Shown: positions 1-44,167 of the stretch, in pieces | Layout: every line of letters begins with the position of its first letter | Position numbering within the stretch: position 1 is the stretch's first letter | IMG/VR virus record: IMGVR_UViG_3300020437_000013 | Span: 1-44,167 of that record | Direction: 5' to 3' (one strand) | Length of the DNA: 44,167 nucleotides | DNA from: a virus | Made by a program: the position numbers and the translations under genes | The notes under the pieces: model-generated | The model's database searches: none | Told to the model about the DNA's origin: nothing | What the model saw: the letters and a program-made list of their open reading frames with translations, nothing else

Positions 1-18
1 TATATAATACAGTTCGCC

Positions 19-47
19 TTGACGGTATGATTCTCTCATGCTATAAT
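19..47 (+). promoter_or_regulatory. sigma70-type promoter
   Basis: TTGACG (19-24) and TATAAT (42-47) are separated by 17 bases, a near-consensus host sigma70 promoter. The predicted transcription start is near 54, upstream of the ATG at 72. It implies that the in-frame ATG at 27 lies inside promoter DNA and is not the true start. Confidence 0.7.
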
Positions 48-71
48 GGTATTTTCTGGTTACATCACTCT

Positions 72-272
72 ATGGGTAAAGAAGACGAGTACATTTCACG
101 AGTAGTGGTCAATGTACAAAAACGAACAGTCAACTGCATATCATCTGATGGAGATGAAAAGTTGGTTGAATGTAAGAAACCTCAAGAGTTTGTGAATGTG
201 CTAGAGTTCTGCAAAACAGTCCTAGATCCCGAAGATGTTTTCTTCGAGGAGATAAAAGTTGCTGCAGAATAA
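72..272 (+). CDS. small hypothetical protein (66 aa)
   Basis: The protein begins MGKEDEYISRVVV and is acidic at its C-terminus (DPEDVFFEEIK). I recognise no domain. The reading frame is open upstream to the window edge and has an ATG at 27, but a strong promoter occupies 19-47, so the ATG at 72 is preferred. If the upstream frame is used instead, this is the 3' end of a longer gene cut by the window. A short gap with an AATAAATA late-promoter-like motif (268-275) separates it from the next gene. Confidence 0.6.
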   Translation: MGKEDEYISRVVVNVQKRTVNCISSDGDEKLVECKKPQEFVNVLEFCKTVLDPEDVFFEEIKVAAE

Positions 273-302
273 ATATCAAGATACAAGGTAGTGACAGGGA
301 AG

Positions 303-482
303 ATGGAAAAAGAATCAATAGATACAAGTCCATGTTCAATGGAGGATGATGGTGCTGACTTTATAAGGTCACACATAGAATTCATAGACATGCAAAAAGA
401 TAAAATCGTCCACAAAGATCCAGTTGACGAGATGGAAAAGTATTACGAACAATACTATTATGGCAGGGGGTCAGATGCATGA
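303..482 (+). CDS. small acidic hypothetical protein (59 aa)
   Basis: The protein starts MEKESIDTSPCSMEDDG and ends in a Tyr-rich stretch (YYEQYYYGRGSDA). It is strongly acidic and soluble, with no recognised domain. An in-frame GTG at 291 would add four residues; the ATG at 303 is preferred. The end overlaps the next start by four bases (479-482), indicating coupled translation. Confidence 0.6.
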   Translation: MEKESIDTSPCSMEDDGADFIRSHIEFIDMQKDKIVHKDPVDEMEKYYEQYYYGRGSDA

Positions 483-610
483 TTACTCCAAACTGGAAAC
501 ATCATAGTAATAAAGAACCCAAAAGAACTCTAAAACCACAAGCACTTAGAGCAGCAAAAAAAAGAACAAAAGTCCTCATTTCAAAACTAAAACATTATGC
601 CAATAGGTGA
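479..610 (+). CDS. small basic peptide (43 aa)
   Basis: Starts with an ATG overlapping the previous stop (ATGA) and reads MITPNWKHHSNKEPK, followed by a Lys/Arg-rich stretch up to HYANR. It overlaps the start of the next gene by 14 bases. The strongly basic composition contrasts with its acidic neighbours. It could bind nucleic acid, but no family is recognised. It is supported mainly by tight coupling and lack of any other gene in this stretch. Confidence 0.5.
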   Translation: MITPNWKHHSNKEPKRTLKPQALRAAKKRTKVLISKLKHYANR

Positions 611-926
611 ACACATGTATCCTTTTTATCGAGTATTTGATGAGAAGGGTCAGCAGTATTGTGATTGCAGTCACGAAGAATATGCGATTAGAACTGTAGA
701 GTTACACGCAGAGTATCAGAACGAGACATTTACTTATAGGAGAGTAGATGCTCCTAAACCACTACCACCACACATTGTTGATGTTAGTGCAGAGTATGAA
801 GCAGAACTGCCAGGTCAACAGGGACTTCCCAGTGCTAACAAGTTAAGTCAGAGAGAAAGACAAGAGAGATTGCATGATGATATAAGAAAAGAATTACAAG
901 AGGATTTTAGAGAGCCTATATATTAG
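597..926 (+). CDS. hypothetical protein (109 aa)
   Basis: The N-terminal part (MPIGEHMYPFYRVFDEKGQQ) looks like a small alpha/beta domain. The C-terminal third is charged and probably helical (LSQRERQERLHDDIRKELQ). No signal peptide or membrane segment is present, and no family is recognised. It lies just upstream of three consecutive genes for exported proteins and may share their transcript. Confidence 0.65.
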   Translation: MPIGEHMYPFYRVFDEKGQQYCDCSHEEYAIRTVELHAEYQNETFTYRRVDAPKPLPPHIVDVSAEYEAELPGQQGLPSANKLSQRERQERLHDDIRKELQEDFREPIY

Positions 927-950
927 TAGATAATACTCACTAAAAAGATA

Positions 951-1469
951 ATGAAGAAAATTATCCCCTTCATTATGGTTGCAGCGACTGGGTTAATAAG
1001 TACTCAGGTCAAAGCAGATTTGACACATAGATTATCCACCTCTACACAACTTACTGTGGACGGTGCAGCAACACAGGCTACAAGGATTGGGTCAACATAT
1101 ACTGTAAGTGGTAACAATATCACCGCAGGTACTATGGGTGGTCTAACTAAGGCATCTGGTGACAATGCTGCAACAGCAGCTGCTACACAAACCCAAGGTT
1201 CGTATAGCGTCACAACAGCAGGGTCAGCTTTCAGCCTTACGGAGTCATTCGTAATGGGAGATGCTGTAGCACCTATCGGATCAGGTGTAGATGTATCTTC
1301 TGGTATAGTGGCAGACATGCCAGCTTACGGTAGTGTTACTACACAGTCTGGAGGAGTCGCAGGTGATCTAGCTGGTACTATTACATCAGCAGGTGTTATG
1401 ACACTAACAGCGGGTGGAGCAGGTACAAGTGCTACAGGTCAGTTCGTTTCCGAGATTAGCATAGATTGA
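951..1469 (+). CDS. secreted Ala/Gly/Thr-rich protein (172 aa)
   Basis: A clear Sec signal peptide (MKKIIPFIMVAATGL, with likely cleavage after QVKA near residue 22) is followed by a low-complexity mature region rich in Ala, Gly, Ser and Thr (for example GDLAGTITSAGVMTLTAGG). That composition suggests beta-structure and an exported or virion-surface role. It is the first of three consecutive genes for exported proteins, nine bases upstream of the next. The composition matches exported hypothetical proteins typical of cyanophage genomes; the function is not established. Confidence 0.75.
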   Translation: MKKIIPFIMVAATGLISTQVKADLTHRLSTSTQLTVDGAATQATRIGSTYTVSGNNITAGTMGGLTKASGDNAATAAATQTQGSYSVTTAGSAFSLTESFVMGDAVAPIGSGVDVSSGIVADMPAYGSVTTQSGGVAGDLAGTITSAGVMTLTAGGAGTSATGQFVSEISID

Positions 1470-1477
1470 TATGACTA

Positions 1478-1957
1478 ATGAAGAAACTAATTGTCAGTGC
1501 TGTGATTGTAGTCCTTGCGAGTGCGAGGAGTGCGATTGCTGTTCCTGTGGTTCCTAATTTCCAACAAGGCTCGATGACGAGCCGCACCGAAACTCAATCT
1601 ACGGTGCAAGAAACCATAAATTCTATTGATTATCGTACAGGATGGGAATACTCAGTAACAGGGGTGGGAATCGAAAATGGTCAGAACCCCGTGAATCCAA
1701 ATGTGACAAACTCCACAGTCCAAGTAACGCCAGGAGTGTCGGCAACGAACGCCAATGGAGTGATAACATCAACTCTAACCTCATCATTCGATTCATTAGA
1801 TCTATCCAATCAACCAAACTTCACACTAACAACACCAGGTGGAGCATTCCAGTTCACTCAAAGTTATCAAGGACCTGGCATGACAAATCAAACAATAATT
1901 CAAAGAACAACAACAATAGAAAGCGTAACCGATACTACAAGTACATTTACACAATAG
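1478..1957 (+). CDS. secreted hypothetical protein (159 aa)
   Basis: The signal peptide MKKLIVSAVIVVLASARSA has likely cleavage after AIA near residue 21. The mature part is rich in Thr, Ser, Gln and Asn (TSRTETQSTVQETINS and a Thr-rich tail TTTIESVTDTTSTFTQ). There are no cysteines or recognised domains. Its last codons overlap, in another frame, the sequence that encodes the signal-peptide n-region of the next protein, so the two genes are probably translationally coupled. Confidence 0.75.
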   Translation: MKKLIVSAVIVVLASARSAIAVPVVPNFQQGSMTSRTETQSTVQETINSIDYRTGWEYSVTGVGIENGQNPVNPNVTNSTVQVTPGVSATNANGVITSTLTSSFDSLDLSNQPNFTLTTPGGAFQFTQSYQGPGMTNQTIIQRTTTIESVTDTTSTFTQ

Positions 1958-2934
1958 CAGCATTATTTGTTGCATCACCAACCTATGCAGAGGGTGTAGG
2001 TGGGGTTTCTGCCACAGCAAATCCGATCGCCAATAGTTCTGGCTCGGTGACCAATCAAGCTATACAGGTTTTACAAGGTCCGTATATAACTAACACTTAT
2101 GGAAATGGGGTCAGTTGTCAAGGTAGAACACTCAATATAACTCCATACTTCCAGTTTGCAGATTCTAGAAAGCATCCTTGGGAGGATTTTTATAACGAAC
2201 CACAATATAATACTACAGATATAACAGGTAGAATGGTCGATCAGACTAGAACTGTTAAAAACTATCCTTGGGAAACTTGGTACAATACTGAACTCAAATC
2301 AGATGGCACTAGATGGTTTGATGATGGTGATGACATGGAAATTACAGAGCAAGTTCCCGCAGGAGATGGAGTTCCAGATGCAGTAGTAAATCAATCATTA
2401 GACCCTATTTGGTACAAACCTATCAGAACAGACATGAGAGCAAACCAAAGTTTTAACATTGGTGTATCTGCTACCTTGTCTATACCATTAAATAAAAAAT
2501 TAAGAGATCAATGTGAGGAAGCGGCACAGGCACAGATAAATCATCAAGTACAATTAACATCAAATAAGAGACTCGATTTTGAATTGGCAAGATTGAAAAA
2601 CTGTGGTGAGTTAAAAAAAGCTGGAATATTTTTCCACCCTCAGTCTCAATATGCTTCTATTTGCTCAGATGTTGTAGTTACAGCACCAGGTGGTCAAGTT
2701 ATGCCACATGAACATAATCTACCACAACCAGAGTGGAATCCTCCTACTTCCTCTTCAAAGGTGGTAGACCCTTTGAATCCCGATACTTATTTGATTGAAC
2801 CTCGGAACGAGTCAACTTCTTCTCTGTCTTACCAAACTTTTTCTTCACAGACTCTATCCCCTTCTTCACAACAGGTTTCACAACCCGAAGGAGGAGGTCT
2901 GCTAGGGGTTTGGCAAATAGGGCAGACGCAGTAG
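1918..2934 (+). CDS. secreted hypothetical protein, start codon unresolved (about 339 codons)
   Basis: The frame encodes a convincing Sec signal: a basic stretch RKRNRYYKYI, a hydrophobic core TIAALFVAS and cleavage after PTYA. The mature protein begins EGVGGVSATANPIANSSG and carries paired NYPWETWYN / KHPWEDFYN motifs, a helical middle and a conserved-looking GVSATLSIPLNKKL. No ATG, GTG or TTG exists in this frame near the signal peptide; the first upstream ATG (1642) is deep inside the preceding gene in an unrelated frame. The coordinate 1918 marks the AGA codon where a Met would be expected; ATT at 1945 is the nearest rare-start candidate. The last 191 bases overlap the minus-strand gene ending at 2744, so the tail after roughly residue 275 may be a read-through extension. 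Confidence 0.65.
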   Translation, partial: RKRNRYYKYIYTIAALFVASPTYAEGVGGVSATANPIANSSGSVTNQAIQVLQGPYITNTYGNGVSCQGRTLNITPYFQFADSRKHPWEDFYNEPQYNTTDITGRMVDQTRTVKNYPWETWYNTELKSDGTRWFDDGDDMEITEQVPAGDGVPDAVVNQSLDPIWYKPIRTDMRANQSFNIGVSATLSIPLNKKLRDQCEEAAQAQINHQVQLTSNKRLDFELARLKNCGELKKAGIFFHPQSQYASICSDVVVTAPGGQVMPHEHNLPQPEWNPPTSSSKVVDPLNPDTYLIEPRNESTSSLSYQTFSSQTLSPSSQQVSQPEGGGLLGVWQIGQTQ

Positions 2935-3559
2935 CAACTGTCGCTATGACCGCAGTAGTCGATACAACCTCTACAGAGGGTAAAAATTGTTCTACTGCAG
3001 GAACTGGTTCCCATATAGTCTCACAGATTTTACCATCAGGTGATAATTTATATGCTTTTACTTGTTCCTTTCCTGTCTGAGATCTATCTCCTATTCTTCT
3101 AGCATTTGGTGGAGGACACTCTACTGACTCAGCAGTAGTGGGTGGTGTCTCTGGTGGTGTTACATCAGGTGTAGGTGGTGTAGGTTGTTCACTTGTGTCT
3201 ACTGGTGGTGCTTCTGGTTGTTCTGTTATTACTGTTTCCCATGTTAAATCCTCTCGTTCATAGTCAGGCGGTTCGTAGTAAGGAAGACCGCCATCACATA
3301 ATACAATATTACCTTTGGGGTCGTCATTTACTAGTGCCTTGTTGTTATTGCCTTCCTTCCGACTGGAATTCTCTCGACTTATCTTCACGCAACCAGGCAT
3401 ATCCACGATTGGAGCTCCAATCAGAATAGTTGCAGGTGGATGCACTGGTATTGATGATGGTGGAGTAAATAACCATATTCGAGTATCAGATACACCGATT
3501 GGTTGTACCTGATTAAAAGGAATATTTACACCATTTAAGTTAATATAGGGAATTGACAT
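2744..3559 (-). CDS. membrane-anchored Pro-rich protein (271 aa)
   Basis: The N-terminal half is beta-like (MSIPYINLNGVNIPFNQVQ). A Pro/Thr/Glu-rich linker follows at about residues 125-165 (TPDVTPPETPP). A hydrophobic segment near 205-225 (TTAVIATVATASALFA) precedes a basic C-terminal tail (KPVVKKGIESVKKKFGK, ending LPPLKRK). This suggests a single-pass membrane protein with a long Pro-rich stalk. It is the last and largest gene of a minus-strand overlapping operon and converges on the secreted-protein operon with 191 bases of overlap. The layout (stalk, one membrane segment, basic tail) is compatible with an envelope or lysis role, but that is inference. Confidence 0.75.
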   Translation of the reverse strand: MSIPYINLNGVNIPFNQVQPIGVSDTRIWLFTPPSSIPVHPPATILIGAPIVDMPGCVKISRENSSRKEGNNNKALVNDDPKGNIVLCDGGLPYYEPPDYEREDLTWETVITEQPEAPPVDTSEQPTPPTPDVTPPETPPTTAESVECPPPNARRIGDRSQTGKEQVKAYKLSPDGKICETIWEPVPAVEQFLPSVEVVSTTAVIATVATASALFAKPLADLLLRVVKPVVKKGIESVKKKFGKTEKKLTRSEVQSNKYRDSKGLPPLKRK

Positions 3560-3660
3560 AATAATGCTATGCTCAAAGAACCCCAGAATATTCTAGGGAC
3601 ATGTTTTAGAGGGATTGTCGGTCGTGATTGATAGACCTTCATAACTTGACCGTAATTCAT
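3535..3660 (-). CDS. small hydrophobic peptide (41 aa)
   Basis: Starts with an ATG overlapping the preceding gene's stop (ATGA) and reads MNYGQVMKVYQSRPTIPLKH, then VPRIFWGSLSIALL. One short hydrophobic segment lies near the C-terminus. It overlaps the start of the 271-aa gene by 25 bases. The continuous chain of overlapping starts through four minus-strand genes supports it; the function is unknown. Confidence 0.55.
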   Translation of the reverse strand: MNYGQVMKVYQSRPTIPLKHVPRIFWGSLSIALLCQFPILT

Positions 3661-3821
3661 TTTCGTTTACCGTTGCTTGGGTAGAGTGATTTAATTCGTT
3701 TTTGTCTATCTTCTTCTCTCTTTCTTCTTCTTTCAACTGCTTCATCCCACCATGTTACTGGCCACCTTTGAAGTTTCAAAGCAGCGATCCATAATTTTTT
3801 TCTAGGTAGATGGAGTTTCAT
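3657..3821 (-). CDS. small basic protein (54 aa)
   Basis: Reads MKLHLPRKKLWIAALKLQRW and continues into a Lys/Arg/Glu-rich helix (VERRRKREEDRQKR). It is Trp-rich and amphipathic in its first half and strongly basic, suggesting membrane-surface or nucleic-acid association. It is linked by four-base ATGA overlaps to the genes on both sides. No family is recognised. Confidence 0.6.
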   Translation of the reverse strand: MKLHLPRKKLWIAALKLQRWPVTWWDEAVERRRKREEDRQKRIKSLYPSNGKRK

Positions 3822-3964
3822 CTCTCCTTGCTCCTTCTTCTTCGGAAGTGTTCGTCAATTCTTTTTTTACCCCAATACATTCCATACAACCATGCTGTAA
3901 ATATAGCACCCTCAACCCATCCTAGAGTTTCCCATGCCCATTTTAAAAATTCCCAGAAATTCAT
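3818..3964 (-). CDS. small membrane protein (48 aa)
   Basis: Reads MNFWEFLKWAWETLGWVEGA followed by IFTAWLYGMYWGKKR and a basic tail (HFRRRRSKER). It has one Trp/Tyr-rich transmembrane segment with a positively charged C-terminus. Coupled by ATGA overlaps to both neighbours. Size and shape are compatible with a holin or an inner-membrane accessory peptide, but nothing in the sequence proves this. Confidence 0.6.
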   Translation of the reverse strand: MNFWEFLKWAWETLGWVEGAIFTAWLYGMYWGKKRIDEHFRRRRSKER

Positions 3965-4191
3965 TGTTTTAAGATAGTACCTTTGACTGGTCCTGATGTT
4001 TCAGGCCAAGCATTTTTTAATTGTATGAAAACTTCTTCTGCGACAACTTGCCTTATTTGTTCAATTTGTGCTTCTTGTCTCTTTGCAGGTCCGTCATTAA
4101 TGTTGTCAATTACTTGACCACCACCAACGATTGCACCTGTCCCAACGACTGCTGCTGCTGAACTATAAGTTGCTATCTTTTGAAGATCCAT
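3961..4191 (-). CDS. small membrane protein (76 aa), first gene of the minus-strand operon
   Basis: The N-terminus MDLQKIATYSSAAAVVGTGA continues into a Gly/Val-rich hydrophobic stretch forming one membrane segment or a signal-like anchor. The rest is a soluble helical segment (KRQEAQIEQIRQVVAEEV). It lies directly behind a divergent late-type promoter and overlaps the next gene by four bases. The function is unknown. Confidence 0.7.
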   Translation of the reverse strand: MDLQKIATYSSAAAVVGTGAIVGGGQVIDNINDGPAKRQEAQIEQIRQVVAEEVFIQLKNAWPETSGPVKGTILKQ

Positions 4192-4210
4192 AATATTATT
4201 ATATCATATG

Positions 4211-4231
4211 TATTTAGACTAGGCTAAATAA
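4211..4231. promoter_or_regulatory. divergent late promoters in a near-palindrome
   Basis: TATTTAGACTAGGCTAAATA (4211-4230) is a 20-base near-palindrome. The right half CTAAATAA (4224-4231) faces the + strand tail genes, and the left half reads CTAAATA on the minus strand toward the 76-aa gene. Both resemble the T4 late -10 TATAAATA, for which no -35 is needed. A minus-strand TATAAT (ATTATA at 4198-4203) is also present but is very close to the start codon. Confidence 0.65.
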
Positions 4232-4261
4232 CTGAAGCACACTGTATCTACTGGTAGTGAG

Positions 4262-7200
4262 ATGCCATTAAATAAGCTAGAGAATTTTATTAAGAATACC
4301 GAGGGTAGAATCCTTTATGTAAATCCAAATGATTTGGATTCTACAGATAGTATTACTAATCAGGGTAACTCCTTAACAAAACCTTTCAAAACAATTCAAA
4401 GAGCTCTTATAGAGTCAGCAAGATTTTCATATCAGTCAGGTATTGATAATGATGATACTGATAAGACAACGATCCTAATTTATCCAGGCGAGCATGTAAT
4501 TGATAATAGACCAGGTTTTGCAATCAAACCAGACCCTACAGATGCTACGAGAGCATTATCAGTTTCTCCTACAGGTGGAGAATCGTTGGCATCAAATACT
4601 TTTGGTTTAAGTCTTACAAGTGAATTTGATCTAACAGTAGAAAATAATGTATTATATAAATTTAACTCTGTTTATGGAGGTACAATAGTACCAAGAGGTA
4701 CTTCCATAGTTGGTATGGATCTTAGAAAGACAAAGATAAGACCATTATATGTACCAAACCCAACTGATGATGATGTACCCAAGTCTGCTATCTTCAGAAT
4801 AACTGGTAGTTGTTACTTCTGGCAGTTCTCATTCTTTGATGGAGATGAAAATAGTTTAGTATATACTGACCACCAACAGTTTAACGAGGCAAATCAATCA
4901 AAACCAACATTCTCTCACCATAAACTCACCTGTTTTGAATATGCAGATGGTGTTAATGATGTAGAGGGATATGTAACTGATCTTAGTATGTACTATTACA
5001 AACTAAGTTATGCATATCAAGAACCAACTGGTAGAGCAGTTAACTATGAGTATCCTAATTTCTTAGGAGATTTTGATAAGGTAAGACCAGAATATGAGAT
5101 AGTTGGTGCGTTAGGAAACGACCCACTTATAGTATCATCTATCATAGCAGGTGATGGTACAACTGCAACAACTCAGGTAACTGTCACTACACAGACACCT
5201 CATGGATTAGTTACAGGTACACCAATTAAGATGAGTGGTGTAAATGTTACACCTTACAATATATCAACAACAGTTCAGAGTGTAGAATCAGACACAGTAT
5301 TTACATATCTAATACCTGATGTCCCTGCTAACTTACCTGCTACTCCTACAAATATTAGTGCAGCAAGAGTAACTATTGAATCAGATACTGTTAAAGGTGC
5401 ATCACCTTATATCTTCAACTGTTCATTGAGATCAGTATATGGTATGAATGGTATGAAAGCAGATGGTGGTAAGGCAGATGGTTTCAGATCAATGGTTGTA
5501 GCACAGTTTACTGGTATATCACTACAAAAAGATGATAGAGCATTTGTAAAATATAATAAAGAGAGTCGTCAATACGAAGGAATATCATATTCTAAGACAA
5601 CTGGAGCTACACTAGCAGCAGAATCTAGTTCTACTGACCCTAACACAGTATATCACTTAGATAGTGGTGCTATCTATCGTAAGGGTTGGGAACAAAACCA
5701 TGTAGAAATGGATAATGATGCAGTCATGCAGATTGTATCTGTGTTTGCTATTGGTTATAATGGTCATATTAAAGGGTCAGGTGGATCAGACGCATCAATC
5801 ACTAACTCTAACTCTAACTTTGGACAACATGCTCTAATTGCAGGTGGATTTAGACCAGATGCTTTCCCAAGAGATGACCAAGGATATATTACACACATTG
5901 TTTCTCCTGAGTGGGTTCCTACTTATGAGGAAGATAGAGATAAGATATCATATTTCCAGTTAGATGTAAATAAAACACAACAGGCAGGTATATCATCACA
6001 CCTATATCTCTCTGGATTTAACAGAGAAGATGTACCACCTCTACCATTAACACAGGGTTACAGATTAGGTGCAAACTTAAATGAAGAATTATATGTATCC
6101 ATAGGTGGAACTGAATATGGATCTCCAGTTTACATGACAGAGAATGTAACAACTGGTGTTCAAACTGCAAGTATTGGTATCAACTCACATCAAGGAACTA
6201 AATTTAGTCCTGCAGGTGTACCAAATACTAATTTTGAACTAGCAATCAATGATATTGGTATTCAAAATGGAGAGACTATTCGTATTCTTAGTGATGATGG
6301 AGACTTACCAGAGGGATTAGAACCAAATAGAGTTTACTATGCTATCAAACCTACACCGACTGCATTAAAATTAGCAAGCACACTATCAAATGCTGTTAAT
6401 AATATTCCAATATCAGTCTATGGTGGTAGTGATCTAAGAGTAGAAAGTAGAGTTAGTGATAAGAAACCTAATGATATAGGACACCCAGTTCAGTTTGATG
6501 ACACACAAAAGAATTGGTATGTATTGACCAATACTGGATCAGAGTTGTATAACCAACTCAACACCAATGATTATATTAAAAATAATGAGGAGACAGACGC
6601 ATCATACTTCAAGAGATATGAAGATCGTAGAGGTATTGATAACAAATTATATAAAGTTCGCTATGTAATTCCAAAAGAGGCAGATAATTCCAGAGATCCC
6701 GTAGATGGATTTGTCTTACAACCTTCTAGTCAAACTGGATTTGCAAAAACATCTGATGCTACTGCTACATCAATTACTTCTGCAGATAATAATTTCAAGA
6801 GAAATTACGGGTTTATTGCTACATGTAGTGAGGTAGGCAATACTGTAACAGTCAGAGCAGAACTACCACATAATGTCAAGGTAGGACAACTTGTATATAC
6901 TGAGAATGTTCTCGATAGTAACAACCCAACAGGTGCAGATAAGAGAGGATATAATGGATTCTACAGAGTAACTGCAGTTCCAAATAATATGGAGTTCCAG
7001 TATGCTAATACAGATGTAGATGGGGACGCAAAGAATACAGGTAATTTCATAGACAATACTGCAGACAGAGGATTAGGTTTACCTAGATTTACTGTTAAAG
7101 ATAATATGGGCAACTTTGATGTCTACAGATCTACAGTATTGAAACCTTATGTCAAAGATGAGACTGATGGTGTATATCTATTAGAAGTCTTAGCATCTGA

Positions 7201-9523
7201 TTACAAACCACCTACCGAATTTACGGATCAGAGTTATAGTCAACAGGTTAGTGACTTCTATCCACAGTTAGATAGAGATAATGTAAGAAAGAATCCACCT
7301 GCTATGAAATCATTTGCTAGGAGAGCTCCTCTTGGTAAGGTAGATTCTAACAACATACTTAACTCATCAACCAGAGAAGCAATAGATAAATTCTCACAAA
7401 ACTTTGGTGTTGGTCTTGCTGTTTCTAGTGTTACTCCCGTATCAGCAGGAGTTGTAACAGTTCAACTATCAAATCAGCATGATTTCAACGGGATAAAAGA
7501 GTATGAAAATCTATCACCATTTAGTAGTGGTGCAGGATTTGCTGTTACAGACAAATATAATGTAAGATTATTAGATGGATCACAAAACTGGAATGGTGCA
7601 ACAGCACATATAAAAGTTGGTGTTGGTTCTACTTCCATAACTTATTTCAAACTACAGTCACCTGGCTCTGGTTATGTTGGTGGAGAGACACTATTCCCTG
7701 AGAACTTTGCAGGTGCATCTATAGGAGTTCCAACATCAGGTATTATTAACAATGTCAATGATACAATACAAGTAACTGGTGTAGGAAAAACAGATGATGG
7801 ATATTTTAGAATATTATCATTCCCAAGTTCAAGTAGCATTGCTATCGCAGCTACATCTGGAGATCCTACAATAATCCCTCATAACTCAGCATCTGGGCAA
7901 TACATCTTTAAATCAGGTCCGTCTGTTGCAATAGCATCTACTCACTTTGATGCTACCACAGGATTGACAACATTTACTACATCTACACCTCACAATATTA
8001 GAAGAGGAGGACAGTTTAGAGTAGTAGATCAGAACAATAATAAGGTAGGAGATTTCTATAGTAATACCATTGCAAGTCCTACTGAATTTACATCAACCAC
8101 AGTTGCAGATCCAATATTTGTAGCAGGGTACAGAATATTACCACATGCTTTCTCTGATAATAATCAGACAGTTGATGTTAAGGAAGCAATAGGTTCTAGA
8201 TATTTCAATCTTTATGGTGGTGATAGTGTAGGATTAAAGACTGATATTAGTGTCACCCAGACTGTGATCCCTGTTCAACATGCTAGTGGTATTGGTACTG
8301 CAAATAGATTTGAATTAGGAGATTATCTTGAAGTCAATGAAGAGATTGTAAGAGTTGCTGCTACAGGACTAACTGGATCAGGAAATGACTCACTTACTGT
8401 TCTCAGAGGTCAGTTAGGAACAGTTCCTAAGACTCATGTTATTGGCACTCCAATGCGGAAGATAAGAACTCTGGCAGTGGAGGGTAGAAGACCTTCGATA
8501 CTTAGAGCATCAGGTCACACATTTGAATATCTTGGTTATGGTCCTGGTAACTACTCAACTGGTCTACCACAAGTACAGAACAGAACTCTTACTGAGACTG
8601 AGGAATACCTAGCACAGTCACAAAATAGAGGTGGTGGTACTAATGTTTACACTGGTCTTAACAACAGAGGAGACTTCTTTATTGGTAATAAGAAGATTAA
8701 CTCTGCTACAGGACAGGAAAAATCATTTGATATTCCTATCCCAAGTATAACAGGAGAAGATCCTTCTGCAAACTCTGTTGTATTTGATGAAGTTACAGTT
8801 AAACAGAGACTTAATGTTGAGGGTGGTACTGGTCAAAACATACTATCACAACTTGATGGTCCTGTTACCATGACCAATGATGTTTCCATGACTGGTAAGG
8901 TAGTATCTAGTGGAACTATCGAACTAGCAGGAGACATTGACTTCTCTGGTTCATTCCCTAATGGTGCTGCTATCAACAATGTTCTTGTTGGTGTTGGTAC
9001 TAATAAGAATGAGATTACAACTAGAACCCTTCAAGGTGACTTAATTCTAAATGCTGCACCAGGTTTTAGAGTTGCAATCGCAACTGAAACTCAGTATGAT
9101 GCACCTGTAACATATAATCAGTTAGTTCAGAATACTGGATTTACAACATTCGCAGGAGATGTATATTTCGCAGGTGCAGGTGCTACATTCTGTGGAGGAC
9201 CTTTACATGTCTGTGATGATATTGTTGCGTTCTATGGTCAATCATCTGATATATCATTAAAAGAGAATATATCCACACTAGATAATCCTCTTGCTAAAGT
9301 TATGCAAATTCGTGGTACTGAATATGACTGGAAGGAAGGTAACAAAAACTATTCTGGACATGATATTGGTGTGATAGCACAAGATATTGAAAAGGTTTTA
9401 CCAGAAGCAGTATCTACAAAACCTGATGGCACAAAAGGTGTCCACTATAATAAACTCATACCTCTACTCATAGAGGCAGTCAAAGATCTTTCAAATAAGA
9501 TTGATGACATTAAAGATAAATAA
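4262..9523 (+). CDS. large tail/fibre structural protein with C-terminal S74 chaperone domain (1753 aa)
   Basis: The protein is a virion structural component, probably a tail-fibre or baseplate-associated spike. Residues 30-80 resemble the start of a beta-helix/pectin-lyase fold (SLTKPFKTIQRALIESARFS). At least three short domains with a TPHGL/TPHNI-type opening occur near residues 311, 866 and 1239. The last 92 residues match the intramolecular chaperone/autoprotease of the peptidase S74 family: SDISLKENI with catalytic-type Ser1662 and Lys1667, then HDIGVIAQDIEKVLPEAV and a terminal coiled coil (LIEAVKDLSNKIDDI). In that family the domain drives trimerisation and then cleaves itself off, here before Ser1662. 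The gene follows a CTAAATAA late promoter and leads the fibre block. Confidence 0.85.
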   Translation: MPLNKLENFIKNTEGRILYVNPNDLDSTDSITNQGNSLTKPFKTIQRALIESARFSYQSGIDNDDTDKTTILIYPGEHVIDNRPGFAIKPDPTDATRALSVSPTGGESLASNTFGLSLTSEFDLTVENNVLYKFNSVYGGTIVPRGTSIVGMDLRKTKIRPLYVPNPTDDDVPKSAIFRITGSCYFWQFSFFDGDENSLVYTDHQQFNEANQSKPTFSHHKLTCFEYADGVNDVEGYVTDLSMYYYKLSYAYQEPTGRAVNYEYPNFLGDFDKVRPEYEIVGALGNDPLIVSSIIAGDGTTATTQVTVTTQTPHGLVTGTPIKMSGVNVTPYNISTTVQSVESDTVFTYLIPDVPANLPATPTNISAARVTIESDTVKGASPYIFNCSLRSVYGMNGMKADGGKADGFRSMVVAQFTGISLQKDDRAFVKYNKESRQYEGISYSKTTGATLAAESSSTDPNTVYHLDSGAIYRKGWEQNHVEMDNDAVMQIVSVFAIGYNGHIKGSGGSDASITNSNSNFGQHALIAGGFRPDAFPRDDQGYITHIVSPEWVPTYEEDRDKISYFQLDVNKTQQAGISSHLYLSGFNREDVPPLPLTQGYRLGANLNEELYVSIGGTEYGSPVYMTENVTTGVQTASIGINSHQGTKFSPAGVPNTNFELAINDIGIQNGETIRILSDDGDLPEGLEPNRVYYAIKPTPTALKLASTLSNAVNNIPISVYGGSDLRVESRVSDKKPNDIGHPVQFDDTQKNWYVLTNTGSELYNQLNTNDYIKNNEETDASYFKRYEDRRGIDNKLYKVRYVIPKEADNSRDPVDGFVLQPSSQTGFAKTSDATATSITSADNNFKRNYGFIATCSEVGNTVTVRAELPHNVKVGQLVYTENVLDSNNPTGADKRGYNGFYRVTAVPNNMEFQYANTDVDGDAKNTGNFIDNTADRGLGLPRFTVKDNMGNFDVYRSTVLKPYVKDETDGVYLLEVLASDYKPPTEFTDQSYSQQVSDFYPQLDRDNVRKNPPAMKSFARRAPLGKVDSNNILNSSTREAIDKFSQNFGVGLAVSSVTPVSAGVVTVQLSNQHDFNGIKEYENLSPFSSGAGFAVTDKYNVRLLDGSQNWNGATAHIKVGVGSTSITYFKLQSPGSGYVGGETLFPENFAGASIGVPTSGIINNVNDTIQVTGVGKTDDGYFRILSFPSSSSIAIAATSGDPTIIPHNSASGQYIFKSGPSVAIASTHFDATTGLTTFTTSTPHNIRRGGQFRVVDQNNNKVGDFYSNTIASPTEFTSTTVADPIFVAGYRILPHAFSDNNQTVDVKEAIGSRYFNLYGGDSVGLKTDISVTQTVIPVQHASGIGTANRFELGDYLEVNEEIVRVAATGLTGSGNDSLTVLRGQLGTVPKTHVIGTPMRKIRTLAVEGRRPSILRASGHTFEYLGYGPGNYSTGLPQVQNRTLTETEEYLAQSQNRGGGTNVYTGLNNRGDFFIGNKKINSATGQEKSFDIPIPSITGEDPSANSVVFDEVTVKQRLNVEGGTGQNILSQLDGPVTMTNDVSMTGKVVSSGTIELAGDIDFSGSFPNGAAINNVLVGVGTNKNEITTRTLQGDLILNAAPGFRVAIATETQYDAPVTYNQLVQNTGFTTFAGDVYFAGAGATFCGGPLHVCDDIVAFYGQSSDISLKENISTLDNPLAKVMQIRGTEYDWKEGNKNYSGHDIGVIAQDIEKVLPEAVSTKPDGTKGVHYNKLIPLLIEAVKDLSNKIDDIKDK

Positions 9524-9550
9524 CTCACAGGGTTTTACCTACAAAAGATA

Positions 9551-12112
9551 ATGCCAAGCAATTATAAAACTGTCATAAATTTCAGAGATGGTATTCAAGT
9601 TGATACTGATGACCTGATCTCTAATAATGGTCTGGTAGGTATTGGTAGCACCATACCTAGACAGCAGTTAGATGTCCGTGGAAATGTAATAGTATCAGAG
9701 AACTCAGAATTTAATAATGTAAAAGTTACAGGTATTACCTCATTCCAGAATGATGTTGCTGTTAGCAGTGGATCTTCAGTAGGTATTGGAACTTCAGTTC
9801 CAGAAGCAGCATTTCAAGTTGGTGTTGGAACTACAGGATTTACAGTAAGTGAGACAGGTGTAGTAAATGCAGTAGAATATTACGGTTCTGGTGCAAATTT
9901 AACAAATATTCCCGCATCAGTTTGGACAAATCCTGGTGCAGGTAATACTATTTTTACATTAAAAGATGTAGGAATTGGAACTGAACAACCTAGAGATGGT
10001 GCAGATTTTGGTGTAGGATTTGAAATATTAATGGATGCTGAGAGTGGTATCGGTACATTTGAAGGTATAGTAACAAAAAATATTACAGTATTAAATCAAA
10101 CAGGTGCAGGTCAGGGTAATGTAGAGGCAGAAGTTGGTACATTCTCAACTATAACTGCAACCAGTAATATTACAGGATCATTGATTGGTAATGCTGATAC
10201 TGCTACACTTGCAACCAACTCACAGGGATTAACTGGTACACCTGATATAACTGTTAATAGTATTGTATCTGGAGGTGGAACATTCTCCAACCTTACAGAG
10301 TTTGATTCTATACAAGTATCAGGTGGAATTACAGCAAGTAATGGTATTGTTACTGCAACCACATTTAGTGGAACTGCAACTACATCATTAAACGCATCAA
10401 TAGCTTATGCCATAGGTGGAGATCCAGATATACAAGTAGATTCTGTTGACATCAATGGTACAGCACCTACATTCCTCAGAGGTGCAGGGGTCAGCACAGT
10501 AGGAGAAGATTTAAGAGTTGGAAACTTCTTAGGTGTAGGTAATACTGTATCTGCTGTTGGTGATGCAGGTGGATTTATTGGTACAGTTAGAGTACATAAT
10601 GGTGATCTAATATTAGGTGGAAGTATATCAATCGGTGGTAGTTTAGTAGGTAGCGTTGAACTAGGTTCTACACAAAATATCAATGTACTTAATGTTGGTG
10701 CAGGTTTATCTGTCGCAGGTATATCAACATTCCAAGGAACTGTTACAGGTGGTGCTGACTTTAATGTTACTGGGACTGTAACCGCAGGAGAACTAGATGC
10801 AACTGATAGTTCAAATATTGGTGGAGGACAGACTATTGGTAGTGGTCTAGTTGTTGGTAATACTGTTGCAGGGTCAGATATAAGAGTGTTGAATGGTGGT
10901 GGACTAATCATAGGATCAGGAATTACTATGAATGGTGATATCACTGGTGTTGATGACATTACAGCGACTGGTGCTATTAGTGGTGGTAATATTACAGGTG
11001 CAAATTTAGTTGGATCTAATTTAAATGTTGCAGGTATTTCTACATTAGGTTCTGCAAACTGTAGTAATCTATCAATAGCAGGTGGATTAAATGTAACGGG
11101 TGTTGGAACTATATCAACGGGTCAAATTAAAATTGATGGTCTTACAGGTGTTGTATCTGCTGTTGGATATAGAGCATCAGGTGTTAGTACATTTACTGAT
11201 TTATTGATAACAGGTGGACAGAACACTAGAATGTTCAGTCAATATGTTGGAGTCAATACTGGAGTTCGTAAAATTACTGATGGTGTTGAGATATATCGTA
11301 CACAGTCAGAATTGTTCATGGACGCATACTCTCAGGGTATAGGTATCGGAACAACATCTGGAGACAGATTGATGAACAGTAAGTTATATGTTGGATATGG
11401 TAGAAATGGAAATGCTCTATTAGATTCAGTAAGTATATTTGAGAGTGGTAGTATTGGTATTGGTACAACAGCAGTTGAAGCTACAAGTCAGGGAGTAGAA
11501 GGTGTAGACATCTATAGAAATATTAGATTATTTGGAGGTCACACTGGTATGGGTGGCACTGTGGGTGTTGCTACAAATGTGATTCAAGTTGGATTCAATA
11601 CTACTCAACCTGGTGGTGCATTAGATATGAGATCAGCAGGAGCTCCATTATGTTTACCAGTATGTGAAGGAAATACAGATAATAGTGGTATGTCATTCTT
11701 CCATAGTGATGGAGATCATATCGGTAATATATGGTTCAGTAAGCATGACATGAAACTTAGAGTTGCTATGGGTCAGGGCAGTGCTAACTTCATTGGTATG
11801 GTGTCAGAAACATATGGTAAGACACTTAACGACTGGATGGCGATTAGAGGATTTAAAGGTCCGATTTTTGAAAGTGAGCAAAGTAAAACAAACCAGACAC
11901 CAACATTCCCAGTAGATGAACCAGTTGGTTGGACAACTTCCAACATGGGTTATTTTTCTCCTACACATCAAATACAGGTCTATTGTGCAGATGACCAGTG
12001 GAGATCATTAGTAGGTAGTGCAACTACTGGTTACGAAATAATTACAGTAGGAAATACTGCGGTTCTAAATCTAGTAGGAGTAGGTTCTATTGTATTAGGT
12101 ACATTCAGTTAA
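9551..12112 (+). CDS. repetitive tail-fibre-like structural protein (853 aa)
   Basis: The sequence is dominated by short beta-type repeats: VGIGS/VGIGT, NVAGISTL and ITGSLIG-like units recurring along nearly the whole length. This is the usual signature of long trimeric beta-structured fibre shafts. Opening residues are MPSNYKTVINFRDGIQVDTD; a non-repetitive C-terminal region from about residue 700 (MSFFHSDGDHIGNIWFSKHD) probably forms a tip or attachment domain. Unlike the preceding gene it has no S74 domain. It lies 27 bases after the 1753-aa gene and four bases before the collagen-like gene, so all three are probably one late transcript. Confidence 0.8.
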   Translation: MPSNYKTVINFRDGIQVDTDDLISNNGLVGIGSTIPRQQLDVRGNVIVSENSEFNNVKVTGITSFQNDVAVSSGSSVGIGTSVPEAAFQVGVGTTGFTVSETGVVNAVEYYGSGANLTNIPASVWTNPGAGNTIFTLKDVGIGTEQPRDGADFGVGFEILMDAESGIGTFEGIVTKNITVLNQTGAGQGNVEAEVGTFSTITATSNITGSLIGNADTATLATNSQGLTGTPDITVNSIVSGGGTFSNLTEFDSIQVSGGITASNGIVTATTFSGTATTSLNASIAYAIGGDPDIQVDSVDINGTAPTFLRGAGVSTVGEDLRVGNFLGVGNTVSAVGDAGGFIGTVRVHNGDLILGGSISIGGSLVGSVELGSTQNINVLNVGAGLSVAGISTFQGTVTGGADFNVTGTVTAGELDATDSSNIGGGQTIGSGLVVGNTVAGSDIRVLNGGGLIIGSGITMNGDITGVDDITATGAISGGNITGANLVGSNLNVAGISTLGSANCSNLSIAGGLNVTGVGTISTGQIKIDGLTGVVSAVGYRASGVSTFTDLLITGGQNTRMFSQYVGVNTGVRKITDGVEIYRTQSELFMDAYSQGIGIGTTSGDRLMNSKLYVGYGRNGNALLDSVSIFESGSIGIGTTAVEATSQGVEGVDIYRNIRLFGGHTGMGGTVGVATNVIQVGFNTTQPGGALDMRSAGAPLCLPVCEGNTDNSGMSFFHSDGDHIGNIWFSKHDMKLRVAMGQGSANFIGMVSETYGKTLNDWMAIRGFKGPIFESEQSKTNQTPTFPVDEPVGWTTSNMGYFSPTHQIQVYCADDQWRSLVGSATTGYEIITVGNTAVLNLVGVGSIVLGTFS

Positions 12113-12116
12113 GGTT

Positions 12117-13886
12117 ATGGCAGCACCTGATTGGTCAAATACTACACAAGAATTATTAAAAACATCACAGTATCCAAATAATACTGAGTTTTCATTTGGT
12201 ACTATCAGAGCAGCGATAGGAGATACATCAAAACCTATTTCTGCGTCAGAATTGTATAGAGTTACAGATATAGATGCACCATATAATTACCCTGCACACC
12301 CAACAGCATCCACACCACATCTACCATATATTTTAGATGCTGTAGAGAATGTTGGAGTGCCTACAAGTGGTGCTATATCTCCTCAAGATGTAAAGAATAT
12401 AATAAAAGAGTATGTCATAGAACAAGACCCAAATGCAACTGAAGTACAATTTGATGCAGGTACATTAGTAGGTTCTGGATATACTGTCTCAAATGTAAAC
12501 TGGGGAAATAATCTCAATAGAAATATTACCAAATATCTTAAAATTAGAGGTAGAGTAGTTAGTCCTGATACTTCAATCCCTGCTGTATCCATAGCTAGTT
12601 CTGCATCATCTAATCTTAATCTATTTGTTAATAATTCCCCTGCAGGTATGGGTATCATGGCAGCAGGTGGTGTTAAAGGTTCTGGATCAGGAACTGATGG
12701 TGGTCATGCTATATCAATAACAAATCCCTCTGCACCTGCATCAAGGGTTGTATTTGTAGAGTGTGAAGGAACAACCTCTAAAATATGGGCAGGAGGTGGT
12801 GGAGGTTTTGATGGTATAGATGGTACAGACGGTGTTGATGGAAGTGCTAATGTGTCACCAGGTCAGGCAGGTGTTGATGGTCAACCTGGCGTTGATGGTC
12901 AAGCAGGTACACCAGGTCAACCAGGTTCATCAGGTCAAGATGGAATAGATGGCACACCAGGTTCATCTGGTCAACCAGGTCAACCAGGTCAGCAAACATG
13001 GATTTCATACAACTGGCAAAGAGTTACTACTACAGTACAACAAACTATTCTGTCTTATACTCAAAACACATCAAGACGCAGAGAGTGGTGGTCAAGGTAT
13101 CCTAGTAACCAGTCTACTACACAAGCAACACAACAAACTGCAAATGCTCAACAGTCACAGCAATATGCTATCAATAATCGTGTTGCTATGGCAGGTGGTC
13201 TTGGTGGACAAGGTGGCTCTGGTGGAGGAAAAGGTGCAGGTGGTGGAGCAGGTACTGGTGGACAAGGAGGAAGTAAAGGATTAGGTGGTCAGGGTGGACA
13301 AGGAGGTCTAGCTGGACAAGGAGGTTATAATGGAGTTAAGGGTGTTAAAGGAATAGCAGGCTCTGGGAGTGCAGGTAGAGGTTGGAATAATCTAACTGGA
13401 ACTCTAAATTCCTCTGGTGGTACACCTGGCACACAGGGTACACCTGGTGGTGCAGGGACACCTGGCACACCTGGTACTGCTGCAACTCAAGCAACTCAAG
13501 GGACACCAGGTCAACCAGGTACACCTGGTGGTTCTGGTACTCAAGGAAATCCTGGCACAGCAGGACAACCAGGTCAACCTAAACAGGGTGGTGCTGCTAC
13601 AGATGGTCAACCAGGTCAACCAGGTACACCTGGCACACCTGGTACAGATGGCACAGATGGTGGTGATGGTACACCTGGTACACCTGGCACACCTGGTCAA
13701 CCAGGTACACCTGGCACACCTGGTGGAGATGGACAACCTGGTACACCTGGCACACCTGGTCAACCTGGTGTTGCAGGTGGAGACTGGGGTAAGACGAATC
13801 CTGGTGGAGGTGCTGCAGGTAGAGCTGTGTCTGGTACACCTTATCAAGTTATCCCAAATGGAGGAGACATTCGAGTTATCTACTAA
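12117..13886 (+). CDS. collagen-like tail-fibre protein (589 aa)
   Basis: An N-terminal domain of about 225 residues (MAAPDWSNTTQELLKTSQYP) precedes three low-complexity regions. Block 1 (residues about 230-291) is Gly-X-Y with GQP, GVD and GTP triplets. A Trp/Gln-rich spacer follows (SRRREWWSRYPSNQ), then a Gly-rich block near residues 360-420 (GGQGG type), then a long Gly-X-Y block (435-555) dominated by GTP and GQP triplets. The C-terminus is a short cap (QVIPNGGDIRVIY). Nearly every proline is in the Y position, that is X-Pro-Gly, the context used by collagen prolyl 4-hydroxylases. Collagen-like domains form triple-helical fibres in many phages. The next gene, eight bases downstream, encodes a PKHD-type hydroxylase. 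Confidence 0.85.
   Translation: MAAPDWSNTTQELLKTSQYPNNTEFSFGTIRAAIGDTSKPISASELYRVTDIDAPYNYPAHPTASTPHLPYILDAVENVGVPTSGAISPQDVKNIIKEYVIEQDPNATEVQFDAGTLVGSGYTVSNVNWGNNLNRNITKYLKIRGRVVSPDTSIPAVSIASSASSNLNLFVNNSPAGMGIMAAGGVKGSGSGTDGGHAISITNPSAPASRVVFVECEGTTSKIWAGGGGGFDGIDGTDGVDGSANVSPGQAGVDGQPGVDGQAGTPGQPGSSGQDGIDGTPGSSGQPGQPGQQTWISYNWQRVTTTVQQTILSYTQNTSRRREWWSRYPSNQSTTQATQQTANAQQSQQYAINNRVAMAGGLGGQGGSGGGKGAGGGAGTGGQGGSKGLGGQGGQGGLAGQGGYNGVKGVKGIAGSGSAGRGWNNLTGTLNSSGGTPGTQGTPGGAGTPGTPGTAATQATQGTPGQPGTPGGSGTQGNPGTAGQPGQPKQGGAATDGQPGQPGTPGTPGTDGTDGGDGTPGTPGTPGQPGTPGTPGGDGQPGTPGTPGQPGVAGGDWGKTNPGGGAAGRAVSGTPYQVIPNGGDIRVIY
12804..12990 (+). repeat. collagen-like Gly-X-Y coding repeat, block 1
   Basis: Nine-base units encoding GVD, GQP, GTP and GSS triplets are repeated in frame. 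This block is more varied than the second and is interrupted once by ANVSP. Confidence 0.8.
13419..13781 (+). repeat. collagen-like Gly-X-Pro coding repeat, block 2
   Basis: Highly repetitive DNA built from GGTACACCTGGC and GGTCAACCTGGT type units encoding GTP and GQP triplets. It includes non-triplet breaks (TAATQATQ, KQGGAATD). The near identity of units suggests recent expansion by slippage or recombination, and repeat number may vary between relatives. Confidence 0.85.
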
Positions 13887-13894
13887 ATTACATT

Positions 13895-14494
13895 ATGGCA
13901 TATTATCCTATATTACCCACTCCCACATATGATGAGTGTGACTATGCAACTTGGGAGGGTGGATTCACATCTGATGAGTGTAACAGAATTATTGAAATTG
14001 GAGAATCATCTGATGCTATGAACTCTACAGTTGGTGCAGATGAATCAAGTCAGAGAGCAAATACAGAAATAAGAAAGTCTTTGAACTCATGGATAGGACT
14101 GAATAAAGATACTGAGTGGATATATCAAAGGTTAGGAAATATATGTAGAAGTCTAAATGGATTGCATTGGAGATTTGATATATCAGGATTCGCTGAAGAT
14201 TTGCAATATACAAGATATAATTCTGATGGTTGTTTTTATGGTTGGCATATAGATAATGGTGTAAAGGGTTCTGAATACCCACAACGAAAATTAAGTATCA
14301 CTCTACAGTTATCAGATGCATCTGAATACGAGGGTGGTGACTTTCAAATTCACTCTAGTAAACTTTCAACACTTCCAAAAGAAAAGGGTCTAGTAATTGC
14401 GTTTCCTAGTTACTCATTACATCAGGTCACACCTGTTACAAAAGGAAGTAGAAAAAGTCTGGTAGTATGGTTATGTGGAAAACCATTTCAATAA
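13895..14494 (+). CDS. PKHD-type 2OG-Fe(II) oxygenase, prolyl 4-hydroxylase-like (199 aa)
   Basis: Expected to use 2-oxoglutarate, O2 and Fe(II) to hydroxylate a protein side chain. The iron-binding triad is visible: His118 and Asp120 in FYGWHIDNG and His176 in FPSYSLHQVTPV, with Arg186 positioned to bind 2-oxoglutarate. EYEGGDFQIH between them is typical of the PKHD/PiuC branch, and the length fits a stand-alone catalytic domain. It sits eight bases downstream of the collagen-like fibre gene. The proposal that it hydroxylates the X-Pro-Gly prolines of that fibre is inference from adjacency and chemistry. A host target is the alternative. Confidence 0.85.
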   Translation: MAYYPILPTPTYDECDYATWEGGFTSDECNRIIEIGESSDAMNSTVGADESSQRANTEIRKSLNSWIGLNKDTEWIYQRLGNICRSLNGLHWRFDISGFAEDLQYTRYNSDGCFYGWHIDNGVKGSEYPQRKLSITLQLSDASEYEGGDFQIHSSKLSTLPKEKGLVIAFPSYSLHQVTPVTKGSRKSLVVWLCGKPFQ

Positions 14495-14495
14495 C

Positions 14496-14545
14496 TGTCA
14501 CAAGTGGACTCACACAAAGGGTACAAAATTTGCTATAATAGAGGT
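14496..14545 (+). promoter_or_regulatory. TGTC-box promoter
   Basis: TGTCAC (14496) lies 38 bases upstream of TATAAT (14534-14539), which is followed by AGAGGTAT. The promoter ends almost at the ATG (14546), so the transcript may be nearly leaderless. Confidence 0.6.
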
Positions 14546-15718
14546 ATGAAAAACACACATCTCGAACACTTAGAAGATAATATTCTCAATGGTTCTCCTA
14601 AAGAAACCATAGATTTTCTCAAGTCTTTCGGTCATATGCTGACTGGCAAGAAGTCTAATCTAAAGATAAGTACCAAGTGGGATGGTTCACCTGCTATCGT
14701 GTGTGGTATTGACCCACAGACTGATAGATTCTTTGTTGGTACTAAATCAGTATTCAATAAGTTCAATCCTAAAGTTTGTTATACAGAGACAGATATAGAT
14801 TTATATTATTTTGCACCAGAAGATGAACAGTTAGCAAATAAACTTAAAATATGTCTTAAGTATCTACCTACACTAGGTATCAGGGGTATGGTTCAAGGAG
14901 ACTTGTTATTCACTAATGATACACAATATGCAAATTTAGATGGAGAAAGATATATTACATTTACACCTAATGCTATTACCTATGCAGTTCCCGTTGACTC
15001 TCTCAAGGGCATCAGTATCACAGAGGCAGAGTTAGGTATAGTATTTCATACAGTTTACTTAGGAGACACCATACAGACCTCTACAGCAGGGGTAAATGCC
15101 AAATTAAGGATACCTAGCACAAAAGAATGTTATGTTGCAGATGCTAATTTTGTAGATGAGTCAGGTATTACTAAGTTCAATGTTCGTGATAGTGCTAAGT
15201 ACACTGCTCTTATTAACAGAGCATCAGGTTCAATTCACAAATCAAAAGAGTTTTTAAAACTTATACATGACTATGGCACATCTAAATTCTTGATGGCAAC
15301 ATTGTTCAAACAGTTTTTCAATGAGAGAATTAGAACAGGTCAAGGTATTGTAGATACCCAGAGAGTCGCAGGAGACTTTGCATTATTCTATGCTAGAAAG
15401 ATGGACATAGAAATTCTATCAAAGAAAACAGAGACAACTAAGAAAAAGTATGAGTATATGAAGAAGATGGGTTTGAAATTTATAGAAAAATATCAGTTAG
15501 AAATTTATTTTGTTGTTGCTTCTTACATCTCAGTTCGTAGTGCTAAGAAGATGGTATTAAGTCAGTTGAATAAGGTAGATAGAATAAAAACTTTCGTTAA
15601 CAAAATTCCTTCACAACCAGAGGGATATGTGGTATCATATAATGGTACTAACCTAAAATTTGTTGATGATGATTTTAGGCAAGCAAACATCACTGTTGTA
15701 AAATCATGGACAAAGTAG
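14546..15718 (+). CDS. nucleotidyltransferase-like protein with a KWDG motif (390 aa)
   Basis: STKWDGSPA (Lys44-Gly47) matches motif I (KxDG) of the covalent nucleotidyltransferase superfamily that contains ATP-dependent DNA/RNA ligases and capping enzymes. GMVQGDLLF (about 115-122) is placed like motif III. EGYVVSYNG (from Glu359) followed by LKFV resembles motifs IV and V, with an unusually long helical insert between. An OB-fold domain is not evident. It resembles phage proteins of unknown function that carry a KWDG-type motif. An upstream in-frame ATG at 14504 exists, but the codons between encode the promoter, so 14546 is chosen. The substrate is unknown; adenylation of RNA, DNA or protein are all possible. 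Confidence 0.65.
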   Translation: MKNTHLEHLEDNILNGSPKETIDFLKSFGHMLTGKKSNLKISTKWDGSPAIVCGIDPQTDRFFVGTKSVFNKFNPKVCYTETDIDLYYFAPEDEQLANKLKICLKYLPTLGIRGMVQGDLLFTNDTQYANLDGERYITFTPNAITYAVPVDSLKGISITEAELGIVFHTVYLGDTIQTSTAGVNAKLRIPSTKECYVADANFVDESGITKFNVRDSAKYTALINRASGSIHKSKEFLKLIHDYGTSKFLMATLFKQFFNERIRTGQGIVDTQRVAGDFALFYARKMDIEILSKKTETTKKKYEYMKKMGLKFIEKYQLEIYFVVASYISVRSAKKMVLSQLNKVDRIKTFVNKIPSQPEGYVVSYNGTNLKFVDDDFRQANITVVKSWTK

Positions 15719-15984
15719 CAACATTTAAAGACTTTATTAAGGTTAGAGAATACATCAGACTAAAGTATGATTATTATGCTAGACTAGGTAGGTTCACAGA
15801 TTTATCTCCAGAGGAAAAAATAGAACATGATGCCTGTTGGAAACTTATTAAGGAATTAAAAGGTTTCATGGATAATGTTGAGGAAAACTTTGAAGATCCT
15901 GACGAGTACAAGGACTTATCACTCTTACTTAGTGATAAAGTTATCCCATTTGATATACTTACAACCAGAAAAGATGATGAATGA
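15706..15984 (+). CDS. helical acidic hypothetical protein (92 aa)
   Basis: Begins inside the end of the nucleotidyltransferase-like gene (13-base overlap) and reads MDKVATFKDFIKVREYIRLK. Mostly charged helices (LSPEEKIEHDACWKLIKELK), no membrane segment, no recognised family. The overlap suggests co-translation and a possible partner role for the preceding enzyme. Confidence 0.65.
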   Translation: MDKVATFKDFIKVREYIRLKYDYYARLGRFTDLSPEEKIEHDACWKLIKELKGFMDNVEENFEDPDEYKDLSLLLSDKVIPFDILTTRKDDE

Positions 15985-16099
15985 TTACAAATTAATTAAG
16001 ATGTGTATTAGAATGGTGTTCGAGAAACGATCTGAAGCATCAGCAGAGGAAATTATAAGAGAAGCAAAAGAACTTTATGATGAATTGATGAATTTATGA
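15977..16099 (+). CDS. small helical protein (40 aa)
   Basis: Reads MNDYKLIKMCIRMVFEKRSE and ends AKELYDELMNL, an amphipathic helix pair. Starts eight bases before the previous stop (an ATG at 15974 adds one Met) and ends with an ATGA overlap to the following oxygenase. The function is unknown. Confidence 0.55.
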   Translation: MNDYKLIKMCIRMVFEKRSEASAEEIIREAKELYDELMNL

Positions 16100-16692
16100 T
16101 TACACCAATAGCACAGAAATTTAAAGTCTTTGATGATTTTATCAGTCCTACATATCAAGATATCATAGAACAATTATTGCTGAGTTCAAAAATTCCTTGG
16201 AACTGGCAGGATTCAATGGATTATAAAACAATGGATAAGAGAGGTGGAGGATATCCACAGTTCGTTGTTGATGTATTTGAAGATGGAAATGTATTTGATA
16301 CATCACTCTATCACACTATGATAGGTTTAATGAGTAAAGTGGTAGATGATGTTTTACCAGATTACAGACCAATAAGGATTAGAGGTATATTACAAACACC
16401 AATAAAAGATGACATAATACATTATCCACCACATACAGATACAACTGACTCTGGAGGATTTAGTGCCATATATTATGTTAGTGATGCTACTGGAGATACA
16501 TTCTTATTTAAAGAGAAAGATATTAATGATGAGATAGGAATAGAAAACAGATTTGAATATAAGTGGGAACCAATAGATCGTATATCTCCAAAGAAAGGTA
16601 GATTAATTGTATTTCCATCTAATTTTTATCATGCAGGTTCTCCAACTGAGAGTCAAAGACGAGTGCTAATAAACTTTAATTTTATGTCCTAA
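16096..16692 (+). CDS. 2OG-Fe(II) oxygenase (198 aa)
   Basis: The double-stranded beta-helix motifs of Fe(II)/2-oxoglutarate dioxygenases are present: His113-x-Asp115 in PPHTDTTDSG, distal His179 in FPSNFYHAGSP and Arg189 for 2-oxoglutarate in QRRVLINFNF. FSAIYYVSDATGDTFLF between them is typical of the prolyl-hydroxylase-like branch. It differs clearly from the PKHD protein 1.6 kb upstream, so it is not a recent duplicate. It is coupled to the preceding small gene and lies directly upstream of two halogenase-like genes. The substrate is unknown. Confidence 0.8.
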   Translation: MITPIAQKFKVFDDFISPTYQDIIEQLLLSSKIPWNWQDSMDYKTMDKRGGGYPQFVVDVFEDGNVFDTSLYHTMIGLMSKVVDDVLPDYRPIRIRGILQTPIKDDIIHYPPHTDTTDSGGFSAIYYVSDATGDTFLFKEKDINDEIGIENRFEYKWEPIDRISPKKGRLIVFPSNFYHAGSPTESQRRVLINFNFMS

Positions 16693-16696
16693 ATAA
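16689..16696 (+). promoter_or_regulatory. possible late promoter
   Basis: CTAAATAA lies just before the halogenase-like gene, matching the motif at 4224-4231. It is very close to the ATG (16701), which would leave almost no leader, so it may be coincidental with the stop codon TAA. Confidence 0.3.
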
Positions 16697-16700
16697 TTTT

Positions 16701-18077
16701 ATGAGAAAAATTGCGATTGTAGGTGCTACACCTGAGTCATTCATACAGTTGGCATTGTTAGTAAATAACAGAAGGTATGATGGCAAAGAAAAATATGGTG
16801 ATGATGAGTTCACCCTAATACATGACCCTGACAAAGTATATCCATATATGCTAAGTGGTATAGGAGTTGCATTTCAAGAAGTATTAGAAAGAGAAATATA
16901 TTTTACAAAAAGGTGGTTGGATAAGTATTGTGACGGTGTAGATAGTTGTGGATATAAGTATGTTGGTTGGGGTAACAGGAGAGATAAGAACTTTATGGTA
17001 ACAGGTTGTAGCAATACATTTGATATTGAAAAATTTAGACATCATTTCTTAGAAGATGGTGGTAAAATATTTGGAAAAAATGTAAGTATAATACAACAAA
17101 AAATAGATTCATTTTCTGTTACTGATGATAAGTGTTTAATTAATAATAATGAATATGATTATGTGATAGATTGCACAGAGAAAAATCCATTAGGTTGGGA
17201 AATGGATTATATGCAACCTAGTGTGACATTTAGTAATAGTGCAATAATGATAGAGATACCAGAAAAGGGACACTGGAATTATACTATTGAATATGCTGCT
17301 AAACATGGTCACATAGTAGGTTTACCATTGCGTGACAGTCAAAGATGGATATACTTATATGATAATACTATTTCTCATGAACTAGAGGTAGTAGAGGATT
17401 TTAAAGAGATATTTCCTAATTTTAAATTTGATGAGACAGTCAATGGTGGACAAAGAACATTCTTTTATAAAGAACACTCATGGATACCACACATATCAAA
17501 TTATATAATCCACCCTGAGAACAAAAGATATATGCGAAATGGTACTGCATTATTAAACATAGAACCTGCAAGTCCTGGAACCAGTGCAGAATCAACACAT
17601 TTTATTGCAGAGCAAATATGTAGATATCTTTATAATGATAATGCTAGAGAAAGAGAGGTGCATGACCATATGTTACAGTTACAATATGGTAGTTATATTA
17701 TACAAACTTTGCAGTCTTTTTTATGTTTTACTTATCAATATGGTTCGAGACATGACACACCATATTGGAATAGAATTAAAGAGGAAGCAACTGAGTACTT
17801 AAACAGTCCGATATTCTCACATCCTGGAGCATTTACAGGAAATAATTTCTTAGATAAAATAGTAAGTGATACATTTACGGAAGAAGATTTTAGAATAGCA
17901 CATCATTCACAAAATGCTAGTGGAGAATTAATACTACCATATTCTTGGATGAATAATTCAAATATGTTTTATGAGTATTCAATAGGTTTAGGTAGTCCGT
18001 ATGCACATTTATTATCAACTATGGGGGAGACTGACCCGCCAGAACCATTTGGAACAATAGGGTATGATTGCGTATGA
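16701..18077 (+). CDS. divergent flavin-dependent halogenase-like protein (458 aa)
   Basis: Overall length and layout follow tryptophan-halogenase-type flavoproteins: a beta-alpha-beta opening MRKIAIVGATPESFIQLALL, an internal YDYVIDCTEKNPLG strand and a late NIEPASPGTSAEST segment like the conserved flavin-contacting loop. Key elements are eroded: the dinucleotide motif lacks its glycines (GATPES instead of GxGxxG), and the WxWxIP motif appears replaced by QRWIYLYDN. It may be a non-catalytic partner of, or a specialised paralogue to, the intact-looking halogenase it overlaps by four bases. The family assignment is motif-based. Confidence 0.6.
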   Translation: MRKIAIVGATPESFIQLALLVNNRRYDGKEKYGDDEFTLIHDPDKVYPYMLSGIGVAFQEVLEREIYFTKRWLDKYCDGVDSCGYKYVGWGNRRDKNFMVTGCSNTFDIEKFRHHFLEDGGKIFGKNVSIIQQKIDSFSVTDDKCLINNNEYDYVIDCTEKNPLGWEMDYMQPSVTFSNSAIMIEIPEKGHWNYTIEYAAKHGHIVGLPLRDSQRWIYLYDNTISHELEVVEDFKEIFPNFKFDETVNGGQRTFFYKEHSWIPHISNYIIHPENKRYMRNGTALLNIEPASPGTSAESTHFIAEQICRYLYNDNAREREVHDHMLQLQYGSYIIQTLQSFLCFTYQYGSRHDTPYWNRIKEEATEYLNSPIFSHPGAFTGNNFLDKIVSDTFTEEDFRIAHHSQNASGELILPYSWMNNSNMFYEYSIGLGSPYAHLLSTMGETDPPEPFGTIGYDCV

Positions 18078-19576
18078 ATATAGTAATAGTTGGAGGAGGT
18101 ACATCTGGATTAGTTACTGCTGCATTATTCAATGTATTTTGGAAAGATAAAGTAAATATCTCATTATATTATAATCCAGAGAATCAAAGTATAGGTGTAG
18201 GGGAGGGAACTACACCTAGTTTTATTGATGTGTTTAATGAAACTTTGGGATATAGTACAGAAGATGCTATCAGAGAATTAGATGCAACAATTAAGTTAGG
18301 TGTATTGTTTAAAGATTGGATTCCAGACACAGAATACTATCATGGATTTGTGGAAGTTGCGAATGATGAGACAAATAATAGAAGTGATAAGTTATCAAGT
18401 AATGTAAGTTCATTTTATTCTATGTTAAATGGACATTATAATGGTGGTATCAATTTCAATGAAGCAACCAATACTATACCTACTGAATTAGATAAACATG
18501 ACTTTGCGTTTCATATAACCACAAATAAATTATGTGATTTTCTGTTTAAATATCTCAAGGGTAGAGTAAACATCATAGAAGATAAAATAAGTGATGTGAA
18601 TACTGATGGTAAAAATATACAGAGTATTATATGTGAAAAAAGTGGAGAAGTAAGTGCAGATTTATTTGTAGATGCAACTGGACTTGATGCTATGTTACTT
18701 AACAAGTTAGATGGTGCAGAGTGGGTAGATTTATCCCAGTATTTACCATTAGATAGGGCAATACCACAGAAGATAAAAAATAATAGTGATTTTATTCCAA
18801 GTTATACACTAGCAAATGCAACTAAACATGGGTGGATTTGGCAAATCCCGTCACAAAATGAATATGGTACGGGTTATTTGTATTCATCTAAGTTTACTAC
18901 TGATGAAGAAGCAAAAAATGATTTCAATAACTGGTTAAATATAAATCACTCAGAAAAATTAAGTGAAGAACCTAGAATAATTAAATGGAATAGTGGGTAT
19001 CAAAAAAGAGCATGGATAGGTAATTGTGTAGCAGTAGGTTTATCAGGTGGATTTATTGAACCATTAGAAGCATTAACTCATCAATATCTAACCTTTATGG
19101 TAGAAACATTTATGAGTTTAAATTCTACTCTTAAAATGTTAGATTACAATAGAGATAGATTCAATATGGTTCAGAATAGAATATTATTTGACTACACACA
19201 GTTTTTAAACCTACACTACTGCACAAATAGAACTGACTCTAAATTCTGGAAACACATGAGAGATAATAAAACTGACTGGGTAAAAACTATGGAGGAGAAG
19301 TTACAACATGAATTTTTAGATGTATTTGATACTGATGATATGTTAGATTACTGGGGAAATGATAATTACATACAGGTAATGAAAGGTATCAATTTGTTTA
19401 ACACTAAAGCAATCGAGGATTATATGTGGTCAAGAAAAAATCCAGAATTATTATATGAAGATGCTAAACAGCAACATGACTATATCGAGGATTATAAAAG
19501 TAAAACTGTTATGGTAGATCATAAGGAATATCTTGAGACAATAAAAAAATCGTCACACTTACCCTACCTAGTGTAA
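18074..19576 (+). CDS. FAD-dependent tryptophan-halogenase family protein (500 aa)
   Basis: Expected to use reduced flavin, O2 and chloride or bromide to halogenate an aromatic ring. It has the FAD-binding GGGTSG near residue 10, the family GVGEGTTPSF loop, a lysine at about 74 in ATIKLGVLFKDW at the position of the catalytic Lys of PrnA-type enzymes, and the diagnostic WxWxIP motif (GWIWQIP). Near the C-terminal side, GLSGGFIEPLEA matches the conserved flavin-pocket loop. The length is normal for the family. The ATG at 18074 overlaps the previous stop; a TTG at 18068 would add two residues. The gene needs a flavin reductase, not seen here, so a host reductase is implied. Substrate unknown. 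Confidence 0.8.
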   Translation: MNIVIVGGGTSGLVTAALFNVFWKDKVNISLYYNPENQSIGVGEGTTPSFIDVFNETLGYSTEDAIRELDATIKLGVLFKDWIPDTEYYHGFVEVANDETNNRSDKLSSNVSSFYSMLNGHYNGGINFNEATNTIPTELDKHDFAFHITTNKLCDFLFKYLKGRVNIIEDKISDVNTDGKNIQSIICEKSGEVSADLFVDATGLDAMLLNKLDGAEWVDLSQYLPLDRAIPQKIKNNSDFIPSYTLANATKHGWIWQIPSQNEYGTGYLYSSKFTTDEEAKNDFNNWLNINHSEKLSEEPRIIKWNSGYQKRAWIGNCVAVGLSGGFIEPLEALTHQYLTFMVETFMSLNSTLKMLDYNRDRFNMVQNRILFDYTQFLNLHYCTNRTDSKFWKHMRDNKTDWVKTMEEKLQHEFLDVFDTDDMLDYWGNDNYIQVMKGINLFNTKAIEDYMWSRKNPELLYEDAKQQHDYIEDYKSKTVMVDHKEYLETIKKSSHLPYLV

Positions 19577-19592
19577 AAAAATGGATTATAAT
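19551..19592 (+). promoter_or_regulatory. TGTC-box promoter
   Basis: CGTCAC (19551) begins exactly 36 bases upstream of TATAAT (19587-19592). The box lies inside the end of the halogenase gene. The expected transcript start (about 19599) coincides with the first base of a structured leader. Confidence 0.65.
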
Positions 19593-19598
19593 AGAAAC

Positions 19599-19658
19599 AT
19601 GGGAGGCATGGGTAAGCGACCCCAGAGGAAAATGCTTTTTAAATCGAACCTCTCCCAT
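19599..19658 (+). ncRNA. structured 5' leader RNA candidate
   Basis: Three nested, contiguous helices: ATGGGAG (19599-19605) with CTCCCAT (19652-19658), GCAT (19606-19609) with ATGC (19632-19635), and GGGT (19610-19613) with ACCC (19619-19622). It begins at the predicted transcript start and ends six bases before the ATG at 19664, so its outer helix sits over the translation start region. Too short and wrongly arranged for a tRNA. It may control the downstream nuclease-like gene. Confidence 0.5.
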
Positions 19659-19663
19659 ATCTT

Positions 19664-20392
19664 ATGAAAATTCCAAAAAGATCAGAAATGGTAGCATCAC
19701 AAATCGCAGGTAAAAATGCAAAAGTTCAAGGGCATGAGTTTGAACATAAACTTGCAGCAACTTTTGACAATATGTTTGGTGGTAAGCATACCGTTGATGG
19801 AAGATCGAATACTAAAGTTGATATCAAAGAAGAAACTAGAGATTGGAGATATAGTGTAAAGAGTGTGACAAAGAATCATACTCAGGTAGGTTTATATTCT
19901 ACTGCAAAGTGGATTAAACATTTTAAATTACAAAATACATTATGTGGACAGTTTCTAACTCAATTCTTTGGTTATCCAAATGAAGAACTAAAGTCTATTG
20001 TAAAACAAAAGCACCCTGAGTTAAAATTATCTGATAAAGAAATACATCAAAACAGAGTGTACAAAAATAATATTGATACTAAGGTTTCAGCATCATTTTT
20101 AAGATGGATTAATACAAATAAGATGGAAGTCTTTGAAGTAATCGTAGCAAGAGGATTTGAAGGAGAAACAGTTAACAGTCTTATATGGCACACTAAAGGT
20201 TCTGAGAGAATAACTGTTATCCCATTAGATACATTAAGAGCAAAAGTAAAAACTGGTAAGTGGACATTAAATAATACTACTGCTGAGTTCAGAACTAAAG
20301 ATGGAGAGAAATTATTTCATCTACAAATGAAAGGTAGTGGTAAGAAATATAATTCTGGTTATCATGGTATGATGTTTCACATTTACAGATGA
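19664..20392 (+). CDS. putative nuclease-fold protein (242 aa)
   Basis: GHEFEHKLA (23-31) resembles the first helix of PD-(D/E)xK-type nucleases. TKVDI (50-54) followed by YSVKS (63-67) could supply Asp53 and Lys66 of the active site, with Ser in place of the usual acidic residue. The C-terminal part is beta-rich (TAEFRTKDGEKLFHLQMKGS). Assignment is tentative; it might instead be a DNA-binding protein of unknown type. It has its own promoter and a structured leader and starts an operon of small genes. Confidence 0.45.
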   Translation: MKIPKRSEMVASQIAGKNAKVQGHEFEHKLAATFDNMFGGKHTVDGRSNTKVDIKEETRDWRYSVKSVTKNHTQVGLYSTAKWIKHFKLQNTLCGQFLTQFFGYPNEELKSIVKQKHPELKLSDKEIHQNRVYKNNIDTKVSASFLRWINTNKMEVFEVIVARGFEGETVNSLIWHTKGSERITVIPLDTLRAKVKTGKWTLNNTTAEFRTKDGEKLFHLQMKGSGKKYNSGYHGMMFHIYR

Positions 20393-20505
20393 AAAAACTA
20401 TTAAAAAATTTAAAATTAAAAAGATTATTATCAAAATCATTTCCAAACAAAAGAATAACTATTACAGACAATCCTGATGGTTCACAAACTATTCTAATCC
20501 TATGA
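20389..20505 (+). CDS. small basic peptide (38 aa)
   Basis: Reads MKKLLKNLKLKRLLSKSFPN with a short beta-like tail (RITITDNPDGSQTILIL). ATGA overlaps join it to both neighbours. The strongly basic amphipathic N-terminus could contact membrane or nucleic acid. Function unknown. Confidence 0.5.
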   Translation: MKKLLKNLKLKRLLSKSFPNKRITITDNPDGSQTILIL

Positions 20506-20750
20506 CTAAACAACACAAAGCAAGAGATATAATGTCTGATGAAGCATGGGACATGGTATGGGAAGGACTCAAAGAATACTGTAAAATAAATGGTATGTCA
20601 GAGGAGTATATTAAATATGATAATTATTTTAGGAGTCAATTAGTATTCACTAAATTAGAAACTAGACAAAAATATATCAGGGAGGGCATGGAGTCCATAG
20701 TTGATATGTTTGAAGTTACTGAAGCAGAGGAAGGAGATACACCAAAATGA
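20502..20750 (+). CDS. helical hypothetical protein (82 aa)
   Basis: Starts MTKQHKARDIMSDEAWDMVW and ends with an acidic tail (FEVTEAEEGDTPK). Predicted to be mainly helical and soluble. Overlaps its neighbours by four bases on each side. No family recognised. Confidence 0.65.
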   Translation: MTKQHKARDIMSDEAWDMVWEGLKEYCKINGMSEEYIKYDNYFRSQLVFTKLETRQKYIREGMESIVDMFEVTEAEEGDTPK

Positions 20751-21022
20751 GAAATAGAATTAAACTTGGATTAGATTTATTCCAGATGGAACAATTAGAT
20801 CATATCCTCAGAGAGATAGAGGAAAATCCAGATTTACAACATAGATTAATTATGGACAGTCAAGCATATAATGAAATATTAGGACTTGTTAATAATGTAA
20901 AAAAATGCTATAATGAAGCATTAGATCAGATCGGTTTTACTGTTCAAGATCACTTTTTAGACAAAAACGATTATCCTGACAAATGTGATGAAGTTATCCA
21001 GATCATTAACGAAAAACTATAA
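20747..21022 (+). CDS. helical hypothetical protein (91 aa)
   Basis: MRNRIKLGLDLFQMEQLDHI opens a series of charged helices (LREIEENPDLQHRLIMDSQA, then CYNEALDQIGFTVQDHFLD). No membrane segment or known motif. Coupled to the previous gene by ATGA. Function unknown. Confidence 0.65.
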   Translation: MRNRIKLGLDLFQMEQLDHILREIEENPDLQHRLIMDSQAYNEILGLVNNVKKCYNEALDQIGFTVQDHFLDKNDYPDKCDEVIQIINEKL

Positions 21023-21041
21023 ACCTATTGTTCTGGCAAGA

Positions 21042-21239
21042 ATGATTGGTACTTATGGTATAATATTAGGATACTTTATTACATTACATATTAGCACTTA
21101 TATTGGTGCTATGTTCAATATAGTTTTTGAACTGATGGCACTACCATTTTATATTAAAAATAAAATGTATGATGTCGTCATTATGTTTGTATTCCTATTG
21201 ACAATAGGATTCAGTAAACTTGCTATTGGAGTTAATTAA
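21042..21239 (+). CDS. small integral membrane protein (65 aa)
   Basis: Two hydrophobic segments (MIGTYGIILGYFITLHISTY and VVIMFVFLLTIGFS) flank a short loop PFYIKNKMYD, a two-helix hairpin in the inner membrane. An earlier in-frame GTG (20985) or ATG (20988) would overlap the preceding gene by more than 30 bases and add a basic stretch; the ATG at 21042 is preferred but uncertain. The next gene starts on its stop codon. Confidence 0.6.
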   Translation: MIGTYGIILGYFITLHISTYIGAMFNIVFELMALPFYIKNKMYDVVIMFVFLLTIGFSKLAIGVN

Positions 21240-21484
21240 TGAAAATCGAACAAAAACTAAAAGCACAAGTTAAGACTAAGTTTTACTATTTGTTCTGGGG
21301 AACTGCAACCCTATCTGTATTTGCAGGACAGATGTATGTTGGTTCTGGATATCGTCAGATGTCAGAATCACTTAATGATTGGTTAGATACCAGTATCGCT
21401 ATCATATTACAGAAAAAAATGAGAGAGGAAAGAGGATATTATATGCCTATGCCTACCTACCCACAGGACGGTGTGATTAGATGA
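21239..21484 (+). CDS. small membrane protein (81 aa)
   Basis: Begins on the previous stop (TAATG). A charged start MKIEQKLKAQVKTKF is followed by one hydrophobic segment (YYLFWGTATLSVFAGQMYVG), a helix, and a Pro/Met-rich tail (YYMPMPTYPQDG). Probably single-pass. It forms a pair with the preceding membrane protein; the function is unknown. Confidence 0.65.
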   Translation: MKIEQKLKAQVKTKFYYLFWGTATLSVFAGQMYVGSGYRQMSESLNDWLDTSIAIILQKKMREERGYYMPMPTYPQDGVIR

Positions 21485-21582
21485 ATTTCATTTACTTCAT
21501 AAAGAAACTATTGTCAAGGAAGAATGTGACAGTAAAGAAATCTACACACAAACATGAACGAAGGGATTTAGATTCGCTATAA
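21481..21582 (+). CDS. very small basic peptide (33 aa)
   Basis: ATG overlaps the previous stop (ATGA). Reads MNFIYFIKKLLSRKNVTVKK and ends HERRDLDSL. It ends inside the -10 element of the next promoter. Support is positional only. Confidence 0.35.
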   Translation: MNFIYFIKKLLSRKNVTVKKSTHKHERRDLDSL

Positions 21583-21600
21583 TAGAGGTATAACATACAT
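21578..21600 (+). promoter_or_regulatory. promoter -10 region without the TGTC box
   Basis: TATAAT (21578-21583) followed by AGAGGTATAACATACA, the same downstream motif as the TGTC-box promoters. No TGTC box is present 36 bases upstream. Confidence 0.5.
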
Positions 21601-21605
21601 TTATT

Positions 21606-21779
21606 ATGAAAAAGAAAGGATTTAACATTGTTACAACCAAAGGTCAATACATGATGCTCTATAATATTATGTGTGAGCATAACCAAATGGTTAATCCAGA
21701 AGCAAATCCAGATTTTGACTTGCAAACATTTGATAATCTATTTCAAGCAATCACTATGGCAACGGAGACTTACATATAA
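21606..21779 (+). CDS. small hypothetical protein (57 aa)
   Basis: Reads MKKKGFNIVTTKGQYMMLYN and ends ITMATETYI. A small alpha/beta domain with an acidic middle (PEANPDFDLQTFDNLF). The leader from the promoter at 21578 has no clear Shine-Dalgarno. The next ATG overlaps its stop (TAATG). Confidence 0.6.
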   Translation: MKKKGFNIVTTKGQYMMLYNIMCEHNQMVNPEANPDFDLQTFDNLFQAITMATETYI

Positions 21780-22129
21780 TGACTAAAGAACCTAAATGGC
21801 AACCTAAAGTTGGCGATCATTGTGGTATCTATTACTATAGTGACATACACCCTGCTACAGTCATAAAGAGGACAGAGAAGTATGTATGGATACAAGAGGA
21901 CAAATACCAATTACAAAAAGACTGGAAACCTGAGATAGTCGCAGGAGGATTTGCAGGGCATTGTACCAATAATAATAGTCAAAGATATGATTTCACTAGA
22001 AATGAAGATGGTGCAATCAGTAAATTTAGTTTAAGGAAAACTGGCAACTGGTGTAGGTGTGGAGACAATTCAAGATATCCTACTACCATACATGAAGGTT
22101 GGAGAGCATTTTACGATTACAATTTCTAA
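21779..22129 (+). CDS. conserved-type phage hypothetical protein (116 aa)
   Basis: The layout resembles a family found in many tailed phages: VGDHCGIYYYSDIHPATVIK (a small beta-barrel-like opening), a central GGFAGHCTNN, then RKTGNWCRCGD and a closing EGWRAFYDYNF. Three to four Cys/His residues (GHC, CRC) could bind a metal. The function of the family is not known to me. Starts on the preceding stop. Confidence 0.7.
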   Translation: MTKEPKWQPKVGDHCGIYYYSDIHPATVIKRTEKYVWIQEDKYQLQKDWKPEIVAGGFAGHCTNNNSQRYDFTRNEDGAISKFSLRKTGNWCRCGDNSRYPTTIHEGWRAFYDYNF

Positions 22130-22131
22130 AC

Positions 22132-22174
22132 TGTCACATATATTGCAGATATTTTATTACTAATACATTATAAT
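22132..22174 (+). promoter_or_regulatory. TGTC-box promoter upstream of the helicase
   Basis: TGTCAC (22132-22137) begins 37 bases upstream of TATAAT (22169-22174). The downstream ATTATTATTGAC differs from the common AGNRGTATAACA. Confidence 0.55.
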
Positions 22175-22195
22175 ATTATTATTGACAACGAAACT

Positions 22196-23440
22196 TTGAA
22201 TACAACATTAAGATCACATCAATCAAGAACAATCACTATGATGTCTAAACATCAAAAGGGTTGTATATATGTTCCTACTGGTGGAGGTAAGACTATTTGT
22301 ATGATCGCTGATGCATACAAGAGATTACAGGAATCATCATTACCTAAAACTATTATTGTTGTTGCTCCTAGAATACTACTAGCACAGCAACTATGTTCTG
22401 AGTTCCTAGAACACATCAAAGATGTAGAGGTGCTTCATGTTCATAGTGCTGAGACTGAGTTCAAGAGTACAACAAAAACAGATGTAATTGACCATTGGCA
22501 TTTCAACAGCACAGAGAATCAACTTATATTCACTACATATCATTCATTACATAAAATTGCTGATTCTAGTATCAATGTTGATACAATATATTTTGATGAA
22601 GCACATAACTCAGTCCAGAGCAATTTCTTTGATGCTGTATCATACTTCTCAAGACATTCGACTAGAAAGTATTTCTTTACTGCTACACCAAAATATACCA
22701 GATCAGCAGAGAACAACAGAGGTATGAACAATACAAAAGTATTTGGTAATACTCTCATCAATGTCCCTGCTCCAGAGTTAGTCAAGAACGGTCTTATACT
22801 ATCTCCTAAACTCAATGTATATGACAGAGAGGAACAAAGAAACAAAGAAAATGCTAGTGACATAGATCGTGATGTTGTTCTGGACATACTTGATGACATA
22901 GAAGAAGATACAAATGCTAAAGTGCTAGTATCAGCACCCAATACTAGAGTATTGTGGTCAATGTTAGCACAGACTGATATCATTACTGAACTCAAGTCCA
23001 GAGATTATGACATTATGCATATTACAGCAAAGCATGGTGCATACATCAATAGACAGAAAGTTCGTAGAGATAAATTCTTTGATACCTTATCTCAATGGGG
23101 AGAAGATGATGACAAGAAGTTTATCTTGTTTCATTATTCTATCCTATCTGAAGGTATCAATGTCAGAGGTCTAACTCATAGTGTATTACTGAGAAATCTA
23201 CCTATAATCGAAATGGCACAGACTATTGGAAGGGTCATACGATTACATAAATATGACTATCAGGATATACAAGACAACAAGATATCCGCAGGAGACACAA
23301 AATCCTATCGTAAACCACATGGGATTATCAATGTTCCTGTAAACAGCAAGTCCAGTAAAGCGACTCGCAACCGACTAGAAAAGTTAATTCAATTAATTTT
23401 CGAGGACGGATTACCTGCACATTCATTCGCAACAAAATGA
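22196..23440 (+). CDS. superfamily 2 helicase, UvsW-like (414 aa)
   Basis: An ATP-dependent DNA helicase/translocase. Visible motifs: LRSHQ near the N-terminus, Walker A VPTGGGKT (26-33), VVAPRILLAQQ (Ia), DEAH box in YFDEAHNS, FFTATP (motif III), SEGINVRG (V) and QTIGRVIRLHK (VI). Size and motif spacing fit T4 UvsW-type proteins, which unwind branched and R-loop structures and help shift replication from origin- to recombination-dependent mode. The LRSHQ motif requires initiation at the TTG (22196); the next ATG (22238) would remove it. There is no clear Shine-Dalgarno. Confidence 0.8.
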   Translation: MNTTLRSHQSRTITMMSKHQKGCIYVPTGGGKTICMIADAYKRLQESSLPKTIIVVAPRILLAQQLCSEFLEHIKDVEVLHVHSAETEFKSTTKTDVIDHWHFNSTENQLIFTTYHSLHKIADSSINVDTIYFDEAHNSVQSNFFDAVSYFSRHSTRKYFFTATPKYTRSAENNRGMNNTKVFGNTLINVPAPELVKNGLILSPKLNVYDREEQRNKENASDIDRDVVLDILDDIEEDTNAKVLVSAPNTRVLWSMLAQTDIITELKSRDYDIMHITAKHGAYINRQKVRRDKFFDTLSQWGEDDDKKFILFHYSILSEGINVRGLTHSVLLRNLPIIEMAQTIGRVIRLHKYDYQDIQDNKISAGDTKSYRKPHGIINVPVNSKSSKATRNRLEKLIQLIFEDGLPAHSFATK

Positions 23441-23607
23441 CAACATTTATTCAAAGAGTTACTTATGTAGTTGATGGAACTTCCAAAGAAATTACAGAAG
23501 ATGTAACAGCAAGCACACCAACTGCTGCAAAAAATTTCATTCAAAATCGTGATGGAACTAGCATACAAGTTGTTAAAAACTTAACCACTATTCCACCAGT
23601 ATCCTAA
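23437..23607 (+). CDS. small hypothetical protein (56 aa)
   Basis: ATG overlaps the helicase stop (ATGA). Reads MTTFIQRVTYVVDGTSKEIT and continues with TASTPTAAKNFIQNR, a beta-hairpin/helix pattern. Probably co-translated with the helicase. Function unknown. Confidence 0.6.
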   Translation: MTTFIQRVTYVVDGTSKEITEDVTASTPTAAKNFIQNRDGTSIQVVKNLTTIPPVS

Positions 23608-23621
23608 CTTACTTTATTATT

Positions 23622-23786
23622 ATGTCTCTATTTGATACAACCAACCGCACAGCATCAGTTACATTCTATCGTAACGATATGGGACTGATTACTGTTGAAG
23701 TCCCTGCAACCAACTATGATAGTGCTAAGAGAACTGTCTTAGAACAATATGGTAATGTTGACATTAAGAGGGTTAATTTAAATTAA
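23622..23786 (+). CDS. small hypothetical protein (54 aa)
   Basis: Reads MSLFDTTNRTASVTFYRNDM, then ITVEVPATNYDSAKRTVLEQ, ending VDIKRVNLN. The strand-then-helix pattern is similar to the previous small protein, so the two may be distant paralogues. Stop overlaps the methyltransferase start (TAATG). Confidence 0.6.
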   Translation: MSLFDTTNRTASVTFYRNDMGLITVEVPATNYDSAKRTVLEQYGNVDIKRVNLN

Positions 23787-25126
23787 TGAAAGATACCATA
23801 TTATACGGAGACTGTAAGGACACTCTCAAAACCATAGACTGTAAGGTACAAATGTGTGTAACAAGTCCACCTTACTATGGTCTAAGGGATTATGGAGGGG
23901 AGTCCGATCAAATAGGACAAGAGAGTACACCCGAAGAATATATTAATAACTTAGTGGAAGTATTCCGAGAAGTTAGAAATGTATTATCTGATGATGGTAT
24001 CCTATGGGTAAACATAGGGGATAGTTATTATAACTATAGACCTGGAAAAGGTCAAGGATTAGTTAAGCAATCAGTATCAAAAACTAATCAAGATTTACCT
24101 ACTAAATGTAATCGTAGAGCAAATAAATTAGAGGGATTAAAAGAGAAAGATTTAATCGGAATCCCTTGGTTATTGGCATTTGCACTACGCAATGATGGTT
24201 GGTATCTTAGACAAGATATAATATGGCATAAACCTAATCCTATGCCAGAGTCAGTTAAAGATAGGTGTACTAAATCACATGAATACATTTTTCTTTTAAG
24301 TAAAAATAAGAAGTATTATTATGACAATGAAGCAATCAAAGAACCCGCAAAAGACTGGGGAACAAGAGATCGCACAAAGGGTAAGTACCATAATAGTGGT
24401 ACTGGGTTATCTCCTCATACTGGTTTATCCAAGTCTTATGACAGGAAAAATAAACGATCTGTTTGGTTAGAACCAGACAAATCACATGGTAAGTATGGAA
24501 CTCAAGAGAATGAATCAAAGCATAGACAGGGAATCCACGCAAATAGAGGGGATAATCTAGTTGCAGTAAGAACCAAGTTACCAACACAAAAACAACTTGT
24601 TGAGTATTTGAGATCAAGAACCAAAGCAAAAACATTAGCAGAAAATACTGATATTCCATTAACAAAGATAGAACATTGGTTCAGATTTGATGAGTCTGGA
24701 TTTGCATATCCAAGTATAGAAGATTGGAATAAAGTAAAAGAACTTTTAAATGATTATTCAAAAGAATTTAATATAATAAATGAAGGATTAACTCATTATG
24801 AATTAAAAACAGATGAAGTTGTATCATCAGATAAAAAGAATAAACGATCTGTTTGGTCAGTAACTACTAAACCATATAAGGGAACTCATTTTGCAGTATT
24901 TCCACCTGACTTAATCGAACCTTGCATATTAGCAGGGAGTAGAAAGGGAGATATAATACTTGACCCATTTATGGGGTCAGGAACTACTGCAATGGTATCA
25001 AAGCAATTAGGTAGGCATTACATAGGGTGTGAGTTGCATGAGTCTTATGCTGAGTTGATCGACAAGAGAGTGCCAGTTGACAAACCTATACACAATCCGT
25101 TAACTATGGCATTAAATATGTCATAA
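23786..25126 (+). CDS. beta-class DNA methyltransferase with an inserted HTH-like segment (446 aa)
   Basis: Transfers a methyl group from S-adenosylmethionine to DNA. VTSPPYYGLRDYGG (residues 25-38) is the catalytic motif IV of the SPPY type (N4-cytosine or N6-adenine), and DPFMGSGTTAMVS near residue 392 is the SAM-binding motif I. The order IV before I defines the beta class. An insertion of about 130 residues is flanked by duplicated KNKRSVW motifs (about residues 222 and 351). It contains a helix-turn-helix-like stretch (TKAKTLAENTDIPLTKIEHW). No restriction enzyme gene is adjacent, so it is an orphan, probably protecting phage DNA. The next gene is ArdA-like, another antirestriction function. 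Confidence 0.85.
   Translation: MKDTILYGDCKDTLKTIDCKVQMCVTSPPYYGLRDYGGESDQIGQESTPEEYINNLVEVFREVRNVLSDDGILWVNIGDSYYNYRPGKGQGLVKQSVSKTNQDLPTKCNRRANKLEGLKEKDLIGIPWLLAFALRNDGWYLRQDIIWHKPNPMPESVKDRCTKSHEYIFLLSKNKKYYYDNEAIKEPAKDWGTRDRTKGKYHNSGTGLSPHTGLSKSYDRKNKRSVWLEPDKSHGKYGTQENESKHRQGIHANRGDNLVAVRTKLPTQKQLVEYLRSRTKAKTLAENTDIPLTKIEHWFRFDESGFAYPSIEDWNKVKELLNDYSKEFNIINEGLTHYELKTDEVVSSDKKNKRSVWSVTTKPYKGTHFAVFPPDLIEPCILAGSRKGDIILDPFMGSGTTAMVSKQLGRHYIGCELHESYAELIDKRVPVDKPIHNPLTMALNMS
24449..24467 (+). repeat. 19-base direct repeat, copy 1
   Basis: AATAAACGATCTGTTTGGT encodes NKRSVW within the methyltransferase. An identical copy lies at 24839-24857, 390 bases downstream and in the same frame. Confidence 0.85.
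24839..24857 (+). repeat. 19-base direct repeat, copy 2
   Basis: Identical to 24449-24467. The two copies bracket the inserted HTH-like segment, as expected if a segment was acquired or duplicated by recombination. This copy precedes the GTHFAVFPPDLIEP segment typical of the family and is probably the original. Confidence 0.85.
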
Positions 25127-25148
25127 TAGAAGTATAACATACAAGAGA
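25122..25148 (+). promoter_or_regulatory. promoter -10 region
   Basis: CATAAT (25122-25127) followed by AGAAGTATAACATACA, then AGAGAGAAATTA before the ATG at 25156. No TGTC box at the usual position. Confidence 0.5.
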
Positions 25149-25155
25149 GAAATTA

Positions 25156-25596
25156 ATGGGTAAACCAACTGGACAAATGCAAGAAGCGACTCAAGAGAAA
25201 CTAGACGGTCTTAATTTACTCTACAACTGGGATTATAATGAAATGTGTAGGTTTATTGAGAATTTTTCAGAGGAAGAGTTCAGAGATCATTATGAAACAT
25301 ATCACAGATTATGTGAAGATTATAGCAAAGAGTTGGTAGATAATTTCGGAAATCACTTTGACATGGACGCAGAAGCATTTGAACATTTTGAAGAATTGTA
25401 TCAAGGTCACTATGAGACAGGTGGAGACTTTGCAGAATCCATTTGTCAAGAACTTGGTTACATAAGAGATTTACCTGCATGGGTTTCAGTTAATTGGCAG
25501 GAGACATGGGATAATGCATTATCATACGATTACTTTGAAATTGACTGCGATATGTCTGATTACACTTATGGTCACATATTCAGAAACAGTTGGTAA
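25156..25596 (+). CDS. ArdA-like antirestriction protein (146 aa)
   Basis: ArdA proteins are acidic DNA mimics that block type I restriction enzymes. The C-terminal half shows the family pattern: EELYQGHYETGGDFAESICQ, LPAWVSVNWQETWDN, LSYDYFEID and a terminal GHIFRN. The whole protein is strongly acidic. It is shorter than the three-domain plasmid ArdA, having an N-terminal helical part in place of the first domain. Its location directly after an orphan DNA methyltransferase fits a restriction-evasion module. A second, divergent copy lies at 31807-32241. Confidence 0.75.
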   Translation: MGKPTGQMQEATQEKLDGLNLLYNWDYNEMCRFIENFSEEEFRDHYETYHRLCEDYSKELVDNFGNHFDMDAEAFEHFEELYQGHYETGGDFAESICQELGYIRDLPAWVSVNWQETWDNALSYDYFEIDCDMSDYTYGHIFRNSW

Positions 25597-25598
25597 AG

Positions 25599-25656
25599 TG
25601 TCCACTAACTACAGTATTTGCATTTAGAATATGCAATAATAGAGTATAACATACAA
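25599..25656 (+). promoter_or_regulatory. TGTC-box promoter
   Basis: TGTCCACTAA (25599) begins exactly 36 bases before AATAAT (25635-25640), which is followed by AGAGTATAACATACA. TTTGCAT and ATGCAA in between form an inverted repeat, shared with the promoter at 28223. Confidence 0.75.
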
Positions 25657-25660
25657 ATCA

Positions 25661-25846
25661 ATGACTAAACCAGAACCAAAAAATCAATTCAGAGTTGAAT
25701 GTTCAGAGGTAAACTATTTTTGTGTATTAGTTGATGCTGACACTAAAGAAGAAGCAATAGAACTTGCTAGAGCAGATATTAATTCATTTCCAGTAGATAA
25801 TGAATTTACTGGCGAGTGGGTTATTGAGAGTGTAGAGGAGGTTTAA
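25661..25846 (+). CDS. small hypothetical protein (61 aa), possible DpnD/PcfM-like fold
   Basis: FRVECSEVNYFCVLVDADTK followed by EEAIELARADI gives a strand-strand-helix layout with a D/E-T-x-EEAI motif, reminiscent of small DpnD/PcfM-type domains. The next gene has the same pattern (YAETEEEAISLY), so these are tandem paralogues. Function unknown. Confidence 0.65.
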   Translation: MTKPEPKNQFRVECSEVNYFCVLVDADTKEEAIELARADINSFPVDNEFTGEWVIESVEEV

Positions 25847-26023
25847 ATGAAAACATTTATAGTTCAAGAGAAATTCGTAGGTTACAATGATATTACTATC
25901 TACGCAGAAACCGAAGAAGAAGCAATCTCACTCTATAATAAAGGTTACTATGCAGATAGTGATGTTGATAGGGACGATATGTTCTATGACTTTCATTTTT
26001 GTGATATCAGGGAGGAAAAATGA
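25847..26023 (+). CDS. small hypothetical protein (58 aa), paralogue of the preceding gene
   Basis: MKTFIVQEKFVGYNDITIYA then ETEEEAISLYNKGYYA, ending FHFCDIREEK. Same strand-strand-EEAI helix arrangement as its neighbour. Good Shine-Dalgarno (GAGGAGG) before its ATG. Stop overlaps the next ATG. Confidence 0.65.
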   Translation: MKTFIVQEKFVGYNDITIYAETEEEAISLYNKGYYADSDVDRDDMFYDFHFCDIREEK

Positions 26024-26397
26024 CACAGACAATTAAATTTGAATACAGACTGACAGAGGAAGAACTAAAAGAGATTTTAGTAATGGCATCTTATGGTTCT
26101 AATTACTGGGCAAGTCAGATTAATTATGATTTTGACCAGACTGATTTTATCGAGGTATTAGATGAAATGTCTGGAGAGAAATATAATATCACAAAAAATC
26201 AAATTGAGCAATGCATTGTTGCGATCGCTGAGAATAAAGTTGATATTCAATTACATTCTAGTAATCGTAAGAAAGTGTTTGATTACATGACCAGAGATAT
26301 GTGGACTAATGACAGTCCAATAGATTATATTTGTGATAGCACTATGGCAGATTGGATTTTACAACTTGCTTGCATGGGAGATATTCCATACGGATAG
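26020..26397 (+). CDS. acidic hypothetical protein (125 aa)
   Basis: FEYRLTEEELKEILVMASYG leads to SNYWASQINYDF, a motif I associate with uncharacterised phage proteins. A helical middle (ITKNQIEQCIVAIAENKVD) follows and the end is DWILQLACMGDIPYG. Acidic, no membrane segment. GGGAGG precedes the ATG. Last gene of the short operon started at 25661. Confidence 0.65.
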   Translation: MTQTIKFEYRLTEEELKEILVMASYGSNYWASQINYDFDQTDFIEVLDEMSGEKYNITKNQIEQCIVAIAENKVDIQLHSSNRKKVFDYMTRDMWTNDSPIDYICDSTMADWILQLACMGDIPYG

Positions 26398-26412
26398 TGC
26401 CAATTAAAACTC

Positions 26413-26466
26413 TGTCCACTTTTTGTTTAAATTCTGGACATTTACAATTATAATAGTAGTATAGTC
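26413..26466 (+). promoter_or_regulatory. TGTC-box promoter
   Basis: TGTCCACTTTTTGTTTAAAT (from 26413) begins 36 bases before TATAAT (26449-26454), followed by AGTAGTATAG. A leader of about 100 bases follows with two possible hairpins: AGTCA/TGACT near 26463-26476, and GTAAG (26503-26507) with CTTAC (26527-26531). AAAGGAG at 26547-26553 precedes the ATG. Confidence 0.75.
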
Positions 26467-26561
26467 AGAGGGTTGACTAGGTTTTATTGTTATCATTAAA
26501 GCGTAAGTAATGCAATTCGCCACCGCCTTACCGCCCTCATTTTATTAAAGGAGTTTTTCAA

Positions 26562-27029
26562 ATGCCAAACTGGTGCAAAAATAGAGTTAGAGTATGGTCT
26601 GGTATGTCAGACACAGAAACCGAGCAATTAAATCGTATCAAAGAAATTTTTGAATCTAAAGATACAGTTTTTGGTAAAATCATACCTAGTCCAGACTGGG
26701 CAAATATTCCAAATGAAGATGGAGAACTACCAGTAGTCAGAGAACATAAACAACCTGATGGCACAGTATCATTTGTAACAACTGAGTTCCCTAAGAGTGG
26801 AAAGCAAGATTCAAGATGGTATGACTGGAATATTGCCAACTGGGACACTAAATGGGATATTACCAATTCAGTAGATATTGAAGCAGAAGAAGATATGCTA
26901 GAAATTAATTTCAATACAGCATGGAGTCCACCTGAGTCAATATGCCATAAATTAAGAGAAATGTTCCCTGATGTTAGTATATCATGGTTCTATGATGAAG
27001 AAGGCATGGAGGTAGCAGGATACCTATAA
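26562..27029 (+). CDS. Api92-like protein (155 aa)
   Basis: MPNWCKNRVRVWSG is the diagnostic opening of the Api92-like (DUF1281-related) family, a ferredoxin-like fold found in phages and plasmids. RWYDWNIANWDTKWDI matches its conserved RxxNWGTKWD segment, and FNTAWSPPESI the third conserved block. Family function is not established. It has its own promoter with a long leader and a strong ribosome-binding site (AAAGGAG), suggesting higher expression than its neighbours. Confidence 0.8.
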   Translation: MPNWCKNRVRVWSGMSDTETEQLNRIKEIFESKDTVFGKIIPSPDWANIPNEDGELPVVREHKQPDGTVSFVTTEFPKSGKQDSRWYDWNIANWDTKWDITNSVDIEAEEDMLEINFNTAWSPPESICHKLREMFPDVSISWFYDEEGMEVAGYL

Positions 27030-27043
27030 ACCAATTTAATTAC

Positions 27044-27097
27044 TGTCCATTATTTGTTTAATTTTGGACAGTTTTCTTTTATAATAGTAGTATAACA
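27044..27097 (+). promoter_or_regulatory. TGTC-box promoter
   Basis: TGTCCATTATTTGTTTAAT (from 27044) begins 36 bases before TATAAT (27080-27085), followed by AGTAGTATAACAAACA. CTGTCC and GGACAG form an inverted repeat here, but the second arm is not conserved elsewhere. Confidence 0.8.
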
Positions 27098-27109
27098 AAC
27101 AAAGGTCAA

Positions 27110-27274
27110 ATGATTAAACTAGGTTCAAATGTCAAATCAAAAATACATGATGATCTAACTGGTCATGTAGTAGTTTATCAACCACTCAACAACTATGCAG
27201 TTATTATGACTGATGTTGTAGAGTATGAAATGCAAACAGTAGAATGTTTCCTATCAGATTTGGAGTTAGCATAA
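27110..27274 (+). CDS. small hypothetical protein (54 aa)
   Basis: MIKLGSNVKSKIHDDLTGHV followed by VVYQPLNNYAVIMTD: a small beta-barrel-like pattern (KLGSxVxxKxxD..GxV) seen in short proteins with an SH3-like fold. Stop overlaps the next ATG (TAATG). First gene of a six-gene run. Confidence 0.6.
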   Translation: MIKLGSNVKSKIHDDLTGHVVVYQPLNNYAVIMTDVVEYEMQTVECFLSDLELA

Positions 27275-27459
27275 TGCCAAAAGAAATGTTATTTCTTATT
27301 GATGTTTACACAGACTGGTGTAAGAAACAAAAATTACCTAGACTTAGTGCTGATGACCTACTCTATGGTGCTGACACTAAAGGCAAACTAACTCTAATGC
27401 AAGTCAGATGGTTAGAGTCATTTATTTCAACATGGGACATTATTAATCAAAACACATGA
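27274..27459 (+). CDS. small helical protein (61 aa)
   Basis: Reads MPKEMLFLIDVYTDWCKKQK then LPRLSADDLLYG, ending WLESFISTWDIINQNT. Helical, soluble. An in-frame ATG at 27244 would overlap the previous gene by 31 bases; the TAATG-coupled ATG at 27274 is chosen. Function unknown. Confidence 0.6.
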   Translation: MPKEMLFLIDVYTDWCKKQKLPRLSADDLLYGADTKGKLTLMQVRWLESFISTWDIINQNT

Positions 27460-27641
27460 TAAAAGAATACACATCAAAAATAGACGGAACAACATTTGAG
27501 TATGAAGTTGAAGATGGTCAACTATCCTACAGAATCGAGGGTACAGACTGGCAAGATTTCATACCAGAAGATAAGAGAGCATACGAAACTTATCAGTACA
27601 ACGAATTAATGTTACTTTTAGTAGAGGGGAAAAACTCATGA
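27456..27641 (+). CDS. small hypothetical protein (61 aa)
   Basis: MIKEYTSKIDGTTFEYEVED begins a beta-hairpin; TDWQDFIPEDKRAYETYQYN and a short helix follow. Acidic. ATGA overlaps at both ends. No recognised family. Confidence 0.6.
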   Translation: MIKEYTSKIDGTTFEYEVEDGQLSYRIEGTDWQDFIPEDKRAYETYQYNELMLLLVEGKNS

Positions 27642-27907
27642 ACGCAAACGATCATCTTAAATTAGAAAAAACTGGTATGACTCAGAATGAGTTAGACAGA
27701 CTAAGAAGTCATTTAGCAGATAGAATTGCTAGTCAAATGTCATACGAAGATTTAGTTCAATTTGTATTTGATGACTATTGCGGGTATTTTGATAAACTAC
27801 CTGATAATGAATTTCTTGATGAAGCAAAAAACTACTGGGAAGATGAACTTCCAAATATCATATCAGATATCAAAGGAGAAAATCAACCAACTATGGAGTG
27901 GGATTAA
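27638..27907 (+). CDS. acidic helical protein (89 aa)
   Basis: MNANDHLKLEKTGMTQNELD, then SYEDLVQFVFDDYCGYFDKL and a Trp-containing acidic C-terminus (NYWEDELPNIISDIKGE). Composition and size fit the many DNA-mimic-like acidic proteins of this region, but no family is recognised. Coupled to both neighbours. Confidence 0.6.
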   Translation: MNANDHLKLEKTGMTQNELDRLRSHLADRIASQMSYEDLVQFVFDDYCGYFDKLPDNEFLDEAKNYWEDELPNIISDIKGENQPTMEWD

Positions 27908-28080
27908 TGAGTTACACCAAAAACGAAATTGCACTTGAAACATTGATTTCAAACATCAATAACCAATTTTATTATATTGGAGAAGAAGATGATAAAGTTG
28001 CACCTATTGATGTAAAGAAATTCACTCAGTATTGTGTTGACTTTATTGACTCTTTGGAGGTAGATCATAGTGAAGATTAA
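27907..28080 (+). CDS. small acidic protein (57 aa)
   Basis: Reads MSYTKNEIALETLISNINNQ, then FYYIGEEDDKVAPID and a C-terminal helix (FTQYCVDFIDSLEVDHSED). TAATG coupling supports the ATG at 27907 over the in-frame ATG at 27898. Function unknown. Confidence 0.6.
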   Translation: MSYTKNEIALETLISNINNQFYYIGEEDDKVAPIDVKKFTQYCVDFIDSLEVDHSED

Positions 28081-28225
28081 TAGATTAAAACTAACTGATA
28101 AACAGTTAAAGAGTTTATACTACTATGTTTCTAGTAGAGTTCCCATTAATCCAGAATTAGATCAGATACATTCTAAATTATTCAAATTATTTTGGGATAG
28201 GCAAGAAGAACAGTTATCAAACTGA
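28070..28225 (+). CDS. small basic helical protein (51 aa), GTG start
   Basis: GTG at 28070 follows GGAGG (28056-28060) at good spacing and overlaps the previous gene by 11 bases. Reads MKINRLKLTDKQLKSLYYYV, ending LFKLFWDRQEEQLSN. Basic N-terminus. Its stop lies inside the TGACC box of the next promoter. Confidence 0.55.
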   Translation: MKINRLKLTDKQLKSLYYYVSSRVPINPELDQIHSKLFKLFWDRQEEQLSN

Positions 28226-28275
28226 CCACTAACCATAGTATTTGCATTTCAAATATGCAATAATAGAGTATAACA
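28223..28275 (+). promoter_or_regulatory. TGTC-box promoter (TGACC variant)
   Basis: TGACCACTAA (28223) begins 36 bases before AATAAT (28259-28264), followed by AGAGTATAACA. It shares TTTGCATTT...AATATGC with the promoter at 25599, so the two are sister copies. Confidence 0.75.
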
Positions 28276-28287
28276 AAAAAAGGTAAC

Positions 28288-28551
28288 ATGAGAACTTATG
28301 ATTTCCAAAAATTCAACAACGACCCAAATGGTAAGTTTTTACCAGTACAAAGTTTTGAGTCAGATTATTTTGGTAGGCATTTCTTTATTGATAGTCAATT
28401 TGAGTTCATATCCGCACCTAGTTTAATATCAGGTGGATATGATGAGAGTCAGTTAGATTATGTTGGTAACTGGACTGACATGGAAGGAGTCAACCTTAAT
28501 AAACTATTGAACATTTACAGAGTTCTAGTTTTAGAGGAGACAAGTTCATGA
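28288..28551 (+). CDS. hypothetical protein (87 aa)
   Basis: MRTYDFQKFNNDPNGKFLPV, then FISAPSLISGGYDESQLDYV and a final helix (LNKLLNIYRVLVLEE). Mixed alpha/beta, soluble. ATGA overlap to the next gene. No family recognised. Confidence 0.65.
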   Translation: MRTYDFQKFNNDPNGKFLPVQSFESDYFGRHFFIDSQFEFISAPSLISGGYDESQLDYVGNWTDMEGVNLNKLLNIYRVLVLEETSS

Positions 28552-28754
28552 AATTTAATGTAACTGAAGTTGAGTTTGATTTTGATGATGATTATGCCAA
28601 CGGATTTAAACTCACATTTGATGAAGAAATTGAACTTAGAGATTTAGCACTAGGTGTTTGGGAAGCAGATAGTGAAGATGATCTAGTTGAAGAAATCACA
28701 GCAGCAAGTGGTTGGTGTGTAAAATCTATTGATTATGAGATTCAATTAAAATGA
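28548..28754 (+). CDS. small acidic protein (68 aa)
   Basis: MKFNVTEVEFDFDDDYANGF then LTFDEEIELRDLALGVWEAD, ending SGWCVKSIDYEIQLK. The strand-helix-strand pattern with a GVWEADSEDDLVEEI segment recurs in the 79-aa protein at 29533 (YGIWYGEGNNDDELHNDL), so the two are likely paralogues. Function unknown. Confidence 0.65.
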   Translation: MKFNVTEVEFDFDDDYANGFKLTFDEEIELRDLALGVWEADSEDDLVEEITAASGWCVKSIDYEIQLK

Positions 28755-28882
28755 GTACAAAACAATTAATTCAAGAGTATGTTTCAGATCATTACAATAC
28801 ATTCGGATTCTATCCCTATGATGTTGAAGTTGATGGTATCATATTCTCATACGATAATTACTGGACAATTTTAAATGACTAA
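28751..28882 (+). CDS. small hypothetical protein (43 aa)
   Basis: MSTKQLIQEYVSDHYNTFGF then YPYDVEVDGIIFSYDNYWTI: a helix followed by a beta-hairpin. ATGA overlap with the previous gene and 8-base overlap with the next. Confidence 0.55.
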   Translation: MSTKQLIQEYVSDHYNTFGFYPYDVEVDGIIFSYDNYWTILND

Positions 28883-28970
28883 AGCATGGGAAAAATCAGA
28901 ATACACAGAGTATTATGATTTAATGAAAAAAGCAAAGCAATTACAGGAGGGCAAAACTAATGGCAACTAA
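28875..28970 (+). CDS. very small helical peptide (31 aa)
   Basis: Reads MTKAWEKSEYTEYYDLMKKA, ending KQLQEGKTNGN. It bridges two coupled genes with overlaps of 8 and 11 bases. Its 3' part doubles as the ribosome-binding site (GGAGG, 28947-28951) for the next gene. Support is positional. Confidence 0.45.
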   Translation: MTKAWEKSEYTEYYDLMKKAKQLQEGKTNGN

Positions 28971-29130
28971 GTACAAAACAACCCCAAGAGAAAAACAAAT
29001 TATCAAACTTATGGAAATGGTTATTGACACACTTAAATATTGTGATGACCTATCCGACCCTGCATTTGCAATGTATGATGTCATGAAAGATGCAGTTGAA
29101 AAGGAAGTTCGCTATCCTATGGAGTTTTAA
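28960..29130 (+). CDS. small helical protein (56 aa)
   Basis: MATKYKTTPREKQIIKLMEM then VIDTLKYCDDLSDPAFAMYD, ending VEKEVRYPMEF. Preceded by GGAGG at nine bases. Entirely helical. No family recognised. Confidence 0.6.
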   Translation: MATKYKTTPREKQIIKLMEMVIDTLKYCDDLSDPAFAMYDVMKDAVEKEVRYPMEF

Positions 29131-29133
29131 CTA

Positions 29134-29400
29134 ATGGCATTATGTGATGTTTGTGGCAACTTTGATGATGAACATACTGACGGAGAACCGTCTATTAGAG
29201 CATTGCCAGATTATCAACCTAATCTCTATTATTATTGGGACGGAGATTTTGCTATCGAGGATTACGATTGGCGAGGACATTTTCCTAAAGTTGATTGTAT
29301 GTGTGAAATTTGTTTTGACATTAATAATTCTCAAGGCAATATTAAATGGGAAAATGACAAAAATCCATTAAAGTGTGACAGTATAAACTCTGTCCATTAA
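29134..29400 (+). CDS. putative zinc-binding protein (88 aa)
   Basis: CDVC at residues 4-7 and a later CMCEIC segment (near 53-58) provide two Cys pairs that could bind zinc. Between them is an aromatic acidic stretch (YYYWDGDFAIEDYDW). The final codons (NSVH) coincide with the TGTCC box of the next promoter. Function unknown. Confidence 0.6.
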   Translation: MALCDVCGNFDDEHTDGEPSIRALPDYQPNLYYYWDGDFAIEDYDWRGHFPKVDCMCEICFDINNSQGNIKWENDKNPLKCDSINSVH

Positions 29401-29441
29401 TTGTTTAAATTTCAAACATTACCGACTATAATGGTAATATA
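29391..29441 (+). promoter_or_regulatory. TGTC-box promoter
   Basis: TGTCCATTAATTGTTTAAAT (from 29391) begins 36 bases before TATAAT (29427-29432), followed by GGTAATATAG. A leader of about 90 bases precedes the ATG at 29533. It contains a possible seven-codon upstream ORF (MTTPIES, 29490-29513) behind AAAGGAAAG. Confidence 0.75.
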
Positions 29442-29532
29442 GGACGGAAGAAAGGTTACAGTCCCAACCGAGATAATTTCAAAGGAAAGATGACCACCCC
29501 AATCGAGTCCTAATTCATTTAATCGAGGTCTT

Positions 29533-29772
29533 ATGAACAAATCATTTATCGTCACTAATATTGAATACGATAAGTATTTAAAAACAGAAAAACAAATCGA
29601 GGATTTGGATTTCAAAGTTGATAATGCTTATGGCATTTGGTATGGGGAAGGCAATAATGATGATGAATTGCATAATGACCTATGGGTAAAGATAGAGAAA
29701 TATCTAGGTTGCAGATTAAATTCTCTCTCATTTGAGAATAATAAACCACACAGACTTACATCATTTTTATGA
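29533..29772 (+). CDS. acidic hypothetical protein (79 aa)
   Basis: MNKSFIVTNIEYDKYLKTEK, then VDNAYGIWYGEGNNDDELHN and LWVKIEKYLGCRLNSLSFEN. The GIWxxxxNDDELxxxL motif resembles that of the 68-aa protein at 28548. Stop overlaps the next ATG (ATGA). Confidence 0.65.
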   Translation: MNKSFIVTNIEYDKYLKTEKQIEDLDFKVDNAYGIWYGEGNNDDELHNDLWVKIEKYLGCRLNSLSFENNKPHRLTSFL

Positions 29773-30077
29773 AGATTATGACTAAAGCAAAAATCAAAAG
29801 AGAAAATCTTATGGATTATATCCAAGAAGATAGAGACTTGTTGATGGGATTACAAGATGATCTTAGCGATATGCTATATGCAACTGGTAAATTTTCTATC
29901 ACACTTGATGAGGTAGTGCAGAATTTTATGCCATATATCCCTTTATATCTAATTGAAAATGTTGATGAGATCAAAGAGACTTATTCAAATAGAATTACTG
30001 ATGATGAGCATTTATTCATTTTCGATAGAGATTTAACACCGAATGAAATTACTATCAATGTGGAGTGGTTAGACTAA
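29769..30077 (+). CDS. acidic helical protein (102 aa)
   Basis: MKIMTKAKIKRENLMDYIQE then DRDLLMGLQDDLSDMLYATG, ending LTPNEITINVEWLD. A second in-frame ATG at 29778 is an alternative start. Coupled to both neighbours. No recognised family. Confidence 0.65.
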   Translation: MKIMTKAKIKRENLMDYIQEDRDLLMGLQDDLSDMLYATGKFSITLDEVVQNFMPYIPLYLIENVDEIKETYSNRITDDEHLFIFDRDLTPNEITINVEWLD

Positions 30078-30256
30078 TGAACAGAAATTATTATATCAGA
30101 CAAATCAGAGACTTGAGTAAAAATTACGATCATGATGCTCAGGTAAAAATACTTGATGAACTTACTGATAAATTCTTTGATGTTGATGGTATCAAAGAAT
30201 TATATGACATTCTAATGGAAGAAGTTTATGGTGATGGAGGAATTAAAGGATACTAG
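30077..30256 (+). CDS. small helical protein (59 aa)
   Basis: Reads MNRNYYIRQIRDLSKNYDHD then AQVKILDELTDKFFDVDGIK, ending EEVYGDGGIKGY. TAATG coupling supports the ATG at 30077 over the in-frame GTG at 30065. Last gene before the next promoter. Confidence 0.6.
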   Translation: MNRNYYIRQIRDLSKNYDHDAQVKILDELTDKFFDVDGIKELYDILMEEVYGDGGIKGY

Positions 30257-30270
30257 GACAGTTAAAACTC

Positions 30271-30325
30271 TGTCCACTTTTTGTTTAAATTTGGCACATT
30301 TGCGATTATAATAGTAGTATAAACA
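30271..30325 (+). promoter_or_regulatory. TGTC-box promoter
   Basis: TGTCCACTTTTTGTTTAAAT (from 30271) begins 36 bases before TATAAT (30307-30312), followed by AGTAGTATAAACA. Its first 20 bases are identical to those of the promoter at 26413. Confidence 0.8.
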
Positions 30326-30339
30326 AACAGGAGTTTTAT

Positions 30340-30531
30340 TTGAAGTACATCATCTACTCAAGTCCAGTTCAATTTACAACTGACTACAAACACGCTTGCA
30401 TCATTGCTGATGACTATTTCAATAAGACTGGTCACATTGTTGCAGTAGAGCAAGTTCAGAGACTACATCAATTCCCCAGTCAAAACCCTGATGCATACAA
30501 AACACCTTATTTTACGGAGTTCGCAAAGTGA
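30340..30531 (+). CDS. small hypothetical protein (63 aa), TTG start
   Basis: TTG at 30340 is preceded by CAGGAG at six bases; there is no better start. Reads MKYIIYSSPVQFTTDYKHAC, then IIADDYFNKTGHIVAVEQVQ. A strand-helix-strand unit. Overlaps the next GTG start by four bases. Confidence 0.6.
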   Translation: MKYIIYSSPVQFTTDYKHACIIADDYFNKTGHIVAVEQVQRLHQFPSQNPDAYKTPYFTEFAK

Positions 30532-30680
30532 TTTTTAAATACCAATTTACAACTGATGAAGATCAAGTAATGTTAGATATGTTACAATACTTTGATGACA
30601 TAGGTTTACCTAGTCACATAGATGAAAAAGCATACGAGAGTCTTTCAGACAAGTTTTTCAACAATGCAGGTTCTAACTAA
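30528..30680 (+). CDS. small acidic protein (50 aa), GTG start
   Basis: GTG overlaps the previous stop (GTGA) behind CGGAG. Reads MIFKYQFTTDEDQVMLDMLQ then YFDDIGLPSHIDEKAYES. Stop overlaps the next ATG (TAATG). Function unknown. Confidence 0.55.
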   Translation: MIFKYQFTTDEDQVMLDMLQYFDDIGLPSHIDEKAYESLSDKFFNNAGSN

Positions 30681-30823
30681 TGACTAAGAAAGTACTTGAC
30701 CAAAACAAACTATACAAACTACCAGAATTTAACAATATGGTTATGACTGGTAAAGAGATAGAGGATTTAATTGAATCCGCATACAATGAATTAATGTTAT
30801 CAAAAAGGAGGATTAAAAAATGA
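30680..30823 (+). CDS. small hypothetical protein (47 aa)
   Basis: Reads MTKKVLDQNKLYKLPEFNNM then VMTGKEIEDLIESAYNELML, ending SKRRIKK. Coupled on both sides; its end carries AAGGAGG for the next gene. Confidence 0.5.
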   Translation: MTKKVLDQNKLYKLPEFNNMVMTGKEIEDLIESAYNELMLSKRRIKK

Positions 30824-30948
30824 GTTGTTTACAAAATGAATTAATACTTGAATCACTCTATGAGCAAGTAGTAGAAGAGAATCCAAACTTATCTGAATTG
30901 GAAGCAATTAGACTAACTGAAGAATTATTCGAGGACTTATGCCAATGA
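30820..30948 (+). CDS. small acidic helical peptide (42 aa)
   Basis: Reads MSCLQNELILESLYEQVVEE then NPNLSELEAIRLTEELFEDL. ATGA overlap with the previous gene and AAGGAGG upstream. Ends just before the CGTCC box of the next promoter. Confidence 0.55.
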   Translation: MSCLQNELILESLYEQVVEENPNLSELEAIRLTEELFEDLCQ

Positions 30949-30954
30949 AAATTC

Positions 30955-31010
30955 CGTCCACTAATTTCCCATTCACTTGGTCTAACTATTATAATAGAGG
31001 TATAGCAAAC
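30955..31010 (+). promoter_or_regulatory. TGTC-box promoter (CGTCC variant)
   Basis: CGTCCACTAA (30955) begins 35 bases before TATAAT (30990-30995), followed by AGAGGTATAGCAAACC. Finding it here argues that the in-frame ATGs at 30939 and 30945 are not used. Confidence 0.7.
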
Positions 31011-31019
31011 CCAAATTTT

Positions 31020-31316
31020 ATGAACCAAACAGATCGAATAAGTGCGGAAATTCTTGAATTTGCCGACTATGTGTTTTCTTTTTATGGATCAAGTGATGCA
31101 TTATATCCTATGAGACATGAGAAAACAAATCAGTTAGTGACTAAGTATGAAATTTTATTAGCGATTGATTTGTTGATGAAAGAATACAAAAGAAGAAAAA
31201 ACGATCAAGTGCCGTTCACATATGGCGGTGGCGATAGTTTAGATCGAGAGAGAGTCAGAGACATTTTAGTAAGTGCCTTTGATTTTGATAAAGAAATGTA
31301 TGGAGGTTCAATATAA
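31020..31316 (+). CDS. conserved-type phage hypothetical protein (98 aa)
   Basis: MNQTDRISAEILEFADYVFS followed by FYGSSDALYPM, a helical middle (EILLAIDLLMKEYKRRK) and a closing GGGDSLDRERVRDILVSAF. The DSxDRExVRD segment is characteristic of a phage protein family of unknown function. In-frame ATGs at 30939/30945 would make it 25-27 residues longer, but those codons are a conserved promoter. Stop overlaps the next ATG. Confidence 0.7.
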   Translation: MNQTDRISAEILEFADYVFSFYGSSDALYPMRHEKTNQLVTKYEILLAIDLLMKEYKRRKNDQVPFTYGGGDSLDRERVRDILVSAFDFDKEMYGGSI

Positions 31317-31447
31317 TGAACAGAAAAGAATATGAGTTGATTTACGATTCACTCAAGTATTATCATGTACTCATGGACAGAGAACAAAGACAGTTATCTG
31401 AACAAATCTTAGAAAACCTATTCCCTAACTCAAATGAAGAAAAATAA
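31316..31447 (+). CDS. small helical peptide (43 aa)
   Basis: Reads MNRKEYELIYDSLKYYHVLM then DREQRQLSEQILENLFPNSN. TAATG coupled to the previous gene; overlaps the next by 14 bases. Confidence 0.5.
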   Translation: MNRKEYELIYDSLKYYHVLMDREQRQLSEQILENLFPNSNEEK

Positions 31448-31709
31448 ACTACCTAAACACCTTGAAGGTACAATGGCAAATCTCAAATTTTGTATCGAAC
31501 ATTGCGGTATGAATGATGAAGAAATTGAAGAAATGCTTAAAGCGATTGACAAGTTAAAACTTGCTAGAGTTCAACATTTTTGTGAAGAGTTCATTTTTAT
31601 GGTGGAGGGAACAACACCTGACGAAAATATAAAATATCATTGTGATGATTATTTTAATATCGCTGAGTTTAATTCTATGTACTGGGAGCAAAAAAACAAC
31701 TTCTCATAG
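31434..31709 (+). CDS. acidic helical protein (91 aa)
   Basis: MKKNKLPKHLEGTMANLKFC then GMNDEEIEEMLKAIDKLKLA, ending FNIAEFNSMYWEQKNNFS. Three His/Cys residues are present without a clear metal motif. An internal ATG at 31473 is an alternative. Function unknown. Confidence 0.6.
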   Translation: MKKNKLPKHLEGTMANLKFCIEHCGMNDEEIEEMLKAIDKLKLARVQHFCEEFIFMVEGTTPDENIKYHCDDYFNIAEFNSMYWEQKNNFS

Positions 31710-31724
31710 TGACGGAAATAATAT

Positions 31725-31778
31725 TGTCACACTAGACGGTTTTATTTCCAGAAAAATATGTAATAATAGATTATAAGC
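31725..31778 (+). promoter_or_regulatory. TGTC-box promoter (TGTCAC variant)
   Basis: TGTCACACTA (31725) begins 36-37 bases before TAATAAT (31761-31767), followed by AGATTATAAGCAAA. Its GTCACACT core equals that at 19551. Confidence 0.65.
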
Positions 31779-31806
31779 AAATTTCAATCCAACTTTTTTA
31801 AATTTC

Positions 31807-32241
31807 ATGGTCACATTAAAAGCAAACTATCAAGAAACACTAAAACCAGAAACTGTAAAAATTATTGATGAATTAGTTGATGATTATCAAAATTATGGAT
31901 TAGACGAAATTTTAGATTTTGTTGATACCTATGGGGAATCAAATATTAATCACTTTGAAGATTATATTTACTTAGTTAATAATGTTTATGCATACGGTAG
32001 AGAGCAAGAAGTTATAGAAGAATATATTGACTGTATTGGCGGTATCAAATATGTCTCATCAATAGATGTTGATTGTTATCTAGGGAATTATGATAGTAAA
32101 GAAGATTTTATTGACCAACATGAACTAATTGATGAATCAATCCCGAACTGGTTAGTAATTGATTATGATGCTACATGGGAAGCAAATTTGAGACATGATT
32201 ATTATTGGTCAGACAATGATGATGTATGGAGGAATCACTAA
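31807..32241 (+). CDS. second ArdA-like antirestriction protein (144 aa)
   Basis: The C-terminal third follows the ArdA pattern of the 146-aa protein at 25156: CYLGNYDSKEDFIDQHE, then IPNWLVIDYDATWEAN and LRHDYYW. The N-terminal part is helical and acidic (LVDDYQNYGLDEILDFVDTY). Overall charge is extremely negative, fitting a DNA mimic. The terminal IF block is degenerate (DVWRNH). It has its own promoter and is followed by a long hairpin. Confidence 0.65.
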   Translation: MVTLKANYQETLKPETVKIIDELVDDYQNYGLDEILDFVDTYGESNINHFEDYIYLVNNVYAYGREQEVIEEYIDCIGGIKYVSSIDVDCYLGNYDSKEDFIDQHELIDESIPNWLVIDYDATWEANLRHDYYWSDNDDVWRNH

Positions 32242-32242
32242 T

Positions 32243-32315
32243 CTCAATAATATTGTATGAGTCTCACTATCGTACATGATACCTACGATATTAAGACTCA
32301 TACAAGATATTTGAG
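32243..32315 (+). other. 73-base near-perfect hairpin / inverted repeat
   Basis: Nested arms: CTCAA (32243-32247) with TTGAG (32311-32315); TTGTATGAGTCT (32253-32264) with AGACTCATACAA (32294-32305); TATCGTA (32268-32274) with TACGATA (32284-32290); loop of nine bases. The internal loops are symmetric. It follows the stop of the second ArdA-like gene, with no T-run behind it. Confidence 0.8.
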
Positions 32316-32339
32316 AATCAAAATAGACAATAAAGAAAT

Positions 32340-32390
32340 CGTCCATTTTTGCTCGCACTTTGGAAAAAAATGATTTAATATAGGTATATA
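32340..32390 (+). promoter_or_regulatory. TGTC-box promoter (CGTCC variant)
   Basis: CGTCCATTTTTG (32340) begins 36 bases before TAATAT (32376-32381), followed by AGGTATATA. The leader then carries tandem AATC units (three copies, about 32390-32403) and no Shine-Dalgarno before the ATG at 32419. Confidence 0.65.
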
Positions 32391-32418
32391 ATCAATCAAT
32401 CAATTAATTTATTTTTAT

Positions 32419-32598
32419 ATGCTTACTGAATATTTCGTAGAAGTTCCAAACACAAACATTAAAGAGTCTGTTTCATCACTTGATGATTCTTGGGGACTTT
32501 GCTACGACCTAGCACAATCATACGGTCATGCTCAGGTTGTTTGGTATGCCCTAAACGGAACTAGGGTAGTTGATGGCGAATATACCGATCAGGATTAA
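32419..32598 (+). CDS. small hypothetical protein (59 aa)
   Basis: Reads MLTEYFVEVPNTNIKESVSS then SWGLCYDLAQSYGHAQVVWY, ending LNGTRVVDGEYTDQD. Strand-helix-strand unit. Single-gene transcript between two promoters, with a T-rich leader. Confidence 0.6.
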   Translation: MLTEYFVEVPNTNIKESVSSLDDSWGLCYDLAQSYGHAQVVWYALNGTRVVDGEYTDQD

Positions 32599-32628
32599 TT
32601 GTAAACTATTGTTTCAATATCCTGATAA

Positions 32629-32683
32629 TATCCACATTTTGCAAAAAAATGTGTCATACTAATACTATAGACATTCATTCATT
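32629..32683 (+). promoter_or_regulatory. weak promoter-like region with 8-bp hairpin
   Basis: TATCCA (32629-32634), one base off TGTCCA, lies 34 bases before TACTAT (32663-32668). CACATTTT (32633-32640) pairs with AAAATGTG (32646-32653). The leader carries three tandem ATTC units before the T-rich start region of the next gene. Confidence 0.4.
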
Positions 32684-32698
32684 CTTCATTTTTTTATT

Positions 32699-32995
32699 AT
32701 GTACAATATCGAACTAACAAACAGACTAATCAACAGAATCAAAGAAGTTGAGAAATTCAACGATATCGCAGAATTATCCGAGACTTTTCAAGTTTTTTGT
32801 GATGAGTTGACTGACTGGGAAGTTAATCATATAGGTGGCGTTGATCTATATTCTGGGCGTAGAGTTACTGACCCCGAAACTGGAAGATCAGACTGGGAAC
32901 TAAATCAAGAGTTATGCCCAGTTCTATTAGATGAGTTTTTCAGTTCATTCGGATACACTAAAGAAAATCCTAGTCCTTTTTTCTCTTTCGCTTAA
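32699..32995 (+). CDS. acidic hypothetical protein (98 aa)
   Basis: MYNIELTNRLINRIKEVEKF, then FNDIAELSETFQVFCDELTD and YSGRRVTDPETGRSDWELNQ. The middle resembles small phage proteins of unknown function. Ends with an aromatic tail (NPSPFFSFA). The leader lacks a Shine-Dalgarno and is T-rich (TTTTTTATTATG). Confidence 0.65.
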   Translation: MYNIELTNRLINRIKEVEKFNDIAELSETFQVFCDELTDWEVNHIGGVDLYSGRRVTDPETGRSDWELNQELCPVLLDEFFSSFGYTKENPSPFFSFA

Positions 32996-33038
32996 TCCTT
33001 AATCCTTTTATTCTATTCATTCTATTTTTATTATTACT

Positions 33039-33368
33039 ATGAGACAAATTGAAACTAACATGAACATGGCAATTAGATCACTTTTATCAGGTGGTTCTAC
33101 TAACTGGGCATCATCTAATACTATGGTCAGCAAAAACGAGAATAATGGCAATATCTCAGTATTTCTACATGGTAACCTTATTGCTACCTTAAATAATGAC
33201 TTCGTAGCAATTTATGATGGCGGTTGGCAGTCTAATACAACTAAATCTAGGTTAAATGCATTACTTAGTGAGTTTAGACCGCATACAAGAGTTTTTCAAA
33301 AGAATTACGAGTGGTTTATATCTTATGCAGGTAGAACTTTCGATTTTGTGAGTGGTAGTCTGGTCTAA
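33039..33368 (+). CDS. conserved-type phage hypothetical protein (109 aa)
   Basis: MRQIETNMNMAIRSLLSGGS, NTMVSKNENNGNISVFLHGN and GGWQSNTTKSRLNALLSEF follow a recurrent phage pattern (NTxV, LHGNxIA, GGWxTxTTxxRLN). It ends with an aromatic strand pair (YEWFISYAGRTFDF). Family function unknown. Its last codons (GSLV) form the 5' arm of a terminator hairpin. Confidence 0.7.
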   Translation: MRQIETNMNMAIRSLLSGGSTNWASSNTMVSKNENNGNISVFLHGNLIATLNNDFVAIYDGGWQSNTTKSRLNALLSEFRPHTRVFQKNYEWFISYAGRTFDFVSGSLV

Positions 33369-33380
33369 GACTACCCTTTT
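33354..33380 (+). terminator. intrinsic (Rho-independent) terminator
   Basis: GGTAGTCT (33354-33361) pairs perfectly with AGACTACC (33368-33375) over a six-base loop, followed by CTTTTCTT. The stop codon (33366-33368) is inside the hairpin. It is the only classical terminator I found in the window. Confidence 0.8.
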
Positions 33381-33412
33381 CTTATACTTAGTCCTTTATT
33401 AATTAACAATCA

Positions 33413-33721
33413 ATGCCCAGAAAAACATCACTAACTATTGACAAACTAAGCAAAGATATCAATTTCTTTAGTGGATATGTTGCCGAATGTGATATATTAT
33501 TATCAACAAATTACTACGGTAAAGAAGATTTTATATTAAAACTTATTGCCGAAACATATACACAAGATGATCTAATTGTATCTTATAAAGTATTAGATAG
33601 TGGGGACTGTTTACTGTTTATAAATGGTTACGGAACTAAACAAATAAGGTCACTAATTAATATTATTGATGAAGATTCTAATGTAATTGATATACAATTA
33701 AATAGTATTAATGAGTGTTAA
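33413..33721 (+). CDS. hypothetical protein (102 aa)
   Basis: MPRKTSLTIDKLSKDINFFS, then LILKLIAETYTQDDLIV-like beta/alpha alternation and YKVLDSGDCLLFINGYGTKQ, ending DIQLNSINEC. Lies behind the terminator at 33354, so it needs its own promoter, which I cannot identify with confidence. No family recognised. Confidence 0.6.
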   Translation: MPRKTSLTIDKLSKDINFFSGYVAECDILLSTNYYGKEDFILKLIAETYTQDDLIVSYKVLDSGDCLLFINGYGTKQIRSLINIIDEDSNVIDIQLNSINEC

Positions 33722-33724
33722 TTA

Positions 33725-33736
33725 TATAATAGTAAG
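33725..33736 (+). promoter_or_regulatory. possible -10 element
   Basis: TATAAT (33725-33730) followed by AGTAAG, 30 bases before the next ATG. No TGTC box is present upstream. Confidence 0.4.
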
Positions 33737-33760
33737 TTCAATCGCCCGCCCTAAAAGTTA

Positions 33761-33973
33761 ATGGAATTCCAGGATTTTTCAGTTGGATTAACAATTAAAC
33801 ATAACAATATGGTGGGAATAATACAATTTATAAGTGATACTTACATTACCTTTTGTGTTAGTGAGAAACCAGTAATATGCAATAATAGTAAATACAAAAC
33901 TACTAAATGTTGTGTCTTAATATTTCCTAATGAGTGGAAAGATTGCGTACTAATTAACACAAATACCGCATAA
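33761..33973 (+). CDS. conserved-type small phage protein (70 aa)
   Basis: FSVGLTIKHNNMVGIIQFIS then DTYITFCVSEKPVI and a KCCVLIFPNEWKDCVLI end. The V/L-x-H...G-x-I-x-FI-x-D-x-YIT plan with a closing CCVLV strand is a recurring phage small-protein pattern, probably an SH3-like barrel. The Cys pair might bind metal. Last gene before the long gap. Confidence 0.65.
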   Translation: MEFQDFSVGLTIKHNNMVGIIQFISDTYITFCVSEKPVICNNSKYKTTKCCVLIFPNEWKDCVLINTNTA

Positions 33974-34044
33974 TGTGTAAATCGCAGTTATACAAATAGT
34001 TCTCACACTTTTGACACTAAGTAACATTTAAGAGCATTACAGTT

Positions 34045-34058
34045 AATATAAACAATTA
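34045..34058 (+). repeat. 14-base direct repeat, copy 1
   Basis: AATATAAACAATTA, repeated 92 bases downstream. Confidence 0.7.
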
Positions 34059-34136
34059 ACACACAATTACGCAAATTAATTAAATATCAAAATAAACATA
34101 TATGTGTGTTTTATAACAATAACTGTATGTTCCTTA

Positions 34137-34150
34137 AATATAAACAATTA
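34137..34150 (+). repeat. 14-base direct repeat, copy 2
   Basis: Identical to 34045-34058. The flanks are similar too (AACACA versus GCAGTA after the repeat), but not identical. Confidence 0.7.
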
Positions 34151-34310
34151 GCAGTAAATGTGAGATCTTATTGTTAACTAAGCGAGTGTATCATAAGAAA
34201 AAAATAATGTCAACTCACAGATACACAAAATTACACATAGTCCAGTAAATTGTCAGCATTATGTAACAATTAAGACTCACACAGTTGTTGTTAATTTGTG
34301 AGAATTATGT

Positions 34311-34316
34311 TATAAT
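34311..34316 (+). promoter_or_regulatory. -10 element in the non-coding region
   Basis: TATAAT preceded by GAATTATGT and followed by ACTAATAG. TTGTTG/TTGTTA words lie near the -35 position. No gene follows for more than 250 bases, so it could drive a non-coding transcript. Confidence 0.45.
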
Positions 34317-34472
34317 ACTAATAGTTAATTAAGAACTATGATTTAACAGACTAATTAATAACAACTCACAGTAACTTGGCAGTCTTAAGTAATAAGAATG
34401 TGATGCAGAATTGCACTCACTATTATACAATTAAGGACAGTGTTTTTTGTTCTTAAATATTTTTTGTGGTTT

Positions 34473-34478
34473 TATAAT
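34473..34478 (+). promoter_or_regulatory. -10 element
   Basis: TATAAT (34473-34478) followed by GGGGGTTTTAAT, within T-rich sequence. It could transcribe the AbrB-like gene with a leader of about 110 bases. Confidence 0.4.
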
Positions 34479-34565
34479 GGGGGTTTTAATGCTAAGGAAC
34501 CTTTCTAAGCTATAAACGACCCAATTCGACCTTTCGTTATCAGTCTGAAAAAAAAATTTCTGATA

Positions 34566-34573
34566 TATAAAAA
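34566..34573 (+). promoter_or_regulatory. possible late promoter (TATAAAAA)
   Basis: One base away from the T4 late consensus TATAAATA and placed 23 bases before the GTG start at 34596. Confidence 0.45.
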
Positions 34574-34595
34574 CATTAGGTCAGTCCACATATTA

Positions 34596-34760
34596 GTGAA
34601 AAAATTTTCCAAGATTACATTGCCTGTGAGGGTTGACTCAGTTACTGATGAATACATAATCACGATACCTGAGTCTTTTGTACAACAGTTAGATCTGTAC
34701 GAGGATCAGGAACTTACACTCGAACTATACGAAGAAGGAATCTACATCTCAGAAGCATGA
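34596..34760 (+). CDS. AbrB/SpoVT-like DNA-binding protein (54 aa), GTG start
   Basis: Reads MKKFSKITLPVRVDSVTDEY, then IITIPESFVQQLDLYEDQEL and TLELYEEGIYIS. This is the swapped-hairpin AbrB/MazE pattern: a strand, a Y-x-ITIP turn, a short helix, D/G-x-E-L and a final beta-hairpin. Members are dimeric transcription regulators or antitoxins. No toxin gene is adjacent. It sits at the edge of the long non-coding region and could bind there. The GTG is the only sensible start; the stop overlaps the next ATG. Confidence 0.65.
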   Translation: MKKFSKITLPVRVDSVTDEYIITIPESFVQQLDLYEDQELTLELYEEGIYISEA

Positions 34761-34942
34761 ACAAAACATATCACATCTACTTTGAGGATAAGTGTTTGTT
34801 TAAGAACCTAGATCAGCATGAATTTGATGTCATCTGGGGGAGAATCTATAGATCTTACCATACAGATAGTATTACATATGAATGTGTTGGTACAGATTGT
34901 GACATTGTTGATAGTGGTGTTTTAGCAGATGCTTCGTACTGA
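34757..34942 (+). CDS. small hypothetical protein (61 aa)
   Basis: MNKTYHIYFEDKCLFKNLDQ then HEFDVIWGRIYRSYHTDSIT, ending DSGVLADASY. The pattern (YxIYxxDKCLxxxLxxxEFxxxW) resembles short proteins seen in T4-like cyanophages. Coupled to the AbrB-like gene (ATGA) and overlapping the next by 14 bases. Confidence 0.65.
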   Translation: MNKTYHIYFEDKCLFKNLDQHEFDVIWGRIYRSYHTDSITYECVGTDCDIVDSGVLADASY

Positions 34943-35522
34943 AGGTTATACATGGGGTCCTTACCTGTGGCGAACTACAATACCTTGGGATGTAGTTAGT
35001 GTAATACTTAAGAGGGCGAACTCTTATCGTGGTGAGCATACTGCTACACCTATGCTACCTTTTAACTTTGATGACCAATGGCATCTACCTAAAGACACAC
35101 AGGATTGGTTCTGGGGGATCTTTAAACCCCATCTTAAAAAGTATTTGGCAGGTTATAGTCGGCACAATCAATTACCTGCTCCTACCGATGATGATATAAG
35201 TAACTGGGCATTCGACCATATATGGGTTAACTACTACAAAGAACATGATATGACAGCACTCCACAATCATGTAGGAGACTTGTCTATTGTGTTGTACCTA
35301 CAAATACCTACCTATACGGACAAGGTGCTTGGAACTGCTCCTGCACCTGGTTCTATCACATTCTCATGGGGAGACTCTAAGAAGACATTTGAACCAAAGG
35401 AAGGAGAGTTGTTTATATTCCCATCAGGTTTACATCATATGGTGATGCCACATAAGACTAAGGGTGCAGAAAGAGTATCCTTATCAGCAAACCTCTACTA
35501 CAACGCACCTTTTCATGGATAG
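34929..35522 (+). CDS. 2OG-Fe(II) oxygenase-like protein, PF13759-type (197 aa)
   Basis: HDMTALHNHVGDLSIVLYLQ, PGSITFSWGDSKKTF and GELFIFPSGLHHMVMPH match the putative 2OG-Fe(II) oxygenase family seen in T4-like cyanophages. Candidate iron ligands are in HNH (112-114) and the distal His of GLHH, with an Arg in AERVSLS for 2-oxoglutarate. An H-x-H occurs where other families have H-x-D. The N-terminus (YTWGPYLWRTTI) matches that of the next gene, so the pair arose by tandem duplication. Confidence 0.75.
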   Translation: MLRTEGYTWGPYLWRTTIPWDVVSVILKRANSYRGEHTATPMLPFNFDDQWHLPKDTQDWFWGIFKPHLKKYLAGYSRHNQLPAPTDDDISNWAFDHIWVNYYKEHDMTALHNHVGDLSIVLYLQIPTYTDKVLGTAPAPGSITFSWGDSKKTFEPKEGELFIFPSGLHHMVMPHKTKGAERVSLSANLYYNAPFHG

Positions 35523-36099
35523 TTTACATACATGGGGTCCTCCTATATGGCAAACCTCTCTTGATTATAGTATTATAGATGGTTTATTAGAGCGAGGCGA
35601 CGCAATTCGTAACCATGAACAGTTCAATGCTGAGATAGACTTAGCAATGAATACACATGATGAATGGAATTACCCACCAGAGGTTGTGCAATGGTTCTCT
35701 GAGGCGATTAAGACTAAGGTAGTTGATTATATGCAGATATGGGCAAAGCATCTAGGATGGACATATAACAAGTGGTTATCAGACTGGCAGATTGATAGTC
35801 TATGGATCAACTATATGCAGAAGTATGACTGTAACCCATTACATGATCATAAGGGAAATGTAAGTTTTATTGTTTATCTAAACGATGTACCTGACCTTAA
35901 GACAGAGAAACAAAGAATGAATATGACTAATAACGGACCTGTGCCAGGTTCTGTTATGTTCTGTCATAATGATCATAGAAAGTTTTTCTTTCCTAACAAA
36001 GGTGAGTTCTTTTTATTCCCTTCTAACACTCTCCATATGGTTGTACCTTATAAGAGCGACCTCACTCGGATATCCGTATCAGGAAATATTATCTTCTAA
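35515..36099 (+). CDS. 2OG-Fe(II) oxygenase-like protein, tandem paralogue (194 aa)
   Basis: Starts MDSLHTWGPPIWQTSLDYSI and overlaps the previous gene by eight bases; an in-frame GTG at 35464 would give 17 extra residues encoded by the neighbour's 3' end. Key segments: NPLHDHKGNVSFIVYLN (H-x-H), PGSVMFCHND, GEFFLFPSNTLHMVVPY and TRISVSGNI. The plan is the same as the preceding gene with substantial divergence, so the two may have different substrates or act as a heterodimer. Confidence 0.75.
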   Translation: MDSLHTWGPPIWQTSLDYSIIDGLLERGDAIRNHEQFNAEIDLAMNTHDEWNYPPEVVQWFSEAIKTKVVDYMQIWAKHLGWTYNKWLSDWQIDSLWINYMQKYDCNPLHDHKGNVSFIVYLNDVPDLKTEKQRMNMTNNGPVPGSVMFCHNDHRKFFFPNKGEFFLFPSNTLHMVVPYKSDLTRISVSGNIIF

Positions 36100-36128
36100 T
36101 TGTCATCCTCTATATAATATGTTATAAT
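36100..36128 (+). promoter_or_regulatory. sigma70-type promoter
   Basis: TTGTCA (36100-36105) and TATAAT (36123-36128) are separated by 17 bases. It drives the glycosyltransferase-like gene (ATG 36149). Unlike the TGTC-box promoters, the TGTCA here is in the normal -35 position. Confidence 0.65.
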
Positions 36129-36148
36129 AATGAAGTGTTACAATCATT

Positions 36149-36907
36149 ATGGCTAAAGGATTTACTGTAAAGGCAAAGTCACCTGCCAAGAAAAAGGCGA
36201 CTGCAGAATGGGATTACGATAAAGCATGGGAACTATTGAGAGGTAAGTCTCTCGTTTTCTGTATGCCAGGTCGTGGATGTTCATATGTGTTTCTAAAGAA
36301 CTTCGTTCAAATGGCATTTGACTTAGTTCAACATGGAGTTAGCATACAAATATCACAAGATTATAGTAGTATGGTTAACTTTGCTCGTTGCAAGTGCTTA
36401 GGAGCAAATGTTCTCAGAGGACCTGATCAGATACCTTGGGATGGTAAGTTAAAGTATGACTATCAGTTATGGATAGACTCTGATATAGTCTTCAAGACAG
36501 AACAGTTACTACAGTTAGTCCTAATGGAGAAAGATATAGCAGCAGGTTGGTATATGACAGAAGATGGTCAAACCACTTCAGTTGCTCACTGGTTAGATGA
36601 AGACAACTTCCGTAATAATGGAGGAGTCATGAATCATGAGACTGGTGAAACCATGTCTAAGAGAAAGAAACCATTTACAGTCGATTACACTGGTTTTGGT
36701 TGGGTTCTTATTAAGAAGGGTGTATGGGAACATGAAGATATGAAATATCCTTGGTTTGCACCTAAAATGCAAGTCTTTGAGTCAGGTGATGTACAAGATA
36801 TGTGTGGAGAAGATGTATCATTCTGTTTAGATGCATTAGAAGCAGGGTTTGAGATATGGTGTGATCCTAGAATTAGAGTTGGACATGAGAAAACAAGGAT
36901 CATATAA
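36149..36907 (+). CDS. glycosyltransferase-like protein (GT-A fold) (252 aa)
   Basis: A basic N-terminal tail (FTVKAKSPAKKKATA) precedes a GT-A-like domain: LVFCMPGRGCSYVFLKN, VQHGVSIQISQDYSSMVNFA, then YQLWIDSDIVF with the metal-binding D-x-D (IDSD, about 110-113). FTVDYTGFGWVLIKKGVW and GEDVSFCLDALEAGFEIWCD complete the acceptor-side motifs. This layout resembles Anp1/Mnn9-like and GT2-like transferases. Possible targets are virion proteins, phage DNA or host envelope glycans; the sequence does not say which. Confidence 0.75.
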   Translation: MAKGFTVKAKSPAKKKATAEWDYDKAWELLRGKSLVFCMPGRGCSYVFLKNFVQMAFDLVQHGVSIQISQDYSSMVNFARCKCLGANVLRGPDQIPWDGKLKYDYQLWIDSDIVFKTEQLLQLVLMEKDIAAGWYMTEDGQTTSVAHWLDEDNFRNNGGVMNHETGETMSKRKKPFTVDYTGFGWVLIKKGVWEHEDMKYPWFAPKMQVFESGDVQDMCGEDVSFCLDALEAGFEIWCDPRIRVGHEKTRII

Positions 36908-37023
36908 TGATAGATAGAAAGATTAACAAGAAAACTAGGCAGGGTAACGGTCAGAATACAAAATATTCTGCGTCGTCCCGAAACGCTGCTCGAAAAAAAT
37001 ACCGTGGGCAGGGCAAAAAATAG
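36907..37023 (+). CDS. small basic peptide (38 aa)
   Basis: Starts on the preceding stop (TAATG). Reads MIDRKINKKTRQGNGQNTKY, ending AARKKYRGQGKK. Highly basic, Gln/Asn-rich, no hydrophobic core, so probably disordered or RNA/DNA bound. The ARKKYRGQG end looks like a conserved motif of short cyanophage proteins, but I cannot verify this. Confidence 0.6.
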   Translation: MIDRKINKKTRQGNGQNTKYSASSRNAARKKYRGQGKK

Positions 37024-37036
37024 CGAGCGTTCCTCG

Positions 37037-37306
37037 ATGATTACTGTAAAGTTCACTATTAAACAGGATGGTACTATAACCGACGAGATAGTTGGTGTAG
37101 AAACCATCCCTATGAAGGATTGCCTTAAGAAAATACGGAATCATATAGATGAGAGACTAGCAAGAGATGACTCTTTATATGAAGAAATACTAAAAGATGC
37201 CGAATGGGACGAGAAAAGAATGGATGTCATAGGTCAAAATGGCAATGATGGACTACATTATGAGGATGAATACTACGGAATAGAGCATACTTCTGAGTGT
37301 AGTTAA
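37037..37306 (+). CDS. hypothetical protein (89 aa)
   Basis: MITVKFTIKQDGTITDEIVG then VETIPMKDCLKKIRNHIDER and an acidic tail (GLHYEDEYYGIEHTSE). A beta-hairpin followed by helices. A GTG at 37004 would overlap the upstream gene by 20 bases; the ATG at 37037 is preferred. No family recognised. Confidence 0.6.
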   Translation: MITVKFTIKQDGTITDEIVGVETIPMKDCLKKIRNHIDERLARDDSLYEEILKDAEWDEKRMDVIGQNGNDGLHYEDEYYGIEHTSECS

Positions 37307-37325
37307 AAAAAATTAAAAAATAGGG

Positions 37326-37333
37326 TATAAATA
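37326..37333 (+). promoter_or_regulatory. T4-type late promoter
   Basis: TATAAATA matches the T4 late -10 consensus exactly, with A-rich sequence in front. Start of transcription is expected near 37339, just upstream of the gp25 gene. Confidence 0.8.
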
Positions 37334-37358
37334 ACTCACGAACCCTGTGCCAATTTTG

Positions 37359-37754
37359 ATGGCAGTCAAAAGATCCCACTCTTATAAAGATATTACACTC
37401 GATTTTGTACCAAATCCTGTAACAGGAGACTTAGGAGTACTTAAAAACGAGAGAGCAATCATGCGTTCTGTGAGAAATCTTGTTCAAACTAGGATAAAAG
37501 AAAGATTTTACAGTGATGTTGGGTCAGAAGTATCAGATCTTCTCTTTGGTTTTTGTGATATTGCAACTGGAGGAGTCATAGCAGACGAAGTTAGGACACT
37601 TATAGCAACATTTGAACCAAGAGTAGCAAATGTTTCTGTAACAGCAAAACCTAATCCTGACTTAAATGAGTATGAGATGGAAATTAAGTACCAAATTATA
37701 GGACAACCAAGAGGTATACAGGGATTTGCGTTCATTTTAGAGGCAACTAGGTAA
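37359..37754 (+). CDS. 25: baseplate wedge subunit gp25 (131 aa)
   Basis: Begins MAVKRSHSYKDITLDFVPNP and contains VLKNERAIMRSVRNLVQT, the signature of the GPW/gp25 family, followed by LLFGFCDIATGGVIADEV and LNEYEMEIKYQI. gp25 is a wedge component linking gp6 and the sheath, and the family has lysozyme-like naming for historical reasons. The length (131) equals that of T4 gp25 (132) within one residue when the ATG at 37359 is used; an upstream GTG (37347) would add four. It is followed after four bases by gp6. Confidence 0.85.
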   Translation: MAVKRSHSYKDITLDFVPNPVTGDLGVLKNERAIMRSVRNLVQTRIKERFYSDVGSEVSDLLFGFCDIATGGVIADEVRTLIATFEPRVANVSVTAKPNPDLNEYEMEIKYQIIGQPRGIQGFAFILEATR

Positions 37755-37758
37755 CAAA

Positions 37759-39678
37759 ATGCCAGTAAGTAAGTTTACAAATCTAGATTTTGATCAAATT
37801 AAGGATCAGATTCGTCAATATTTGAGATCAAACAGTAATTTTACTGATTTTGACTTTGAAGGATCGAACATGTCGATCTTAATTGACATTTTGGCATACA
37901 ATACTTACATTTCAGCATTCAATAGTAACATGGTAGTCAATGAATCCTTCTTGGATTCAGCTACTTTGAGAGAAAATGTTGTTTCTTTGGCAAGAAATAT
38001 AGGATATGTACCAAGATCTCGTAAATCTGCTCAAGCAGTCATCAATTTTGACTTTAAATTTAACGGAAATAGTAATACAGTAAAATTAAACAAAGGATTA
38101 GTCTGTGTTGGAGCATCAAATAACACTTCTTTTACATTTTCTATCCCAGAAGATGTAATTGCAGCATCTCCTGTTGATGAAGGAAGCAATATTTTAGTAA
38201 ATCCACCAAGAACTGCTAAATTTGAGAACCTCATAGTCTATCAAGGGACTCTTTTAAAGAAAAATTTTGTAGTAAACGGTAGTTTAGACCAAAGATTTAT
38301 ATTAGAGAACTCATTTATTGATACAGAGTCCATTAGAGTGTTTGTGAGGAAGGGTGGAGCTACTGCAGGACTAGAATATTCAAGAATTGACAATATTACA
38401 GCACTAGATTCAACATCTAACATCTATTTGATACAAGAAATCAAGGATGAGAAGTATGAATTGCTATTTGGTGATGGATTTTTTGGTACAAAACTAGGAG
38501 ATGGTGATATTATCGAAATAAGTTACATTATTACTGATGGAAAAGCAGGAAATGATGGTAAATTCTTCTCATATAGTGCAGATGCGGTAGATGATGCGGG
38601 TAATCCACTCGCTGCAAGTGCAACACCTGTTATAAACACCATACAAAACGCAAAAGGTGGTGGTGATATAGAAGATATAGACTCTATTAAGTATATTGCA
38701 CCTAGAGTATACTCATCACAGTACCGAGCAGTCACTACAAAGGATTACGAGGCAATAATACAGAGTGTTTTCCCTGATGCAGAGTCTGTTTCAGTGGTTG
38801 GCGGTGAAGAATTAGATCCACCTGAGTTTGGAACTGTTGTACTAAGCATAAAACCAAGAAATGCAACATTTTTATCCGATTTTACCAAAACAAGAATTCT
38901 AGATCAGTTAAAGAGTTACGCAATAGCAGGAATTAACCAAAGAATAGTCGATCTTAAGATCCTATACATTGAACTTGATAGTGCAGTCTATTATAACACA
39001 AATGTTTACGATGAAACTGATACTTTGAAGGCACAAGTAACTCAATCGTTGACAAATTACGGAAGATCTACTAATTTGAACAGATTTGGAGGAAGATTTA
39101 AGTATTCTGACTCTGTAGCAGTCATTGACGATACAAATAAGGCGATTACATCAAATATTACTAAAGTTGTAATGCGTAGAGACTTAAAACCTGTATTTAA
39201 TTCGTTTGCTCAGTATGAATTATGCTTTGGTAATGAATTTCATGTAAACAAAGATGGTAGAAACATCAAAAGTACAGGATTTACAATTTCTGGTCGATCT
39301 GACCTTCTATACTTTACGGATATTCCAAATCCAGACCTAAAAACAGGTCAATTAGCAGTTATTCAATTAGCAGAGGTTGAATCAGACTCATCTGCTGTTG
39401 TTCTTCCATCTGCAGGAACGGTAGATTATGTAAAAGGTGAAATCATCATCAATACATTGAATATTACTAGCACAACTCGTGGAAGTGGTCTAATTGAGAT
39501 TCAAGCATTCCCAGAATCTAATGATATTATAGGATTAAAGGATTTATACCTCCAATTAGACATGGCAAACACCAAGATAAATATGGTCAGAGACACGATA
39601 TCTTCTGGACAACAAATATCTGGAATTGGATATAGAACAACCTCTAGTTACTCAAATGGTACTATAATTAGGTCATAA
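37759..39678 (+). CDS. 6: baseplate wedge subunit gp6 (639 aa)
   Basis: The N-terminus (FDQIKDQIRQYLRSNSNFTD followed by DFEGSNMSILIDILAYNTYI) is the characteristic gp6 opening. VNESFLDSATLRENVVSLAR and GYVPRSRKSAQAVI follow, and the baseplate-J-like core includes SSQYRAVTTKDYEAIIQSVF and PDAESVSVVGGEE. Length is close to T4 gp6 (660). In T4, gp6 dimers join the wedges into the inner baseplate ring. Position between gp25 and a very large wedge-type protein agrees with this. Confidence 0.9.
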   Translation: MPVSKFTNLDFDQIKDQIRQYLRSNSNFTDFDFEGSNMSILIDILAYNTYISAFNSNMVVNESFLDSATLRENVVSLARNIGYVPRSRKSAQAVINFDFKFNGNSNTVKLNKGLVCVGASNNTSFTFSIPEDVIAASPVDEGSNILVNPPRTAKFENLIVYQGTLLKKNFVVNGSLDQRFILENSFIDTESIRVFVRKGGATAGLEYSRIDNITALDSTSNIYLIQEIKDEKYELLFGDGFFGTKLGDGDIIEISYIITDGKAGNDGKFFSYSADAVDDAGNPLAASATPVINTIQNAKGGGDIEDIDSIKYIAPRVYSSQYRAVTTKDYEAIIQSVFPDAESVSVVGGEELDPPEFGTVVLSIKPRNATFLSDFTKTRILDQLKSYAIAGINQRIVDLKILYIELDSAVYYNTNVYDETDTLKAQVTQSLTNYGRSTNLNRFGGRFKYSDSVAVIDDTNKAITSNITKVVMRRDLKPVFNSFAQYELCFGNEFHVNKDGRNIKSTGFTISGRSDLLYFTDIPNPDLKTGQLAVIQLAEVESDSSAVVLPSAGTVDYVKGEIIINTLNITSTTRGSGLIEIQAFPESNDIIGLKDLYLQLDMANTKINMVRDTISSGQQISGIGYRTTSSYSNGTIIRS

Positions 39679-39683
39679 AAAGA

Positions 39684-42600
39684 ATGATAGAAACTTACAG
39701 TCCACTATCTTCAAGGGTTAAGACCTATCAAGTTGTCGGAGATCAAACTCCAGAGTTTGCAAAGGCAGAAAACCCACTATTAGAAGAATTTCTAAAGCAA
39801 TATTACATATCACAGGAACATCAAGGTGGTTCTCTTGATATTGGGGAGAATATTGACAAATATATTAAAATTGATAACTTAACAAAAGAAGTTGTAGCAG
39901 GAGTAGCTACTGTTGCATCTGGTATTGACTCTACAACCGATACTATAACAGTTTCCCCTAATACCAAAGGATTTCCACAGGAATATGGTCTTCTAAAAAT
40001 TGACGATGAGATAATAACATATACAGGAGTAACTACCAATACATTTACAGGATGTACAAGAGGGTTTAGTGGTATTACAACATACCGCACTGTTAATGAC
40101 CCATACAATCTAACATATACATCAACTACACCTGCTGAACACGATTCTGGTGCAAATATACAAAATTTAAGTGCATTATTTCTACAAGAGTTCTATACTA
40201 AGTTAAAAGCACAATATACACCTGGTTTAGAGGGTGTTACACTAAGTCCTACACTTGATGTTAATAATTTTATTAAGGAAGCAAGAAGTTTATATGAATC
40301 TAAGGGTACTGATGAGTCATTTAAGATTTTATTCAAAGCATTGTTTGGTTTAGAACCAAAAATTAACGATCTTGAACAATATCTGATAAAACCATCATAT
40401 GCCAACTATTTGAGAAGACAATCCTTTGCTGTTAGGGTAATATCGGGTGATCCTCTCAATTTAATCGGTCAAACTCTATACCAAGACAATGAAGTAGGTA
40501 ATGATTTAGTAAATGCTGCATCAGGACCTATTTCAGATGTTGTACAGATAAGAGATGACTATTATCGCATATCTGTCTTTATTGGTTTTGATGATAGAGA
40601 CTTAATTGAAGGTAATTTTGTAATACCAGGCAAAACACAGGCAATTGGCACTATTGGAATAGGTGCAACTGTAATTACTGTTGATTCTACCATAGGATTT
40701 GGAAAAACAGGCACTTTCCAAGTAGGAGTAGCTGATGACTCGTTCTATCAGACATTAGACTATACAGAAAAGACTGTAAACCAGTTTATTGGTGTTACAA
40801 CTGCATTAAAAGAGATTCCATCAGCAACTGAGTTATATGCACCTACTTTAGTCTATGGATTTGAAAATAATGACTTAAGTAAGAGAGTCAACATGAGATT
40901 GACTGGTGTAATTAGTGGTTTTGAGTCTTTACAGAACTTATATGGACTAACTGAGCAATCTCGCATTCAAGTTAAGAATTTAGGAAGATATGTCAAGAAT
41001 CCACCAACAGATCAGACATATTCACAAGTATTTTTCAATTCTTGGATTTATAACACTAGTGCAAGGTATGAGATAGAGCAATTCTTTGGAACTACCTTTA
41101 CTTTAAAGGGAAGAATTGATAAAGCAAGTTTAAAGAAGAATGATACCGTAGAAATCGTTATCAGAAACACCCAGACGGTCGTTCAGACGGGTTTAAATGT
41201 AAACTTCGTAAATACTGCACTAAATCAGGTAACGCTCTCAGGAACCTTTACAGCAGGGTCTGGTATTGACTATGATATAAGAAGAGTTCAAGAAAAAGCA
41301 AGTAGTTCAACGGTTGAGGTCATTGGTGGACAAAATCAGATACTTGCTGATGTAACTAACACTTATATTCTTGATGCTAAGTATTCTCCTACTGATTTAA
41401 AGGAAGGTTATGTAGCATCTAACTCTATTCCTTCATATGACATCATAACTGAGAAAATAACTGCAACATTAACAGATCCTAAGATAGGAAATGCTGATTT
41501 TGAAGGATACGATGTTTTAACCAATAGATACACAATTTTATCATTTTCTAGCAGTGTACCCTTTAAAACTGGGGAAGAAATTTCATATGTGCCACGAGGT
41601 AACACTGTACCGATTGGTGGACTAACTAGAGCATCATTTTTTGTAGAAGTATTAGCACAAAACAATAAAATTAAGTTATATCAGTCAAGATCGTTTATTC
41701 CGTCTGGAATATCGGTTGGATTTGTCCCTACAGAGCTTCCTACAGGAATTCATGACTTTGTTCGTGTAGAACAAGCAAGAAAGTCTATTTTTCCTTCTGG
41801 AACACTTAAAAGGTTTATTTTAGATCAAAATCTAACTGATGGTACAAAACCAAAGACAACATCTGAACCAACACAGACTGGAACAACAGGAATGTTGATT
41901 AATGGTGTTGAAATCACAAATTACAAATCTGACAAGAATATATTCTTTGGACCTGTAAGATCTTTCGATATAGTCAATGCAGGTGACGGATATGATGTTT
42001 CATTCCCACCTTCAGTCGGTTTTGAGACTAGTACGACTGGTATCAACACTGCTTATGGTAGAGTATCAGTTGCAGGTACTGTTACTGGTATTTTAGTAGA
42101 TCCTGTTGAATATGAGATTAAAAATGTAGTATCTGTAGATATTCATGGTGGAAATGGATCTGGAGCAAGAGCAGAAGCAATAACAGAACTAGCATACAGA
42201 TCACTTACTTTTAATGCTAAAAAGTTTGCAATAGGTGGTGATATTGATGTTTCATCTGATAGATTCATTTTAGATAAAGAACATTTCTATAAAACAGGTG
42301 ATAGAGTAATATACAATGCAAATAACAACAATCCAATAGCACTCTCTACTAGCACTGCTATTGGTGTTGATACTGGTCTTGTACAAGGTCAATCTTACTA
42401 TGTTGGTGTTGCAGCAACAAATATATTCCAAATTTACAGAAATAAGACAGATGCGGTATCAGGTGTCAATACAATAAGTTTTGGTTCTACTGCAGGTGAT
42501 TCTAACATTGGTATTCATCAATTTGACGATTATGAGACTAAAAGAAGAATATCTAGAATTGCTATAATTGATAGTGGATCAGGTTACACAAATAGAAAAA

Positions 42601-44167
42601 TATCAGTAGATCCTGCAGGAAGTATTGGTGGAATCAGCACTGTTAGAGATTTTATAGAATTTCCTAATCATGGATTTAAAGATGGCGAAGTTGTTCATTA
42701 CAGCACAGACGGAGTTGGAATTACTGGTTTATCAACAACTGCACAATATCAAGTATTAACAATTGACGACCATAGTTTTAGATTATGTAATTCTGGTTTA
42801 GCAACTACAAGACTACCCGATCAAACAAATTATCTTAATAAGTTATATACTAGATTTGACTCTACTGGTACTGGATATCAAAACTTCTTTTATCCTGCGG
42901 TAACTGTTGATGTCAATGTTGTTACCAGTGATGATGCTAATAGAACTATAGAAGCATTCCCTATTGTTCGTGGTAAAGTTGTTGACACTATCCTTTATGA
43001 TGAGGGTCGTGATTATGGATCTGATATAATAAACTTTGAGAAAACACCTATTGTAACTACAAATTATGGTGAGTTAGGTCAAATTGGATTAACCATTGTT
43101 AATGGTAGAATAACAGATGCTTTCGTCCAAGCAGCAGGTCAAAACTATGACGGTCCTCCTGATCTAGAAGTTATTGGAGTAGGAACTGCAAATGGTGCTA
43201 GACTTCGTGCTATAATGAATGGTGGATCAATTGATAAAGTTAAAGTTCTAGCAGCAGGTGTTGGATATGCATTATCAACAACATCAGTCACAGTTCTCCC
43301 ACCAGGCAATGCTGCGACATTTGCTAGTAACATTAGAAAGTTAACAGGTAATAAATTTAAGACAAGTAAGACAGTTAATGGAGACTATCTGGGTGCTGTC
43401 GAGGGTGGATTGGCAATAGAAAGTGTTGGATATGGTGAGACAGTTAGAACTGTATTTGGTGATGATGGTGCAGGACATTCTCCAATCATAGGATGGGCAT
43501 ACGACGGAAACCCAATTTACGGTCCTTATGGATTTTCAGATAGAGATAATAATCAATCTGGTTCTAGAAGAATGCTCACTTCTTATAAGTTAGATGCATC
43601 TAGAGTTAAGAATAGACCTAGCACAACTGTATTTGAGCCAGGATACTTTACAGAAGATTATTACTATGATGCTAGTGGTGATTTAGATGAACACAATGGT
43701 AGATTCTGCAAGACACCTGAGTTTACTCAAGGAATATATGCATACTTTGCAACTGTAGATAACTTAGTCCAACCTGAGTTTCCATACTACATTGGTCAAA
43801 CTTACAGAGGATTCCCAATAGCAGAGAACATACAAGTAGGTAGTAAGATAAAACAAAGTAACTTTGATTTTGAAAACTCAGAATTAGTTAGAAATACAAA
43901 TCCATACAATATGTTTGGTAGTGGTGTATCATATGATTATGTGGTTCAACCATACAAATCAATCAATAATGTTGCCTTCCCTGACAGAATATTATCTGGA
44001 TCAATAGACAATATCAAAATTGTCCAACCAGGCGTAGGATATACCGTAGGTACACCGTTAACATTTGATAACGCAGATACTGGAGGTACGAATGCGTATG
44101 CTATTGTTAATCAAATTAACGGTCAACCTGTAAGTAAAATTAGTACAATCTTTAATAAGTTTGAGGA
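39684..44167 (+). CDS. large YHYH-domain structural protein, likely baseplate (partial, >1494 aa)
   Basis: Starts MIETYSPLSSRVKTYQVVGD and stays open to the window end, so the 3' part is missing. The N-terminal 250 residues look like a baseplate protein (FLKQYYISQEHQGGSLDIGE, later SLYESKGTDESFKILFKALF). Repeated GxGY...P units follow in the middle and later parts, with a NHGFKDGEVVHYS domain near 993. GHSPIIGWAYDGNPIYGPYG at about 1264 is the YHYH-domain signature. Position after gp6 matches T4 gp7, but sequence similarity to gp7 cannot be claimed. Known cyanophage relatives are annotated only as structural or YHYH proteins. Confidence 0.8.
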   Translation, partial: MIETYSPLSSRVKTYQVVGDQTPEFAKAENPLLEEFLKQYYISQEHQGGSLDIGENIDKYIKIDNLTKEVVAGVATVASGIDSTTDTITVSPNTKGFPQEYGLLKIDDEIITYTGVTTNTFTGCTRGFSGITTYRTVNDPYNLTYTSTTPAEHDSGANIQNLSALFLQEFYTKLKAQYTPGLEGVTLSPTLDVNNFIKEARSLYESKGTDESFKILFKALFGLEPKINDLEQYLIKPSYANYLRRQSFAVRVISGDPLNLIGQTLYQDNEVGNDLVNAASGPISDVVQIRDDYYRISVFIGFDDRDLIEGNFVIPGKTQAIGTIGIGATVITVDSTIGFGKTGTFQVGVADDSFYQTLDYTEKTVNQFIGVTTALKEIPSATELYAPTLVYGFENNDLSKRVNMRLTGVISGFESLQNLYGLTEQSRIQVKNLGRYVKNPPTDQTYSQVFFNSWIYNTSARYEIEQFFGTTFTLKGRIDKASLKKNDTVEIVIRNTQTVVQTGLNVNFVNTALNQVTLSGTFTAGSGIDYDIRRVQEKASSSTVEVIGGQNQILADVTNTYILDAKYSPTDLKEGYVASNSIPSYDIITEKITATLTDPKIGNADFEGYDVLTNRYTILSFSSSVPFKTGEEISYVPRGNTVPIGGLTRASFFVEVLAQNNKIKLYQSRSFIPSGISVGFVPTELPTGIHDFVRVEQARKSIFPSGTLKRFILDQNLTDGTKPKTTSEPTQTGTTGMLINGVEITNYKSDKNIFFGPVRSFDIVNAGDGYDVSFPPSVGFETSTTGINTAYGRVSVAGTVTGILVDPVEYEIKNVVSVDIHGGNGSGARAEAITELAYRSLTFNAKKFAIGGDIDVSSDRFILDKEHFYKTGDRVIYNANNNNPIALSTSTAIGVDTGLVQGQSYYVGVAATNIFQIYRNKTDAVSGVNTISFGSTAGDSNIGIHQFDDYETKRRISRIAIIDSGSGYTNRKISVDPAGSIGGISTVRDFIEFPNHGFKDGEVVHYSTDGVGITGLSTTAQYQVLTIDDHSFRLCNSGLATTRLPDQTNYLNKLYTRFDSTGTGYQNFFYPAVTVDVNVVTSDDANRTIEAFPIVRGKVVDTILYDEGRDYGSDIINFEKTPIVTTNYGELGQIGLTIVNGRITDAFVQAAGQNYDGPPDLEVIGVGTANGARLRAIMNGGSIDKVKVLAAGVGYALSTTSVTVLPPGNAATFASNIRKLTGNKFKTSKTVNGDYLGAVEGGLAIESVGYGETVRTVFGDDGAGHSPIIGWAYDGNPIYGPYGFSDRDNNQSGSRRMLTSYKLDASRVKNRPSTTVFEPGYFTEDYYYDASGDLDEHNGRFCKTPEFTQGIYAYFATVDNLVQPEFPYYIGQTYRGFPIAENIQVGSKIKQSNFDFENSELVRNTNPYNMFGSGVSYDYVVQPYKSINNVAFPDRILSGSIDNIKIVQPGVGYTVGTPLTFDNADTGGTNAYAIVNQINGQPVSKISTIFNKFE

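What the first reader, a model, noticed from the sequence alone, without database searches (positions are those of the whole stretch)
12117..14494. Collagen-like fibre followed directly by a PKHD-type prolyl hydroxylase
The 589-aa fibre has long GTP/GQP blocks in which nearly every proline is X-Pro-Gly, the context hydroxylated by collagen prolyl 4-hydroxylases. Eight bases downstream lies a gene with the full HxD...H...R iron and 2-oxoglutarate motif set of PKHD enzymes. Hydroxyproline stabilises the collagen triple helix, so the phage may make a post-translationally hardened tail fibre within a bacterium. The pairing of substrate and enzyme in one operon is the inference.
Basis: partly seen in the sequence, partly recalled or inferred. 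Interest (0 to 1): 0.8.

Follow-up and report, generated by a model that had tools for sequence, protein, structure and literature searches.

The report
Phage fibre paired with prolyl-hydroxylase-like enzyme
A marine phage carries a collagen-like fibre gene directly followed by a gene for a prolyl-hydroxylase-like enzyme; related phages keep the pair, but the fibre's four equal repeat blocks suggest it folds back on itself into a needle with a variable tip instead of forming collagen, and whether the enzyme modifies it is untested.

Summary
In detail: a 589-aa Gly-X-Y fibre (12117-13886; 30 of 32 repeat-region prolines are X-Pro-Gly, none Gly-Pro) and, 8 bases downstream, an intact 199-aa Fe(II)/2-oxoglutarate oxygenase (H118xD120...H176...R186). 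The pairing is conserved: 28/28 homologous fibre loci have the oxygenase downstream, and in a collagen-centred IMG/VR sample an oxygenase lies within 2 kb downstream in 10/90 loci and upstream in 0/106. Its predicted fold best matches protein prolyl hydroxylases (EF-Tu P4H, PHD2, PBCV-1 collagen P4H). But the wider oxygenase family mostly occurs in phages without collagen (15 of 16 isolate genomes), and the conserved block also includes DUF6267, so the substrate is unproven.

The 'collagen' reading is probably wrong. Across 24 homologues the fibre's four Gly-X-Y segments are nearly equal in length and change length together; two cysteines predicted to meet at the tip are present or absent together; the loop at the tip is the least conserved part; proline is excluded from X. 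This fits a folded-back, four-strand polyproline-II needle, like snow-flea antifreeze protein and S16 gp38 tips. Y-only proline is then a structural signature, not evidence for a hydroxylase. AlphaFold2 could not model the fibre.

The parts
12117..13886 (+). Fibre/adhesin gene, 589 aa, Gly-X-Y repeats with proline only in Y
   Evidence: PF01391 E 3.3e-12; Pro counts; 28 homologous loci
12117..12806 (+). N-terminal domain (aa 1-230), presumed virion attachment; no PDB, phage-collection or Pfam relative
   Evidence: 66% mean pairwise identity in the family; no significant hit
12807..12989 (+). Segment 1, Gly-X-Y, 61 aa (proposed strand 1, outward)
   Evidence: length co-varies with segments 2-4
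12990..13187 (+). Arg/Trp-rich loop, about 66 aa; proposed distal tip and receptor-binding site
   Evidence: least conserved region: 32% identity, 24% R+K, 10% aromatic
13188..13373 (+). Segment 2, GGx repeats, about 60 aa (proposed strand 2, return; core strand with two Gly faces)
   Evidence: 56% Gly; Gly also 69% of Y positions; its first residues carry the co-varying Cys in 19 of 24 fibres
13374..13583 (+). Conserved turn GRGWNN plus segment 3, GTP/GQP repeats (proposed proximal turn and strand 3)
   Evidence: RG invariant in 11 fibres; length equals segment 2 plus about 10
13584..13775 (+). Distal hinge plus segment 4, GTP/GQP repeats, 64 aa (proposed strand 4, return)
   Evidence: hinge carries the second co-varying Cys in homologues
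13776..13883 (+). C-terminal cap GGDWG...YQVIPNGGDIRVIY
   Evidence: most conserved region, 73% identity
13895..14494 (+). Fe(II)/2-oxoglutarate oxygenase, 199 aa, prolyl-hydroxylase fold
   Evidence: PF13640 E 5.7e-16; AF2 pLDDT 86.8; 4iw3 Z 20.9, 3gze 19.1, 5c5t 18.7; motif in 33/33 family copies
14504..15718 (+). DUF6267 gene (function unknown), next gene of the same conserved block
   Evidence: PF19782 E 2e-105; present in all 28 homologous loci

Best explanation
The fibre is a long, thin tail adhesin. After an N-terminal domain that presumably attaches it to the virion, the chain runs out as a Gly-X-Y polyproline-II strand (segment 1), makes an Arg/Trp-rich loop at the tip, returns as a Gly-rich strand (segment 2), turns at the base (GRGWNN), runs out (segment 3), turns again at the tip, and returns (segment 4) to a conserved C-terminal cap. 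The four strands pack antiparallel as a polyproline-II/polyglycine-II bundle, roughly 15-25 nm long in the family (about 0.31 nm per residue), and display the variable loop for receptor binding. The enzyme encoded 8 bases downstream has a protein prolyl hydroxylase fold and most likely hydroxylates this fibre during its synthesis, chiefly the Y-position prolines, stiffening and hydrating the strands. Shown by sequence: the pair, its conservation, equal and co-varying segment lengths, the co-varying cysteines, the intact active site. Shown by prediction: the enzyme fold. Inferred: the bundle, the tip role of the loop, and hydroxylation of the fibre. My estimates: folded-back bundle 0.8; the enzyme acts on the fibre 0.55.
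For: Segment lengths in 24 homologues: 48/48/59/51, 51/51/62/54, 61/60/70/64, 64/72/86/72, 82/81/92/84, 78/86/89/81 and so on, r 0.91-0.99 over 11 distinct combinations; phylogenetically independent contrasts r 0.76-0.99; a second set of anchors gives the same for segments 1, 3 and 4, r 0.96-0.98. Cys at the start of segment 2 and at the segment 3/4 hinge: both in 19 fibres, neither in 5. X-position Pro 0-2%, Y-position Pro 32, 1, 56 and 62% in segments 1-4. Snow-flea antifreeze protein, a solved polyproline-II bundle, has all 6 Pro in Y and none in X; phage gp38 tips are a known polyproline-II bundle (PMC8409303). Enzyme: fold matches to EF-Tu P4H, PHD2:HIF, algal P4H:(Ser-Pro)5 and PBCV-1 collagen P4H; active site intact in 33/33; downstream of the fibre in 28/28; an oxygenase downstream of Gly-X-Y fibres 10/90 versus upstream 0/106, p 3e-4; oxygenases sort on a tree by neighbouring fibre type, e.g. 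11/11 next to Y-Pro fibres in one clade.
Against: AlphaFold2 gave no usable fibre model (pLDDT 30, pTM 0.17), so the bundle rests on sequence covariation alone. The Cys change is probably a single event. The 28/28 linkage is partly inherited synteny: DUF6267 is present in 28/28 too. The wider oxygenase family lives mostly in phages without collagen-like proteins. Closest solved relatives by sequence are PKHD/PiuC enzymes of unproven protein substrate. Nothing here shows hydroxylation.
Confidence: 0.45

Rival explanations
1. Folded-back bundle, but the oxygenase acts on something else: a host protein (as P. putida P4H acts on EF-Tu), a small molecule (as may PiuC), or another virion protein. 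It sits beside the fibre because of inherited gene order in the tail module.
For: Homologues lie away from collagen genes, e.g. between uvsY and uvsW in P-RSM4 and in a cluster of oxygenases in HTVC008M; 15/16 isolate genomes with a homologue lack collagen; DUF6267 is equally conserved in the block; sequence nearest PiuC/PKHD.
Against: Recurrent, strictly downstream association with Gly-X-Y fibres in unrelated phage types; fold nearest to protein prolyl hydroxylases.
Confidence: 0.3
2. One reading: a true collagen triple helix whose Y-position prolines are hydroxylated by a phage prolyl 4-hydroxylase for thermal stability.
For: PF01391 match; Y-only proline is the P4H context; bacterial collagens without hydroxyproline put Pro in X and Thr in Y (PMC8968730), the reverse of this fibre; B. 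anthracis P4H prefers Y proline (same paper).
Against: Equal, co-varying lengths of four segments and co-varying Cys have no reason in four tandem triple helices; segment 2 is GGx with almost no Pro; no X-position Pro at all.
Confidence: 0.13
3. The enzyme acts on the fibre but not on proline: on Arg, Lys, Asn or Asp, for example in the Arg-rich tip loop.
For: Tip loop is 24% R+K; related 2OG oxygenases hydroxylate Arg, Lys and Asn (established knowledge); in another oxygenase clade the neighbouring fibres have Y-Lys (GQKG) and X-Pro instead of Y-Pro.
Against: Closest folds with known substrates are prolyl hydroxylases; the loop is the least conserved part, the Y-Pro the most regular.
Confidence: 0.12

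Closest known systems
Snow-flea antifreeze protein (PDB 2pne, 3bog, 3boi)
   Same: Gly-X-Y strands folded antiparallel; proline only in Y (6/6); cysteines between strands
   Different: Six short strands in 81 residues; here four strands of 48-86 residues; no detectable homology to the fibre in the search
Phage S16/T2-type gp38 tip adhesin (polyglycine-II domain)
   Same: Phage receptor-binding tip built of polyproline-II helices (PMC8409303)
   Different: Ten short helices in three layers, mostly glycine; here four long strands with Y proline; sequences not compared here
PBCV-1 collagen prolyl 4-hydroxylase (5c5t)
   Same: Virus-encoded prolyl hydroxylase fold, Z 18.7 to our model, 23% identity
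   Different: Virus of a eukaryotic alga; substrate activity measured there, not here
Pseudomonas putida EF-Tu prolyl 4-hydroxylase (4iw3)
   Same: Best structural match, Z 20.9, protein substrate
   Different: Acts on EF-Tu; 18% identity
PKHD-type hydroxylases YbiX/PiuC (3dkq, 9ghl, 9qn1)
   Same: Closest by sequence, catalytic half only (E 3e-11, 1e-8)
   Different: Below every NCBIfam cut-off; cellular iron-uptake context
Viral-AMG prolyl 4-hydroxylase suggestion (PMC9301287)
   Same: Proposed that viral P4H genes might relate to collagen in tail fibres
   Different: Says the use 'remains cryptic'; no gene pairing, repeat or fold analysis

Membership tests
Collagen (PF01391 triple helix) | Gly at every third residue over long runs | tested here: met
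   E 3.3e-12; run of 20 Gly at every third residue versus at most 12 in shuffles
Collagen (PF01391 triple helix) | Proline allowed in X (dominant position in bacterial collagens) | tested here: not met
   0 of 32 in the window; 0-2% over 24 homologues; bacterial norm from PMC8968730
Collagen (PF01391 triple helix) | Parallel trimeric triple helix | tested here: inconclusive
   AF2 monomer failed; co-varying segment lengths argue against
Polyproline-II/polyglycine-II bundle | Chain folded back into strands of matching length | tested here: met
   Matching and co-varying lengths: r 0.91-0.99; contrasts 0.76-0.99. The fold-back itself is inferred from this
Polyproline-II/polyglycine-II bundle | Solved or predicted bundle structure | tested here: inconclusive
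   pLDDT 30
Fe(II)/2OG protein prolyl hydroxylases | HxD...H iron triad and basic residue 10 after the distal His | tested here: met
   H118, D120, H176, R186 invariant; motif in 33/33 family copies
Fe(II)/2OG protein prolyl hydroxylases | Fold | tested here: met
   4iw3 Z 20.9, 3gze 19.1, 5c5t 18.7
Fe(II)/2OG protein prolyl hydroxylases | Hydroxylates peptidyl proline | not testable with these tools
   needs an assay or mass spectrometry
PKHD-type hydroxylase YbiX/PiuC | Family score over curated cut-off | tested here: not met
   41.8-71.4 bits versus 143-399

The most novel reading that the evidence does not exclude
A phage tail adhesin built as a self-folded, four-strand polyproline-II needle, hardened by its own dedicated prolyl hydroxylase: the first hydroxyproline-bearing bacteriophage virion protein that I know of, and one instance of a recurrent fibre-plus-oxygenase module in marine phages.
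Probability: 0.4. Interest if true: 0.85.

Novelty: new variant of a known kind. Interest (0 to 1): 0.62.

Why it matters
2OG oxygenases are among the common unexplained genes of marine phages, usually filed as metabolic genes. A fixed position downstream of Gly-X-Y fibres suggests that some are virion-maturation enzymes, which is directly testable in isolates. The fold-back reading also warns that a Pfam 'collagen' hit in a phage fibre can hide a different fold, and offers a long, regular polyproline-II rod as a natural design.

Tried and rejected
AF2 on the fibre with 11 homologues: pLDDT 30, discarded. Test whether Y-Pro fibres have the oxygenase more often than X-Pro fibres in the unbiased collagen sample: no clear difference (2/7 versus 7/50 with enough downstream sequence; coarser counts), so position-specific coupling is not claimed from it. 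PDB sequence search with the repeat region: top hit 8zxl (GAPGSQGAPGLQ repeats) and animal collagens, which reflect composition and not homology. N-terminal domain: no PDB or phage-collection relative. A bacterial origin: only two distant cellular homologues, with no Gly-X-Y neighbour. Alignment A2 was too diverse for a genome scan. Literature on phage fibre plus hydroxylase: only the general remark in PMC9301287; subscription papers could not be searched. In the second anchor set the value 89 for segment 2 in L333 and L335 is an anchor error (a Cys inside the loop was taken).

Full report
Observation. The fibre ORF (12117-13886, 589 aa) and the oxygenase ORF (13895-14494, 199 aa) are as described, 8 bases apart. 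In the repeat region 30 of 32 prolines precede Gly and none follows Gly; the run of Gly at every third residue (20) is far beyond shuffles (at most 12). The enzyme is a complete 2OG-Fe(II) oxygenase (PF13640, E 5.7e-16) with H118xD120, H176 and R186 invariant among 38 homologues. The window is a 44-kb IMG/VR phage contig with a T4-like baseplate wedge gene.

Enzyme. By sequence the nearest solved proteins are PKHD-type Sbal_3634 and PiuC, over the catalytic half only, and the curated YbiX/PKHD models are far from their cut-offs. An AF2 model (pLDDT 86.8) matches best to protein prolyl hydroxylases: P. putida P4H bound to EF-Tu (Z 20.9), PHD2 with HIF peptides (about 19-20), algal P4H with (Ser-Pro)5 (19.1), PBCV-1 collagen prolyl hydroxylase (18.7); PKHD/PiuC reach 17.9. 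These Z values are close, so the fold says 'prolyl-hydroxylase-like', not which substrate.

Is the pair more than chance? A scan with the fibre's N-terminal domain gave 28 loci (50-99% identity); all have the oxygenase downstream, at once in 27 and after an inserted ndhI gene in one (L346, same contig as L011). All 33 oxygenase copies keep the motif. But the whole block, including DUF6267, is conserved in all 28, so this is partly inherited gene order. An independent sample, Gly-X-Y fibres picked from IMG/VR by repeat pattern only, gives a same-strand oxygenase within 2 kb downstream in 10 of 90 loci and upstream in 0 of 106 (p 3e-4). On a tree of 76 oxygenases, neighbours sort by clade: 11/11 in the window's clade lie by Y-Pro fibres, 14 of 16 in another by X-Pro (GPT/GPQ, some GQKG) fibres, while most of a third clade of cyano- and pelagiphages have none. 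One Y-Pro member, L206, has a non-homologous fibre. Against an exclusive link: of 16 isolate phage genomes with a homologue, only S-PRM1 has a collagen match over the cut-off, and there it lies just upstream of the oxygenase.

Is the fibre collagen? Probably not. It has four Gly-rich segments separated by a 66-residue Arg/Trp-rich loop, a GRGWNN turn and a hinge. In 24 homologues the four lengths are nearly equal, apart from a constant offset for the turn, and move together: r 0.91-0.99 over 11 distinct combinations, 0.76-0.99 in phylogenetically independent contrasts. Four tandem triple helices would not need this; a chain that crosses the same rod four times does. Cys at the start of segment 2 and Cys at the segment 3/4 hinge are both present in 19 fibres and both absent in 5; in a fold-back they meet at the tip. 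The loop at that tip is the least conserved region (32% identity against 66% for the N-domain and 73% for the C-terminus) and rich in R, K and aromatics, as expected of a receptor-binding tip. Segment 2 is GGx, as expected of a strand packed on two faces.

Proline position. X is almost never Pro (0-2%), Y is Pro in 32-62% of triplets of segments 1, 3 and 4. This is the reverse of bacterial collagens, where Pro is in X and Thr in Y (PMC8968730). But snow-flea antifreeze protein, a solved polyproline-II bundle, shows the same rule, 6/6 Pro in Y. In such bundles some backbone N-H groups bond to neighbouring strands (PMC8409303); a residue whose N-H is so used cannot be Pro. That X is that position here is my inference.

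Mechanism. I therefore favour a self-folded polyproline-II needle with a variable tip, hydroxylated on Y prolines by the enzyme made next to it. The hydroxylation step is inferred from fold, fixed position and recurrence. The AF2 fibre model failed, so the bundle has no structural confirmation.

Novelty. Virus prolyl hydroxylases (PBCV-1), bacterial P4H and phage polyglycine-II tips are known separately; a general remark that viral P4H genes might serve collagen in tail fibres exists (PMC9301287). I found no report of the conserved pair or of a long four-strand polyproline-II adhesin, in a library that lacks most subscription journals.

Noticed in passing
window 16096-16692 and 34929-35522: Two further 2OG-Fe(II) oxygenases of other subfamilies (phrog_274, phrog_81) in the same window.
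   Followed up: partly
window 16701-18077 and 18068-19576: Two tandem tryptophan-halogenase-like flavoprotein genes, the first far more divergent (PF04820 E 0.0035 versus 1.8e-82).
   Followed up: no
L011 5439-5984 (same contig as L346): A cyanobacterial-type ndhI (TIGR00403, E 1.3e-93, over cut-off) inserted between fibre and oxygenase, suggesting a cyanobacterial host.
   Followed up: partly
L009 6621-7148, L011 6629-7150, L339, L340, L356, L357: A second, diverged copy of the oxygenase directly after the first in one branch of the family.
   Followed up: partly
L325 (S-PRM1), L038, L042, L217, L252, L264: Gly-X-Y fibres near X-clade oxygenases carry Y-position Lys (GQKG) with X-Pro, the classical lysyl hydroxylase context.
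   Followed up: partly
L038 3157-3708, L041 5231-5893, L325 3384-3992: Extra oxygenase-like and tail-assembly-like genes lie between X-Pro fibres and the oxygenase (read by eye).
   Followed up: no
L206 3753-7262: 1170-aa fibre with 188 Gly-X-Y triplets, Pro only in Y, unrelated to the window's fibre, with a sister-clade oxygenase downstream.
   Followed up: partly
window 39684-44165: 1494-aa open-ended ORF with a YHYH domain (PF14240, E 2e-25) next to a baseplate wedge gene.
   Followed up: no
window 25156-25596: Anti-restriction-like protein (phrog_36653, E 4.5e-30).
   Followed up: no

Follow-up and report, generated by a model that had tools for sequence, protein, structure and literature searches.

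Many 2OG-Fe(II) oxygenases are found in cyanophages and pelagiphages, and their purpose has so far been guessed from metabolism. A viral sequence of 44,167 nucleotides (IMG/VR record IMGVR_UViG_3300020437_000013, here called the window) carries two such enzymes and two halogenase-like proteins beside its fibre genes, which raises the question of what they act on. A first-pass annotation of the window proposed that the enzymes decorate fibre residues by proline hydroxylation, aromatic halogenation and nucleotidylation.

Organisation of the locus

The genes of the locus are listed in Table 1. All are on the same strand and are packed tightly. The gene order behind the fibres, as originally described, is real: it is shared by about ten related marine contigs, down to approximately 44% identity, and dN/dS values of 0.06–0.36 indicate purifying selection on each of the five enzyme genes. 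The order is therefore more than chance.

The annotation shown in Table 1 differs in places from the earlier one. The cassette was said to begin at 12117, behind the fibre genes, but the gene at this position is itself a collagen-like fibre. One of the two small proteins then listed is retained in the clade, but the other is a doubtful gene. Both 2OG-Fe(II) oxygenases are confirmed. The parts of the cassette are thus unequal, and the best-supported core is the pair formed by the collagen-like fibre and the oxygenase that follows it. No T4-type late promoter (TATAAATA) is present upstream of this pair, the sole match in the window being at 37326, and scans for promoters and terminators gave counts no higher than in shuffled sequences.

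Table 1. Genes of the fibre and enzyme locus, with their positions in the window.
Feature	Position	Strand	Evidence
Fibre protein, 853 aa, 5' of the collagen-like fibre	9551..12112	+	phrog_3269 tail protein E=1.5e-12; kept in clade
Collagen-like fibre, 589 aa; proposed substrate	12117..13886	+	PF01391 E=3e-12, triplet count
2OG-Fe(II) oxygenase, prolyl-hydroxylase fold (model); proposed fibre hydroxylase	13895..14494	+	PF13640 E=6e-16, model, invariant residues
DUF6267 (KWDG) protein	14504..15718	+	PF19782 E=2e-105
Small protein, 92 aa, 13 bp overlap with DUF6267	15706..15984	+	kept in clade
Small ORF, 74 aa, doubtful gene	15875..16099	+	recognised only in 97% relative (L126)
Second 2OG-Fe(II) oxygenase, 198 aa	16096..16692	+	PF13640 E=4e-8, phrog_274 E=1e-35
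Degenerate flavin-halogenase-like protein	16701..18077	+	phrog_2928 E=4e-25, PF04820 E=0.0035 (under cut-off)
Intact flavin-dependent halogenase, PrnA/VirX1 type, 10 bp overlap with previous gene	18068..19576	+	PF04820 E=2e-82

The collagen-like fibre

The fibre protein has a non-repetitive N-terminal region of about 225 residues, followed by 76 Gly-X-Y triplets in six runs. It passes the PF01391 family cut-off (46.4 bits, against 27.2). No relatives of the N-terminal region were found in the phage records searched.

Within the triplets, there is no proline at X, and 30 at Y (39% of Y positions). Proline is found only at Y in every relative of the window clade, with the X residues varying among T, Q, S, N and G. 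This is an animal-like pattern: human collagens have 33–42% Pro/Hyp at Y, while the bacterial collagens reviewed have Pro at X and Thr at Y, and are usually described as having no hydroxyproline (PMC8968730). It is also rare among viral collagens. A comparison set was drawn with no selection on proline; among its 70 viral collagens that have 10 or more prolines, the fraction of proline located at Y has a median of 0.11, and only one (L246, with one proline at X and 50 at Y) has a fraction above 0.9. A window-type oxygenase lies 776 bp downstream of it.

The sequences are low-complexity repeats, and the pattern could have arisen from expansion of a Gly-Thr-Pro or Gly-Gln-Pro DNA repeat with no functional meaning. 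A pattern scan did find Y-Pro collagens, for example L019 (0/373) and L059 (0/36), with no such oxygenase in the contig sequence examined; there are many of these, and the idea that a Y-Pro collagen always implies a nearby hydroxylase was rejected. However, the window clade has kept Y-Pro and remained free of X-Pro through extensive change in its X residues, and we regard a meaningless expansion as quite unlikely.

The oxygenase

The gene directly behind the fibre was originally called a PKHD hydroxylase, which agrees with the present analysis. It scores 59.7 bits against PF13640 (cut-off 27), matches PHROG 61 (E=8e-34), and its nearest solved chains by sequence are the PKHD-type hydroxylases 3dkq and PiuC. 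The predicted Fe ligands H118, D120 and H176 are invariant in 24 relatives, as is R186, the likely 2OG-binding residue, throughout the alignment.

A structure model of the enzyme (pLDDT 85) has as its best structural match the EF-Tu prolyl hydroxylase 4iw3 (Z=20.2 over 186 residues), followed by algal P4H (Z 19.7), PHD2 (about 19), the viral collagen P4H of PBCV-1 (17.9) and anthrax P4H (16.9), several protein families being tied within about 1–3 Z. According to the model, the enzyme has a protein prolyl-hydroxylase fold. The H-D-H core is shared with 3dkq, PiuC and 4iw3, all of which are cellular enzymes. The collagen-type enzymes PBCV-1 vCPH (5c5t) and Bacillus anthracis P4H (5hv0) have the same fold and give profile matches (E=7e-12 and 1e-6), but the window sequence is nearer to the PKHD type.

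In collagen P4Hs, a lysine ten residues after the distal histidine binds the C5-carboxylate of 2OG. The window enzyme has Arg186 at that position, and is therefore no classical collagen P4H. Lysyl hydroxylases share arginine as the 2OG-binding residue.

Linkage of the oxygenase to fibre-type genes

In the window, the oxygenase gene starts eight bases after the fibre gene, and most clade members have a gap of 5–9 bp. For the analysis of linkage, 38 non-redundant lineages of the viral enzyme were used, which are not fully independent. All 16 collagen-like ORFs found lie less than 2 kb from the oxygenase, 15 of them directly upstream, and none was found 2–8 kb away in 265 kb of sequence (p=5e-8, or p=1e-5 with the window clade left out). 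Among glycine-rich ORFs, 26/177 ORFs within 2 kb qualify, compared to 2/160 beyond (p=4e-6), a result that is robust to the threshold and to permutation of gene order (p=2e-4). A glycine-rich fibre-type ORF is found within 2 kb in 26 of the 38 lineages, and the other 12 have no glycine-rich neighbour. Cellular homologues show no such link: only 4 of their 697 neighbouring ORFs are glycine-rich, and the sole collagen neighbour is on a contig resembling a misbinned phage. The first-pass annotation had noted that enzymes located mostly away from fibre genes in relatives would argue against fibre decoration, and for this oxygenase that is not what is seen.

The arrangement is also seen in cultured phages. 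S-MbCM6 encodes a glycine-rich protein 23 bp upstream of its PHROG 61 oxygenase, and in S-RSM4 and S-CAM8 the distance is 1.6–1.8 kb. These cyanophage oxygenases (PHROG 61, T4-GC 412) are usually read as metabolic genes, and no published substrate was found for them in the literature searched. On such a reading, the oxygenases and halogenase would serve as auxiliary enzymes adjusting the metabolism of the host (2OG/nitrogen signalling, DNA repair or small molecules) and accumulate in the hypervariable fibre region. Modulation of 2OG/NtcA or of DNA repair by 2OG enzymes has indeed been proposed (PMC3037559), and some homologues are located beside uvsW, as in some cyanophages, or belong to 2OG clusters that are distant from glycine-rich genes. 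But passive accumulation predicts neither the concentration of glycine-rich genes within 2 kb and directly upstream nor the Y-only proline, and the predicted fold is that of protein hydroxylases. We therefore consider a role in host metabolism to be unlikely.

The neighbouring collagens are not all alike. One PF13640 oxygenase (in L030) that is missed by the profile of the window oxygenase family adjoins a mostly Y-Pro collagen, but the collagens adjoining two related oxygenase clades have their proline at X, with Thr/Lys at Y. The assumption that every 2OG-linked collagen is of the Y-Pro type was accordingly rejected, and different lineages may have different target residues. The window oxygenase could itself modify a residue other than proline (Lys, Thr, Asn or Asp at Y), generating attachment points or contacts and not helix stability. 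Collagens of the Gly-Pro-Thr and Gly-X-Lys types, in which Y-Pro is nearly absent, do neighbour related enzymes, an arginine of the kind found here is common to lysyl hydroxylases, and the mimivirus lysyl hydroxylase provides a viral precedent. In the window fibre, however, lysine occupies just 4 of the 76 Y positions, and Y-Pro is kept in every member of the clade, which makes a non-proline target rather improbable.

A proposed role in fibre hydroxylation

On the basis of these observations, we propose that the collagen-like fibre and the adjoining oxygenase are substrate and enzyme, and that the enzyme hydroxylates the phage's own fibre, which we consider probable. Proline hydroxylation of fibres, as first suggested, is supported by the predicted prolyl-hydroxylase fold, the adjoining Y-only-proline collagen and the significant viral linkage to collagen-like and glycine-rich genes. 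The oxygenase would probably be made from the same operon as the fibre, and its action on the prolines of the X-Pro-Gly repeats would precede or accompany the assembly of trimers. With hydroxyproline at Y, the triple helix (or a polyglycine-II-like packing) would gain stability, as in animal collagen. This would explain why the fibre can get by with proline at Y alone.

The recurrence of the fibre–oxygenase pairing across many phage lineages suggests a chemical finishing of fibres by some of the phages themselves, comparable to that of collagen in animals. A subset of marine-phage 2OG oxygenases would then be fibre-maturation enzymes. A broader version can be offered tentatively: that the 2OG oxygenases of tailed phages hydroxylate collagen-like and polyglycine-rich tail fibres, that in the window clade the halogenase pair and second oxygenase modify the same fibres further, and that much of the unexplained set of marine-phage oxygenases serves the virion and not host metabolism.

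A close parallel in the literature is mimivirus L230, a collagen lysyl hydroxylase/glycosyltransferase in a virus that has both collagen-like proteins and a collagen-modifying 2OG-Fe(II) enzyme. However, mimivirus is a giant virus of amoebae and L230 a bifunctional enzyme that targets lysine, whereas the window belongs to a tailed (T4-like marine) phage with a single small domain, a gene directly behind the fibre gene and proline as the suggested target. No proposal of phage fibre hydroxylation was found in the literature searched. The tight link to glycine-rich and collagen-like fibre-type genes offers a different and directly testable reading of phage 2OG oxygenases. If correct, it would place hydroxyproline-stabilised collagen in phage tail fibres, even though bacterial collagens are usually said to lack it, and would make small, soluble collagen-modifying enzymes available.

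The remaining enzymes of the cassette

The KWDG protein was previously thought to be nucleotidyltransferase-like. It belongs to a known family, DUF6267, with 471 phage records. Elsewhere it adjoins uvsX, gp41, mazG and cytidylyltransferase genes, a replication-region context away from fibre genes, and it is a core T4-like cyanophage gene. Nucleotidylation of the fibres is therefore unsupported and was rejected, and searches linked DUF6267 to no protein nucleotidyltransferase. The KWDG motif is invariant in nine relatives, as is an EGYV...LK stretch late in the sequence; the structure model is poor (pLDDT 60) and matched no solved structure. DUF6267 is probably a passenger in the window operon.

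The two flavin-halogenase-like proteins are also not equivalent. That at 18068 is intact, keeping the GxGxxG, active-site Lys, WxWxIP and EPLE features of flavin-dependent tryptophan halogenases. It matches PrnA and VirX1 of cyanophage Syn10 (6qgm, E=5e-39), and is 42% identical to the S-SRM01 halogenase. The preceding protein matches PF04820 weakly and has none of these features, with GATPES and GHIVGLPL in the motif places. It is under purifying selection (dN/dS 0.07–0.22) and is a possible partner of the intact enzyme.

There is a weak indication that the virion may also be a target of the halogenase and the second oxygenase. Close viral-contig relatives of these two and of DUF6267 are essentially confined to the window clade. 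In 6 of 12 cultured lineages examined, the halogenase lies no more than approximately 5 kb from a gene for a fibre, fibre assembly or collagen; in the others it is in replication, terminase or other regions. An apparent tracking of fibre tryptophan with the halogenase was dropped, a cleaner alignment having Trp in 0 of the 20 columns that separate halogenase-plus from halogenase-minus relatives. Two of the halogenase-minus relatives carry another halogenase-like gene.

Decoration of a surface glycan, or synthesis of a halogenated small molecule, by carbamoyl, sugar or amino-acid chemistry together with halogenase and 2OG enzymes has been put forward for gene clusters of jumbo cyanophages that combine halogenase, 2OG and carbamoyltransferase genes (PMC7824862). 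The S-SSM7 cluster holds sugar enzymes, and VirX1 can halogenate small aromatics in vitro (PMC8407142). For the window this is very doubtful: a profile search identified no carbamoyltransferase, sugar or precursor enzymes among the cassette genes, and the pairing of oxygenase with collagen would be left unexplained.

Syn10 and P-TIM40 resemble the window in having halogenase-family genes as a tandem pair, but their partner genes keep most or all of the motifs, whereas the window partner is degenerate.

Gene order and source phage

The window, a 44 kb IMG/VR virus record and possibly a fragment, belongs to a T4-like phage of Kyanoviridae type, with genes for a long fibre (phrog_529), baseplate wedge proteins and a Kyano_Gp96 protein. 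None of the cultured phage records is close to it, the best halogenase match being 42% identical (Synechococcus phage S-SRM01).

The first-pass annotation proposed a virion-modification cassette behind the fibre genes. The gene order that it reported is present, except that position 12117 opens the collagen-like fibre and not an enzyme, one of the two small proteins after DUF6267 is doubtful, and the first of the two halogenase-like proteins is degenerate. The neighbourhood is indeed conserved: the same order is kept in about 10 marine contigs (44–97% identity). There are variants in which the first, fibre-linked oxygenase is a tandem pair of diverged copies (contigs L132, L133 and L134), or in which the intact halogenase is replaced by another halogenase-like gene. 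All five enzyme genes, the degenerate halogenase among them, have dN/dS values of 0.06–0.36 against three relatives. With the PF13759 pair found elsewhere in the window, the 44 kb contain at least four 2OG enzymes.

Features of the window and of compared loci
Record	Position	Strand	Feature
Window	12117-13886	+	Collagen-like fibre
Window	13895-14494	+	First 2OG-Fe(II) oxygenase
Window	14504-15718		DUF6267 (PF19782)
Window	15706-15984		Small ORF, clear
Window	15875-16099		Small ORF, doubtful
Window	16096-16692		Second 2OG-Fe(II) oxygenase
Window	16701-18077		Degenerate halogenase-like protein
Window	18068-19576		Intact halogenase
Window	23786-25596		DNA methyltransferase, then anti-restriction protein homologue (phrog_36653)
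Window	34929-36099		Overlapping gene pair for 2OG-Fe(II) oxygenases (PF13759), upstream of baseplate wedge genes
L246	626-8637		Adjacent collagen-like gene pair, then oxygenase
L019	1-6900		Collagen-like ORF
L438 (freshwater Actinomycetia phage DSL-LC01)	1082-7624		Two collagen genes, hypothetical gene, halogenase, glycosyltransferase
L003 (Syn10)	11502-13094		Second halogenase, annotated hypothetical, after VirX1

The fibre and its proline pattern

With moderate confidence, the fibre and the adjacent oxygenase are best explained as a fibre-hydroxylase pair. The fibre has 589 residues and, counting only runs of at least six, 76 Gly-X-Y triplets. Of these, 30 (39%) carry proline at Y and none carries it at X, a pattern present in all members of the window's clade, with differing X residues. 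Human collagens have 33–42% proline/hydroxyproline at Y, and bacterial collagens have Pro at X and Thr at Y (PMC8968730). A neutral sample was drawn by scanning viral contigs with a proline-blind pattern whose only fixed positions are the two G bases of each third codon. For the 70 of its collagen-like ORFs that contain 10 or more prolines, the Y position holds a median share of 0.11 of the proline. A single ORF exceeds 0.9, in contig L246, and has the same oxygenase family 776 bp downstream.

The L246 gene pair consists of one collagen with X-only proline (119 at X, 0 at Y) and one with almost Y-only proline (1 and 50), the oxygenase following the Y-type. The ORF of contig L019 comprises 615 triplets, of which 373 have a Y-position proline and not one has proline at X; the contig sequence examined contains no member of this oxygenase family.

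Linkage of the oxygenase to collagen-like and glycine-rich genes

A search with the window oxygenase gave 76 viral loci, representing 38 lineages at 80% identity. Their 16 collagen-like ORFs, spread over 15 lineages, all lie within 2 kb of the oxygenase, 15 of them upstream and in its orientation; the roughly 265 kb at a distance of 2–8 kb contain no such ORF (p=5e-8 under uniform placement; 1e-5 without the window clade). Many upstream ORFs in lineages lacking collagen are glycine-rich proteins of a different kind, one of three tested matching Gly_rich_2 (PF21722). Among ORFs of at least 120 residues, a glycine content of at least 18% is seen in 26/177 within 2 kb versus 2/160 farther away (p=4e-6). 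The linkage is stable across thresholds of 15–25%, and 26 of the 38 lineages have a glycine-rich ORF within 2 kb. By gene-order permutation, glycine-rich ORFs are closer to the oxygenase than the remaining ORFs of these loci (1.96 versus 3.67 gene steps, p=2e-4).

Glycine-rich ORFs number 4/697 at 80 homologue loci from a genome collection. The sole collagen there (X 0, Y 33) lies 5 bp upstream of an oxygenase 72% identical to that of the window; its locus, L350, is filed under the archaeal MAG Euryarchaeota RS368 and looks like a phage contig of the window's clade. In cultured phages, a 39% glycine protein lies 23 bp upstream of the oxygenase in S-MbCM6 and a glycine-rich protein 1.6–1.8 kb upstream in S-RSM4 and S-CAM8; the arrangement is absent from Syn30 and P-SSM7.

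A tree of 54 oxygenase relatives groups the window's clade, with weak support, with enzymes beside Y-Pro collagens; in two other clades the enzymes adjoin Gly-Pro-Thr/Lys collagens. The link to glycine-rich fibres thus extends beyond the Y-Pro pattern, and lineages may differ in which residue is modified. Some homologues adjoin uvsW, away from fibre genes. The family occurs within 3 kb of only 7 of 128 collagens in the neutral sample, and most viral collagens thus do without it.

The oxygenases and DUF6267

The first oxygenase begins eight bases past the fibre stop codon. Among solved structures, its model (pLDDT 85) comes closest to protein prolyl hydroxylases, with Z scores of 20.2 for EF-Tu prolyl hydroxylase, 19.7 for algal P4H, about 19 for PHD2, 17.9 for PBCV-1 collagen prolyl hydroxylase and 16.9 for anthrax P4H; PKHD-type enzymes score about 17–18. 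Such a predicted fold is by itself no proof of substrate. Across 24 relatives, H118, D120, H176 and R186 do not vary. Collagen P4Hs have Lys at the position of R186, and the enzyme is therefore not classed with them, though it may work like one.

Cyanophage 2OG oxygenases are usually explained by modulation of 2-oxoglutarate or by DNA repair (PMC3037559). A search of mostly open-access literature found no paper proposing hydroxylation of phage fibres. Collagen-modifying hydroxylases are already known from giant and algal viruses, and a fibre-hydroxylase pair would be a variation on that theme.

The second oxygenase matches PHROG 274, whose label, DNA endonuclease V, is repeated in many cyanophage annotations and looks wrong; Pfam identifies a 2OG-Fe(II) oxygenase.

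DUF6267 is probably a passenger. The family has 471 phage records; its neighbours in P-HM1, S-CAM9 and HTVC008M are uvsX, gp41, mazG and cytidylyltransferase genes. Its KWDG and later EGYV...LK stretch would be compatible with a ligase-type nucleotidyltransferase, but the structure model is poor.

Halogenases

A wider virion-modification cassette including halogenation is possible, though thinly supported. The intact halogenase has every catalytic motif and its degenerate neighbour none. Published interpretations of halogenase clusters invoke secondary-metabolite or polysaccharide chemistry (PMC7824862). Halogenase genes are located no more than about 5 kb from genes for fibres, fibre assembly or collagen in S-SRM01, P-TIM40, S-WAM1, P-SSM2, DSL-LC01 (an actinobacterial phage, with one gene separating the halogenase from the two collagen genes upstream) and Syn10, whose fibre genes are unlabelled and which was counted from the gene order common to S-WAM1 and P-TIM40. 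They lie elsewhere in HTVC008M, S-H38, S-B64, S-SSM5 and S-PM2/Syn1, and by a stricter reading also in S-SSM7. These positions are compatible with a virion role without demonstrating one.

The second halogenase of Syn10 (PF04820, E=5e-105) has all motifs and overlaps VirX1 by 11 bp; a similar tandem is found in P-TIM40.
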